Assembly (NCBI GenBank): GCA_949288735.1
Contig: CASELE010000008.1
Location: 1-51,354, forward strand
Direction: 5' to 3'
Source: an uncultured Alistipes sp.
GTDB lineage: Bacteria; Bacteroidota; Bacteroidia; Bacteroidales; Rikenellaceae
DNA length: 51,354 nt
Shown piece after piece: positions 1 through 51,354 of the stretch. A model generated the notes under the pieces. It saw only the letters and a list, made by a program, of their open reading frames with translations, was not told where the DNA came from and ran no database searches. The translations under genes were made by a program, and so were the position numbers. How positions within the stretch are numbered: position 1 is the stretch's first letter; each line of letters opens with the position of its first letter.

Positions 1-18
1 GGTACCCTCGAGGGTACC
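1..18. other. Perfect 18-bp palindrome, KpnI-XhoI-KpnI sites (possible linker)
   Basis: The first 18 bases read GGTACC-CTCGAG-GGTACC, a perfect palindrome made of nested KpnI, XhoI and KpnI sites. It lies at the extreme edge of the window, 37 bases beyond the end of folD. Three stacked cloning sites at a sequence end suggest a vector or adaptor remnant, but a natural palindrome cannot be excluded. Confidence 0.5.
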
Positions 19-55
19 GCCGCGCGGTCTTTGCGGTGCGGATATGGCTCCGTCC

Positions 56-907
56 CTAACGCTCCTTTTTACGGCGGAAGCACTCGATCGTATTCTCCAT
101 CAGGCAGGCGATGGTCATGGGTCCTACGCCTCCCGGCACGGGCGTGATGTACGAAGCCTTCGACGACGCCGTCTCGAAATCGACGTCACCGCAGAGACGG
201 CCCGTCTCCGGGTCGCGGTTCACGCCCACGTCGATGACGACCGCCCCCTCGGAAATCATGTCGCCCGTGATGAACCTGGGCCGTCCGATGGCCACCACCA
301 GAATCTCCGCCCCGCGTGTGACGTCGGCCAGGCCGCGCGTGCGGCTGTGGGCCACGGTGACCGTGGCATTGGCATCGAGCAGCAGCTTGGCAACCGGAAG
401 GCCCACGATGTTGCTGCGGCCCACCACTACGGCACGGCGTCCTTCAAGCTCGACACCGGCCGTATGCAGCATGCGCAGGATACCCTTCGGCGTGCAGGGA
501 AGCGTACAGGGCTGCTTCATCCAGAGCGCCGCCACGTTGAGCGGATGGAATCCATCCACGTCCTTCTCGCGACCGATGGCGGCAATCACACGCTCCTCGC
601 TGATGTGACGGGGCAGCGGAAGCTGCACCAGAATGCCGTCCACCCCTTCGTCGGCATTCAGTTCGGCGATGATGCGCAGCACCTCCTCCTCGGTCGTGTC
701 GGCCGGCCGGCGTATCGTGGTGTTGCGGATGCCCACCGCATCGCACGCCTTGGCCTTACCCGTCACATAGGAGACACTGCCCGGATCGTCGCCCACGAGA
801 AGCACGACCAGATGGGGCACTCGTCCGTATTTCGTCCCGAGAGCGGCGACTTCGGCCGCCATGTCGGCCTTCATCCGGGCCGACAACTCTTTTCCGCTGA
901 TAATCAT
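56..907 (-). CDS. folD: Bifunctional methylenetetrahydrofolate dehydrogenase / methenyltetrahydrofolate cyclohydrolase
   Basis: FolD oxidises 5,10-methylene-THF with NADP+ and hydrolyses the product to 10-formyl-THF in the cytoplasm. The protein is 283 aa, the usual family length. The catalytic Tyr-x-x-x-Lys is Y47/K51 (YVTGK). The substrate segment DGILVQLPLP lies at about 90-99 and the dinucleotide-binding loop GRSNIVGLP at about 163-171. It is the last gene of the purine operon, 24 bases after purD. The context fits its role, because PurN and PurH earlier in the operon both consume 10-formyl-THF. The start ATG at 907 gives the family-typical N terminus. No terminator was seen before the window edge. 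Confidence 0.97.
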   Translation of the reverse strand: MIISGKELSARMKADMAAEVAALGTKYGRVPHLVVLLVGDDPGSVSYVTGKAKACDAVGIRNTTIRRPADTTEEEVLRIIAELNADEGVDGILVQLPLPRHISEERVIAAIGREKDVDGFHPLNVAALWMKQPCTLPCTPKGILRMLHTAGVELEGRRAVVVGRSNIVGLPVAKLLLDANATVTVAHSRTRGLADVTRGAEILVVAIGRPRFITGDMISEGAVVIDVGVNRDPETGRLCGDVDFETASSKASYITPVPGGVGPMTIACLMENTIECFRRKKER

Positions 908-931
908 ATCATACTCTTTGCTTCGTTCCTA

Positions 932-2185
932 CTACTTCTGCTCCAGCGCCTCGTGTCCGATATCCGTGCGGTGGAAGAGTCCGTCGCACTCGATGCGCGC
1001 CACGTCGGCCAGAGCCTCGTCGCGCGCCTCGGCCAGCGTGGCCCCGCGTCCCACGACGAAGAGCACACGGCCGCCCGCCGTGAGAATGCGGTCGCCGTCG
1101 CGCCGCGTACCCATGTGGTAGACCGTGCCCCGCATCCGGTCGAGCCCCCCGATCGGAAGGCCCTTGGCATAGGAGCCCGGGTAACCCTTCGAGGCGAGCA
1201 CGATGCCGAGCGCCGCCCGGTCGTCCCACTCGAGCGGCCCGCAGTCGCGGCCGTCGGCCACGGCGCAGAAGATCCCGGCGGCATCGCTGCGCAGGCGCGG
1301 CAGCACCACCTCCGTTTCGGGGTCGCCGAAACGGGCGTTGAATTCGATGACGCGGATGCCCTGCGGTGTCTTCATCAGTCCGCCGTAGAGTACCCCCGTA
1401 AAGGGAATCCCCTCGTCGGCCAGGGCATCGGCCGCACGCTGCATGATGTGTTCCAGGGCCCAGGCCTCCTCCCCGGCCGTCAGGAACGGCAACGGCGTAT
1501 AGGCGCCCATGCCGCCCGTATTGGGCCCGCAATCGCCGTCGAAGGCCCGCTTGTGGTCCTGCGTCGTCGGCATCGGCCGCACGCTGCGGCCCGCCACGAA
1601 GCACATGAACGAGAATTCGGGCCCGGTGAGAAACTCCTCGACAACGACCCGGCCTTTGCCGTAACGGTCGTCGAGAAGCATGTCGCGCAACGCCGCTTCG
1701 GCCTCTTCGGCGCTCTGCGCCACCACGACCCCCTTGCCGGCGGCCAGTCCGTCGTACTTCAGCACGACGGGCAGCGTGTGGGCGCGCACGTAGGCGAGCG
1801 CCTCGCCGTAATCGGCGAAGGCCCGGTAGTCGGCCGTCGGGATACCGTGCCGGATCATCAGCTCCTTGGCGAACTCTTTCGACGACTCGATGCGCGCCGC
1901 CCCCTTCGTGGGTCCGAAGATGCGGAGCCCCGCGGCCCGGAACGTATCCACGATGCCGGCCGCCAGTGCCGCCTCGGGGCCTACGACCGTAAGTTCCACG
2001 TCGTGCGACGCGGCGAAGTCGCGCAGCCGCTCCACCTCCGTATCGCCGATGGCCACGCACTCCGCCCGGAGCGCAATGCCGGCATTGCCCGGAGCGCAAT
2101 AGATCTTTTCCACCTGCGACGAACGTGCGAGCGCGTCGACGATGGCATGTTCGCGGCCTCCGCCGCCTATGACGAGTACCTTCAT
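932..2185 (-). CDS. purD: Phosphoribosylamine-glycine ligase (GAR synthetase)
   Basis: PurD joins glycine to phosphoribosylamine using ATP, the second step of de novo IMP synthesis. The protein begins MKVLVIGGGGREHAI, the standard PurD N terminus with its glycine-rich loop. The ATP-grasp segments follow, including VLKYDGLAAGKGV and EFNARFGDPE. The open frame extends 11 codons upstream to 2218, but the ATG at 2185 places the hallmark sequence at residue 1, so it was chosen (417 aa). It lies 52 bases after purH and 24 bases before folD, inside the purine operon. Confidence 0.96.
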   Translation of the reverse strand: MKVLVIGGGGREHAIVDALARSSQVEKIYCAPGNAGIALRAECVAIGDTEVERLRDFAASHDVELTVVGPEAALAAGIVDTFRAAGLRIFGPTKGAARIESSKEFAKELMIRHGIPTADYRAFADYGEALAYVRAHTLPVVLKYDGLAAGKGVVVAQSAEEAEAALRDMLLDDRYGKGRVVVEEFLTGPEFSFMCFVAGRSVRPMPTTQDHKRAFDGDCGPNTGGMGAYTPLPFLTAGEEAWALEHIMQRAADALADEGIPFTGVLYGGLMKTPQGIRVIEFNARFGDPETEVVLPRLRSDAAGIFCAVADGRDCGPLEWDDRAALGIVLASKGYPGSYAKGLPIGGLDRMRGTVYHMGTRRDGDRILTAGGRVLFVVGRGATLAEARDEALADVARIECDGLFHRTDIGHEALEQK

Positions 2186-2237
2186 GGTTGCTGTCGGATG
2201 GGCCTCCGCCGCCCGCACGGGCGGCGGAGGCGGTGAA

Positions 2238-3767
2238 TCAGTGTTTGAAATGACGTTCGCCCGTGAAGAGCATGGCGATACCGCGCTCGTCGGCCTTGCG
2301 GACCGAATCCTCGTCGCGGATCGAACCGCCCGGCTGCACGATGGCCTCTACACCGTAATCGGCCGCAAGAGTCACACAGTCGTCGAAGGGGAAGAAACCG
2401 TCGGAGGCGAGCACGATACCCTCCGTGAAGCCGGCCGCACGCGCCTGCCTGAGGGCTATTTCGGCCGAGCCGACACGGTTCATCTGACCGGCGCCCACAC
2501 CCAGTGTCCGTCCGTCGCGCACGGCGACCAGAGCGTTCGATTTCACATGCTTCACAATGCGCCAGCCGAACTCCAGGTCGGACATCTGCGCCCCGGTAGG
2601 CCGGCGGCGCGTCACGCACATGTCGGCCGTGAGGGGCTTCGTATCGAGGTCGAGTTCCTGCACGAGCAGACCGCCGTTCACACCGACGTACTGCACGGGA
2701 CGCTCGTCGCTCCGCTCCATGCGCACCTCGAGAAGACGCAGGTTCTTCTTCGTGCGCAGCACCTCGAGTGCCCCCTCCTCGAAAGCGGGAGCCATGATAA
2801 TTTCCAGGAAGACGGGCTTCATCAGCTCGGCCGCCTCGCGCGTGAGAGGACGGTTCACGGCCACGATGCCGCCGAAGATGGAGACCTCGTCCGCCTCGTA
2901 GGCCCGCCGCCACGCCTCGGCGACATCGCGCCCGACGGCCGCACCGCAGGGATTCATATGCTTCACTCCCACACAGAAGGGCTCGTCGAACTCCCGGACG
3001 ATGTTCAGCGCGGCATTGGCATCCTGTATATTGTTATAGGAGAGTTCCTTACCGTTGAGCTGGCGGGCAAAGGCCAACGAATAGGGCACTTTGTGGTCCG
3101 TGCGGTAGAACCGGGCGCTCTGGTGCGGATTCTCGCCGTAACGGAGCTGCTGCACGAGGTCGAACTCGAGGAAGAGCTTCTCGCTCAGACCGGCCTGACG
3201 ACGCATGTAGGCAGCGATCATCGCATCGTATTCGGCCGTATGGGTGAAAGCCTTGGCCGAGAGACGCAGACGCGTTTCGCGCTGCGTCGCGCCAGCGGCT
3301 CGGAGTTCGCCGAGCACGGCATCGTAGTCGGCCGGATCGCAGACCACCGTCACGTCGGCCCAGTTCTTGGCCGCACTGCGCAGCATGGAGGGACCGCCGA
3401 TGTCGATGTTCTCGATCGCCTCGCCGAACGTCACGTCGGGACGCGCAATCGTCTCACGGAAGGGATAAAGGTTCACGCAGACCAGGTCGATGAAGCCGAT
3501 GCCGTTCTCCTTCAGGGCCGCGACGTGCGCCGGGTCGTCGCGGCGGGCCAGCAGACCGCCGTGGACGGCCGGATGGAGCGTCTTCACGCGGCCGTCGCAT
3601 ATTTCGGGGAATCCCGTCACGTCGCTGATGTTCACGGTCTCGACGCCGCTGTCGCGCAGCAGTTTCATCGTCCCGCCCGTAGCGATCACCTCCCAGCCGA
3701 GGTCGCGCAGCGCACGGGCGAAATCGACCACGCCGCGTTTGTCGCTCACGCTTATCAATGCTCTCAT
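2238..3767 (-). CDS. purH: Bifunctional AICAR formyltransferase / IMP cyclohydrolase
   Basis: PurH formylates AICAR with 10-formyl-THF and closes the ring to IMP, the last two steps of the pathway. The 509-aa length matches the two-domain family. The N-terminal cyclohydrolase domain starts MRALISVSDKRGV. The C-terminal transformylase carries the catalytic Lys-His pair in VGVKHMNPCG. The start codon overlaps the purN stop by four bases (ATGA), which suggests translational coupling. The next gene, purD, starts 52 bases downstream. Confidence 0.97.
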   Translation of the reverse strand: MRALISVSDKRGVVDFARALRDLGWEVIATGGTMKLLRDSGVETVNISDVTGFPEICDGRVKTLHPAVHGGLLARRDDPAHVAALKENGIGFIDLVCVNLYPFRETIARPDVTFGEAIENIDIGGPSMLRSAAKNWADVTVVCDPADYDAVLGELRAAGATQRETRLRLSAKAFTHTAEYDAMIAAYMRRQAGLSEKLFLEFDLVQQLRYGENPHQSARFYRTDHKVPYSLAFARQLNGKELSYNNIQDANAALNIVREFDEPFCVGVKHMNPCGAAVGRDVAEAWRRAYEADEVSIFGGIVAVNRPLTREAAELMKPVFLEIIMAPAFEEGALEVLRTKKNLRLLEVRMERSDERPVQYVGVNGGLLVQELDLDTKPLTADMCVTRRRPTGAQMSDLEFGWRIVKHVKSNALVAVRDGRTLGVGAGQMNRVGSAEIALRQARAAGFTEGIVLASDGFFPFDDCVTLAADYGVEAIVQPGGSIRDEDSVRKADERGIAMLFTGERHFKH

Positions 3768-4378
3768 ATCTTCTCTCTCTTTTCGTTCGTTTCGTCATTG
3801 TTCCGCTCCGCCGGCCCGCCGGTCAGAAGCCGACGCACGGTCTCGACGTAAAGCGGATGTTCGGTGGCATGAATCAGCCGCTCCAGCTCGTCGATGTCGT
3901 CCCCTTCGTAGGGTACGGCACGCTGGGAGATGATCCGGCCGCCGTCGATCGTATCGTCCACATAGTGGATTGTCACACCGTAGACCTTAACGCCGTAGTC
4001 GAAGGCATCGCGGATGGCGTGCGCCCCCTTGAAGGCGGGCAGCAGCGCCGGATGGATGTTCACGATCCGCCCGCCGTAGGCTCCGAGCAGCGTCGGTCCG
4101 CAGATGCGCATGTAGCCGGCCAGACAGACCAGATCGACTCCGGCGGCATCGAGCCGCCGCACGATTTCGGCCTCATAGTCGGCCTTCGATGCATAGCTCT
4201 TCGGGTCGAAGGCGAAGCATTCGGTCGCATGGTCGGCGGCACGACGGACCACGCGGGCTCCGGGCCGGTCGCAGACGACGAGCGCCACCCGTGCCGGAAT
4301 CGCCCCCTCGTCGCAGGCGCACGCAAGCGCCTCGTAGTTCGAGCCGTTGCCGCTGGCGAATACCGCAATCCGCTTCAT
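3764..4378 (-). CDS. purN: Phosphoribosylglycinamide formyltransferase
   Basis: PurN transfers the formyl group of 10-formyl-THF to GAR, the third step of purine synthesis. The protein is 204 aa and starts MKRIAVFASGNGSNYEAL, typical of the family. The catalytic triad is visible as N107 and H109 (NIHPALLP) and D145 (VDDTIDGG). Its stop overlaps the purH start by four bases and it begins 3 bases after purM, so purM-purN-purH are very tightly packed. This is the folate-dependent enzyme and not the formate-using PurT. Confidence 0.97.
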   Translation of the reverse strand: MKRIAVFASGNGSNYEALACACDEGAIPARVALVVCDRPGARVVRRAADHATECFAFDPKSYASKADYEAEIVRRLDAAGVDLVCLAGYMRICGPTLLGAYGGRIVNIHPALLPAFKGAHAIRDAFDYGVKVYGVTIHYVDDTIDGGRIISQRAVPYEGDDIDELERLIHATEHPLYVETVRRLLTGGPAERNNDETNEKREKI

Positions 4379-4381
4379 CGC

Positions 4382-5407
4382 CTAACGGATGACTACTCCG
4401 GGCGTATCCGTCACGCGGCCGATGACCGAGGCACGCTCGCCGCGCGCTTCGAGCAGTTCGACGGCACACGCCGCCTCGGCGGCGTCGAGCGCCACGACGA
4501 GGCCGATGCCCATGTTGAAGATGTTGAACATCTCGCGGTGCGGAATACGGCCCCGCTGTTCGAGGAAACGGAAGACGGGAAGAATCTCCCACGACCCCTC
4601 GTCGATGGAGACGCCCTGACCCTCGTGCAGCAGGCGCGGGATGTTCTCGTCGAAGCCGCCCCCCGTGATGTGCCCGATGCCGTGCACGTCGCACGTGCGG
4701 AGCAGCTCGAGAACGGGACGCACGTAGATGCGCGTCGGCTCGAGCAGCACCTCGCCCAGCATCTTCTGCGACAGTTCCGGATAGACCTTCTTGAGCTCGA
4801 GCCCGTTGTCGGACAGTATCTTGCGTACGAGGCTGAAGCCGTTGGAGTGGACACCGCTCGAAGCGATACCCACCAGCACGTCGCCCGTGCGGACCTTCGA
4901 GCCGTCGATGAGCCGCGACTTCTCCACGGCACCCACCGTGAAGCCGGCGATGTCGTATTCACCATCGCCATACATGCCCGGCATCTCGGCCGTCTCGCCG
5001 CCCACCAGGGCGCAGCCGGCCTGACGGCACCCTTCGGCCACGCCGGCCACGATGGCCTCGATCTTGCGCGGCTCGTTGTGACCCACGGCCACATAGTCGA
5101 GGAAGAGCAGCGGCTCGGCACCCTGCGCCAGCACGTCGTTCACGCACATCGCCACGGCGTCGATGCCGATGGTGTCGTGCTTGTCCATGGCGAAGGCCAG
5201 CTTCAGCTTGGTACCCACGCCGTCGGTGCCGCTCACCAGTACGGGCTCCTTCATGCCCAGGGCCGAGAGGTCGAACATGCCGCCGAAGGCGCCGATGCCT
5301 CCCATCACGCCGGTGCGCGCCGTCGATGCCACATGCTTGCGGATGCGCCGCACCACTTCGTATCCGGCTTCGAGATTCACGCCGGCCTTTTCATAACTTT
5401 CTGCCAT
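4382..5407 (-). CDS. purM: Phosphoribosylformylglycinamidine cyclo-ligase (AIR synthetase)
   Basis: PurM closes the imidazole ring of FGAM with ATP to give AIR. Family features include the N-terminal [14 protein letters not shown], the loop [11 protein letters not shown] and the segment [12 protein letters not shown]. The frame is open to 5455, but residues 1-16 of that longer version are not PurM-like. The ATG at 5407 (MAESYEKAG) gives 341 aa, the usual size. It lies 48 bases after purF and 3 bases before purN. Confidence 0.96.
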
Positions 5408-5455
5408 ATTGCGGTTTCTTTCTGTTTTTTCGTTGCACTTCGGATGTCGCGGCAC

Positions 5456-6868
5456 TCAGAACTTGCCGTCCTTGTTGGCCTCCTCCACCCGCTGGTAGAG
5501 CGCCGTCGGATAGCGGCCCGTGAAACAGGCCAGGCATAGCTCGGAACGTCCGCCCGCCCGGAAGAGGGCCTCGGGCGAGAGGAAGGCCAGCGTATCGCAG
5601 CCTATGCACTCGCGCACCTCGGCGAGGTTCTTGCGGGCGCAGAGCAGCTCCTCGTAGGTCGAGATGTCGACACCGTAGAAGCAGGGGCTCTTGATCGGAG
5701 GGCTCGCGATGCGCAGGTGCACCTCTCGTGCACCCGCCTCGCGCAGCATCGCCACGATGCGGCGCGACGTGGTGCCGCGCACCACCGAATCGTCCACGAG
5801 CACCACGCGGCGGCCGCTGACAATGGAGCGCACGGCCGAAAGCTTCATCCGCACGCCCCGCTCGCGCAGCTCCTGCGAGGGCTGGATGAAGGTGCGGCCG
5901 ATATACTTGTTCTTGACAAGTCCCATCTCGTAGGGAATGCCGCTCGCCTCGGCGTAGCCCATCGCGGCGCTCAGGCTCGAATCGGGCACGCCGACCACGA
6001 TGTCGGCATCGACCGGCGACTCGGCATAGAGCAGACGACCCGACTCCTTGCGGAAGGCATGGACGTTGCACCCCTCGATGTCGCTGTCCGGACGCGCGAA
6101 GTATATATACTCCATGGCGCACATCTCGTGACGCTTGAACATCGAATAGTCCGTGCTGCGCAGCCCGTGGCGGTCGATGGTCACGATCTCGCCGGGTTCG
6201 ACGTCGCGCACGAACTCGGCACCCAGCACATCGAAGGCGCAGGTCTCGCTGCTCACCACGTAGCCCTCGCCCAGCCGTGCTATCGAGAGGGGGCGCAGAC
6301 CGTACTTGTCGCGGCAGGCGTAGATGCGGTTGGCCGTCATGACGAGGAAGGCGAAGGCCCCCTCGAGCATGTTGAGCGCCTCGATGATCGAATAGATGCG
6401 CGGCCGGTTGGGCTGGCGCGTCTCCTTCTTGATGAGGTGGGCCAGAATCTCGCTGTCGGACGACGACTGGAAGAGGCTGCCCCGGTTCTCGAGAAAGGTG
6501 CGCAACTGCGCCGAATTGACGATGTTGCCGTTGTGCGCCAGCGCGAAGTCGCCCGAACAGTGGCGGAAAAGGAAGGGCTGCACGTTCTCGATGCCGCCGC
6601 CTCCCGTAGTCGAATAGCGGACGTGGCCGATAGCCATGTTGCCCGTGAGGGCATGCAGCGGCTCGGGCTTGAAGACCTCCGTCACGAGACCTTCGCCCTT
6701 GATGCGGCGGAAGAGCCCTCCGTCCACACTCACGATACCGGCACCCTCCTGTCCGCGGTGCTGGAGGGCATGCAGGCCGTAATAGGTCAGCGTCGCCGCC
6801 TCGGGGACTCCGAAGATTCCGAAGACGCCGCACTCCTCGTGCAGTTCACGGTCGCGAATCGGCTTCAT
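5456..6868 (-). CDS. purF: Amidophosphoribosyltransferase
   Basis: PurF makes phosphoribosylamine from PRPP and glutamine, the committed step of purine synthesis. Cys13 in ECGVFGIFG is the glutaminase nucleophile, preceded by a 12-residue propeptide like that of the Bacillus enzyme. The PRPP loop VVLVDDSVVRGTT is present. The cysteines of the Bacillus-type 4Fe-4S cluster are visible near CAMEYIYFARPD, in SPCFYG and in the CxxC of ELCLACFTG. This indicates the propeptide-processed, Fe-S form, which is feedback-inhibited by purine nucleotides in characterised relatives. It follows purC by 4 bases. Confidence 0.97.
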   Translation of the reverse strand: MKPIRDRELHEECGVFGIFGVPEAATLTYYGLHALQHRGQEGAGIVSVDGGLFRRIKGEGLVTEVFKPEPLHALTGNMAIGHVRYSTTGGGGIENVQPFLFRHCSGDFALAHNGNIVNSAQLRTFLENRGSLFQSSSDSEILAHLIKKETRQPNRPRIYSIIEALNMLEGAFAFLVMTANRIYACRDKYGLRPLSIARLGEGYVVSSETCAFDVLGAEFVRDVEPGEIVTIDRHGLRSTDYSMFKRHEMCAMEYIYFARPDSDIEGCNVHAFRKESGRLLYAESPVDADIVVGVPDSSLSAAMGYAEASGIPYEMGLVKNKYIGRTFIQPSQELRERGVRMKLSAVRSIVSGRRVVLVDDSVVRGTTSRRIVAMLREAGAREVHLRIASPPIKSPCFYGVDISTYEELLCARKNLAEVRECIGCDTLAFLSPEALFRAGGRSELCLACFTGRYPTALYQRVEEANKDGKF

Positions 6869-6872
6869 CGCT

Positions 6873-7592
6873 CTATGCGTTCACCACCCGCTTCAGACGG
6901 GACAGAATCTCCTCGTAGGCCTCGCGCACCCGTCCCAGATCGCGACGGAAACGGTCCTTGTCGAGTTTCTCGTTGGTCACCATGTCCCACAGACGGCAGG
7001 TGTCGGGCGAGACCTCGTCGGCCAGCACGATCCGTCCGTCGGAGGTGCGGCCGAATTCGATCTTGAAGTCGACGAGCGTGATGTTCATCCGACGGAAGAG
7101 GTCGGTGAGCACCTCGTTGATGCGGGCCGTCATGGCGTAGATCTCCTCCAGTTCGGCATAGGAGGCCGCACCGAGCGCCACGGCGTGGTGATCGTTGATG
7201 AGCGGGTCGCCCAGTTCGTCGTTCTTGTAGCAGAGGTCGTAGATGACGTTCGAGGGTTTGGTGCCCTCCTCGATGCCCAGGCGCTGCGCCATCGAGCCGG
7301 CAATCACGTTGCGCACGATCACCTCCAGCGGAATGATCTGCACGCGGCGGCAGAGCTGGTCGCGGTCGTTGAGCGTCTCGATGTAGTGGGTCTCGATGCC
7401 GGCCCGCTGCAGTTCGCGGAAAATAAGGGTCGAGATGGCGTTGTTGAGTACGCCCTTGTTGTCGATGGTCGCCTTCTTGATGTTGTTGAAGGCGGTGGCC
7501 GCATCCTTGTAGTGGATGATGATCTTGTCCGGGTCGTCGGTCAGGAACACCTGCTTGGCCTTCCCCTCGTAGAGCATTTCGAGTTGTTTCAT
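6873..7592 (-). CDS. purC: Phosphoribosylaminoimidazole-succinocarboxamide synthase (SAICAR synthetase)
   Basis: PurC joins aspartate to CAIR with ATP. The protein starts [16 protein letters not shown] and carries the family segments [19 protein letters not shown] and [15 protein letters not shown]. The 239-aa length is normal. The frame stays open far upstream through purL DNA in another register, so the ATG at 7592 was chosen from the conserved N terminus. It lies 11 bases after purL and 4 bases before purF. Confidence 0.97.
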
Positions 7593-7603
7593 GGTATGGT
7601 CGG

Positions 7604-10600
7604 TTATTTGTGCATTTCCTTTCTGAAGTAGTCCACCGCATGGCGGAAGATGGCCTGTTCGCAGTTGCCCGCGATGTTGCGGAAGAGGCCGTCGGCATAG
7701 CGCTCCGTATGGCCCATCTTGCCCAGAATCAATCCGTCGGGCGAGACGAGACCCTCGATGGCATAGCTCGAGCCGTTGGGGTTCCACGGAGCGCGGCCCG
7801 CAGCGTGACCGTCGGGTCCGGCATACTGGAAGGCCACCTGTCCGCGTTCGAAGAGTTCGCGGGCCAGCGACTCCTCGACCACGAACTTGCCCTCGCCGTG
7901 GCTCACGGCCACCGCATGCAGCTCGCCGGGCTCGAAGCCTGCGAGCCAGGGCGAGGCGAGCGAGGCGACCCGCGTGGTGACCACCTGCGAGATGTGGCGG
8001 TTGATATCGTTGCGGAAGAGCGTCGGCGACGCCTCGGTCACCCGGCCCAGGCGTCCGTAGGGCAGCAGGCCCGACTTGACAAGGGCCTGGAAGCCGTTGC
8101 AGATGCCCAGGATGAGTCCGCCGCGGTCGAGCAGCCGATGAATTTCGGCGGCAATCTCCGCATTGTTGAGCACGTTCACGATGAACTTCGCGCTGCCGTC
8201 GGGCTCGTCGCCCGACGAGAAGCCGCCGCAGAGCGCCAGGATGTGGCATCGGGCGATCTGCTCCTTCATCCGCCGGATCGACTGTCGGATGTCGTCGCCC
8301 GCAAGGTTGCAGAGCACATCCGTCACCACCTCGGCCCCAGCACGGCGGAAGGCACGCGCCGTGTCGTAGTCGCAGTTCGTACCCGGGAAGACGGGCAGGA
8401 AGACACGCGGATGCTCCACCGCATCGCCCGGATAGACGAAGGTGCGGCGCACGGGCGCCGTCTCCATCACCGGCACGTCGTTGGGACCCTTGTCGGGATA
8501 GACGGCCGCGAAGCGCTCGGTATTGGCTCGGTAGAGGTCCTCGAGCGGCATGCGCACGCCGTTCACCGTGAGGGCCTTGTCGGACGTCGTGCGGCCGAGC
8601 CGCTCGGCACGCGCATAACCCGGATCGCCGTCGCACTCCACCACGACGGAGCCGTAGAGCCGGTCGAAGAGAGTCCGCTCGTCGCACCGGACCTCGGCGC
8701 CGATCTCGTTGCCGAAGGCCATCTTGGCCAGCGCCTCGGCCACTCCGCCGAAGCCCACGGCCCAGGCCGAGCGTATGCGGCCCGAAGCCGCGGCATCGCT
8801 TATAAAGGTGAAGTTCTCCTTCAGCTGCTCCGTGTCGGGCATTCCGTTCGGACGCGGCGTATGACGCACGAGCCACAGCTCGCTGTCGGGACGTTTCCAG
8901 TCGGTCGACACGACCTGCGAGGCCCCCACCGTCGTGATGCCGAAGGCCATCAGCATGGGCGGCACGCTGATGTGCTCGAATGTGCCGCTCATCGAATCCT
9001 TGCCGCCGATCGAGGGGAGACCCAGCTCCACCTGCATCTTCAGGGCGCCCAGCAGCGCCGCCAGCGGCTTGCCCCACGATTTCGGATCGTGGGTCATGCG
9101 TTCGAAATACTCCTGGTAGGAGTAGCGCATCCGCTCGTAGCGGGCGCCGGCGGCCACCACCTTGGCCGCGGCATGCACCACCGCATAGGCCGCGCCATGA
9201 TAGGGGCTCCACGAAGAGAGATAGGGGTCGTAGCCGAAGGCCATGATGCTCGCCGTATCGGTCTCGCCCTCCACGGGGAGCTTCTGCACCGAGACCTGCG
9301 TCTCGCTGCGCTGCGTCCGCCCGCCGAAGGGAAGCAGCACGGTCGAGGCGCCGATGGTCGAGTCGAACATCTCGACAAGACCCTTCTGCGAGACGACGTT
9401 GTCGTCGCTCAGCGTACGGCGCATCCGTTCGGCCAGATCGGCCCCCTGCGGCTCGCAGCGCAGCGGATCGCGCCGTTCGACGGCCGCCACGCAGGCCTCG
9501 GCACGATGCTTCGCGCCGGCGCTGTCGATGAACGACCGGTCCAGATCCACGACCGTATCGCCCTTGTAGTACATCCGCATGCGGTTCGTGTCGGTCACGT
9601 CGGCCACGTGCGTCACCTCGATATTCTCTTCGCGGCAGTAGCGGCAGAACTCGGCTTCGTCCTTCGCCCCGACAACTACAGACATGCGTTCCTGCGACTC
9701 GCTGATGGCCAGTTCCGTGGCATTCAGTCCGCTGTATTTCACCGGCACGCGGTCGAGGTAGATGTCCAGGCCGTCGGTCAGCTCGCCGATGGCCACGCTC
9801 ACGCCTCCCGCACCGAAATCGTTCGACTTCTTCACCAGACGCGTCACCTCCGGACGGCGGAAGAGGCGTTCGAGTTTGCGCTCCTCGGGGGCGTTGCCCT
9901 TCTGTACCTCGCTGCCGCACGTCTCGAGCGACTTGTCCGTATGCTCCTTCGACGAACCCGTAGCGCCGCCGATGCCGTCGCGGCCCGTCCGGCCACCGAA
10001 CATCAGCACCACGTCGCCCTTGGCCGGCCGTTCGCGGCGCACGCACCCGGCCTTCACGGCACCCACCACGGCGCCCACCTCCAGACGCTTGGCCACGTAG
10101 CCCGGATGGTAGATCTCGCGCACATGCGTGGTGGCCAGACCGATCTGGTTGCCGTAGCTCGAATAGCCGGCCGCCGCCTTCTTCGAGATGACACGCTGCG
10201 GCAACTTGCCCGGAAGGGTCTCCCCCACCGGCTGATGGATATCGCCCGCACCCGTCACACGGAGTGCCTGATAGACGTAGGCGCGGCCCGACAGCGGGTC
10301 GCGGATGGCGCCGCCCAGGCAGGTCGAGGCGCCGCCGAAGGGTTCTATTTCGGTCGGATGGTTGTGCGTCTCGTTCTTGAACTGCAGCAGCCACCGCTCC
10401 GTACGTCCGTCGACGGGCACGTCCACATAGATCGAGCAGGCATTGTTCTCGTCGCTCTCCTCCAGATCGTCGAGCATGCCGTGACGCCGCAGATAGCGGG
10501 CTCCGATAGTGGCTATATCCATCAGGCAGAGACTCTTCTGCTCACGCCCCAGCTCACGGCGCAACGAGAGGTAGAGGTCGAGCGAGCCCTCTATCTCCGA

Positions 10601-11320
10601 CTTCACGAAGGAGTCCTCCACCGTGATGCGCTCCAGTTCGGTCGTGAAGGTGGTATGGCGGCAATGGTCGCTCCAGTAGGTATCGAGAATCCGCAGCTCC
10701 GTCTCGTAGGGGTCGCGTCCCTCGGCACGGAAGTAGTGCACCACCTCACGCAGGTCGTCGGCATTCATCGCCAGTCCCTGCGCACGGCAGTAGGGCTCCA
10801 GTTCGGGCTCCTCCATCCGGCGGAACCCTTCGAGCACCGGCACGGCGTGCGGAGCGGCCTCGTCGGCCAGCGAAAGGCGCGAGAGATCCTTCTCTCGGCA
10901 CTCCACGGCATTGACGCAGTAGCGGCGGATGCGGGCCAGCATCCCGTCGGAGAGGCTGCCGTCGAAGATCATCAGCCGCGCCGAACGGATGCGCACCTCG
11001 GCCTGCGGGTCGATGAGCCGCACGCAGTCCTCGGCAGACGCGGCACGCTGGTCGAACTGCCCCGGCAGGTACTCCACGGCCAGGTATTTCGTCCCTTCGA
11101 GATCGCACGCGTCGCTCACCAGATCGGTCACGCGCTCGCCGAAGACGGCATAGCGGCTCCGCTCGAGGAGCTCCTCAGTAAAGCCGAAGAGGTCGTAGAC
11201 ATTCACCAGGCGCAGGCTCTGCAGCTCCGCACCGAGGTTGTCGTTCAGCTCGCGGCGCAGGCTCTCGGCCTCGACCCGGAAACGGAGTCGTTTCTCTACG
11301 AAAATGCGGTAGTTGTTCAT
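7604..11320 (-). CDS. purL: Phosphoribosylformylglycinamidine synthase, large single-chain form
   Basis: PurL converts FGAR to FGAM with ATP and glutamine. At 1238 aa it is the long form, with the PurS-like N terminus, the PurM-like synthase core and a C-terminal glutaminase on one chain. This explains why no purS or purQ is seen. Core motifs include [18 protein letters not shown] and [17 protein letters not shown]. The glutaminase carries [15 protein letters not shown] and the nucleophile Cys in [13 protein letters not shown]. An AGAGATAC sequence just before the ATG is also present before purE. It starts 24 bases after purK and ends 11 bases before purC. Confidence 0.97.
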
Positions 11321-11344
11321 CGTATCTCTTTCTGTCTGTTGTCG

Positions 11345-12442
11345 CTATTCTGCAAAACGGCCGGCCCACTCCCGCCGGTAGCGGTCGAGGTCCATGCCGA
11401 CGAAGGTGATGTGGCCCATCTTCCGGTCGGGACGGCTCTCGCGCTTGCCGTAGAGATGGACGAAGAGCCCTTCGCGCTCCTCGCGCGCCACGGTCTCGGC
11501 CGCGGCGAGATCGCGGCCCAGAATGTTCTTCATCACCGTGGGGGCCACCAGACGCGGCTCCTCGAGAGGCATGCCCGTCAGGTAGCGCACCAGTTCGCGG
11601 AACTGGTTGGTCGTACACCCTTCGATAGTGTAGTGTCCGCTGTTGTGCGGCCGCGGTGCCATCTCGTTGAATAGAAACTCGTTGCCCCGCACGAAGTACT
11701 CGATGGCCAGAATCCCCCTGTAGCCGCACGAACGCATGAAACGCTGGCTCTCGGCCACCATGCGCGCGCGCAGCCCGTCGTCCATCGCCGCCGGAACGAC
11801 CGAAAGGTCGAGTATGCCGCGACGGTGGATGTTCCGCCCCACGGGGAAGGAGACGGCACGCTCGCCGTCGTCCACCGTGACGACGCTCGCCTCGAAATCG
11901 AAGGGAACGAACTCCTCGAGGATGCAGGGCACGGAGAGCAGCGGCCGTGCCGCCCCGAGGTCGGTCTCCGTACGCAGCAGCAGCTGTCCGTGGCCGTCGT
12001 ATCCCATCGTGCGGGTCTTCAGCACGGCAGGCAGGCCGAGTCGTCGCACCGCCCCGAGCAGCGAGGCCTCGTCGTCGACGGCCTCGAAGCGGGGCGTCGG
12101 CAGACCGTGGTCGCGAGCGTTGCGCTTCTCGCGCAGCCGGTCCTGCGAATCGTAGAGCGGCCGGTAGCCCTGCGGGATGTTGTATTTCGCGCAGAGCGGC
12201 TCGAGAATCCCGCCCGGGACATTTTCGAACTCGTAGGTCACCGCATCGCACCGGCGGCAGAGCCGTTCGAGCGCCGCCGCATCGTCGAACGCGGCGACAA
12301 TCCGCTCGTCCGTCACCCGGAAGGCCGGAGCCTCGGCCGACGGATCGAGCGCCACGCTCCGCACGCCGAGCCGGCGCGCCTGCTCGGCGATCATCAGCCC
12401 CAGCTGACCTCCGCCGATAATGCCTATGGTTTTCGTTTCCAA
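11345..12442 (-). CDS. purK: N5-carboxyaminoimidazole ribonucleotide synthase
   Basis: PurK carboxylates AIR with ATP and bicarbonate to N5-CAIR, which PurE then rearranges. The 365-aa ATP-grasp protein starts METKTIGIIGGGQLGLM, a family hallmark. It contains KTRTMGYDGHGQ in the ATP-grasp fold and EMAPRPHNSGHYTIEGC near the active site. It is 25 bases after purE. The purE-purK pair indicates the two-enzyme bacterial route to CAIR and not a class II PurE working alone. Confidence 0.97.
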   Translation of the reverse strand: METKTIGIIGGGQLGLMIAEQARRLGVRSVALDPSAEAPAFRVTDERIVAAFDDAAALERLCRRCDAVTYEFENVPGGILEPLCAKYNIPQGYRPLYDSQDRLREKRNARDHGLPTPRFEAVDDEASLLGAVRRLGLPAVLKTRTMGYDGHGQLLLRTETDLGAARPLLSVPCILEEFVPFDFEASVVTVDDGERAVSFPVGRNIHRRGILDLSVVPAAMDDGLRARMVAESQRFMRSCGYRGILAIEYFVRGNEFLFNEMAPRPHNSGHYTIEGCTTNQFRELVRYLTGMPLEEPRLVAPTVMKNILGRDLAAAETVAREEREGLFVHLYGKRESRPDRKMGHITFVGMDLDRYRREWAGRFAE

Positions 12443-12467
12443 CGTCGTCCTTTCTGAAGCCGTTCGT

Positions 12468-12938
12468 TCAAAGTTCCGCCCGCATCACCTCGGCCGTCTG
12501 GTCGGCACGGTAGGCATCGAGCTTCGAGGCCAGCTCCGCATCGGCAAGCGCGAGAATCGAGACGGCGATCAGCGCGGCGTTCTTCGCCCCGTTGATGGCC
12601 GTCGTAGCCACGGGAACGCCCGCAGGCATCTGCACGATCGAAAGAAGCGAGTCGAGCCCGTTGAGCGCTCTCGACTTCACCGGCACGCCGATGACCGGCA
12701 CCGGGGTCAGCGCCGCGGTCATGCCCGGCAGATGGGCCGCACCGCCCGCACCGGCGATGATGACGCCGATGCCCCGCTCGCGGGCCCTCTTCGCATATTC
12801 GTACATCCGGTCGGGAGTGCGGTGCGCACTCACCACCAGCTTTTCGCATGGCACGCCGAAACGTTCGAGCAGGGCGACGGCATCGGCCATCACCTCCCAG
12901 TCGCTCGTCGAGCCCATGATCACACCTACCTTCATCAT
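12468..12938 (-). CDS. purE: N5-CAIR mutase (class I PurE), first structural gene of the purine operon
   Basis: PurE moves the carboxyl group of N5-CAIR to give CAIR. Motifs [18 protein letters not shown] and [11 protein letters not shown] are all present. The start is taken as the ATG at 12938 ([10 protein letters not shown], 156 aa). It follows GAGATACA, matching the spacing before purL. An alternative ATG at 12959 adds MKSDRDT and overlaps by four bases the stop of a 66-codon leader frame, so coupled initiation there is possible. A terminator-like hairpin lies about 33 bases upstream of the chosen start. Confidence 0.95.
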
Positions 12939-12955
12939 TGTATCTCTGTCGCTTT

Positions 12956-13156
12956 TCATCGGAGCAACCTGAAAAACCAAAGCCGCCACGACATGCTGGT
13001 CATGGCGGCATCCGTCCGCTCCCGGCTTTTCCGCGCCCGCTCCGCCGACGGACGGGCCCCTCGCGGCGCCGTCCGATCCGCCTCGCTGCGGCGTATCGGC
13101 ATGAGGGGGATCGCCTTCCCTCCTCCTCCGCATCGTATTCCGTCGGGAGATGCCAT
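12956..13156 (-). CDS. Possible 66-aa leader peptide upstream of purE
   Basis: An ATG at 13156, about 15 bases after the predicted transcription start, opens a 66-codon frame. It runs through the whole terminator-like hairpin and ends with a TGA overlapping an alternative purE ATG (ATGA at 12956-12959). The encoded C terminus is rich in Trp, Phe and Arg ([11 protein letters not shown]). In GC-rich DNA a frame of this size can arise by chance, and no homologue is known to me. The support is position only: it starts just after the promoter and spans the attenuator. Confidence 0.35.
12971..13009 (-). terminator. Attenuator-like intrinsic terminator in the purE leader
   Basis: On the minus strand GCCGCCATGAC pairs with GTCGTGGCGGC (11 bp, one G-U pair) around a 6-base loop. 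TTTGGTTTTTC follows at 12981-12971. It sits between the purE promoter and the purE start, so it can only end transcripts before the operon. That position is typical of an attenuator or riboswitch expression platform. Confidence 0.65.
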
Positions 13157-13177
13157 CGGTGCGCTCCTTACACCGTA

Positions 13178-13209
13178 CAAAAGTAGTTATTTTTCACAAC
13201 ACCGCCAAA
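13178..13209 (-). promoter_or_regulatory. Bacteroidetes-type promoter of the purine operon
   Basis: The minus strand reads TTTG (13209-13206), 20 bases, then TACTTTTG (13185-13178), an exact match to the Bacteroidetes TTTG/TAnnTTTG consensus. Transcription would start near 13171, giving a leader of about 230 nt before purE. No other equally good promoter was seen inside the operon. Confidence 0.8.
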
Positions 13210-13274
13210 CTTCGGAGCCGATTCCTCCGACAATTTTCGGTGCGGTATCCTTCCGCCGCAGAGGGCCGCATGCC

Positions 13275-13305
13275 GGAGGGGCGGTCCGCGGCGGACCGCC
13301 CCTCC
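13275..13305 (-). terminator. Perfect 14-bp hairpin after pyrB
   Basis: The arms 13275-13288 and 13292-13305 are perfectly complementary around a 3-base loop, 10 bases after the pyrB stop. No T-run follows on either strand. It probably marks the end of the pyrimidine operon and separates it from the purine promoter 66 bases further on. Confidence 0.6.
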
Positions 13306-13314
13306 GCGCGGCGT

Positions 13315-14397
13315 CTATTCGGGACGCGACTCGCAGTAGGCGCAGCGCCACCCCTCGCCCGCGCGACGGAAGAGCCGGTCCACATCCTCCGTCGCCGAGA
13401 TGCAGCGCGGATTCGGACAGCGCATCTCGTTCACCGAATAGGGTTCGGAGAAGAGCGGCGTGCATTCGAGCGGACGATTCTCTCCGGCCCATTTCAGCAA
13501 CGTGTATATCAGAGCCATACGCACGAACTTGCCGTTCTCCACCTGTCTGAAGTAGGCAGCGCGCGGATCGTTGTCCACCGCACGCGCGATCTCGTTCACG
13601 CGCGGCAGCGGATGGAGCACGATCATATCCTTCCGCGCGGCGCGCATCTTCTCCGGATCGAGCACGAAGCTGTCCTTCACGCGTTCGTACTCCTCGCGGT
13701 CGACGAAACGCTCGCGCTGCACGCGCGTCATGTAGAGTATGTCGAGTTCGGGCATCGCCTCCTCGAGCCGGCGCACCTCGCGGAATTCGAGCGCCGACCC
13801 TTCGGCCAGCTCCTGCTGCATGTAGTCGGGCAGTCGCAGCTCCTCGGGCGAGATGAGCACGGCACGCACCCCCTCGTAGCGCGAGAGCGCCCGCAACAGC
13901 GAGTGGACCGTACGCCCGAACTTCAGGTCGCCGCAGAAGCCTACGGTGAGATGGTCGAGCCGGCCCTTCTCGCGGCGGATCGTCAGCAGGTCCGTAAGCG
14001 TCTGTGTGGGATGGGCATGGCTGCCGTCGCCCGCATTGATGACGGGGATACCCGCATACTGCGACGCCACGAGCGGCGCCCCCTCCTTGAAGTGGCGCAT
14101 GGCGATGATGTCGGCGAAGCAGCGGATGACACGCACCGTGTCGGCCACCGTCTCGCCCTTCGAGACGGAGGAGGAGGCCGCATCCGAGAAGCCGATGACC
14201 GTACCGCCCAGCTCGAGCATGGCCGAGGTGAAACTCAGCCGCGTACGCGTACTCGGCTCGTAGAAGAGCGTGGCCAGTTTCTTGCCCTTGCACGCCTCGC
14301 GGTAGCGGTCGCGGTGGGCGATGATGTCTTCGGCCAGCGAGAGGATCTCCTCGATCTCCGCGACCGTCAGGTCGGTAGGTTCGATCAGATGTTTCAT
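13315..14397 (-). CDS. pyrB: Aspartate carbamoyltransferase catalytic chain with C-terminal PyrI-like zinc domain
   Basis: PyrB condenses carbamoyl phosphate with aspartate. The catalytic part has [20 protein letters not shown] and HPLPRVNEI. The protein is 360 aa, longer than the roughly 300-310 aa of a plain PyrB. The extra C terminus carries four cysteines at 327, 332, 352 and 355 (C-x4-C-x19-C-x2-C). It begins CPNPRCIS, closely matching the zinc domain of the E. coli regulatory chain PyrI. No PyrI nucleotide-binding domain or separate pyrI is present in the window. It is the last gene of the pyr operon, 50 bases after pyrE. The ATG at 14397 ([11 protein letters not shown]) was chosen because the longer frame upstream is pyrE DNA in another register. 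Confidence 0.95.
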
Positions 14398-14447
14398 CGT
14401 GATGATTCCTGCTTGTTGTCGTATCGGCCGGCAGCCGGAGCCGGAAG

Positions 14448-15083
14448 CTACCGCATCCAGCTCTCGTCCGACGGATTGTCGCGGAAGCGGAGCAGCCGCT
14501 CGCGGTCCTCCGGACGGATATACCCCTCGGCGGCCGCCACCTCGACCAACACGTCGAGATTCGACAGGCTCCAGTTCGTGACACGCGCCTCGCGCAGACG
14601 TTCGAGACCGCGCCGCATGCTGTAGGTGAAGATCGAGACCACGCCGAGCACCTCGGCACCCGCCTCGCGCAGCGCCTCGACCACCTCGACGCACGAGCCG
14701 GCCGTCGAGATCAGATCCTCGACCACCACCGCCTTCTGTCCCTTGTCGAGACGTCCTTCGATGCGGTTGCCGCGGCCGTGGTCCTTCGAGCCGCTGCGCA
14801 CGTAGCCCATAGGCAGGTCGAGCAGCGTCGCCGTGATGGCCGCATGGGCGATGCCCGCCGTCGAGGTCCCCATCAGCACCTCCGCTTCGGGAAACTTCGT
14901 ACGGACCAGCTCGGCGAGCCCCGCCTCCACGTGACGGCGCACCTCGGGAGCCGAGAGCGTCAGACGGTTGTCGCAATAGATGGGGCTCTTGATGCCGCTC
15001 GCCCACGTAAACGGCTCCTCGGGGCGCAGGAAGACCGCGCCGATCGAAAGCAGATCTTTCGCTATCGTCTTTTCCAGTTCCAT
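14448..15083 (-). CDS. pyrE: Orotate phosphoribosyltransferase
   Basis: PyrE attaches orotate to PRPP to give OMP. The 211-aa protein has the N-terminal [16 protein letters not shown], the lysine-bearing loop [17 protein letters not shown] and the PRPP motif [12 protein letters not shown]. It is 45 bases after the glutaredoxin-like gene and 50 bases before pyrB, within the pyr operon. Length and motifs are normal. Confidence 0.97.
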
Positions 15084-15128
15084 AATTGGTATTCTGTTCC
15101 GTTGTCGTTCGTTATCACCGGCTGCCGC

Positions 15129-15389
15129 CTACTCCAGCGCCCGTCTCAGGAGTGCCTCCACCTCTTCGGGGCGGATGCCTCCCTCGTGCACCTTTTCGCC
15201 GCCCACATAGAAGGTCGGCACATAGTAGTAGTCGTAGCGGTCGGCCTCTTCGGGGCGCTCCGACTCCTCGACGCATTCGACAGCCACGGCCGCCAGTTCG
15301 GGATGGGCCGTCTTCACCTCGTCGATATAGCGCAGCGCCTTCTTGCAGAAGGGGCAGTTTTTCAGGTAGAAAAGTTTTACCGGTTTCAT
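15129..15389 (-). CDS. Small glutaredoxin/thioredoxin-like protein within the pyr operon
   Basis: An 86-aa single thioredoxin-fold protein. It begins MKPVKLFYLKNCPFCKKAL with the redox pair Cys12-Pro-Phe-Cys15, and has the cis-proline loop VPTFYVGG at about 57-64. No signal peptide is seen, so it should act in the cytoplasm as a thiol-disulfide or glutaredoxin-like reductant. It lies between pyrF (83 bases upstream) and pyrE (45 bases downstream) on the same strand, hence probably co-transcribed. It is not a pyrimidine enzyme. A link to the Fe-S/flavin dihydroorotate dehydrogenase is only a guess. The ATG at 15389 was chosen because upstream codons do not look like the fold. Confidence 0.85.
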   Translation of the reverse strand: MKPVKLFYLKNCPFCKKALRYIDEVKTAHPELAAVAVECVEESERPEEADRYDYYYVPTFYVGGEKVHEGGIRPEEVEALLRRALE

Positions 15390-15472
15390 CTCTGTTCCCG
15401 TCGATGGTTCGTACTCCGCGGCGACCCGCAAAAGTCCCGCCGCGACTCCGGCCGGAGGTCCTTTCGGGACGC

Positions 15473-16180
15473 TCAGCCGCAGAACTCCTCCACACAGCGG
15501 CGGTAGGCCGCCACGGGGTCGGCCGCCTGCGTGACCGGACGTCCCACGACGATGTAGTCCGATCCGATCTCGCGCGCCCGGGCGGGAGTCGTCACCCGCA
15601 CCTGGTCGGCCACGTCGCCGTCGGCGAAACGCACGCCGGGCGTCACCGTAAGGAAGCCGGCACCGCACGCCTCGTGGACCATGCCCGCCTCGAGCGGCGA
15701 GCAGACCACGCCGTCGAGCCCCGCCTCACGGGCGTTGCGCGCATAGTGTACGATGGTCTCGTTCATCGAGGCATCCACGAGCAGTTCGCGCCGCATGCGC
15801 TCCTCGCTCGTGGAGGTGAGCTGCGTCACGGCGATGAGCAGCGGCCGCGTGCCGTCGGCACGCGTGAGCCCTTCGCGGGCGGCACGCATCATCTCGACCG
15901 TACCGGCGGCATGGACGTTGCACATGTCCACGTCAAGCCGCGAAAGGACGGCCATCGCCTTCCGCACGGTGTTGGGAATGTCGTGGAGCTTCAGATCGAG
16001 AAAGATCCTGTGTCCCCGGCGCTTGATCTCCCGCACGATCTCCGGGCCCTCGGCATAGAAGAGCTCCATGCCGATTTTCAGAAAGGGCTTGCGCGCCTCG
16101 CCGACAAACAGGTCGAGGAAACGGAAGGTCTCCTCCGCGCTTGCGAAATCGCAGGCTATGATGACGTCTCGCTGCATCAT
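15473..16180 (-). CDS. pyrF: Orotidine 5'-phosphate decarboxylase
   Basis: PyrF decarboxylates OMP to UMP, the final step. The 235-aa protein is the short form. It has [11 protein letters not shown] at the N terminus, the catalytic D62-x-K64-x-x-D67 in [10 protein letters not shown], and the phosphate-binding end [13 protein letters not shown]. Two ATGs in tandem (16180 and 16177) could serve as the start. A possible internal promoter lies in the 107-base gap to pyrD. Confidence 0.97.
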
Positions 16181-16229
16181 GATATTATGTATCGTTTTTC
16201 GCGGACGGGCCTTCGGCGGCTCCGTCGTA

Positions 16230-16261
16230 CAAATATACCTCTTTTTTGCCGTTTTTCCGAA
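16230..16261 (-). promoter_or_regulatory. Possible internal promoter before pyrF
   Basis: TATATTTG (16237-16230 on the minus strand) matches the TAnnTTTG box exactly. Twenty bases upstream is TTCG, only a partial match to TTTG. It lies in the 107-base gap between pyrD and pyrF, the largest gap in the operon, and could drive pyrF, the glutaredoxin-like gene, pyrE and pyrB independently. Confidence 0.45.
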
Positions 16262-16287
16262 CGGCGTCCTCTTTTTCCGCCGCCCGA

Positions 16288-17202
16288 TCAGCCGGCGACG
16301 CCGATGATGTCGCGCAGACGTTCGATACCGAGCCGCTCCATCTCGCGGGGCAACGACTCGACAATCTCCTTCGCGGCATAGGGGTTGCGCAGATTTTCGG
16401 CCCCCACCTGCACCGCCGTGGCACCGGCCATCATCATCTCGATCACGTCGCGCGCCGAACGCACGCCGCCGCACCCCATCACCGGCACCGAGCAGGCCCG
16501 GGACACCTGCCAGACCATGCGCACGGCCACCGGGAAGATGGCGGCACCCGAGAAACCGCCCATCGTATTGGCGATGACCGGACGCCGACGCCGCACGTCG
16601 ATGCGCATGCCGAGCAGCGTGTTGATGAGACAGATGCCGTCGGCGCCCGCCTCTTCGCAGGCGCGGGCTATGGAGACGATGTCCGTCACGTTGGGCGAGA
16701 GCTTGATATAGACCGGCTTGGCAGTCACGGCCTTCACGGCCCGCGTCACCTCGGCGGCCGCCTCGGGCGAAGTGCCGAACGACATGCCGCCGTGGCGAAC
16801 GTTGGGGCACGAGACGTTCACCTCGATGAGCCCCACCTGGTCCTCCTTGTCGATCCGCTCGCAGCAGTAGGCATACTCCTCTATCGAGAAGCCCGATATG
16901 TTGGCTATCACCGGCTTGTGGAAGAAGCTCCGCAGGCGCGGCAGCTCCTCGGCAATCACGGCGTCGATGCCGGGGTTCTGCAGCCCCACGGCGTTGATCA
17001 TCCCTTCGGTGCACTCGGCGATACGGGGCGTGGGATTGCCGAAGCGCGGCTCGCGCGTGGTCCCCTTGAACGAGAAGGAGCCCAGGATGTTGATGTCGTA
17101 GAACGAGCGGAACTCGTTACCGTAGCCGAAGGTTCCGCTGGCCGGAATCACCGGATTGTCCAGTTCGAGGCCGCTCAGCACGACCGATGTATCTACTGCC
17201 AT
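16288..17202 (-). CDS. pyrD: Dihydroorotate dehydrogenase, class 1B catalytic subunit
   Basis: PyrD oxidises dihydroorotate to orotate with FMN. In class 1B it passes electrons through PyrK to NAD+. The catalytic base is Cys132 in [20 protein letters not shown] and [12 protein letters not shown] are typical of the family. The 304-aa length and adjacent pyrK indicate class 1B. The start ATG at 17202 lies inside the end of pyrK, so the frames overlap by 10 bases. It is preceded by GGGAGGTGAT, an unusually strong Shine-Dalgarno for this group, which also encodes the PyrK C terminus. Confidence 0.96.
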
Positions 17203-17936
17203 ATCACCTCCCTCTTTGTGAGCACGGGACCCTCCTTGCAGATGCGTTTGTAGCCGTCGCGGGTCTTGCACGAACAGCCCATGCAGGCGCCGAAGCCGCA
17301 TCCCATGCGCTCCTCGAACGAGAGTTCCCCCTCGGTCGGGGCGACCTCGGAGAGCGCCCGCAGCATCGGCATCGGCCCGCAGGCATAGAAATAGTCGTAA
17401 TCGAAGCCGCCCGCAGCGAGCAGGTCGGTCACGAAGCCCCGCGTGCCGGCCGAACCGTCGGCCGTCGTCACGTACGTATCCGCCCCCAGAGCCCTGAACT
17501 CGTCGACATAGAAGAGCTCGTCGGCCGTATTGAATCCCAGCACCACCGTCACCGGCAGACCCGAGGCGAGGAGCCGGCGCGTCAGGCCATAGAGGGGCGG
17601 CACCCCCACGCCGCCGCCGACGACGAGCGGACGGCGCGCCCCCGTATCGGTACGGAAGCCGTTGCCGAGCCCCGTCAGCAGGTCGAGCCGTTCGCCCGGC
17701 CGCATGCGCGACATCTGCGCGGTACCGTCGCCCACGACCTTGTAGACGAGCGTGAGCCGCTCCGCATTCCAGTCGCACACCGAGATCGGACGCCTCAGAT
17801 AACACCCTTCGAGGGCGATGTTGACGAACTGTCCGGGGGCCGTGATGCCCCGCGTGTCGCCCGCGAGCACCATCCGCCACACGGTGGCGGTCAGCGGCTC
17901 GTTGGAGCGTATCTCGTATATTCCCTTTCCGTACAT
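17193..17936 (-). CDS. pyrK: Dihydroorotate dehydrogenase electron-transfer subunit
   Basis: PyrK carries FAD and a 2Fe-2S cluster and links PyrD to NAD+. The 247-aa protein has a ferredoxin-reductase fold. RRPISVCD is the flavin-binding segment, and VVGGGVGVPPLYGLTR is the glycine-rich nucleotide motif. The C-terminal cysteines MGCGFGACMGCSCK and RICKEGP form the cluster motif. It starts 14 bases after carB and overlaps pyrD by 10 bases. Confidence 0.95.
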   Translation of the reverse strand: MYGKGIYEIRSNEPLTATVWRMVLAGDTRGITAPGQFVNIALEGCYLRRPISVCDWNAERLTLVYKVVGDGTAQMSRMRPGERLDLLTGLGNGFRTDTGARRPLVVGGGVGVPPLYGLTRRLLASGLPVTVVLGFNTADELFYVDEFRALGADTYVTTADGSAGTRGFVTDLLAAGGFDYDYFYACGPMPMLRALSEVAPTEGELSFEERMGCGFGACMGCSCKTRDGYKRICKEGPVLTKREVIWQ

Positions 17937-17950
17937 CGTATCGCTCCTCC

Positions 17951-20900
17951 CTACTCCGCGTCGATGGTCGAGACACCCAGCGTGATCTCCTCGAGCACGT
18001 CGAGCAGCACCTGCACGGTCTCCAGGGCCGTAAAGACCGTGACGTTGTTTTCCACGGCCGTACGGCGGATCTCGTAGCCGTCCAGACGCGTGTTGTGCTG
18101 GTTGATGTCGATCGTATTGATCACGTAGCTCACATGGCCCTGGCGCAGCGCGTCGATGATCTCCGAGCTTCCCTCGCTCAGCTTGCGCCGCGTGCGGGTG
18201 CGTATGCCGTGCCGGCGCAGGAACTCGGCCGTGCCGGTCGTCGCCTCGATGTTGAAGCCCAGGTCGTAGAAACGGCGCACGAGCGGCAGCGCCTGCTCCT
18301 TGTCCTGATCGGCGATCGTCACGAATATCGTACCGTAGTTGCAGACATTCATGCCTGTGGCCTGCAACGCCTTGTAGAGGGCGCGCGTCAGCTTGTCGTC
18401 GTAGCCGATAGCCTCGCCCGTCGACTTCATCTCGGGCGAGAGGTACGAATCCATGCCGCGGATCTTGGCGAACGAGAAGGCCGGAGCCTTCACGTACCAG
18501 CGCATCTTCTCCCGGCCGCAGACCTCCGTGATACCCTGCTCGCGCAGGCTGTGGCCCAGGATGACCTGCGTGGCGATGTGGGCCATGGGGACGCCCGTCG
18601 ACTTCGAGAGGAAGGGGACCGTACGCGACGAACGGGGGTTGACCTCGATGACGTAGACCCCGTCGTCGCCCGCCACGATGAACTGGATGTTGTAGAGGCC
18701 CACGATGCCGATGCGCAGACCCAGCTTCACGGTGTAGTCCACGATCTTGCGCTTCGCCTGTTCGCTCACGCTGAAGGTCGGATAGACGCTGATCGAATCG
18801 CCCGAGTGGATACCCGTACGCTCCACGTGCTCCATGATGCCCGGAATGAAGACGTCATGGCCGTCGCAGATGGCGTCCACCTCGAGCTCCTTGCCCATGA
18901 TGTAGCGGTCGACCAGTACGGGCGAATCCTCGTTTACCTCGACAGCCGTCTGCAGATAGTGGCGCAGCCGCTCCTCGTTCGAGACGATCTGCATCGCGCG
19001 GCCGCCCAGCACGTAGCTCGGGCGCACCAGCACCGGATAGCCGATACGGGCAGCGGCCCGCACGCCCGACTCGATATCCGTGACGGCTTCGGCCTCGGGT
19101 TGCGGGATGCCCAGCTCCTCCATGATCCGCTCGAAACAGCCGCGGTCCTCGGCGTTGCGGATGGCCTCGCAATCGGTGCCGATGATCGGTACGCCCAGCT
19201 CGGCGAGCGGCTCGGCCAGGTTGATGGCCGTCTGGCCGCCGAGCGATACGACTATCGCCTCGGGCTTTTCGAGCCGGATGACGTTCATCACGTCCTCGAC
19301 CGTCAGCGGTTCGAAATAGAGCTTGTCGCTCGTGGTGTAGTCCGTCGAGACGGTCTCGGGGTTGTTGTTGATGATGATCGCCTCGTAGCCCGCCTCGCGG
19401 ATCGACCAGATGGCGTGTACGGTCGAATAGTCGAACTCGACGCCCTGGCCGATGCGTATGGGGCCCGAACCGAGCACCACGATTTTCTTCCGGCCGCTCA
19501 CGACCGACTCGTTCTCCTCCTCGTAGGTCGAGTAGAAATAGGGAACGTAGGAGTCGAACTCGCTGGCGCAGGTGTCAATCATCTTGTAGACGGGGAAGAT
19601 GCCGTGCTGCTCGCGCAGACGGTACATCTCGTACTGCGAGCGGCCCCATAACATGCCTATGTATTTATCGCTGAAGCCAAGGCGTTTCGCATCGCGGAGC
19701 GTCTCCACGTCGTCGGGATGTTCGCGGACCGTCCGCTCGAATTCGACGATGTTCTTGAACTTCTCGAGGAAGAACATGTCTATTTTCGTACGGTTGTAGA
19801 CAAGCGACAGGTCCGTGCCCATGCGGATGAGCTGCGCGATGGCGTAGAGACGGTCGTCCGTCCCTTCGCGGATGTAGGCCAGCAGCCGGTCCTCCGACCA
19901 GTCGTCGAACTTGCGGTGCCAGATGTGGCAGACGCCCGTCTCGAGCGAACGCACCGCCTTCAGGAGCGACTCCTCCATCGTGCGGCCCACGGCCATCACC
20001 TCGCCCGTCGCCTTCATCTGGGTGCCCAGCTTGTTCGAGGCGTCGCTGAACTTGTCGAAGGGGAAGCGGGCGATCTTCGTCACCACGTAGTCGAGCGTCG
20101 GCTCGAACGAGGCGGGTGTATTGGCTATGCGGATCTCGTCGAGCGTGAGACCCACGGCAATCTTCGCGCTCACGCGCGCGATGGGATAGCCGCTCGCCTT
20201 CGAGGCAAGGGCCGACGAACGCGATACGCGGGGGTTCACCTCGATGAGGTAGTATTTGAACGAGAGGGGATCCAGCGCGAACTGCACGTTGCACCCTCCC
20301 TCGATCTTCAGCGCGCGGATAATCCGGAGCGCCGAATCGCGCAGCATCTGGTATTCGCGGTTGGTGAGCGTCTGGCTCGGGGCCACCACGATCGAGTCGC
20401 CCGTATGGATACCCACCGGGTCGATATTCTCCATGTTGCAGACGGCGATGGCCGTATCGTTGCTGTCGCGGATCACCTCGTACTCGATCTCCTTGTAGCC
20501 CTTGATGCTCTTCTCGACGAGCACCTGATGCACGGGCGAGAGGAAGAGCGCGTTGCGCATGATCTCGCGGAACTCGGCCTCGTTGTCGGCGAAGCCGCCG
20601 CCCGTACCGCCCAGCGTGAAGGCCGGGCGAAGCACCACGGGGTAACCTATCCGCTCGGCCGCCGCGAGACCCTCCTCCATCGAGTTGGCGATCTCCGAGG
20701 GAAGCACCGGCTCGCCCAGCGACTGGCACAGCTCCTTGAAGAGCTCGCGGTCCTCGGCCCGCTCGATGCTGTCGAACGACGTGCCGAGAATCTCGACCTG
20801 GCACTCCTGCAGCACCCCCTTGCGGGCGAGCTGCACCGCGAGGTTGAGGCCCGTCTGGCCGCCCAGGCCCGGCACGATGGCGTCGGGACGCTCGTAGCGG

Positions 20901-21133
20901 ATGATCTTGGCGACGTATTCGAGCGTCAGCGGCTCCATGTAGACCTTGTCGGCGATATGCGTGTCGGTCATGATGGTCGCGGGATTGGAGTTGACGAGCA
21001 CCACCTCGTATCCCTCCTCCTTCAGGGCGAGGCACGCCTGCGTGCCCGCATAGTCGAACTCGGCGGCCTGACCGATCACGATCGGGCCCGAACCGATGAC
21101 CATCACCTTGCTGATATCCGTTCTCTTAGGCAT
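17951..21133 (-). CDS. carB: Carbamoyl-phosphate synthase large chain
   Basis: CarB makes carbamoyl phosphate from bicarbonate, ATP and the ammonia delivered by CarA. At 1060 aa it has the usual duplicated ATP-grasp halves, each starting with a VxGSGPIxIGQ motif (near residues 12 and 559), and a C-terminal MGS-like allosteric domain. [19 protein letters not shown] and [15 protein letters not shown] are the paired active-site segments. The start overlaps the carA end by 8 bases. Because the gene lies in the pyr operon, the pool probably serves pyrimidine synthesis first. Arginine use cannot be judged here. Confidence 0.97.
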
Positions 21134-22217
21134 TTCTGTGCTCCTCCATCATTTGAATGAACTTGTCGAAAAGATAGCCGCTGTCCTGCGGGCCGGGGGC
21201 GCTTTCGGGATGGTACTGCACCGAGAAGACGCGCTCCTCGGGACACTCCAGCCCTTCGGCCGTGCCGTCGAGCAGGTTCACGTGCGTCAGCCGCAGAGGG
21301 GTGCCCTCCAGCGAATCGGTCGCCACGGCGAAGCTGTGGTTCTGGCTCGTAATCTCTATCTTCCCCGTGGCGAGGCACTTCACCGGATGGTTGCCGCCGC
21401 GGTGTCCGAACTTCATCTTGAAGGTCCGGGCGCCGTAGGCACGCGCAATCATCTGGTGGCCCAGGCAGATGCCGAACATCGGCACGCGGCCGCGGAGCGC
21501 CCGCACCTTCTCCACCACTTCGGGAACGTCGGCCGGATCGCCCGGGCCGTTCGAGAGGAAAACGCCGTCGGGCCGGAAGGCGAGCAGCTCCTCGACCGAT
21601 ATGTCGTAGGGGACGACCGTCACGTTGCACCCTTTCTCGTTGAGCTTGCGGATGATGTTGTACTTGATGCCGCAATCGACGGCCACCACGTCGTAGCGGT
21701 GGTTCGCCGTGCGCGAGAACCACCGCTTGCGACAGCTCACGCGCCGCACCATGTCGTGACGCAGCTCGGCGGCGCGCAACCGCGCCAGCGCCTCGTCGCG
21801 GGGGGTCTCCGCATCGGTAATCATCACCTTCTGCGTGCCCCGGTCGCGGATGATGCGCACCAGACGCCGCGTGTCGACGCCCCAGACGGCCGGAATGCCG
21901 TACTCCTCGAAGACCTCCGCGAGCGTCTTCGTATAGCGGAAGTTCGAGGGGGTGTCGTTGTATTCGCGCACGATCATGGCGCCGAGCGTCGGGAACTTAG
22001 TCTCGTAGTCCTCCTCGGCCGTGCCGTAGTTGCCGATCAGCGGATAGGTCATCACCACCGCCTGGTCCGTATATGAGGGGTCGGAGAGAATCTCCTGATA
22101 ACCCACCATCGAGGTGTTGAAGACGATCTCGACGACCGTCTCGCGGTCGGCGCCGAAGCCGTAGCCGTAGAACTCCTCGCCGTTTTCGAGGAGAATCTTT
22201 TTCGTATAGGGTTTCAT
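21126..22217 (-). CDS. carA: Carbamoyl-phosphate synthase small (glutaminase) chain
   Basis: CarA hydrolyses glutamine and channels ammonia to CarB. The 363-aa protein has the CarA-type N-terminal domain ([17 protein letters not shown]). It is followed by a class I glutaminase with nucleophile Cys251 (FGICLGHQ) and His336/Glu338 (QYHPES). It overlaps carB by 8 bases and begins 69 bases after pyrC, in the pyr operon. Confidence 0.97.
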
Positions 22218-22286
22218 AGGCTCGTATTGGGTGCCGGAGAGGCGGACTCCCCGGCTCTAACTAACATCCGTATCCGCCGCCCGGAA

Positions 22287-23561
22287 TCATCCGTGCAGCG
22301 CTTCGTCGCGCCAGACCTCGCGACCCTGCACCACCGTGAGCATCGTGCGGCCCCGGGCCTGCCAGCCCGCAAAGGGTGTCGCCCGTCCCTTCGAAAGAAA
22401 GGTGTCGGGATCCACCTCGTAGTCGGCGCCGAGGTCAAAGACCGCGAAGTCGGCCGGCTCGCCCGCCTCGATGCGGCCGCCGCCCAGCCCGAAGAGCTGC
22501 CGCGGCCGGATCGACATGAGCTCCATGAGCCGGCCGAAGGGGAGGATACCCCCGCAGACCAGATGGCGGTAGAGCACCCCGAAGGCGCACTCCAGTCCCA
22601 CGACCCCCATGGCGCTCCCCTCCAGACCGCGTCCCTTCTCGGCGGCCGTATGGGGGGCATGGTCCGTGGCAATCGCATCGATCGTACCGTCGAGAATGCC
22701 CTCGACGAGCGCCGCACGGTCCTCGGCCGAACGCAGGGGCGGGTTCATCTTGAAACGGCCCTCCTCGCGCAGGTCCGCATCGGTCAGCAGCAGGTAGTGG
22801 GGAGCCGTCTCGCAGCTCACGCGCAGCCCGCGAGCCTTGGCCGCACGCACGAGCGCCACGCTCTCCTTCGTCGAGACGTGGCACACATGGTAGCGGCATC
22901 CCGTCCGGCCGACGAGCGCGAGGTCGCGCTCCACCTGCCGCCACTCGCTCTCGGAGCAGATGCCCCGGTGGCCGTGCCGGCGGCAGTATTCACCGTCGTG
23001 GATGTAACCGCCGCGCAGCAGTTCGTCCACCTCGCAGTGGGCCACGATGGGACGGTCGACCGCCGCGGCGCGACGCATCGCCTCCTCCATCAGCTCCTCC
23101 GACTGCACGCCGCGCCCGTCGTCCGAGAAGCCGGCCACGAACGGGGCCAGCGCCTCGAAGTCGACCAGCTCGCCGCATCCTCGCTGCCCCACCGTAATCG
23201 AGGCGTAGGGCAGCACCCGCACCCGGGCGTCGCGCCGGATAATCCCGAGTTCCTCGGCCAGGTGGTCGGGCGAATCGGGCGCCGGCGTAAGGTTGGGCAT
23301 GGCGCAGACGGTCGTATAGCCGCCGTGGGCGGCGGCCGCCGTACCGGTGGCCACGCTCTCCTTTTCGGGGTGGCCGGGTTCGCGCAGGTGGACATGCACG
23401 TCGACCAGGCCCGGCACGAGACGGAGACCTTCGAGCCCGACGATGCGGTCCCCCGCCGCGGGGGTCGTGTCGTCGACGAAGCGTCCATCCTCGACGGCGA
23501 CGGTGCGTCGTTCGAAGCGACCGTCGCGATAGACTTCGGCGTGCGTGTAGAGCGTCTTCAT
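22287..23561 (-). CDS. pyrC: Dihydroorotase, first structural gene of the pyr operon
   Basis: PyrC cyclises carbamoyl-aspartate to dihydroorotate. At 424 aa it is the long dihydroorotase type, like that of Bacillus, and not the roughly 350-aa E. coli type. The metal site is intact: HxH in DVHVHLREPG, the later histidines in YHVCHVSTKES, and Asp in AIATDHAPH. The start is the ATG at 23561 (MKTLYTHAEV). A TTG five codons upstream was rejected because it lies in the T-tract of the leader terminator. The U-run of an attenuator-like hairpin ends 13 bases before this start. Confidence 0.95.
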   Translation of the reverse strand: MKTLYTHAEVYRDGRFERRTVAVEDGRFVDDTTPAAGDRIVGLEGLRLVPGLVDVHVHLREPGHPEKESVATGTAAAAHGGYTTVCAMPNLTPAPDSPDHLAEELGIIRRDARVRVLPYASITVGQRGCGELVDFEALAPFVAGFSDDGRGVQSEELMEEAMRRAAAVDRPIVAHCEVDELLRGGYIHDGEYCRRHGHRGICSESEWRQVERDLALVGRTGCRYHVCHVSTKESVALVRAAKARGLRVSCETAPHYLLLTDADLREEGRFKMNPPLRSAEDRAALVEGILDGTIDAIATDHAPHTAAEKGRGLEGSAMGVVGLECAFGVLYRHLVCGGILPFGRLMELMSIRPRQLFGLGGGRIEAGEPADFAVFDLGADYEVDPDTFLSKGRATPFAGWQARGRTMLTVVQGREVWRDEALHG

Positions 23562-23574
23562 GAGCGGAGCGAGC

Positions 23575-23604
23575 AAAAAAATAGGGCAACCGGAACAGTT
23601 ACCC
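23575..23604 (-). terminator. Attenuator-like intrinsic terminator in the pyrC leader
   Basis: On the minus strand GGGTAACTG (23604-23596) pairs over 9 bp with CGGTTGCCC (23592-23584) around a TTC loop. TATTTTTTT follows, ending 13 bases before the pyrC ATG. A second copy of CGGTTG at 23614-23609 can pair with TAACTG of the terminator's 5' arm, leaving a 7-base loop. That alternative hairpin is mutually exclusive with the terminator and could act as an antiterminator. Confidence 0.75.
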
Positions 23605-23706
23605 CAAACAACCGGCGATGCCGAACCCCGTCGAAACGAACGACTCCGTCCCGTGGTCCTGGCGCCGGCGACGGCGCAGCGGAAGGGTGCGGAAAAGATG
23701 TTTCAT
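23599..23706 (-). CDS. Candidate 35-aa leader peptide of the pyr operon
   Basis: An ATG at 23706, about 26 bases after the predicted transcription start, opens a 35-codon frame. It has an Arg run (LRRRRRQ) and ends CLG. Its TAA (23601-23599) falls inside the 5' arm of the leader terminator, so a ribosome reaching the stop would cover that arm. E. coli pyrBI is controlled by a 44-aa leader peptide translated towards its attenuator under UTP control. The arrangement here is analogous in layout only. I know of no sequence homologue. Confidence 0.5.
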   Translation of the reverse strand: MKHLFRTLPLRRRRRQDHGTESFVSTGFGIAGCLG

Positions 23707-23738
23707 GGCAAGGCTCTCGGCGTTCGCTCTTTCGGCTG

Positions 23739-23770
23739 CAAAGGTAGCATATTTTCACCGTGCGTGCAAA
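23739..23770 (-). promoter_or_regulatory. Bacteroidetes-type promoter of the pyrimidine operon
   Basis: On the minus strand TTTG (23770-23767), 20 bases, then TACCTTTG (23746-23739) fit the Bacteroidetes consensus exactly. Transcription would start near 23732, giving a leader of about 170 nt that contains the candidate leader peptide and the attenuator. It is divergent from zupT. Confidence 0.8.
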
Positions 23771-23874
23771 CTTTCGTCCGGGAAATAATCGACAACGCCC
23801 CGGGACGGCCGGGAGAGCGCCGCGAAAGGGGCCTATCCCCATTTCGCGGTATGGCACCGCTACGGCAAATGCAC

Positions 23875-23882
23875 TATTTTTG
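23875..23882 (+). promoter_or_regulatory. Promoter -7 box of zupT
   Basis: TATTTTTG matches TAnnTTTG and ends 21 bases before the zupT ATG. No clear TTG is found 19-21 bases upstream, so the -33 element is weak. Confidence 0.5.
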
Positions 23883-23903
23883 CATCCGAAGACCCGCACA
23901 TCC

Positions 23904-24707
23904 ATGGAACACGCCCTGCTCACGCCGCTGCTGCTCACGCTCGGGGCCGGTCTGGCCACCGGCATCGGCAGCGCCATCGCCTTCTTCGCCCGCCACACGA
24001 ACCGGCGGCTCCTCTCCTTTTCGCTCGGACTCTCGGGCGGCGTGATGGTCTACGTCTCCTTCGTCGAACTGCTGAGCGAGGCCGGGACGACGCTCGCCGC
24101 CGAATGGGGCGACCGCGGAGGGGCCGCCATCGCCACGGCCGCCTTCTTCGGCGGCATCCTGCTCATCGGCATCATCGACCGGCTGGTACCTTCGGCCGAG
24201 AACCCCCACGAGGCCCACTCCGTGGAGGAGATGGAACACCGGCCCGCCCGCAACGGACGGCTCATGCGCATGGGGCTTCTCACGGCGCTGGCCATCGCCA
24301 TACACAACTTTCCGGAAGGTATCGCCACCTTCGCCACGGCACTCGAGGACCGGACGCTCGGCATCGCCATCGCGGCGGCCGTGGCCATACACAACATCCC
24401 CGAAGGGATTGCCGTCTCGATACCGGTCTTCTACGCCACGGGCGACCGCATGAAGGCCTTCCGGCTCTCGCTCCTCTCGGGGCTGGCCGAACCCGTCGGC
24501 GCACTTCTCGCCTGGCTCGTGCTTATGCCCTTCATGTCGGCCACGCTCATGGGGTGCATACTGGCGGGGGTGGCGGGTATCATGGTCTTCATCTCGGTCG
24601 ACGAGCTGCTCCCCGCAGCCCGCGAATACGGCGAGGCGCACACGGCCATCTACGGCGTGGTCGCCGGCATGGCCGTAATGGCCGCGAGCCTGCTCATCGT
24701 CGGCTGA
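23904..24707 (+). CDS. zupT: ZIP-family zinc (divalent metal) transporter
   Basis: ZupT imports Zn2+ and other divalent metals across the inner membrane. The 267-aa protein has about eight hydrophobic segments and the two ZIP signature helices, [10 protein letters not shown] and [13 protein letters not shown], whose His, Asn, Pro and Glu residues form the metal path. A hydrophilic loop containing several His and Glu residues ([13 protein letters not shown]) precedes them. The ATG at 23904 places the first membrane segment close to the N terminus. The frame open to 23760 would add a non-membrane, promoter-containing extension. It is a single gene, divergent from pyrC and convergent with mutY. 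Confidence 0.93.
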
Positions 24708-24757
24708 TCCGGCAGCGCGCGCAGCGACACGGAGTGCGCCGGCCGGGTGCGGGGAGG

Positions 24758-25816
24758 CTACCGGCACGGATCCTCCGCATCGAGATAACGCTCCAGAAGG
24801 CGGGGCACGGCGTACTCCCCGAGCCGGCCGGAGGGCAGCCGCAGCCACCCTTCGGGCGGGACGAAGGAGTTCCCGGGCTCCAGACGGTGAACCGCGGCGT
24901 GAATCACCCGGTGCGTGAGCCGGTGCGGCGGCAGGACGACCGACCCGGCGACACGCCACCCGGCGGCGCCGAACCAACACCGGAATCCGGGCGTGGCGGC
25001 CACCGCGGCGAAATCGACCGGGCCATCGGTCTCGATCATCGGAAATTCGTAGAGCCCGCGCCAAATGTCGCGCTCCTCGCGACGACGCAGGAAGGTGTCG
25101 CCGCCGCAATGCAGGTGCAGATAGTGGAACCACCGCTCACGCACGGCCGTTCGGCCCCGCTTCACGGGCCGCTCCGCCACGGTTCCTGCCGCCCGCGCAA
25201 GACACCGCTCCGCGAGCGGACAAGCGTCGCAGCGGGGCGCAGCGGGGGTGCAGAGCAGCGCCCCGAAATCCATGAGCGCCTGGTTGCAGTCGCCCGGCCG
25301 CCGCGGATCGAGCTCCGCGCGGGCCAGCGCGGCGACCAGCCGGTGTCCGGCAGAGGTGTCGACCGGCTCTGTCAAGTCGTACAGGCGCGCCAGCACCCGG
25401 CTCACGTTGCCGTCGACCGCCGCCTCGGGCTCGCCGAAGGCGGCCGAGGCCACGGCCGCGGCCGTATACTCCCCCACTCCGCTCAGGGTACGCAGCCCGG
25501 CCGCGCTCCGCGGGAAACGCCCACCGAAACGCTCCGTCACCTCGCGCGCCGCGGCGAGCAGGTTGCGCGCCCGGCTGTAGTAGCCCAGCCCCTGCCACAG
25601 GAGCAGCACGTCGTCTTCCGAGGCGGCCGCCAGCGACACCACGTCGGGATAGCGGACGGCGAACCGTTCGTAACAGGCCCGGCCCTGCGCCACACGGGTC
25701 TGCTGGAGAATCACCTCCGAAAGCCAGATCAGGTAGGGGTCGCGCGTACGGCGCCACGGCAGATCGCGTCCGTAGCGGTCGTACCAGCCGAGCAGTATGG
25801 GGGCTATTCCTGTCAT
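24758..25816 (-). CDS. mutY: A/G-specific adenine DNA glycosylase
   Basis: MutY removes adenine mispaired with 8-oxoguanine. The 352-aa protein has the HhH-GPD core with catalytic Glu (SEVILQQTRV) and Asp (AAVDGNVSRVL), and the hairpin LSGVGEYTA. The 4Fe-4S motif C-x6-C-x2-C-x5-C appears as CTPAAPRCDACPLAERC. A C-terminal NUDIX-like domain includes WRGLYEFP. A TTG three codons upstream is part of the promoter box, so the ATG at 25816 is the likely start. The mRNA would then be nearly leaderless. Confidence 0.95.
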   Translation of the reverse strand: MTGIAPILLGWYDRYGRDLPWRRTRDPYLIWLSEVILQQTRVAQGRACYERFAVRYPDVVSLAAASEDDVLLLWQGLGYYSRARNLLAAAREVTERFGGRFPRSAAGLRTLSGVGEYTAAAVASAAFGEPEAAVDGNVSRVLARLYDLTEPVDTSAGHRLVAALARAELDPRRPGDCNQALMDFGALLCTPAAPRCDACPLAERCLARAAGTVAERPVKRGRTAVRERWFHYLHLHCGGDTFLRRREERDIWRGLYEFPMIETDGPVDFAAVAATPGFRCWFGAAGWRVAGSVVLPPHRLTHRVIHAAVHRLEPGNSFVPPEGWLRLPSGRLGEYAVPRLLERYLDAEDPCR

Positions 25817-25822
25817 CGGATG

Positions 25823-25830
25823 CAAAGATA
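25823..25830 (-). promoter_or_regulatory. Promoter -7 box of mutY
   Basis: TATCTTTG on the minus strand matches TAnnTTTG and ends only 6 bases before the mutY ATG, implying almost no 5' untranslated region. No matching -33 TTG was found. The 266 bases between this box and the next gene hold no other feature I can support. Confidence 0.55.
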
Positions 25831-26096
25831 GCGAATCGTGCCGGAATCAGCGGCCGTATCCTTCCGCCCGCATCCGGCGGCACGGGGCACGGCCGGCGCC
25901 GGCAGCCATGCGGCCGACATTCTCAGTCCAGTTATTCCGCTATGTTTCACTCCCTTCGTTACGATCGGGCGTATGAAGACGACGAAAGAAAAGCGGAGCG
26001 CAAAGCCGCTTCCACGCATTCGGAAGCAGGCAGAAGAAGAATCCGATGAGGCGAGCCTGCCGCACGCCGCCGCAGGCAGGCACGGCGAGGGAGGAC

Positions 26097-26825
26097 TCAG
26101 CGGGAACGCTCCGTCCGGCGAAAACGGCGGAAGGGAAGCTTCGGCACGCCGAAGAAGGCCTCGCCGAAGATGCCGCCGCTCATCTTCGAGACACCCACGC
26201 GTCGTTCGGTGAAGACGATGGGCACTTCGCTCAAGCGCATGCCCAGACGCCAGGCCGTGTATTTCATCTCGATCTGGAAACCGTAGCCCTTCATCCGCAC
26301 GCCGCCGAGATCGATGGCTTCGAGTGCACGGCGCGTATAACAGACGAAGCCCGCCGTGGCATCGTGCACGGGCATGAAGGTCATGGCCCGCACGTAGAGC
26401 GAAGCGCCGTAGGAGATCAGCAGCCGCGACAGGGGCCAGTTCACCACACGGCCTCCCCGCACGTAGCGCGACCCCACCACGACGTCGGCACCCCGCTCCG
26501 TCGCGGCAGCCAGCCGTTCGAGGTCGGCCGGGTCGTGCGAAAAGTCGCAGTCCATCTCGAAGACGAGATCGTATCCGCGCTCGAGCGCCCAGCGGAAGCC
26601 GGCGATATAGGCCGTGCCGAGCCCCTGCTTGCCGCTCCGTTCGATGAGATGGAGCCGCCCGGCGCTGCAGGACTGCCGTTCGCGGACCACAGCGGCCGTA
26701 CCGTCGGGCGAGCCGTCGTCGATGACCAGCAGGTCGAAGCCGCCGCCGAGCGCGAGGACGCGTTCGACCATCGGTCCGACGTTGTCCCGCTCGTTGTAGG
26801 TAGGTATGATGACGAGTTTACGCAT
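26097..26825 (-). CDS. Polyprenol-phosphate mannosyltransferase (GT2, DPM1-like)
   Basis: A 242-aa family 2 glycosyltransferase that should transfer mannose (or another hexose) from GDP-sugar to polyprenyl phosphate at the cytoplasmic face of the membrane. It starts MRKLVIIPTYNERDNVGPMV. The nucleotide-sugar motif is VIDDGSPDGTA and the metal-binding segment is EMDCDFSHDP. KGYGFQIEMKY and TERRVGVSKMSGG are typical of DPM1-like enzymes. There are no C-terminal membrane helices, so it is the short soluble type. It stands alone with its own promoter box. The sugar specificity cannot be read from sequence. Confidence 0.85.
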   Translation of the reverse strand: MRKLVIIPTYNERDNVGPMVERVLALGGGFDLLVIDDGSPDGTAAVVRERQSCSAGRLHLIERSGKQGLGTAYIAGFRWALERGYDLVFEMDCDFSHDPADLERLAAATERGADVVVGSRYVRGGRVVNWPLSRLLISYGASLYVRAMTFMPVHDATAGFVCYTRRALEAIDLGGVRMKGYGFQIEMKYTAWRLGMRLSEVPIVFTERRVGVSKMSGGIFGEAFFGVPKLPFRRFRRTERSR

Positions 26826-26836
26826 GAAGGCAACGG

Positions 26837-26844
26837 CAAATATA
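26837..26844 (-). promoter_or_regulatory. Promoter -7 box of the mannosyltransferase
   Basis: TATATTTG on the minus strand ends 11 bases before the ATG at 26825, matching TAnnTTTG. No good -33 element is visible. Confidence 0.5.
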
Positions 26845-26913
26845 GCGATTTCCGCGCACATTCTCCATCCCGTCCCCCTTTTTCACGCCGCGGCGCCCGA
26901 AACGGCGCGCCGG

Positions 26914-27609
26914 CTACCGCCGTTTCAGGAGCCGGATACGCGCCTTCGCTTCGGGTGAGACGCGCCGCGACTCGACAATCTTGCGCAGCGCGAGGTTATG
27001 GGTCCGCACATCGAGCGTCGCACGGCGCAGGAAGGTCTCGGTGCGTTCGGGATACTTCACATAGCAGACCGAAAGAGCCCACGCCACCCCCATGCGTGCA
27101 TAGTAGCCGTCGTGACGGCAGGCGTCGAGCCGCTCCAGCAGGGCATCGAGATGCTCGTCGTCGACGAAGTTGCCGCACCCCACGACAGCGGCGAAGCGCG
27201 CCTCGTATTCGTTCGCGGAGCGGAACAGCGGCCCGATGAAGCGCCACGTCGGCTCGCGTTCGGCCCGGGGCAGCCGACGGCAGAAGAGGTCGCAGAGGGC
27301 CCAGTTGTCCACCAGCGGCAGATAGCGCCGCGTGAGGGCGAGCCGCTCGTCGGGCGTGCAGCGTACGCAGCCGATGACAAGTCCCTGCAGCAGCCGCTCC
27401 TCGAAGCAGCCGCTCCCGGCCACGTCGAGATAGGCGCGCCAGTCGCCTCGGGCCACCTCGCGGGCCAGGCGCCGCATGGCCGGGACACGGACGCCGAGCA
27501 GCGGACCGGAATTCGGGATCAGAGAGGCGGAGAAACTGCGGTACTTCTCATCGGCCAATGCGGAGAGGCGCGCAAGGATCGGGGCGTAATCGTAGGTCTG
27601 AGGGGTCAT
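26914..27609 (-). CDS. DNA alkylation repair protein, AlkD-like HEAT-repeat glycosylase
   Basis: A 231-aa all-helical protein of the AlkD/DNA_alkylation type. These remove cationic alkylated bases such as 3- and 7-alkylpurines. Supporting segments are the N-terminal LIPNSGPLLGVRVPAMRRLA, the VDNWALCDLFC segment around the conserved Asp-Trp, and the repeated amphipathic helices. The frame is open to a TTG at 27627, but the ATG at 27609 lies just after a promoter box and was chosen. Some members lack glycosylase activity, so the exact function is inferred. Confidence 0.8.
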   Translation of the reverse strand: MTPQTYDYAPILARLSALADEKYRSFSASLIPNSGPLLGVRVPAMRRLAREVARGDWRAYLDVAGSGCFEERLLQGLVIGCVRCTPDERLALTRRYLPLVDNWALCDLFCRRLPRAEREPTWRFIGPLFRSANEYEARFAAVVGCGNFVDDEHLDALLERLDACRHDGYYARMGVAWALSVCYVKYPERTETFLRRATLDVRTHNLALRKIVESRRVSPEAKARIRLLKRR

Positions 27610-27615
27610 ACGGCA

Positions 27616-27623
27616 CAAAGATA
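27616..27623 (-). promoter_or_regulatory. Promoter -7 box of the AlkD-like gene
   Basis: TATCTTTG on the minus strand ends 6 bases before the ATG, the same geometry as mutY. A leaderless or near-leaderless mRNA is expected. Confidence 0.55.
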
Positions 27624-27720
27624 ACAATTTTCACGGCATCTTCCCGCCCTGCCTTTCTCCCCGCGCCGCGCCTTCCGTCCGGTTCCGCAACACCTTCCCG
27701 CACCCTTTCCGCACGGAGAC

Positions 27721-27758
27721 GGGCGGCTCCCCGGGCCGGGATGGCCGCCCTTATTTTG
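27721..27758 (+). terminator. Orphan terminator-like hairpin between divergent genes
   Basis: GGGCGGC (27721-27727) pairs with GCCGCCC (27744-27750) and TTATTTTG follows on the plus strand. No plus-strand gene lies upstream, since the AlkD-like gene runs the other way. It may insulate the acetyltransferase from antisense transcription or end a short RNA. Confidence 0.4.
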
Positions 27759-27789
27759 CGCAGAAGTTCGAACGACGTCCCGTTTTTCG

Positions 27790-27797
27790 TATATTTG
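27790..27797 (+). promoter_or_regulatory. Promoter -7 box of the acetyltransferase/AsmA operon
   Basis: TATATTTG matches TAnnTTTG and ends 21 bases before the ATG at 27819. No clear -33 TTG is present at the expected distance. Confidence 0.5.
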
Positions 27798-27818
27798 TGT
27801 CATAAATACGATAAGCCG

Positions 27819-28253
27819 ATGACGATATACCGTATGACCTCCCCCGACGCGGCACAGGCCGAAGCGCTCGGCGAACTTCTACGGCAGCTCTCGCCCGCCC
27901 TGCCGATCCCCCCGGCCGGGGAATGGGCCCGGATTGCGGCGGCCCCCAACACGGCGCTCTTCGTGGCCGAGGAGAATGAGCGGCCCGTCGGCATGCTCTC
28001 GCTGGCCTGGTACGACGTACCCTCGGGCCGCAAGGCCTGGATCGAGGATGTGGTGGTCGACGGCCCGAGTCGCTCCCGCGGCATCGGCTCGGCGCTTCTC
28101 GAACGGGCGCTCGAACAGGCGGCCCGGCTCGGCGCGACGAGCGTACTGCTCACATCGAATCCCGCACGCATCGCGGCCCGGGCACTCTACCGCAAGCGGG
28201 GATTCACCGAATACGAAACCACGCTCTTCCGGCTCAGATACAACGAACCATAA
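27819..28253 (+). CDS. GNAT-family N-acetyltransferase
   Basis: A 144-aa acetyl-CoA-dependent acetyltransferase with an unknown substrate. The acetyl-CoA pyrophosphate loop is visible in VVVDGPSRSRGIGSALLER at about 84-102 (R-x-x-G-x-G/A type). The C-terminal half has ALYRKRGFTEYET, typical of GNAT motif B. The frame is open further upstream but only through non-coding-like sequence, so the ATG after the promoter box was chosen. It ends 12 bases before the AsmA-like gene, suggesting co-transcription. Confidence 0.85.
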   Translation: MTIYRMTSPDAAQAEALGELLRQLSPALPIPPAGEWARIAAAPNTALFVAEENERPVGMLSLAWYDVPSGRKAWIEDVVVDGPSRSRGIGSALLERALEQAARLGATSVLLTSNPARIAARALYRKRGFTEYETTLFRLRYNEP

Positions 28254-28265
28254 CAGGGTATAGAG

Positions 28266-30749
28266 ATGAAGCGAGGCATGAAAATCACCCTCGGAGGCAT
28301 CGTACTCCTCCTTGCGGTCCTGCTGCTGCTCCCCAAACTCTACGAACGGCAGGCAGAGGCCTTCATACGCAGTGCGGCCGCCGCGCTGCGCGGCGAGCTG
28401 CGTGTCGGGCGTCTCGACATAGGCCTGCTGCGCTCCTTCCCGCGCGCCACCGTCACGCTGCGCGACGTCGTGTTCGTAGGCGACGGTATCTTCGCGGGCG
28501 ACACGCTCCTGACGGCCGAACGCATATCGGCAGCCTCCTCTCCCCTGCAGCTGCTCGAGGGGAAACCCGAGGTGAAGAGACTGTATCTGAAGGGGCTTGA
28601 CATCCGACTGCACAAACGCACGGACGGTGCGGCGAACTGGAAGACGACACGCGACCCGGCGGGACTCGTCGGTGCCTTCGTCCGCCGCTTCGGTCCCTGC
28701 GACCTGCATCTCGACGACGCCGTGCTGCACTACGCGAACGACTCGACCCGGACACGCTGCTCGGCCCGTATCCCGACGCTGCGGCTGCGCCAACGGGAAA
28801 AGGGTCCCCGGCTGCGCATCGAGACGGAACGCCTCTCGCTCGTCGCGGGCCGCATTCCGCTGCTGCACGAAGCTTCGGTCGACTGGCGGGCGCAGTGGAG
28901 TCCCCGGCTCGAAAAGGGACGCTGGAAACTGGAGAAAAACGATCTGAGGTTAAACGCCATACGTACGTCGCTCGAGGGATGGGTCGACCTCGGCACAGAG
29001 CGCGGTGCGGTCACAGCCGACCTCCGGGTCGACGGCGACCGCATCCGCTTCAAGGAGCTGCTCTCGCTCGTGCCGCCGCTCTACGGGCGCGACTTCCGCG
29101 CCCTGGTCGCATCGGGCGACATCGACCTCGCGGCCCGCATGCGCGGCCGGTTCGCCGACGGCTGCACACCGGCCTTCGAGGTGAAGATCGGGGTACGCGA
29201 CGGCCGCTTCCAGTACACCTCGCTGCCCGAAGCCTTCCACGACATACGGATCGAAGCGCGCATAGCCCATACGGGAGGGTCGGCCGACGCCCTCACCGTC
29301 GAGATTCCCCGCTTCGAGATAGCCATGGCAGGCAATTCGCTGCGGCTCACCCTCTCGGCATCGGAACTGCGCAGCGATCCGCGCATCGGAGCGACGGTAG
29401 CCGGACGCCTCGATCTGGCCGAACTCGGCCGGGCCTACCCGCTCGACCGCGACGAACGGCGCGGGGGACTTCTGATGGCCAACGTACGGCTCACTGGCCG
29501 CCGCTCGGAGGTCGCCGCAGGAGACTACGACGCCGTCGATGCGGCCGGAACCTTCGTCGTCGAGGGGTTCGACCTGCCCTTTGCGGGGATGCCGCCCCTG
29601 CACGTACGCCGTGCCGCCGTAGCACTCAGACCCGAAGCCCTCACGCTCGGCGAACTCGACCTGCGCATCGGAGAGAGCGACCTTGCCGCGGCCGGCAAAC
29701 TGACCGGATACCTCGAAGCCCTCTTCGGCGGAGCCACGCTGCAGGGCGACCTCTACACCGAATCGACCCTGCTAGACCTGAACGAACTGCTCGGCGACGA
29801 GGAGACGGGACGCGGACCGGGCCACTGGTGCTCCGCCACGCGGCGACTCGACCTCGACCTGCGCAGCGAATGCCGCACGCTGCGGCTGGGCCGCGCCGAA
29901 CTCGGCGGAGTACGGAGCGAGCTGCGCGCCAAACGGGGCGGGTTCGCATTCGACGGCCGTGCCGCCTCGGCCTTCGGCGGCAATCTGACGGTCACGGGCA
30001 GCTGCCGCGCGGCGGAGGGAGCGGAAAAGAGCGGAGAGGCCCGCCTGCGGATGATGCTCGGAATCGACAGCGCCGCCCCGAAGCGTCTCTTCGCCCAGAT
30101 GCCGGCCGTACGCCACTTCGCGCCGCTCTTCGGATCGGCCGAAGGAAGCTGTTCCATGCACCTCGATATGCGGAGCCGCATCGACCGCCGCTTCGCGCCC
30201 GACCCAGCCACGCTCGAGGCCAGCGGCACGCTCGAGGCCCGCGGCATCAGCGCCGCCGCCCCCGAACTGCTCGGACGGCTGGCCGACACGCTGCGCCGGG
30301 CATCGCTGCGGCGCATCGACCGGGGCGACCTGCGGCTCCGCTTTGCCGCGGCCGACGGAACGCTGAGGCTCGATCCGCTCGAACTTCGGAGCAACGGAGC
30401 ACGCCTCCGGATAGCCGGATGCACGGGAGCCGACGGCTCGCTGGCCTACGTCGGCCGGCTCGAGCTGACCGACGGAAAGGCCGACACGCTCCGCCGCGAG
30501 CTGCTGATCGGCGGACAGAGCGCCGCACCTCACATCGTCTTCGGAGAGGACTCCGCGACGGAGGCTCCCGTCGCCGACACCGTTTCGGTCGGGGCCTCCG
30601 CGAAACGCGCATCGGACGGCGTCCCGGCGGCTGCAACGCCGGAACCGAAACCGGAGCCTTCACCCTCCCCCGGCATCCGCCGCGGCGGGGAGACGGCAGC
30701 CGGAGGGCGCACGCCGCATCGCACCGTACCCGACACGCTGCGGGTGTAA
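28266..30749 (+). CDS. AsmA-family inner-membrane-anchored protein
   Basis: An 827-aa protein with one N-terminal membrane segment (about residues 8-23), a large periplasmic part and an AsmA-like opening domain (AFIRSAAAALRGELRVGRLD). AsmA-like proteins are thought to carry phospholipid between membranes or assist outer-membrane assembly; here that is inferred from the fold. The last 60 or so residues are low-complexity and rich in Pro, Glu, Ala and Ser, ending in a Thr/Arg-rich tail unlike the rest. It follows the acetyltransferase by 12 bases. A second ATG four codons in (28278) could be the real start. Confidence 0.8.
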   Translation: MKRGMKITLGGIVLLLAVLLLLPKLYERQAEAFIRSAAAALRGELRVGRLDIGLLRSFPRATVTLRDVVFVGDGIFAGDTLLTAERISAASSPLQLLEGKPEVKRLYLKGLDIRLHKRTDGAANWKTTRDPAGLVGAFVRRFGPCDLHLDDAVLHYANDSTRTRCSARIPTLRLRQREKGPRLRIETERLSLVAGRIPLLHEASVDWRAQWSPRLEKGRWKLEKNDLRLNAIRTSLEGWVDLGTERGAVTADLRVDGDRIRFKELLSLVPPLYGRDFRALVASGDIDLAARMRGRFADGCTPAFEVKIGVRDGRFQYTSLPEAFHDIRIEARIAHTGGSADALTVEIPRFEIAMAGNSLRLTLSASELRSDPRIGATVAGRLDLAELGRAYPLDRDERRGGLLMANVRLTGRRSEVAAGDYDAVDAAGTFVVEGFDLPFAGMPPLHVRRAAVALRPEALTLGELDLRIGESDLAAAGKLTGYLEALFGGATLQGDLYTESTLLDLNELLGDEETGRGPGHWCSATRRLDLDLRSECRTLRLGRAELGGVRSELRAKRGGFAFDGRAASAFGGNLTVTGSCRAAEGAEKSGEARLRMMLGIDSAAPKRLFAQMPAVRHFAPLFGSAEGSCSMHLDMRSRIDRRFAPDPATLEASGTLEARGISAAAPELLGRLADTLRRASLRRIDRGDLRLRFAAADGTLRLDPLELRSNGARLRIAGCTGADGSLAYVGRLELTDGKADTLRRELLIGGQSAAPHIVFGEDSATEAPVADTVSVGASAKRASDGVPAAATPEPKPEPSPSPGIRRGGETAAGGRTPHRTVPDTLRV

Positions 30750-30752
30750 CCG

Positions 30753-30783
30753 AAAAGCGGCACGCCCGCAGGGGACGTGCCGC
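30753..30783 (-). terminator. Hairpin between convergent AsmA-like and hppA genes
   Basis: GCGGCACG (30757-30764) pairs with CGTGCCGC (30776-30783). On the minus strand TTTT follows at once (30756-30753), so it fits a terminator for hppA. It may also serve the AsmA-like gene. Confidence 0.55.
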
Positions 30784-30822
30784 AGCCGAAGGGGCAGCCG
30801 CCGCAGGCGGCGCGCAGCCCCG

Positions 30823-33042
30823 TCAGAAGAGGTGAAAGGCGAGCGTGGCTCCGGCCATGACGATGGCGACCATCGACATGAGTTTCACGAGGATGTTGAG
30901 CGACGGACCGGCCGTATCCTTGAAGGGGTCGCCCACCGTATCGCCCACGACGGCCGCCTTGTGGCACTCGGAGCCCTTGCCGCCGTGATGTCCCTCCTCG
31001 ATCATCTTCTTGGCGTTGTCCCAGGCACCGCCCGCATTGGCCATGAAGACCGCGAGCACGAAGCCCGTGGCCAGGCCGCCCACCAGTAGTCCGACGACGC
31101 CCGCCACACCGAAAAGAAAGCCCGTGGCTACCGGGACGATGATGGCCAGCAGACTGGGCCAGAGCATCTCGCGCTGCGCACCGCGTGTGGCGATGGCCAC
31201 GCAACGGGCGTAGTCGGGCGTGTCCTCGCCCGTGAGGATGCCTCGGATCTCGCGGAACTGGCGGCGCACCTCGTTCACCATACCCTGTGCGGCACGGCCC
31301 ACGGCGTTCATCGTAAGGCCGCAGAAGAGGAACGACATCATCGCCCCGATGAAGATGCCGACCAGCACCACGGGGTTCATCAGCGTGATGCGGTAGTAAT
31401 CCATGAAGTCGAGCAGCGAGGCCTCCTGCACGAGCCGCACCGTACCGTCGGCCAGTTCGAGCACCGTGTCGCCCACGCGAAGCAGACCCGCACGGATCTC
31501 CTCGATGTAGGAGGCCAGCAGCGCAAGGGCCGTGAGGGCCGCCGATCCGATGGCGAACCCCTTGCCCGTGGCGGCCGTGGTGTTGCCCAGAGCGTCGAGC
31601 ATGTCCGTGCGCCGCCGCACTTCGGGGTCCAGACCGCTCATCTCGGCATTGCCGCCCGCGTTGTCGGCGATGGGTCCGTAGGCGTCGGTGGCCAGCGTGA
31701 TGCCGAGCGTCGAGAGCATGCCGACCGCCGCGATGCCGATGCCGTAGAGACCCTGCGGCATGAGTTCGGCCGAGAGCATGTTCCGCACGTCGAAGCCTAT
31801 GGCGCAGAGATACGACATGACGATGGCTGCACCGATCGTCACCACGGGAACGGCCGTGGAGATCATTCCCGTGCCGATACCCGATATGACCACCGTGGCG
31901 GGTCCCGTCTCGGAGCTCCGGGCGATGCGGCGCGTGGGGGCGTAAGAGTGCGAGGTGTAGTATTCGGTCGCCTTGCCGACGATGATGCCGGCGACCAGGC
32001 CCGTGATGACCGAGCAGGCGAGACCCGCCCAGTTCCCGATGCCCAGCAGGCGGAAGAGACCGAACGAAGCGGCGGCGATGAGCAGCGAGCTGACATTCAC
32101 GCCGAGGTTGAGCGAACGCATCAGTTCGCGCATGCCCGCCCCCTCCTTCGTGCGGACCAGATAGATGCCCGCAAGCGAGAGGAGGATGCCGGCAGCCGCA
32201 ACGAGCATCGGTGCCAGCACCGCCCGCAGCTGCATAGCCTCGGCGCCGGGAGCCGCAAAGGCCGCGGCGCCGAGCGCCGCCGTGGCGAGAATCGAACCGC
32301 AGTAGCTCTCGTAGAGGTCGGCACCCATACCCGCCACGTCGCCCACGTTGTCGCCCACGTTGTCGGCGATGGTGGCCGGATTACGGGGGTCGTCCTCCGG
32401 AATACCCGCCTCGATCTTGCCCACGAGGTCGGCACCCACGTCGGCCGCCTTCGTATAGATGCCGCCGCCCACACGCGCGAAGAGTGCCTGCGTCGAGGCT
32501 CCCATGCCGAAGGTGAGCATCGTCGTGGTGACCGCCACGAGGCGCTGTCCGCCGTCGGCTTCGATAAAGGCGTCGAGCACGAGATACCAGAGCGATATGT
32601 CGAGCAAGCCGAGCCCCACGACCACCAGTCCCATCACCGCACCGCTGCGGAAGGCGATGCGCAGGCCGCCGTCGAGCGACTGTCGGGCGGCGTGGGCCGT
32701 GCGGGCCGAGGCGTAGGTCGCCGTCTTCATCCCGAAGAAGCCGGCCAGACCCGAAAAGAGCCCTCCGGTGAGGAAGGCAAAGGGCACCCACGGATTCTGC
32801 ACCCCGAGGCCGTAGGCAAGCCAGGCGAAGAAGAGGGCCAATACGAGGAAGACGACGAGCACCACGCGGTACTGCTGGCGCAGATAGGCCATGGCCCCCT
32901 TGCGGACGTGGGCGGCGATGGCACGCATACGCTCCGTACCCTCGCTCTCGCGTTTCATGCGGCGGTAGAAGTACCATGCAAAGAGCAGCGCCGCGACCGA
33001 AGCGGCGGGCACGGCCCAGAAAATCGGAAGAATCTTATTCAT
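30823..33042 (-). CDS. hppA: Membrane-bound ion-translocating pyrophosphatase, K+-dependent type
   Basis: HppA couples hydrolysis of pyrophosphate to pumping of H+ or Na+ across the inner membrane. The 739-aa, multi-helix protein has the catalytic segment [20 protein letters not shown] followed by [20 protein letters not shown], and a second Asp-rich region, [20 protein letters not shown]. The sequence [10 protein letters not shown] has Ala where K+-independent enzymes have Lys, indicating K+ dependence. Whether it pumps Na+ or H+ cannot be decided by eye. It stands alone with its own promoter. Nucleotide and polymer synthesis release the pyrophosphate it uses. Confidence 0.95.
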
Positions 33043-33099
33043 AAGCAGACGTTTAATATGTCATCTCACGGCCGGATCGGGCTCTCCCCGTACGGCTTA

Positions 33100-33130
33100 T
33101 AAAGATAAGCATAAGGCGCGGAATTTCAAA
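33100..33130 (-). promoter_or_regulatory. Promoter of hppA
   Basis: TTTG (33130-33127), 19 bases, then TATCTTTA (33107-33100) on the minus strand match the consensus except for the last base (A for G). The leader would be about 50 nt. Between this and the fumarate reductase end lies only an 8-bp hairpin (33135-33157), with no gene. Confidence 0.6.
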
Positions 33131-33265
33131 ATCCGCGGACGGGGAATCGCCGTCCGCATCCGAACGCCCCGGCATCCGCATCTCCGATCGGGTGCGGGGA
33201 TTCCGACGGCCCGGAGACACGGAAAGTTCGGGTTGCGCGGAAGAGGATGCAAAGGGCGGAAGCAA

Positions 33266-33307
33266 AAGAGTGGGGCGGCCCAACGCCCTACGGCATCGGA
33301 CCGCCCC
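33266..33307 (-). terminator. Terminator-like hairpin after the fumarate reductase operon
   Basis: CCGCCCC (33301-33307) and GGGGCGG (33272-33278) pair, with two further G-C pairs inside, starting 17 bases after the sdhB stop. A short ACTCTTTTG follows on the minus strand. Confidence 0.5.
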
Positions 33308-33323
33308 GCAGCGGCGCGTGCTC

Positions 33324-34067
33324 CTAATCCTCGAACTTGGCCGAGAGGAACTCGCGGTTCAGACGCGCAATGTGCGCAATCGAGATCGACTTGGGACACT
33401 CGGCCTGGCAGGCACCCGTGTTGGTGCAGTTGCCGAAGCCCAGTTCGTCCATCTTGGCGACCATCGCCTTGGCACGGCGGGCACCCTCCACGCGGCCCTG
33501 GGGCAGCTTGGCGAGCGACGAGACGCGTGCAGCGACGAAGAGCATGGCCGAACCGTTCTTGCAGGTTGCGGCGCAGGCGCCGCAGCCGATGCAGGCGGCC
33601 GCATCCATCGACTCGTCGGCATCCTCCTTCGGGATGAGGACCGCATTGGCGTCGGGCACCGAATTGGTGCGCACCGAGACGAAGCCGCCGGCCTGGAGAA
33701 TCTGATCGTAGGCACCGCGGTTCACCACGAGGTCCTTGATCACGGGGAAGGCGGCCGAACGCCACGGCTCGATGGTGATGGTCTCGCCGTCGCGGAACTT
33801 GCGCATGTAGATCTGGCAGGTCGTGGCACCCTGGCCGGGGCCGTGGGCCAGACCGTTGATGTGGAGCGAACACATGCCGCAGATACCCTCGCGGCAGTCG
33901 TGGTCGAAGGCCACGGGCTCCTTGCCCTCGTGGATGAGGTTGTTGTTCAGGATGTCCATCATCTCGAGGAACGAGGTATCGGGCGAGATGTTCTCTACGC
34001 GGTACGTCTCGAAGGCACCCTGGCTCTTGGCGTTCTTCTGACGCCATATTTTCAACGTAAAGTTCAT
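33324..34067 (-). CDS. sdhB: Fumarate reductase / succinate dehydrogenase iron-sulfur subunit
   Basis: The iron-sulfur subunit passes electrons between the flavin of subunit A and the quinone/heme subunit C. The 247-aa protein has 2Fe-2S cysteines C58, C63 and C66 ([12 protein letters not shown]) and a later Cys84. The 4Fe-4S motif is [14 protein letters not shown] and the 3Fe-4S motif is [14 protein letters not shown]. It is last in the C-A-B operon, 38 bases after subunit A. In anaerobic Bacteroidales this complex mainly reduces fumarate, an inference from lifestyle. Confidence 0.95.
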
Positions 34068-34105
34068 TGTTTCAATCGTTAATAAAATCCGACGTCAAAT
34101 TACGC

Positions 34106-36052
34106 CTAGTCCTTGTAGTTGCGCTGTGCGGGGTGCACGAACTCGAAGTTCAGGGGCTCCTTCGTCATCTCGGGAGCCTGGTCCATGCCCTTGTACTCCC
34201 AGACGGCCGCATAGACGAAGTGCTCGTCGTCACGCTTGGCCTCGCCCTCTTCGGTCTGGTGCTCCACACGGAAATGTCCGCCGCACGACTCCTCGCGCAG
34301 AAGCGCATCGCGGGCCATGAGCTCGCCCAGCTCGAGGAAATCGGCCAGACGGAGCGCCTTCTCCAGCTCGACGTTGAAGTCGTCGGCGCTGCCCACCACG
34401 CGCACATCCTTCCAGAACTCCTTGCGCAGAGCCTGAATCTCGGCAATCGCCTTCTCGAGCGACTCCTTCGTGCGGGCCATGCCCACGTTCTCCCACATGA
34501 TGTGGCCGAGCTTCTTGTGAATATCATCCACCGACTGCTTGCCGTTGATGGACATCAGCTTCGCAATACGGTCGCGCACACCCTTCTCCGCCTCGTCGAA
34601 GGCCGGCGTATCGGTGCGCACCTTCGGAGCCTGGATCTTGTGCGAAAGGTAGTCGCCGATGGTGTAGGGGAGCACGAAGTAACCGTCGGCCAGACCCTGC
34701 ATGAGGGCCGAGGCGCCCAGACGGTTCGCACCGTGATCCGAGAAGTTGGCCTCGCCGATGGCGTAGAGGCCCGGAATGGTGGTCATCAGGTTGTAGTCGA
34801 CCCAGATGCCGCCCATCGTGTAGTGTACGGCGGGGAAGATCTGCATCGGCTGCTCGTAGGGGTTCACGTCGGTAATCTCCTCGTACATGTCGAAGAGGTT
34901 GCCGTAGCGCTGCTTGATCACCTCCTTGCCCAGACGCTCTATGGCCGTCTTGAAGTCGAGGAAGACGGCCAGACCCGTCTCGTTCACGCCGTAGCCGGCA
35001 TCGCAACGCTCCTTGGCGGCACGCGACGCCACGTCGCGCGGCACGAGGTTACCGAAGGCCGGGTAGCGGCGCTCCAGGTAGTAGTCGCGGTCCTCCTCGG
35101 CGATATCCGAAGGTTTCTTCGCGCCCGAACGGATCGCCTTCACATCCTCCAGCTTCTTCGGCACCCAGATACGGCCGTCGTTACGCAGCGACTCGGACAT
35201 GAGCGTCAGTTTCGACTGCTGGTCGCCGTGCACGGGAATACACGTGGGGTGAATCTGCGTGAAGCAGGGGTTGGCAAAACCTGCGCCCTTGCGGTAGCAC
35301 TGGAAAGCGGCCGAGCCGTTCGATGCCATGGCGTTGGTCGACAGGAAGAAGACGTTGCCGTAGCCGCCCGTGGCGATCACCACGGCATGGGCGCCGTGGC
35401 GCTCGATCTCGCCCGTCACCAGGTTGCGGGCAATGATGCCGCGAGCCTCGCCGTCCTCGATGACGATGTCGAGCATCTCGTGACGCGGATAGCTCTTCAC
35501 CGAACCGGCCGCAATCTCCTTGTTCAGAGCGGCATAGGCGCCCAGCAGCAGCTGCTGGCCCGTCTGGCCGCGGGCGTAGAAGGTACGCGACACCTGCGCG
35601 CCGCCGAACGAACGGTTGGCCAGCAGGCCGCCGTATTCGCGGGCGAAGGGCACGCCTTGGGCCACGCACTGGTCGATGATGAGGTTCGACACCTCGGCCA
35701 GACGGTAGACATTGGCCTCGCGGGCACGGTAGTCGCCGCCCTTGATCGTGTCGTAGAAGAGACGGTATACCGAGTCGTTGTCGTTCTGATAGTTCTTCGC
35801 CGCGTTGATGCCGCCCTGCGCCGCAATCGAGTGGGCACGACGGGGCGAATCCTGGATGCAGAATACCTTGACGTTGTATCCCAGCTCACCGAGCGAAGCG
35901 GCTGCCGAAGCACCGCCCAGACCGGTTCCGACGACGATGATGTCGAGCTTGCGCTTGTTGGCGGGGCTCACGACCTTGATAGCTGCCTTGTGGTTGCTCC
36001 ACTTCTGGGCAAGTTCGCCGGCAGGGATTTTAGCATCTAATTTGAAAGCCAT
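34106..36052 (-). CDS. sdhA: Fumarate reductase / succinate dehydrogenase flavoprotein subunit
   Basis: Subunit A carries covalent FAD and interconverts fumarate and succinate. The 648-aa length fits the Bacteroidetes/epsilon-proteobacterial B-type family. The FAD loop is [12 protein letters not shown]. The flavin-linking His lies in [14 protein letters not shown]. Substrate and proton-transfer segments include [19 protein letters not shown] and [13 protein letters not shown]. It lies 36 bases after subunit C and 38 bases before subunit B. Confidence 0.96.
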
Positions 36053-36088
36053 ATTTCGCGTGTGTGTTTATATTCGACAAATCGGAAA

Positions 36089-36781
36089 TCAGCAGGCGCC
36101 GCAGAAGCTGCGCAGGAAGTAGACGATCACCACGAGGGCGAAGCCGAGGAAGACGATCGTCGCCACGATGTTGGCGATGCACTTCAGGCGGGGATACCAC
36201 GTGCCGTTGGCCCAGCCCACCGACTGGAACATCGACCACACGCCGTGCGTCAGGTGGAACCAGAGGGCGAAGAACCACACGAGGTAGATCACCACGTAGT
36301 ACCACTGCGAGAAGGTGTAGGCCACCAGCGCGGCACCGTCCGTCGGGCCGAAGCCCAGCACGTTCTCGTGGCCGCCCATGATCTCGACGAGCTGCATCTT
36401 GGCCCAGAAGTTATAGAGGTGGAGTCCGAGTCCGACCAGGATGATGAAGCCCAGCACGAACATGTTCTTCGAAGCCCACGACACACCGGGCTCCTTCACC
36501 GTAACGGCATAGCGCTGCGTACCGCGCGCGCGGTAGTTCTGCAGCGTGAGGAGCAGGGCGAAGAGGAAGTGCAGCACCACGCCTGCGGCGAGCACCACCG
36601 TACCAGCCAGCGCATACCAGTTGGCTCCCAGGAAGGCGCACACGGCGTCATAGCCCTCGGGCGAGATGATCGCCGTGAGGTTCATGGCCATGTGGAAGAG
36701 TATAAAGAGCACGAGGAAACAGCCCGTCACGCTCATCACGAACTTCTTGCCCACGGAGGAATTGGATAGGAAACAGCTCAT
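36089..36781 (-). CDS. sdhC: Fumarate reductase / succinate dehydrogenase cytochrome b subunit
   Basis: The membrane anchor holds heme b and the (mena)quinone site. The 230-aa protein has five hydrophobic segments, as in single-anchor B-type complexes. Histidines for heme ligation are visible in the helices (LFHMAMNL, VVLHFLFALL, GLHLYNFW, LWFHLTHGVW). The frame is open to 36898, but that extension runs through the promoter. The ATG at 36781 (MSCFLSNSSVGKK) matches the family. It is first in the operon. Confidence 0.94.
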   Translation of the reverse strand: MSCFLSNSSVGKKFVMSVTGCFLVLFILFHMAMNLTAIISPEGYDAVCAFLGANWYALAGTVVLAAGVVLHFLFALLLTLQNYRARGTQRYAVTVKEPGVSWASKNMFVLGFIILVGLGLHLYNFWAKMQLVEIMGGHENVLGFGPTDGAALVAYTFSQWYYVVIYLVWFFALWFHLTHGVWSMFQSVGWANGTWYPRLKCIANIVATIVFLGFALVVIVYFLRSFCGAC

Positions 36782-36840
36782 AGTTCTGAAAATTTGTTTA
36801 TTTTTGTTAAGGTTTCTGTGTTCGCATCGCGTTGTGCGTA

Positions 36841-36870
36841 CAAAGATAACGATTGTTCGCTTAATAACAA
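36841..36870 (-). promoter_or_regulatory. Promoter of the sdhCAB operon
   Basis: TTG (36870-36868), 19 bases, then TATCTTTG (36848-36841) on the minus strand match the Bacteroidetes consensus. The leader would be about 55 nt, AT-rich, before the sdhC ATG. Confidence 0.75.
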
Positions 36871-36921
36871 CACCCTGAACCGGAAAATTGGGACGCACCG
36901 CTCCGGGACAAAAATACGAAG

Positions 36922-37455
36922 ATGGAAAAGAAGGAGATTCGCCGCGAAATGAAGCGGCGCAACCTGGCGCTCCCGGCCAACGAACGGGCGCGCCTTTCGG
37001 AACGGATCATGGGACAGGTCGAACGGCTCGACGCCTTTGTCGCGGCCCGGACCGTCGCCCTGTTCGCCTCGCTGCCCGACGAGCCCGACACGGCGTCGCT
37101 GCTGGCACGCTGGCACGGCCGCAAACGGCTGGTCGTGCCCCGCGTCGAGGGCGACGAGATGGAGTTCTACGACTACGACCCCGGCCGCATGGAGCGCGGC
37201 GCCTTCGGAATCGCCGAACCTCAGGCCGAACGCCCCGTCGATGCGGCCGATATCGACTTCGTGCTCGTGCCCGGCACCGCCTTCACGGCCGACGGCGCCC
37301 GTCTCGGCCGCGGCCGCGGATACTACGACCGCTACCTCGCCCGCGACGGATTCCGCGCCTGCCGCGTAGGGGTATGCTACCCCCATCAGATCGTCGCCGA
37401 ACTGCCCGTCGAACCGCACGACCGGCGCGTGGAGCGTCTCTGCACGGGCGACTGA
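36922..37455 (+). CDS. 5-formyltetrahydrofolate cyclo-ligase
   Basis: This enzyme (MTHFS, YgfA/FAU1 family) converts 5-formyl-THF to 5,10-methenyl-THF with ATP and returns folate to the one-carbon pool that FolD, PurN and PurH use. The 177-aa protein begins MEKKEIRREMKRRNLAL. It has the family segment VPGTAFTADGARLGRGRGYY and the conserved start of the last strand, GVCYPHQIV. It is divergent from sdhC and stands alone on its strand. In many proteobacteria its homologue sits beside the 6S RNA gene; here a structured RNA candidate lies about 1.6 kb away on the other strand. Confidence 0.92.
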   Translation: MEKKEIRREMKRRNLALPANERARLSERIMGQVERLDAFVAARTVALFASLPDEPDTASLLARWHGRKRLVVPRVEGDEMEFYDYDPGRMERGAFGIAEPQAERPVDAADIDFVLVPGTAFTADGARLGRGRGYYDRYLARDGFRACRVGVCYPHQIVAELPVEPHDRRVERLCTGD

Positions 37456-37546
37456 GAAGAGACGACCCCGCTTCGGCGCTCCTTGCCGCAGTCGCCGGAA
37501 GAAGTGCGGCAGCCGGCCGCAGCGGACGTGCACGCCGCGACACACC

Positions 37547-37581
37547 GAGGGGAGGGTGCCCGCTATGGGCGCCCTCCCCTC
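37547..37581. terminator. Long hairpin between convergent genes, no T-run
   Basis: GAGGGGAGGG (37547-37556) pairs perfectly with CCCTCCCCTC (37572-37581). Five more inner pairs, one G-T, close a 5-base loop. It lies in the 158-base gap between the convergent cyclo-ligase and FN3 lipoprotein genes. Neither strand has a T-run after it. Confidence 0.5.
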
Positions 37582-37613
37582 TCCGACGGATTCCGGATGC
37601 ACGGACGGCGGAT

Positions 37614-38939
37614 TCACCGGATGACGCGCACCCAGTCGCTCAGATCGCTATCCTCAATACCCAGATAGTCGAGCGCCACCGCCTTCACCTTGTAATAGCT
37701 GGTACCGCTCAGCGGATTCTGGTCGACGAGCACCCCCCTGCCGCCCGACGTGCCGCTCACGGCCGTGATGCGGGAATAGGAACCCGAGGCGCTGCGCGAC
37801 CGGTAGAGTTCGTACCGATAGGCCAGCGTCACCTCTTCGAACGAGATCTGCACGAAGCTGTCGGTCGGGCGGCTGTAGGCCTCGAGACCAGTCGGAGTAT
37901 CGAGCTTCTCCAGGGTACCGCCGCCCGAGCCCGAGCCCGACGAACGGAAGCTGCAGGTCACGCGGGCCGACGGCTCGCTCAGATTGTAGTCGGCATCGGC
38001 GGCCACCACCCAGAAGGTATAGGTGCCGTCGACCATCCGCGACCATTCGAAGTCGGCGGAGGTAGCCGGAGCGGAGATGGTCTCGAAGGTTTCGATGTCG
38101 TAGGGGGCGGGACGGACATTCCACACCTGATAGCGGGCCGCACCGGGGACCGCATTCCACGACACGGTGATGGCGTTGCCGCTCTGGACGGCACGCACGC
38201 CTGTCGGCGCGGTGAGCTCCGCGGGTTCGTCCGCGGCATCGGAGACCTCCACGCGCACCCAGTCGCTCGGCTCGCTCTCGGCCGAGCCGCGGCAGGCCGT
38301 CACCCGATAGTAGTTGAGCCCCTGCCGGGGCGAAGCGTCGGCAGCGGAGGTTCCCGCGACGGAGGTCAGCTGCACGTATCCGCTTCCGGACTCCGCACTG
38401 CGGTAGACCCTATACCGGTCGGCATCCGGAACCGCACGCCACGACAGCTGCACGCTCCCGCCCGAGAGTCGGGCGGAGAGGCCCTCAGGGGTCGCGGGGA
38501 GCGACTCCGAGCCGTCGCCGGTACCGCCGGACGGATCGTCGGGAAGGTCCGGATCGTCGGCAAAGCCGCTCCAGAGACACGAGGTCACGGAATTGCCGGC
38601 CGAAAAGAGCGTACCGTCCGGTCCGTTGCGCAGCGACAGGACACGGTAGTACACCCGCACCGGGGTTTCGCCTGCGGAGGAGTGGTCGCGGTTGTCCGTA
38701 TAGGAGGTGGCTCCCGTCGTGCTTATATTGCCGAAGAGCTCGCCGTCGTAACCAGACTGCACCATGTAGCCGTCGACGCCCGCCACGGCCTGCCATTCGA
38801 TCCGTATGCCGCGCTGCGTCGCGCGGGCCGTCAGTCCAGCCGGGTCGGGAATCGTAGCTCCCGCCCCGGCGTCGTCCTTGCCGCAGCCGGCCAGAAGGAC
38901 GGAGAGGAGCACGAACGACAGACAATAAAAGTGTTTCAT
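37614..38939 (-). CDS. Lipoprotein with four fibronectin type III-like domains
   Basis: A 441-aa secreted lipoprotein of unknown role. The N terminus has a hydrophobic signal ending in the lipobox LLAG-Cys19, followed by KDDAGAG. Four FN3-like domains follow at about 30-115, 142-215, 222-310 and 333-441. Each has the early Trp strand (for example IRIEWQAVAGVDGY and VQLSWRAVPDADRY) and a late Tyr strand (YYRVTACRG, YYKVKAVALD). A Gly-Ser-rich linker separates domains 3 and 4. The end SDLSDWVRVIR resembles the end of domain 2 (SEPSDWVRVEVSD), suggesting domain duplication. No catalytic module is visible, so adhesion or carbohydrate binding is only a guess. Confidence 0.8.
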   Translation of the reverse strand: MKHFYCLSFVLLSVLLAGCGKDDAGAGATIPDPAGLTARATQRGIRIEWQAVAGVDGYMVQSGYDGELFGNISTTGATSYTDNRDHSSAGETPVRVYYRVLSLRNGPDGTLFSAGNSVTSCLWSGFADDPDLPDDPSGGTGDGSESLPATPEGLSARLSGGSVQLSWRAVPDADRYRVYRSAESGSGYVQLTSVAGTSAADASPRQGLNYYRVTACRGSAESEPSDWVRVEVSDAADEPAELTAPTGVRAVQSGNAITVSWNAVPGAARYQVWNVRPAPYDIETFETISAPATSADFEWSRMVDGTYTFWVVAADADYNLSEPSARVTCSFRSSGSGSGGGTLEKLDTPTGLEAYSRPTDSFVQISFEEVTLAYRYELYRSRSASGSYSRITAVSGTSGGRGVLVDQNPLSGTSYYKVKAVALDYLGIEDSDLSDWVRVIR

Positions 38940-39011
38940 CTCTTTTTCTTTCTGTTGTTTAACATTCGTTTCGGTCGTCCCACCGGAAGGCTGCAGGTCG
39001 GGATCGGAGAC

Positions 39012-39155
39012 AAAAAAAAGACGTGGGACAATGCTCTATTTCCGTCTCTGAGGTCTTCGACTACCTGCCTAACAAAAAACGAGTAAAGCCCACGTTGCCG
39101 TGAGCGTTTACGCCTTACTCCTGTTAGGTCTTGAAAGTGTCGAAGTTTCAGAGAC
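39012..39155 (-). ncRNA. Compact structured RNA with T-run, 6S-like candidate
   Basis: The 436-base gap between two genes holds a long imperfect hairpin. On the minus strand GTCTCTGA pairs with TCAGAGAC (8 bp), TTCGAC with GTCGAA, CCTAAC with GTTAGG, and GAGTAA with TTACTC. The tip has two small hairpins, GCG-TAAA-CGC and CACG-GCAA-CGTG; the second has a GNRA loop only on this strand. A 10-by-6 internal bubble lies in the middle. AGACG...CGTCT and eight Ts (39019-39012) follow. A rod with a central bubble resembles 6S RNA, but a leader element of the FN3 lipoprotein gene (73 bases downstream) is equally possible. Confidence 0.6.
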
Positions 39156-39265
39156 AAGAATAAAAGCTAACGCTTAACCGATATGTGCGATATATGTGTG
39201 TGTCTCTCCGTCCCGTTCGGTTCGGGTTATTTCATAGGCTCGTTGTTTTGGAAAACTCTTTTCCG

Positions 39266-39273
39266 CAAATGTA
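39266..39273 (-). promoter_or_regulatory. Promoter -7 box upstream of the structured RNA
   Basis: TACATTTG on the minus strand matches TAnnTTTG. Transcription would start near 39259 and run into the structured RNA and then the FN3 lipoprotein. The -33 element is poor. Confidence 0.45.
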
Positions 39274-39309
39274 GACATTTTTTCACGACAATGCATCCGA
39301 CGGCCCCGC

Positions 39310-39352
39310 AAAAATACGGCGGAGGCGGAAAAGCCGCAGCCTTTCCGCCTCC
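39310..39352 (-). terminator. Terminator after the outer-membrane barrel gene
   Basis: GGAGGCGGAAA (39321-39331) pairs with TTTCCGCCTCC (39342-39352), 11 bp, starting 24 bases past the stop at 39376. The minus strand then has GCCGTATTTTT, a modest T-run at 39314-39310. Confidence 0.65.
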
Positions 39353-39375
39353 GGTCACCCTTTCGCGCACACTCC

Positions 39376-40776
39376 TCAGTGCCGCGTACGGTCGGGGAAG
39401 CATCCCCCCTCCTTCGGCCGCGAGATGGGCACGGCCAGACCGAAGTAGAAGTTCGCCGCCTTCATGCCCACCGGCAGCGGCACGCCCCGGGTCCAGCGCA
39501 GGCCGACATAGTCGGCGCCGAGGAAGAAGTTGATCCACGAGGGGTGGAAGTTGAGCGCCAGACCGAAGATACCCATCCTGTTCTGCACGATCGAATGGCT
39601 CAGCGTGCCCGAGAACCAGTGCAGCGGCCGGAAGTTGGCCGAAAGGGTCAGCTCGCTCGAGGTATGCGTGCCGCAGAAGCGGATCTGCGACAGCAGGCCG
39701 AAGCCGATACGGTCTTCGAGGATGTTGTACTCGGCGCCGAGGTTGAGCGTGGCGTTCAGCATCCTCGACAAGGCCGCGGGCTCGCTGACGACGGCCATCA
39801 CGTCGTCCGGTGTATCGTAGTCGAAGTCGTCGGCGTCGAAATCGTAGCCGCGGAAGGAGACCGATTGCTCCTCGACGGCGATCCGGAGCGCTCCGGAACT
39901 GCTCCAGCGGATGAAGCCGAGATCGTTCAAACCTACCGACACACGCAGCCGGTCGTCAAGAAAACGCGTCGAAGCGCCGAGATCGAAGGCGAGACCCCAG
40001 CCTCCCCGACCGCCGCCCGGGCCGAAGTCACCGTCGAGGGCGTCGGAGAGCGGCATCCGGCCATACCGCGTCGAATAGTCCATGAACATGACGTTGGCCG
40101 AGATGTCTCCCGAAAAATCGGCACGCCACTCCTCCTCGCCCGTGCAGACGTCGAGGCGCGTAACGTCGGCCCGGACCTGGGCCAGTCCGACGAGACCCTT
40201 GACGCGGGCACCCACCTCGACCCGATGGTCGAGAATCTCGACCGGGAAAGCGGCGCCGAAGGCGAATTCGAGCCAGTTGTCCGATTCGAAACGGAAACGG
40301 TCCATGTCGTAGGTGCCGTTGCCCGGGCGTTTGAGCAACTCGAAGAACTCTTTCGGCACCGTGAGCGAACTCTCCGACCGCAGGTTGAGGTTGAACGACC
40401 AGAAGTAGCGGCGTGTGAACGAGCCGAAGCCCAGCAGATTCTCGCGCAGCGAGACGTCGACGTGGTTGTTGCGCCGCATGCGGTGCAGGAAATCCCGGGC
40501 GTCGACCGACTCGTGCATGAAGGTAACCACCCCCGAACCGTCGGGCGACGGATAGAGGAAATTACGCACCGACAGGAAGTTGCTGTTCACATCCACGCCA
40601 ATGCTTCCGATGAACGGGATGTTGACGTAGCCTCTCAGCGGGACGAACGAAGCATTCATGTCGAGCCGCTGGACGGAACCCTCCATGAAGTAGGCGCTCT
40701 TTACCTGGGCTCCGGCGCCGACGGGCACAAGGGCGAAAAGAAGCGCGGCGGACAGTATGGGCAGAAACTTTTTCAT
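39376..40776 (-). CDS. DUF5723-like Bacteroidetes outer-membrane beta-barrel protein
   Basis: A 466-aa protein with a cleavable signal (MKKFLPILSAALLFALVPVG, then AGAQ). It has many alternating amphipathic strands with aromatic ends, typical of an outer-membrane barrel (for example YFWSFNLNLRSESS and WGLAFDLGASTRF). It resembles the uncharacterised DUF5723 family of Bacteroidetes, recalled from overall pattern and not searched. The start at 40776 is the only one followed by a signal peptide. It lies 32 bases after the lipoprotein gene, so the two are probably one operon. Confidence 0.7.
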   Translation of the reverse strand: MKKFLPILSAALLFALVPVGAGAQVKSAYFMEGSVQRLDMNASFVPLRGYVNIPFIGSIGVDVNSNFLSVRNFLYPSPDGSGVVTFMHESVDARDFLHRMRRNNHVDVSLRENLLGFGSFTRRYFWSFNLNLRSESSLTVPKEFFELLKRPGNGTYDMDRFRFESDNWLEFAFGAAFPVEILDHRVEVGARVKGLVGLAQVRADVTRLDVCTGEEEWRADFSGDISANVMFMDYSTRYGRMPLSDALDGDFGPGGGRGGWGLAFDLGASTRFLDDRLRVSVGLNDLGFIRWSSSGALRIAVEEQSVSFRGYDFDADDFDYDTPDDVMAVVSEPAALSRMLNATLNLGAEYNILEDRIGFGLLSQIRFCGTHTSSELTLSANFRPLHWFSGTLSHSIVQNRMGIFGLALNFHPSWINFFLGADYVGLRWTRGVPLPVGMKAANFYFGLAVPISRPKEGGCFPDRTRH

Positions 40777-40808
40777 CGCTGTGTGTCTTTCATCTGACCG
40801 GATGCAGG

Positions 40809-42569
40809 TCACGGCCGATAGGTGATGCCGCTGCCGAGTTCGAGCACCAGGCCGGCTTCGATGTACTGATCGGGGGCAAGCGCGGCACCGGCGCCGGTCG
40901 TCTCGCCCGTGAAGCGGTAGCGCAGCAGGGCGATGTCGTTCAGCCGCCGCAGGTCGCCGTCGGCCACCTCGAGACGGATATCGAGACGCGAAGCGCGCCA
41001 CTCCTCGCCCGTCGCAGGGTCGTAGGCCTCGAGCCGTCCCTCGACCGAGGCCGTCACCCCGCCGACGGGGCTGCCGTCGGCGGCGAGGAACTCGATGGCG
41101 GGCTCGAGAGCCAGAGGAAGCGTCGAGCGGGCGTCGAGCCGCACGAGGAGCTCGTCGACCGAGAGCTCCTCGATATCGAGGTCGCCGATAGTGTCGCTCA
41201 CATCCTCCGAATCGGAGAATTCGATCCGGGCACCCTCGCGGAAGGCGAGCGGCATGCGGATCGCATAGAGGGTCTCCACGTCGTAGGGCTCCTCCTGAAA
41301 CACGATACGGTGCGGCTGCGACTCGTCGGGCTGCAGGTCGAACGACACCTCGATATACGAAGGGACGACCCGCACGAGGTCGGCCAGATTTTCGACCCGG
41401 CAGAGCTCGTAGCCCGCAGGAGCGCTCTGCGCATCGGTCACATAGAGCCGCGTGAGACGCGGTCCCTCGTCCGTGGCCGCCTCGACGCGTATGCCGCGAA
41501 TCGCCACCGAATCGAGCGCCTCGCCCGCAGCGCCGTGCGGCGTGAGGAAGATATCGCCCACCAGGGCTATGCCCAGCGGATTCCGCACATCGACGGCGAT
41601 CTGCGGAGCGACGAGATTGAGCTCGACCTCCCCTTCGCCGAGCGACCCGCTCAGGTCGCCGCAGTCGATATCCGTGGGAGTGAGGTACTCCGAAAGGTCG
41701 ATATCCGTACGGCCCGTCATGCGCACGAAGCGCATCGGCGGAAGTGTCGCCGAACAGCGGACCTCGTATTCGGCGCCGGCCGGCACGGACGAAGCATCGG
41801 CAGCCGAGACCCGGATGTCGCTCCTGATGCCGAGAAGTCCGTCGAGCATCCCCTTGCGACCCTCGTCGGTCGTGCGGACCGGAATGTCGCGAACGCCCCG
41901 CACGGGGAGGTCGGCAATCCGCACGACGGGCTCCGTGCAGGGTATCGGACCGAGCAGCAGCGCATGGCTCTCCGCATCGTAGCCGGCGACCTCCTCCACC
42001 TCGAGAAAATCGGGCAGCTCGATACGCACCTGCTCGAGCGTGCAGTCGGGCATGTCCCCGTCGAATTCCATGGTAACGACGAGACGTGCGGTCTCTCCGG
42101 TATCGCCGTCGACCACCTCGGCGAGATCGATGGCCGAAATCTCGTCGGGAAGATCGACGCTCTTCGATATGGTGCGTTCCATGACGAGATGGCCCGTCAG
42201 TTCGCCCGCTCCGTCCTCGACGAGCCGGAACGCGGCGGGACTCATGGCCGGAATCACGTCGCTCACGGGACGTATCTCGATGGCCGAAACCGTGTCGCGG
42301 ACCGAATCTTCGATGCGGTAGGCGTAGTAGCCCTCGTCCGTATCCAGCCGGAGGGTATCCATCCCGCTGTCGGCGAGCAGGTCGCGCACGCTCTGGCGCT
42401 CGACGCGGCCGAGCGGCAGGGTGATACCGTCGGCTCCGAAGGTGATCTCGGTATCGACCTCGTTCAGATCGTAGCGGTCATCCACGCACGCGGCGAAGAG
42501 CAGCAGCCCCAGCACGCATGCGGCGAGGGGGCGCAGCAGCGGCGCGGATCCGCGAAAAAACTGATACAT
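40809..42569 (-). CDS. Large Bacteroidetes lipoprotein of unknown function
   Basis: A 586-aa protein with a hydrophobic N terminus and the lipobox LFAA-Cys28, followed by VDDRYDLNEVDTEITFG. This opening is common among uncharacterised Bacteroidetes lipoproteins. The rest is rich in Asp and Glu and in predicted beta strands, with no catalytic motif that I recognise. It precedes the barrel gene by 32 bases, so the pair may form an outer-membrane complex of lipoprotein plus barrel. That is inference. Confidence 0.75.
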   Translation of the reverse strand: MYQFFRGSAPLLRPLAACVLGLLLFAACVDDRYDLNEVDTEITFGADGITLPLGRVERQSVRDLLADSGMDTLRLDTDEGYYAYRIEDSVRDTVSAIEIRPVSDVIPAMSPAAFRLVEDGAGELTGHLVMERTISKSVDLPDEISAIDLAEVVDGDTGETARLVVTMEFDGDMPDCTLEQVRIELPDFLEVEEVAGYDAESHALLLGPIPCTEPVVRIADLPVRGVRDIPVRTTDEGRKGMLDGLLGIRSDIRVSAADASSVPAGAEYEVRCSATLPPMRFVRMTGRTDIDLSEYLTPTDIDCGDLSGSLGEGEVELNLVAPQIAVDVRNPLGIALVGDIFLTPHGAAGEALDSVAIRGIRVEAATDEGPRLTRLYVTDAQSAPAGYELCRVENLADLVRVVPSYIEVSFDLQPDESQPHRIVFQEEPYDVETLYAIRMPLAFREGARIEFSDSEDVSDTIGDLDIEELSVDELLVRLDARSTLPLALEPAIEFLAADGSPVGGVTASVEGRLEAYDPATGEEWRASRLDIRLEVADGDLRRLNDIALLRYRFTGETTGAGAALAPDQYIEAGLVLELGSGITYRP

Positions 42570-42598
42570 GATTGAATGATTGTCGCTTGGTTTGGCCG

Positions 42599-42606
42599 CA
42601 AATATA
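42599..42606 (-). promoter_or_regulatory. Promoter -7 box of the lipoprotein/barrel operon
   Basis: TATATTTG on the minus strand ends 29 bases before the ATG at 42569. No clear -33 element. The 161-base gap to uvrC is otherwise AT-rich spacer with divergent promoters. Confidence 0.5.
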
Positions 42607-42715
42607 GGTACATTTCGTTACATTCCCACTGTATTCTGGTTATTTTTTCCCGTATATTGTCCTTTCCGTCCGAACGGAGCGCACTCCGCCCCGCGCGCTT
42701 TTCGGGGAAATATTG

Positions 42716-42723
42716 TACTTTTG
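42716..42723 (+). promoter_or_regulatory. Promoter -7 box of uvrC
   Basis: TACTTTTG matches TAnnTTTG and ends 7 bases before the uvrC ATG, so the mRNA should be nearly leaderless. No good -33 element. Confidence 0.55.
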
Positions 42724-42730
42724 CAGCCGT

Positions 42731-44566
42731 ATGGCCGGCGATACGAACGAAGAGGGCCTCACGCCCCGGGAACAGGCGGCCCTGCTTCCCCTCTCGCCCG
42801 GGGTCTACCAGTTCGTGGACCGCACCGGACGCATCATCTACGTGGGCAAGGCCAAGAGCCTGCGCCGACGCGTGGGCTCCTATTTCGTACAGAGCCGCGA
42901 ACACAGCGCCAAGGTGCGGGCCATGGTCCGGCAGATCGCCGCCATCCGCCATATCGTGGTCGACAGCGAAGGAGACGCCCTGCTGCTCGAGAACTCCCTG
43001 ATCAAGACCCTCCAGCCCCGCTACAACATCCTGCTGAAGGACGACAAAAGCTATCCGTGGATCGTCGTACGCCGCGAGCACTTCCCGCGCGTGCAGTCCA
43101 CACGGCAGCTCGTACGCGACGGGTCGCAGTATTTCGGTCCCTACTCCTCGGGGATGATGCAGCGCAGCGTGCTGGAGTTCGTGCGTGAGGTTGTGCCGCT
43201 GCGCACCTGCCGGCTCGACCTCTCGCCCCAGGCGATCGCACGGGGCCGCTACACGGTCTGCCTGCAATACCACCTGGGCAACTGCCGCGGTCCCTGCATC
43301 GGGGCCCAGAGCGAGGAGGAGTACGACCGTCTGGTCGGGATGGTCGTGTCGGTACTGAAGGGCGACCTGCGACCCGTGCGCGCCTATCTCGAGACGGAGA
43401 TGGCCCGCGCGGCCGAAGCGCTGCGCTTCGAGGCGGCACAACGCTTCAAACAGAGACTCGAGGCGCTCGACAACTACTCGAGCCGCTCGGTCATCGTCAG
43501 CGCGAAGATCGTCGACGTCGACGTCTTCTCGCTGCTCGTGGAGGAGGAGGCGGCCTACTGCAACTTCGTGCGCATCCGCCACGGCTCCGTCACGGGCGTC
43601 TACACGGTGCGGCTCTCGACGGGCATCGACGACGACCGCCCCGCCATGCTCGCGCTCGCCATACGGCACGCCGTCGAGGAGGTCATCGCCGACGGCCGCC
43701 TCGCACGCGAGGTGATCGTCCCCTTCCTCCCGGCGGCCGCACAACTCTTCGACGGCGTGACCTTCACCGTACCCAAACGGGGCGAAAAGCTCGACCTGCT
43801 CGAGTTCTCGCAGCGCAGCGCCCGCATCTACCGTGCCGAGCAGCTCAGGAATCTCGAGATACGCAACCCGGCACGCCATACCGAGCGCCTCATGGAGGCC
43901 ATGCGCCGCGAGCTGCGCCTGGAACGGGCGCCGCGCCACATCGAGTGTTTCGACAACTCGAACCTGCAGGGTACACACCCCGTGGCCTCGTGCGTCGTCT
44001 TCCGCGACGGCAGGCCCTCGCGCCGCGAATACCGCCACTACAACGTGAAGAGCGTCGTGGGACCAGACGACTTCGCCTCGATGCGCGAGATCGTCGGACG
44101 ACGCTACGGCCGCCTGCTCGCCGAAGGTGCCGAACTCCCGGACCTCGTCGTCGTCGACGGAGGCAAAGGTCAGCTGTCGAGCGCCTACGCCGTGCTGCAG
44201 GAGCTGGGCATCGCCGACCGGGTGCCAGTCGTGGGGCTGGCCAAACGCATCGAGGAGGTCTTCTACCCGAACGACCCCATGCCCTACTACCTCAGCCGCA
44301 CGGGCGAGCCGCTCAAGGTGATCTGCCATCTCAGGGACGAGGCCCACCGCTTCGGCATCACCTTCCACCGGCAGAAGAGAAGCAATGACTTCATACACAG
44401 TGAGCTGGAACAGATTGCCGGCATCGGACCGAAAAGCATCGAAGAGTTGCTCCGCCGCTTCCGCACGGTGGCGCGCGTGCGGAGCGCCTCGCTCGACGAA
44501 CTCACCGCCCTGCTCGGTCCGGCCAAGGGGCGGCGCGTCCACGCCCACTTCCACGGCGATGCCTGA
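42731..44566 (+). CDS. uvrC: UvrABC system protein C (excision nuclease)
   Basis: UvrC makes both incisions around a DNA lesion with UvrB. The 611-aa protein shows, in order: the GIY-YIG nuclease (LPLSPGVYQF...IIYVGKAKSLRRRVGSYF, about 24-60); a UVR UvrB-binding motif (ALRFEAAQRFKQRLEAL); the RNase H-like nuclease with acidic residues in IECFDNSNLQG and LVVVDGGKGQLS; and a C-terminal helix-hairpin-helix (IAGIGPKSIEELLRRF). A frame extension to 42713 was rejected because it covers the promoter box. The gene is single, just before tRNA-Leu. Confidence 0.96.
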   Translation: MAGDTNEEGLTPREQAALLPLSPGVYQFVDRTGRIIYVGKAKSLRRRVGSYFVQSREHSAKVRAMVRQIAAIRHIVVDSEGDALLLENSLIKTLQPRYNILLKDDKSYPWIVVRREHFPRVQSTRQLVRDGSQYFGPYSSGMMQRSVLEFVREVVPLRTCRLDLSPQAIARGRYTVCLQYHLGNCRGPCIGAQSEEEYDRLVGMVVSVLKGDLRPVRAYLETEMARAAEALRFEAAQRFKQRLEALDNYSSRSVIVSAKIVDVDVFSLLVEEEAAYCNFVRIRHGSVTGVYTVRLSTGIDDDRPAMLALAIRHAVEEVIADGRLAREVIVPFLPAAAQLFDGVTFTVPKRGEKLDLLEFSQRSARIYRAEQLRNLEIRNPARHTERLMEAMRRELRLERAPRHIECFDNSNLQGTHPVASCVVFRDGRPSRREYRHYNVKSVVGPDDFASMREIVGRRYGRLLAEGAELPDLVVVDGGKGQLSSAYAVLQELGIADRVPVVGLAKRIEEVFYPNDPMPYYLSRTGEPLKVICHLRDEAHRFGITFHRQKRSNDFIHSELEQIAGIGPKSIEELLRRFRTVARVRSASLDELTALLGPAKGRRVHAHFHGDA

Positions 44567-44651
44567 GACCGCCGCGAAGACGCAGGACGGCGCGAGAGCG
44601 AAGAGACGGATGATGCGCGGAGGCGGACGACGCGGAGAGACGGAAGAGAAA

Positions 44652-44682
44652 TTGCTCGTGTCGATTTTTTTGCATACATTTG
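44652..44682 (+). promoter_or_regulatory. Promoter of tRNA-Leu(CAA)
   Basis: TTG (44652-44654), 20 bases, then TACATTTG (44675-44682), a full Bacteroidetes match. Transcription would start about 30 bases before the tRNA. Confidence 0.75.
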
Positions 44683-44716
44683 CATGCCCGCTCCGCACGG
44701 AGCGCCGCACGACGAG

Positions 44717-44800
44717 GCCCGGATGGCGGAATCGGTAGACGCGTTGGTCTCAAACACCAATGGCAGCAATGCCGTGCCGGTTCGACCCCGGCTCCGGGTA
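44717..44800 (+). tRNA. tRNA-Leu, anticodon CAA
   Basis: An 84-base cloverleaf with a long variable arm (class II). The acceptor arms GCCCGGA and TCCGGGT pair with one G-U. The anticodon stem TTGGT/ACCAA encloses CTCAAAC, giving anticodon CAA for UUG codons. The T arm is GCCGG-TTCGACC-CCGGC and the discriminator is A. CCA is not encoded. It marks the left edge of the AT-rich segment. Confidence 0.96.
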
Positions 44801-44802
44801 CA

Positions 44803-44834
44803 TAGAGGACTGAAAATCAGTCCTCTATTTTTTT
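44803..44834 (+). terminator. Strong intrinsic terminator after tRNA-Leu(CAA)
   Basis: TAGAGGACTGA pairs perfectly over 11 bp with TCAGTCCTCTA around AAA and is followed by seven Ts. It begins 3 bases after the tRNA. Confidence 0.93.
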
Positions 44835-44922
44835 GCAGAACCAAAAGAATCCGACACCCAAAATTTGAGCGGCCTTCAGCCCGACACAGAAGACCGCTCC
44901 GCGAACGATTTTCAAAGGTTCG

Positions 44923-45276
44923 TTATTTCGCTGTTGCTAATGTTTGATATAAAGCCTCAGCCGCATAATAGACATCTGCAAATACCACGTCTTTGCCGTC
45001 AATCGAGATGGAGCATTGGCCGTCGGGCAAATACTTGATGTATCCAGTCTTGCCATCTGAGAATCTTGTCGAGCCATTTACGACAACATAGGTTATCCCA
45101 CTTCCTCGGATGGCTCCAGTGATTCGCTCATCTTGGCGAATGGCCGGACCGGGTTGTTCCTTTACGAAATAACGCCTCATGGCCCGGATGTCGGAAGCAA
45201 TTTGGAAAAACTTAACGAGAGTAACTATGGAGACAATCGCTACTATGATACTGAAAATTAAATACAAATTTCCCAT
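44923..45276 (-). CDS. Small hypothetical membrane protein
   Basis: A 117-aa protein of unknown function. One N-terminal membrane helix (about residues 4-22, LYLIFSIIVAIVSIVTLVK) is followed by a soluble domain with TGYIKYLPDGQCSISIDG. An ATG 8 codons upstream (45300) would overlap the previous gene by 13 bases and is an alternative start. Base composition is AT-rich, unlike the flanking core genes. It follows the HsdR-N-domain gene on the same strand, so they probably share a transcript. Confidence 0.6.
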   Translation of the reverse strand: MGNLYLIFSIIVAIVSIVTLVKFFQIASDIRAMRRYFVKEQPGPAIRQDERITGAIRGSGITYVVVNGSTRFSDGKTGYIKYLPDGQCSISIDGKDVVFADVYYAAEALYQTLATAK

Positions 45277-45287
45277 ATTATAAAAAT

Positions 45288-46358
45288 TTATTGTTGGCAT
45301 TCCTTTCCGATTCTGTCATTCAATGCTAACAGCAATTTGTCTGAGAAGTTGAAAATATCATTGATAGATTGAATCTCTACCTTCTCCTCTCCATTTTCTT
45401 TGGGGAACGCGATATATAGGTACGTCCCGAAGTAGAACCTGCAAATCCATTTCCATCTGCAATCGTCTATGGACACGACAAAGTATGTCTTGTAATCCTT
45501 ATAGGTGATACGCGAAATATCCACTTCTTTTGCAAGGATTCCACGAACGATATTATACCCATCTATCTCTTCTTGGGTGGTAATAATACTGTTGTCGGCC
45601 GGTGGTTGCACTTCTTCCTCTGGGGTCGAGGTGTCTTTTCCGGTATCTGTTTCCATTGCGGTTTTAAGCCGCTCGTTTATAATGTCATTGATATATGAAC
45701 CGATAGCTTTCTTTACTATTGGGGTGAATTGGTCTATCACTTTGGCTGTAATCTGTCCGGGCATATCTATTTTACGACACAGATAGCGGACGAACTCGAT
45801 GGACGGATTTGTCAGTTCTTGGGATATAACTGATTTTATCTCTGTGGTATTCTTGAGGTCGCTTGCGGAGGACAAAATAGAATCCACGTCGAAATATGAC
45901 TTATGAAACCGTTTCAATTCCTCGATTTGATTATCCTTCAAATCAAGCATATTGACCTCTAAAAACGGTTTTTCATCCATGATGTTGGATTCTGCCAAAT
46001 CGGTATAGAACCGATAGACAATCCCGTTTGTAAGAACTCCAAAACGAGCTCTGGAAACTGTAAAATAGCGTAGCAGTTGGTTGTCGTGCAAATTGAGGTC
46101 TTGAGACCAATGTTTGCACTCGATTAAGATCACGGGGTTACCATCCTTGAAGATGGCATAGTCGATTTTCTCGCCCTTCTTCGTGCCGATGTCACACGTC
46201 ATTTCAGGCAGCACCTCCAACGGGTTAAATACATCATAACCAAGAGCACTAATGAAGGGAAGAATCAACGCATTCTTCGTAGCCTCTTCTGTGGGCAGGC
46301 TATCCTTGAGCTTTTCGATTCGCCCCGGAATTTGCTTGATTGAATCTTTGAAATCCAT
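45288..46358 (-). CDS. Orphan protein with type I restriction HsdR N-terminal-like nuclease domain
   Basis: A 356-aa protein whose first about 170 residues resemble the HSDR_N/COG4748 domain. EEATKNALILPFISALGYDVF is preceded by conserved acids, and the nuclease core is Asp66 (KIDYAIF), Glu80 and Lys82 (VILIECKHW), a PD-(D/E)xK pattern. RARFGVLTNGIVYRFYTD is also typical. There is no helicase motor, and no methylase or specificity gene nearby, so it is not a type I restriction system. The C-terminal part has an acidic linker (TPEEEVQPP) and then a domain I do not recognise (IDDCRWKWICRFYFG). It is AT-rich cargo next to a tRNA, consistent with transfer. A role in phage defence is conjecture. 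Confidence 0.75.
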   Translation of the reverse strand: MDFKDSIKQIPGRIEKLKDSLPTEEATKNALILPFISALGYDVFNPLEVLPEMTCDIGTKKGEKIDYAIFKDGNPVILIECKHWSQDLNLHDNQLLRYFTVSRARFGVLTNGIVYRFYTDLAESNIMDEKPFLEVNMLDLKDNQIEELKRFHKSYFDVDSILSSASDLKNTTEIKSVISQELTNPSIEFVRYLCRKIDMPGQITAKVIDQFTPIVKKAIGSYINDIINERLKTAMETDTGKDTSTPEEEVQPPADNSIITTQEEIDGYNIVRGILAKEVDISRITYKDYKTYFVVSIDDCRWKWICRFYFGTYLYIAFPKENGEEKVEIQSINDIFNFSDKLLLALNDRIGKECQQ

Positions 46359-46372
46359 ATATAAAATAGTAA

Positions 46373-46503
46373 CGTGGGCGCTCCTGTTGGTTTAGAGGTA
46401 TCGCCAAACACCTGAATCCCTAACAAGGAAAATGCCCACGCATATACGCAGGCATCTACCATTGCTTTTAAGGGCTTCGATGAAATTGGCGATTTCCTAA
46501 ACC
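46373..46503. other. Structured non-coding element upstream of the HsdR-N-domain gene
   Basis: The gap from 46359 to 46596 holds strong inverted repeats. GGTTTAG and ATCGCCAA (46389-46407) pair with TTGGCGAT and CTAAACC (46486-46503). CGTGGGC (46373-46379) pairs with GCCCACG (46434-46440). Because the second pair interleaves with the first, the two stems together would form a pseudoknot. The element ends 14 bases before the nuclease-domain start. I do not recognise it; a structured leader RNA or a mobile-element end are candidates. Confidence 0.5.
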
Positions 46504-46533
46504 TCAAACAATAGCAAACGCTATATTTTGCCT

Positions 46534-46556
46534 CAAAAATAAGCAAAGCTTTTTAT
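46534..46556 (-). terminator. AT-rich hairpin after the small membrane-protein gene
   Basis: On the minus strand ATAAAAAGC, TTT, GCTTATTTTTG form a weak stem with a T-rich tail, 41 bases after the stop at 46597. The same bases include TATTTTTG, which could instead be a promoter box for the nuclease-domain gene. Confidence 0.4.
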
Positions 46557-46596
46557 ATGGGCAGGATTTGAGGTTAGAATATTATTTGCTACTCAA

Positions 46597-46899
46597 TCAG
46601 ATAAATCGCCGGACAACGGCAAAATTTTTCCGATACACTATCACAAAGATTGCCAGCACAATCCAAAAGCCTTTCATCCGTGTTTGTTGCCACCATGTCA
46701 ATTCTCGTTCGACCGGTACGGCCTTTTCAATAATTTTGCATCGATAAACGAGGCTATCCCGATAGATTATCTCTTTTTCGGTTGGTACGGGCTTTTTCTG
46801 CGGCTTATTTACCAGCGAGTGGAACAATGCCCGTCGGGCCTTTTGGATTTCAATAGGGGCACTCATAGTGGCTGCGACCTCGCTTGCTTGGCAGCTCAT
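46597..46899 (-). CDS. Small hypothetical protein with one C-terminal membrane helix
   Basis: A 100-aa protein of unknown function (or 89 aa from the ATG at 46866). It is mostly polar and basic, then WWQQTRM and a hydrophobic helix at about 76-90 (GFWIVLAIFVIVY), with a basic cytoplasmic tail. Similar small proteins occur in Bacteroidetes mobile elements, an impression and not a search result. It starts 43 bases after the end of the Gdx gene on the same strand and lies at the right end of the AT-rich segment. Confidence 0.5.
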   Translation of the reverse strand: MSCQASEVAATMSAPIEIQKARRALFHSLVNKPQKKPVPTEKEIIYRDSLVYRCKIIEKAVPVERELTWWQQTRMKGFWIVLAIFVIVYRKNFAVVRRFI

Positions 46900-46942
46900 C
46901 CAAGCGATAGCATGAACGATAGGAAGGCCAATGATAATGCCG

Positions 46943-47263
46943 TCAAACCATTTTCAAGCCCACGACCGAGGCTATCAATGTAACGATGAAGAACAACCGG
47001 AGAAACGATACGGGCTCGTGGAAAAACACGATGCCCAGCACGACCGTGCCTACCGCGCCGATGCCCGTCCACACGGGATAGGCCGTGCCGATAGGCAATG
47101 TCTGCACGGCCCTGGCGAGCAAGAGCATGCTCAGCCCGAGACAGACAAGGAACCCGGCACCCCAAAGATACCATTCGGTGCCCGACGCCTCTTTCATCTT
47201 GCCCAAACAAAAAGCGAAACCGGACTCAAAGAATCCGGCAACAATCAGAATAATCCAGTTCAT
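46943..47263 (-). CDS. Small multidrug resistance family exporter, Gdx/SugE type
   Basis: A 106-aa protein with four membrane helices. The conserved central Glu of the first helix lies in AGFFESGFAF. The signature LPIGTAYPVWTGIGAVGTVV matches the Gdx (SugE) subgroup better than EmrE. Gdx proteins work as dual-topology dimers exchanging guanidinium for protons. The short leader leaves no room for a guanidine riboswitch. The gene is single, with its own promoter. Confidence 0.85.
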   Translation of the reverse strand: MNWIILIVAGFFESGFAFCLGKMKEASGTEWYLWGAGFLVCLGLSMLLLARAVQTLPIGTAYPVWTGIGAVGTVVLGIVFFHEPVSFLRLFFIVTLIASVVGLKMV

Positions 47264-47300
47264 ACGGCTTTCTTATCTCTGCGACAATATAATGTGCGTG

Positions 47301-47331
47301 CAAAGGTAACGCGATTCTCCCATTCATGCAA
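47301..47331 (-). promoter_or_regulatory. Promoter of the Gdx-type exporter
   Basis: TTG (47331-47329), 20 bases, then TACCTTTG (47308-47301) on the minus strand, a full match. The leader is about 30 nt. Confidence 0.75.
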
Positions 47332-47406
47332 CGTCCCGGGCAATCGGATGCTCCCCGCCCGCAGCCGCCCGGGAGTCCCCTCCGGAGAGCGAAAGAGGAG
47401 CCCGGC

Positions 47407-47431
47407 AAAAAAAGAGCCCCGAACGGGGCTC
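47407..47431 (-). terminator. Intrinsic terminator after tRNA-Leu(UAG)
   Basis: On the minus strand GAGCCCC pairs with GGGGCTC and seven Ts follow (47413-47407). It starts 7 bases past the tRNA. Confidence 0.92.
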
Positions 47432-47437
47432 CCGGTG

Positions 47438-47519
47438 TGCGGATAAAGGGACTCGAACCCCCACGCCGTAAGGCATCAGATCCTAAGTCTGACGTGGCTA
47501 CCAATTACACCATATCCGC
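47438..47519 (-). tRNA. tRNA-Leu, anticodon UAG
   Basis: An 82-base class II tRNA. The acceptor arms GCGGATA and TATCCGC pair fully and the discriminator is A. The D arm has AATTGGTAG. The anticodon stem TCAGA/TCTGA encloses CTTAGGA, giving anticodon TAG for CUN codons. The T loop is TTCGAGT. CCA is not encoded. The variable arm is TGCCTTACGGCG. Confidence 0.95.
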
Positions 47520-47530
47520 AGCTTGCGGCA

Positions 47531-47538
47531 CAAAGGTA
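47531..47538 (-). promoter_or_regulatory. Promoter -7 box of tRNA-Leu(UAG)
   Basis: TACCTTTG on the minus strand ends 11 bases before the tRNA. The -33 element is not clear. Confidence 0.6.
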
Positions 47539-47591
47539 GGAATTTTTTTCGAAAGCCGCGGAAGAGAAGAGCCATATCCGGCTATTTTACC

Positions 47592-47599
47592 TAATTTTG
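47592..47599 (+). promoter_or_regulatory. Promoter -7 box of the flavoprotein/glycosyltransferase operon
   Basis: TAATTTTG matches TAnnTTTG, 42 bases before the ATG at 47642. It is divergent from the tRNA promoter. Confidence 0.5.
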
Positions 47600-47641
47600 C
47601 GGCTGCGGAGCCCGCTCCGCCGAACGGATACGCCGACGACC

Positions 47642-49198
47642 ATGCCCCACACCGTCACACTGCAGCTCACGCCCCGCGAGGCGGCCGACGCGAAGACCTA
47701 CACCGCGCTGGCGGCACACCGCATAGGACTGAAAGATACGGACATCGCCCTCGCCCGCGTCATCAAGCGCTCGATCGATGCGCGGCGCGGCGCCCCGAAG
47801 GTGCTCCTCACGCTCGAGCTCTATGCCGACAGCGAACCGCAGCCCGGCCCCATACACTTCGACTATCCGTCGGTCGCCGGCGCCACGGAAGTGGTCGTTG
47901 TCGGGTCGGGTCCGGCCGGACTCTTCGCCGCGCTGCGGCTCATCGAGCTGGGGCTGCGTCCCGTGTTGCTCGAACGCGGCAAGGCCGTCGCCGAACGCAA
48001 GCGCGACATCGCACAGATCAACCGCAACGGAGCGGTCGACCCCGATTCGAACTACGCCTTCGGCGAGGGGGGCGCCGGCACCTTCTCCGACGGCAAGCTC
48101 TTCACGCGCAGCAAGAAGCGGGGCGACTACCGCCGGGTGCTGGAGACGCTCGTCTTTCACGGCGCCGAGCCCGAAATCTGCTACGACGCCCATCCCCATA
48201 TCGGCACCGACCGGCTGCCGCGCATCCTTTCGAACATCTGCCGCACGATCCGCGAGGCGGGCGGTTCGGTCCTCTTCGGCCGCAAGGTGACGGGGCTGCT
48301 GCTGCGCGACGGCCGCATCGGCGGCGTCTGCTGCGGCGACGAACGCATCGAAGGGGCGGCCGTGGTGCTCGCCACGGGCCACTCGGCCCGCGACATCTAC
48401 GGGCTGCTGCACGGGGCGGGACTTCGGCTCGAGGCCAAGCCCTTCGCCATGGGGGTGCGCATCGAACATCCGCAGCCGCTCATCGACTCGATACAGTACC
48501 GCCGGCCCGAGCGGGGTCCCTACCTGCCGGCGGCCTCCTATTCGCTCGTGAGCCAGGAGGCCGGCCGCGGCGTCTACTCCTTCTGCATGTGTCCGGGCGG
48601 CTTCATCGTACCGGCCATGACCGACGCCGCACAGTCGGTCGTCAACGGCATGTCGCCCAGCGGCCGCACGTCGCCCTACGCCAACTCGGGCCTCGTCACC
48701 GAGGTGCGGCCCGAGGACTTCGCCCACCTGCGCGACGCGTGGGGCGAACTGGCCGGGCTGCGCCTGCAGCAGGAGTTCGAGGAGCTGGCCCGCCGCGAAG
48801 GGGGCGCCCGCCAGGTGGCTCCGGCCCAGCGCGTCGCCGACTTCGTCGCCGGACGCGCCAGCGACTCGCTGCCTCCGTGCTCCTACATTCCGGGCATCGT
48901 GCCCTCGCGGCTCGACCGCTGGATGCCCCCCTTCATCGCCGAGCGGCTCCGGGCGGGTCTGGCGACCTTCGGCCGCCGCATGCGGGGCTTCGTCACGAAC
49001 GAGGCGGTGGTCGTCGGCGTCGAATCGCGCACCTCGACCCCCGTACGCATTCCGCGCGACTCCGCGACGCTCATGCATCCCGAAGCCGAGGGGCTCTTCC
49101 CCACGGGCGAGGGGGCCGGCTATGCGGGCGGCATCGTCTCGGCGGCGCTCGACGGCATACGCGCGGCCGACGCCGCAGCCCGCTACATAACGCATTGA
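47642..49198 (+). CDS. FAD-dependent oxidoreductase, COG2509 family
   Basis: A 518-aa flavoprotein of unknown substrate. An N-terminal domain of about 80 residues precedes the dinucleotide loop VVVGSGPAGLFAALRLIE. NYAFGEGGAGTFSDGKL and ATGHSARDIYGLL are hallmarks of the widespread uncharacterised COG2509 dehydrogenases. The C-terminal GEGAGYAGGIVSAALDG closes the FAD site. The ATG at 47642 was chosen over an upstream frame start that overlaps the promoter region. It is first in a three-gene operon, 11 bases before the glycosyltransferase. No functional link between them is evident. Confidence 0.88.
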   Translation: MPHTVTLQLTPREAADAKTYTALAAHRIGLKDTDIALARVIKRSIDARRGAPKVLLTLELYADSEPQPGPIHFDYPSVAGATEVVVVGSGPAGLFAALRLIELGLRPVLLERGKAVAERKRDIAQINRNGAVDPDSNYAFGEGGAGTFSDGKLFTRSKKRGDYRRVLETLVFHGAEPEICYDAHPHIGTDRLPRILSNICRTIREAGGSVLFGRKVTGLLLRDGRIGGVCCGDERIEGAAVVLATGHSARDIYGLLHGAGLRLEAKPFAMGVRIEHPQPLIDSIQYRRPERGPYLPAASYSLVSQEAGRGVYSFCMCPGGFIVPAMTDAAQSVVNGMSPSGRTSPYANSGLVTEVRPEDFAHLRDAWGELAGLRLQQEFEELARREGGARQVAPAQRVADFVAGRASDSLPPCSYIPGIVPSRLDRWMPPFIAERLRAGLATFGRRMRGFVTNEAVVVGVESRTSTPVRIPRDSATLMHPEAEGLFPTGEGAGYAGGIVSAALDGIRAADAAARYITH

Positions 49199-49209
49199 CC
49201 GAGGAGACC

Positions 49210-50094
49210 ATGTATTCGATCATCTGCTGCTCCGTCCGCCCCGCCGAGGCCGCCGCGCTCGAACGCAACGTGGCCGAGACCATAGGCGTCCCCTACGAAT
49301 TCATCGCCTTCGACAACCGCGGCACCGGGCTCGGCATCGGCGAGGTCTACAACCGCTGCGCCGCCCGGGCGCGCTACGACCTGCTCTGCTTCGTGCACGA
49401 GGACGTGCGCTTCCGCACCCCGGCATGGGGCGCGCTTCTCGCCCCGCGGCTGCAGCGGCCCGACACGGGCGTGGTGGGATTCGCCGGCAGCATCGTGAAG
49501 CTGCGGCGGCTGACGGGCTGGAACACCTGCAACCGCGACCTGCGGACCCACTACGTACAGGGGATGCGGGGCGGGCTCCATCCGCGCCTGATCAACCCCG
49601 CAGGCGAGGAGTTCTCGCCCGTGGTGACGCTCGACGGTCTCTGTCTCCTCGCCCGGCGCGAGGTCTGGCGCGAGAGCCCCTTCGACACCGCCGCATTCCC
49701 CGGCTTCCACGGCTACGACCTCGACTTCACGCTCGCGACAGCGCAGCGCCGCACGAACTACGTGTGCCACACGGTGCTCGTCGAGCACCGCTCCGAAGGC
49801 TCCTTCTCGCACGCCTGGCTCGACGCCATGGGACGGCTCCACGACAAGTGGGCCGCCGGGCTGCCGATATGCGCCACGCCGCTTCCGGCCGCCGAGCTGG
49901 AGCGCTACGATCGGCTGGGCGAGGCCCACTTCATCAGGTTCATGTGGCAGAAGGGGTGCTTCGATGTCCGCGGCCTGAGCCACGCCGCGGCGTACATCCG
50001 CCGCCACCCCGTCTCGGGCACCGCCTGGGGGCTGCTGCCCAAATATGCGAAATACCGGCTCCGGAGCCTGCTCCGCCGCCCGAAAAGCGAATAA
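49210..50094 (+). CDS. Glycosyltransferase, StrF-like GT2 domain
   Basis: A 294-aa cytoplasmic protein resembling the StrF-type GT2-like domain (Glyco_tranf_2_5). It begins MYSIICCSVRPAEAAALE. It has IAFDNRGTGLGIGEVYN and the acidic LCFVHEDVRF, which is the likely metal/nucleotide-sugar site. The later FPGFHGYDLDFTL resembles the acceptor-side Asp motif. The same frame stays open far upstream out of register with the flavoprotein gene, so the ATG at 49210 is the real start. It is 11 bases after the flavoprotein and 4 bases before the DUF5672 gene. The sugar and acceptor are unknown; cell-surface glycan is likely. Confidence 0.82.
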   Translation: MYSIICCSVRPAEAAALERNVAETIGVPYEFIAFDNRGTGLGIGEVYNRCAARARYDLLCFVHEDVRFRTPAWGALLAPRLQRPDTGVVGFAGSIVKLRRLTGWNTCNRDLRTHYVQGMRGGLHPRLINPAGEEFSPVVTLDGLCLLARREVWRESPFDTAAFPGFHGYDLDFTLATAQRRTNYVCHTVLVEHRSEGSFSHAWLDAMGRLHDKWAAGLPICATPLPAAELERYDRLGEAHFIRFMWQKGCFDVRGLSHAAAYIRRHPVSGTAWGLLPKYAKYRLRSLLRRPKSE

Positions 50095-50098
50095 TCCG

Positions 50099-50929
50099 AT
50101 GCAAGACCCGAACCGCTCCGCCACGTCACGGCGGCAGGCCGTCGTCGTCGTCCCCGTCTACCGGCCCGCACTCACCCCCGACGAGCGGGCCTCGCTCGCA
50201 CAGACGGTACGCACGCTGGGAGGCTGGCCCCTCGTGCTGCTCCACCCCGAAGGGATGGACCCCGCGCCCCTTCTCGGGGAGTTCCCGCAGCTGCGGCCCC
50301 TCGCCGTCTCGGACGAATGGCTCGGCACGCGCAACGGCATCGCCGGCTACAACCGCATGATGCTCTCCGGAGCCTTCTACGACCTCTTCGCCGGCACGGA
50401 GTACCTGCTCGTCTGCCACACCGACGCCTGGATCTTCCGCGACGAGCTGGCCGGCTGGTGCGCCCGCGGCTACGACTGCGTCGCGGCCCCCTGGGTGCGG
50501 CGTCCGGTCTACGACCTGCCCCTCGTGCGGCAGTGGATGGCGCTGCGCCGCCGGCAGGCCGACCGTCGGGGCGCGGTGCTGCGCCAGCATCTCTACGGCC
50601 GTATCGGCAACGGAGGTCTCTCGCTGCGGCGCGTGGAGGCCTTCCGTTCGGCCTGCGACCGCTACCGCACCGAAGCCGCCTGCTTCGCCTCGGTGCGTCA
50701 CCATCTCTGCAACGAGGATGTCTTCTGGGCCACCGTCCCCGCCGATTTCCGCTATCCCGACTGGCGCGAGGCCCTCGGATTCGCCTTCGACACGAATCCG
50801 GGCTGCTGCTACCGCCTCAACGGCGGAGAGCTCCCCTTCGGCTGCCACGGCTGGTCGAAGCCCCGCATGCGCCGCTTCTGGAGCTTCTTCATCCATCCCG
50901 ACGAACTGCCCGGCCCGGCCGTAAAGTAA
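50099..50929 (+). CDS. DUF5672 family protein, putative glycosyltransferase partner
   Basis: A 276-aa protein with the DUF5672 pattern: VVVVPVYRPALTPDE at the start, a DxD-like CHTDAWIF, GRIGNGGLSLRRVEAF in the middle, CNEDVFWAT, and GCHGWSK near the end. The family is often found beside glycosyltransferases and is thought to have a GT-A-like fold, known from family context only. It starts 4 bases after the StrF-like gene and is the end of the operon. Confidence 0.82.
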   Translation: MQDPNRSATSRRQAVVVVPVYRPALTPDERASLAQTVRTLGGWPLVLLHPEGMDPAPLLGEFPQLRPLAVSDEWLGTRNGIAGYNRMMLSGAFYDLFAGTEYLLVCHTDAWIFRDELAGWCARGYDCVAAPWVRRPVYDLPLVRQWMALRRRQADRRGAVLRQHLYGRIGNGGLSLRRVEAFRSACDRYRTEAACFASVRHHLCNEDVFWATVPADFRYPDWREALGFAFDTNPGCCYRLNGGELPFGCHGWSKPRMRRFWSFFIHPDELPGPAVK

Positions 50930-50935
50930 AAGAGC

Positions 50936-50962
50936 GTCGGGCGGCCGTTGCGGCCGCCCGAC
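50936..50962. terminator. Perfect 12-bp hairpin after the glycosyltransferase operon
   Basis: GTCGGGCGGCCG (50936-50947) pairs with CGGCCGCCCGAC (50951-50962) around TTG, 6 bases past the DUF5672 stop. No T-run follows. It lies between convergent genes and may serve both. Confidence 0.6.
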
Positions 50963-51019
50963 ACCGTGCCCCTCGGGAACTCGCGGAGCGTTGTCCTGCT
51001 GTTCCTCTTAGAATATGTT

Positions 51020-51354
51020 TCAGTTTTGACGCTGCAACGTAAGTGGAACACCATCACTGCCGGTCGCATACTGCCAGCCTGTACCTGCGGCGGTCAATAC
51101 CGAGTTCATGTGGTCCATGGCTTCCGTCCAGTCGCCGCTCGTCACTTTGGTGGTTCCGCCGGTGCCTACCTGGTCTTCACCGATGCCTTGTGTCTGGCCG
51201 TTGTCTCCCCAGTAGCAGGCGGTGATGATACCGCCACCAAACATGGAGTCCTTGAAGTTCCGTCCCGCCACGCCGCCTGTGGCTCCTCCCGGGCCGCTGA
51301 CAGTCCCTTTGGCATGGTAGCAGGCAGTCAGGATGCCTAAATTGTTGCTTCCCG
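51020..51354 (-). CDS. C-terminal fragment of a repetitive surface protein (cut by window edge)
   Basis: The last 111 codons of a larger minus-strand gene that continues past the window. The frame is open to the edge. Two copies of an ILTACYHAKG / IITACYWGDNG-type motif are spaced by a Gly-rich stretch (GPGGATGGVAGRNF). This pattern is typical of large Bacteroidetes cell-surface proteins with tandem GLUG-like or related repeats. The C terminus (TAAGTGWQYATGSDGVPLTL) lacks an obvious sorting domain. The DNA is less GC-rich than its neighbours. The start and full domain content cannot be seen. Confidence 0.7.
   Translation of the reverse strand, partial: GSNNLGILTACYHAKGTVSGPGGATGGVAGRNFKDSMFGGGIITACYWGDNGQTQGIGEDQVGTGGTTKVTSGDWTEAMDHMNSVLTAAGTGWQYATGSDGVPLTLQRQN

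Follow-up and report, generated by a model that had tools for sequence, protein, structure and literature searches.

A Conserved Putative Transcription Attenuator, Likely UTP-Sensing, Upstream of the Pyrimidine Operon in Alistipes and Its Relatives

The Pyrimidine Operon and Its Leader

The window analyzed here is a stretch of 51,354 nt (contig CASELE010000008.1) from the 1.66 Mb genome of an uncultured Alistipes sp., and its minus strand carries, after a short leader, the genes pyrC, carA, carB, pyrK, pyrD, pyrF, pyrE, and pyrB in this order (table 1). A first-pass annotation of the window had described a complete pyrimidine operon, and this description holds: pyrC, carA, carB, pyrD, pyrF, pyrE, and pyrB each score above an NCBIfam cut-off, and pyrK is clear but stays below the cut-offs of its models. 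Among the pyrC sequences compared, that of the window is closest to a pyrC from another uncultured Alistipes (79% identity). Within the flanks available for 49 named loci from relatives, the gene content is pyrC-carA-carB at 37 loci, pyrC-pyrK-pyrE at six, pyrC-carB at four, and pyrC-carA and pyrC alone at one each. A small frame on the minus strand between pyrF and pyrE (15129–15530) has a CPFC motif and looks glutaredoxin-like by eye; it has no NCBIfam match at 1e-10.

Table 1. Features of the pyrimidine operon and its leader in the window
Feature	Position	Strand	Details and basis
Bacteroidota-type promoter	23739..23770	-	TTTG (-33 box) 23770-23767 and TACCTTTG (-7 box) 23746-23739; sequence
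Leader ORF, 35 codons, MKHLFRTLPLRRRRRQDHGTESFVSTGFGIAGCLG	23599..23706	-	ATG 23706, stop TAA 23601-23599; sequence
Small internal hairpin GCGCCG-UCGC-CGGCGC that may pause RNA polymerase	23662..23677	-	Contains Arg-codon run
U-rich stretch ahead of terminator, weak here	23607..23631	-	7 U of 25; conservation in 70 leaders
Terminator hairpin, 11 pairs, loop of 3	23582..23606	-	-13.9 kcal/mol; 1/200 shuffles as stable
Terminator T-tract, seven T's	23575..23581	-	Sequence; 13 bases to pyrC ATG at 23561
pyrC, dihydroorotase, first operon gene	22287..23561	-	TIGR00857 367.5 bits, cut-off 279; ATG at 23561
carA	21126..22217	-	TIGR01368 460.9 bits, cut-off 307
carB	17951..21133	-	TIGR01369 1474.7 bits, cut-off 1027
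pyrK (dihydroorotate dehydrogenase electron transfer subunit)	17193..17936	-	NF000799 E 4.3e-72, 242 bits, below cut-off 314
Stretch containing pyrD, start not fixed	16288..17217	-	NF005574 428 bits, cut-off 269
Stretch containing pyrF, start not fixed	15473..16372	-	NF001273 287.8 bits, cut-off 193; match from residue 65
pyrE	14448..15083	-	TIGR00336 131.7 bits, cut-off 106.8
Stretch containing pyrB	13315..14409	-	TIGR00670 346 bits, cut-off 237

The leader begins with a promoter of the Bacteroidota type, the -7 box of which fits the consensus TAnnTTTG. A sigma-70 scan lists nothing at this place, the Bacteroidota box lying outside what such a scan covers; a promoter upstream of the frame, as claimed in the first-pass annotation, is nevertheless present in the form of these boxes. 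Given the placement of the TAnnTTTG box in the part of PMC9723704 that describes it, transcription would start near 23734. The 35-codon frame with its TAA inside the 5' arm of a terminator hairpin is as had been described, and so are the hairpin and its T's 13 bases ahead of the pyrC ATG, except that the hairpin has 11 pairs and not the nine originally counted. The leader of the window as a whole folds slightly better than its shuffles (z -1.53, 17/200 as stable). A small internal hairpin lies within the frame, and a 4-pair hairpin is predicted at the same place in an alignment of 26 Alistipes-like sequences, in which one pair is U-A in 13 sequences, C-G in eight, and broken in five, which lends this putative element modest support.

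Conservation of the Leader among Relatives

Loci containing pyrC were gathered from a species collection (80 loci: 49 from Rikenellaceae or kin and 31 from Bacillota) and from genomes of the genus of the window. Among the Rikenellaceae and window-genus genomes, 84 loci were gathered, of which L102, at a contig end, and six with identical upstream regions were dropped, leaving 77; dropping five identical leaders left 70 distinct ones, which are not independent of each other because they include near-copies. Our rule for conservation called for a promoter box and a terminator together with a frame of 25 codons or more, so that all three features are selected for in the 70 leaders, as is the T-tract, which the terminator search requires. 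The first-pass annotation had proposed a comparison of leaders among relatives, and this comparison bears out the frame and the terminator: with GTG starts allowed, 75 of the 77 loci conform to the rule (72 with ATG starts only), and they show, besides the promoter box and the terminator, a frame that stops at the hairpin and a U-rich stretch (see later).

The two loci that fail, L030 and L095, are without a terminator and apparently represent one genome, G002, in two records. This genome has pyrC-carA-carB and yet no leader, which counts against our preferred explanation. Repeated stretches resembling AACCTTTTCGATAAACCG occur ahead of pyrC in this leaderless relative (in L030, upstream of 3001). 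Ten loci were fetched later; nine of them conform to a looser rule that tolerates a stop as far as 25 nt beyond the hairpin, and eight stay within a limit of 12 nt, one of these repeating the leader of L031. The exception, L277, fails the looser rule owing to its five T's, and a hairpin is present by eye.

The TAnnTTTG box, itself a selection criterion, lies 23–41 nt ahead of the leader start in the 70 distinct leaders. The frame is 27–49 codons long (median 35), starts with ATG in 65 leaders and with GTG in five, and ends with TAA (41), TAG (19), or TGA (10). Under a strict rule (a frame of 27 codons or more that stops no more than 12 nt from the hairpin start), 69 of the 70 leaders qualify, and dinucleotide shuffling of the sequence from box to hairpin gives an expectation of 5.73; in these 69 the stop lies between -12 and +12 relative to the hairpin start. 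The frame of L110 (stop +33) and, among the loci fetched later, that of L284 (stop +30) read through the entire terminator, as Escherichia coli pyrL does; these stops beyond the hairpin are counted against our preferred explanation despite the precedent. The terminators comprise 42 distinct stems that are complementary save for the single mismatch that the search allows at most, and hence pairing has been kept despite sequence change. Among single-base codon changes in 29 nearest pairs, which share sequences, 89 are synonymous compared with 50.3 expected, and this excess argues that the leader frame is probably translated. The leader peptide also shows some sequence constraint of its own.

R1, a covariance model built from Alistipes-like leaders only, matches 19 of 61 genomes of the genus once each, and all 19 matches lie just ahead of pyrC, although some of these leaders were in its training set. 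In 118 genomes of the order it gives two matches, one in the window and one in G159; the latter is false, as it sits by eye at the terminator after an HU-like gene. A genome from another genus of the family, G225, is without an R1 match, but a leader is present there by the looser rule.

A U-Rich Stretch and a Start-Proximal Motif

The 25 nt immediately before the hairpin are richer in U than the remaining leader in 70 of 70 leaders (Wilcoxon 3.6e-13, for leaders that are not independent), with a mean of 12.1 U; other terminators in the same loci are preceded by 6.1 U of 25 (n=7, two being both strands of one hairpin). U makes up 0.47 of the penultimate and 0.60 of the last 10-nt block before the hairpin, a rise that is accompanied by a fall of C to 0.05. 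All three codon positions are raised in U, the third most (0.53 vs. 0.29). The tract TTTTATTAGGGTA occurs in 18 of the 70 leaders, in 13 of which it is read in one frame (ending in TAA in 12 and in TAG in one) and in five in another frame that leads to a TAG. Enrichment at every codon position and the reading of the same tract in two frames indicate that nucleotides, and not a peptide, are selected. No residue or codon is universal in the last eight codons, the most frequent being Phe (54/70) and TTT (45/70).

The window and L016 tie for the lowest U content among the 70 leaders, and L033 and L054 have three U in the last 12 nt before the hairpin; both observations count against our preferred explanation. 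Because the stretch is at its weakest in the window, it is easily missed there, and the first-pass annotation overlooked this key feature, while its proposal of leader-peptide attenuation is backed by conservation.

At the other end of the frame, many leaders, such as that of L045 (2801–2959) and 41 others, carry nACAUAnC at codons 6–8; the motif is absent from the leader of the window. AUA accounts for 42 of 50 early Ile codons (codons 5–10), whereas farther along the leaders it accounts for five of 70 and in pyrC genes for 171 of 1,321. AUA and the wobble base of codon 6 are conserved, yet codons 6 and 8 differ between leaders in their first base, so that the motif more probably acts as a signal at the nucleotide level or through a slow codon than as a peptide signal; that it serves as a timer for the ribosome is a guess. 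A UTP-dependent attenuator does not account for the motif, and we count it against that explanation.

A Likely UTP-Dependent Attenuator

Attenuation of the operon through a leader peptide is strongly supported by the conservation pattern. We propose that 23575–23770 constitutes a putative transcription attenuator, conserved among relatives, that probably senses UTP in the manner of E. coli pyrBI, with the ribosome blocking the terminator when RNA polymerase pauses. The short leader frame would be translated up to the terminator hairpin. When UTP is low, RNA polymerase would pause in the U-rich stretch just ahead of the hairpin, whereupon the trailing ribosome would close up and, at its stop, cover the 5' arm, allowing the pyr genes to be transcribed. 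When UTP is ample, polymerase would cross the U stretch fast and outrun the ribosome, so that the hairpin would form first and transcription would end at the terminator.

Passages of PMC5021804 and PMC4824070 describe a ribosome close to a terminator as preventing formation of the hairpin, and in the E. coli system of the latter the terminator is reported to be repressed when a ribosome sits at a stop less than about 27 nt away. With this reach, a ribosome at stops located -12 to +12 from the hairpin start would cover the 5' arm. We infer that the ribosome itself, and not an antiterminator hairpin, would block termination: averaged over the 70 leaders, upstream sequence is as complementary to the terminator arms as shuffled sequence is (mean duplex z -0.02 for the 5' arm and 0.13 for the 3' arm), leaving no antiterminator hairpin on average, and the value lies below -2 sd in seven leaders for the 5' arm and in two for the 3' arm.

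The first-pass annotation had left open whether the ribosome or an alternative hairpin controls termination. The ribosome-coupled form fits the frame, the stop position, and the U stretch, whereas the alternative-hairpin form, that is, a switch or riboswitch acting without translation, now has only a slim chance of being correct. It had been suggested by a CGGTTG repeat (23614–23609 and 23592–23587), which is indeed present and from which a competing pairing can be drawn; L067 has a similar repeat, and L004, the leader nearest to that of the window, is by its printed values among the seven with 5'-arm complementarity beyond 2 sd. The repeat and the alternative stem are nevertheless confined to these two of the 70 leaders, the window and L067, and the hairpin was therefore rejected as not conserved. 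Such a switch also gives no reason for the leader frame, and at the Rfam gathering score only tRNA was found in the window and 20 loci from relatives, with no credible weak match either.

Readings that keep the translated frame were weighed in the same way. A general sensor of translation status, in which the ribosome blocks the terminator but the variable is translation initiation or speed (e.g., at the conserved AUA) and not UTP, is unlikely in our judgment, though it draws on the conserved frame and stop position and on the conserved AUA at codons 7–8 (p 1e-18, early vs. later Ile codons). It leaves unexplained both the U enrichment immediately ahead of the hairpin, which extends over all three codon positions, and the restriction of the element to pyr operons, every R1 match in the genus genomes lying just before pyrC. 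Even less probable is an arrest peptide, in which the nascent leader peptide would stall the ribosome in response to a pyrimidine or to a metabolite related to arginine; the codons are under mild purifying selection and I-[STAP] is frequent near the N-terminus, which speaks for it, but the C-terminal peptide differs from clade to clade and where the same nucleotides are read in another frame, and frame length varies as well. The change of frame over TTTTATTAGGGTA led us to reject this candidate.

Attenuation by an amino acid such as arginine, as in trp/his-type attenuators, we hold to be very improbable. The leader of the window does encode RRRRR in five Arg codons, and carAB also supplies arginine synthesis. 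This run, however, is part of the internal hairpin GCGCCG/CGGCGC, and by eye it has no counterpart of that length in any other of the 70 leaders, on which grounds arginine attenuation was rejected. The leaders resemble trp/his-type attenuators in combining a leader peptide with a terminator, but they share no run of regulatory codons, have no amino acid or codon common to all in the last eight codons, and have no mutually exclusive antiterminator on average; moreover, their stop lies at the hairpin, whereas amino-acid attenuators, according to the portion of PMC4824070 that treats them, keep more than 20 bp from the stop.

Comparison with Known Systems

UTP-sensing attenuation is textbook matter for enteric bacteria. 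In E. coli rph-pyrE, translation of the upstream gene stops close to the terminator, and the leaders described here likewise end translation near a terminator; they are, however, dedicated leaders, whereas the upstream gene there is a complete one (annotated as truncated in K-12). The likeness to E. coli pyrBI and its leader pyrL is closer. Both have a dedicated short frame that reaches the terminator, a U-rich stretch upstream of it, an intrinsic terminator before the first of the downstream pyrimidine genes, and no antiterminator in the model, and the distance from leader start to hairpin is 88 nt in pyrL compared with a median of 100 nt (82–138) in the 70 leaders, measured with the same ruler. 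The passage of PMC3641672 on UTP-sensing attenuation in enteric bacteria describes the pyrBI leader as a short frame that overlaps a uridine-rich stretch and has UTP alter coupling there. The leaders of the Rikenellaceae differ in that the U stretch abuts the hairpin, that the stop lies at the hairpin base in 69 of 70 whereas the pyrL stop lies 44 nt past the hairpin start, and that the first gene is pyrC and the phylum another; no likeness of sequence was noticed.

As the first-pass annotation had remarked, no equivalent appears to have been described for the phylum: our literature search, which reached mostly non-subscription papers so that an earlier description is possible, found neither UTP attenuation nor such a leader in Bacteroidota. 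Nor did it find a published test of ribosome-polymerase coupling in Bacteroidota. Clues of leader-peptide attenuation ahead of amino-acid operons in Flavobacterium are reported in PMC9723704, and short frames within long 5' UTRs of B. thetaiotaomicron in PMC7366714. If the proposed mechanism is true, ribosome and RNA polymerase would be closely coupled in this phylum, and the leader would be a natural reporter showing whether ribosomes trail the polymerase at close range in a phylum that is dominant in the gut.

PyrR, Ancestry of pyrC, and Distribution of the Leader

Bacillus-type pyr operons are of the same kind as the operon of the window, the pyrC of which groups with Clostridia, and they are attenuated by PyrR. 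No PyrR protein (NF003549) was found in a search at 1e-10 of 78 Bacteroidales genomes including that of the window, and none of 37 relatives has one over the cut-off, 29 having weak matches only (26.8 bits or less vs. 138); the controls, which include B. subtilis, are over the cut-off. At the Rfam gathering score, neither the window nor any of 20 loci from relatives contains a PyrR RNA element. PyrR attenuation was rejected on both counts. A phylum sample of 80 genomes has 49 with PyrR over the cut-off, 16 of the 18 from the same class among them; in that class the protein is often encoded just ahead of pyrB.

In a tree of 57 pyrC sequences built with a quick method, 18 sequences from other Bacteroidales (of 29 available) lie on one side of a branch with a support of 100, and 22 Rikenellaceae and 17 Clostridia sequences lie on the other, so that the Rikenellaceae pyrC is of the Clostridial type. 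This grouping suggests that the pyr operon was exchanged across phyla, in one direction or the other. It thus appears that a Clostridial-type pyr operon, in cells without PyrR, is under the control of a leader peptide that is absent from Rfam, which makes the leader a candidate for a new Rfam family. The proposed mechanism, if true, would explain how pyrimidine synthesis is controlled in PyrR-less Alistipes and their kin, and one operon type may have moved between protein-based and ribosome-based control.

Bacteroidota initiate translation without Shine-Dalgarno sequences. A passage on Flavobacterium in PMC9723704 supports such initiation. We put forward tentatively, as possible though not probable, a broader scenario in which a UTP sensor evolved independently in Bacteroidota, family-wide, on a Clostridia-type pyr operon in PyrR-less cells, with tight transcription-translation coupling in the absence of Shine-Dalgarno initiation, a U stretch directly adjoining the hairpin, and a start-proximal nACAUAnC that would time the ribosome.

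Beyond the family, the leader was found at none of 29 pyrC loci from other Bacteroidales families (one from each of 29 of the 72 genomes with a match), one of which has a terminator. In a comparison that covered terminator and frame, 11 of 31 Clostridial pyrC loci have a terminator within 200 nt and five have a frame that ends at the terminator, two of these with the same upstream region; the 20 of these 31 loci that were scanned are without a PyrR RNA element. Among 73 pyrB loci from other Bacteroidales families, 37 have none of the features, 30 have a terminator only, and six (L152, L153, L164, L168, L195, and L203) have a box, a short frame, and a terminator. Several of the terminators at pyrB loci come, by eye, after the gene that precedes pyrB, and the six arrangements may therefore be due to chance or may represent separate attenuators that arose independently.
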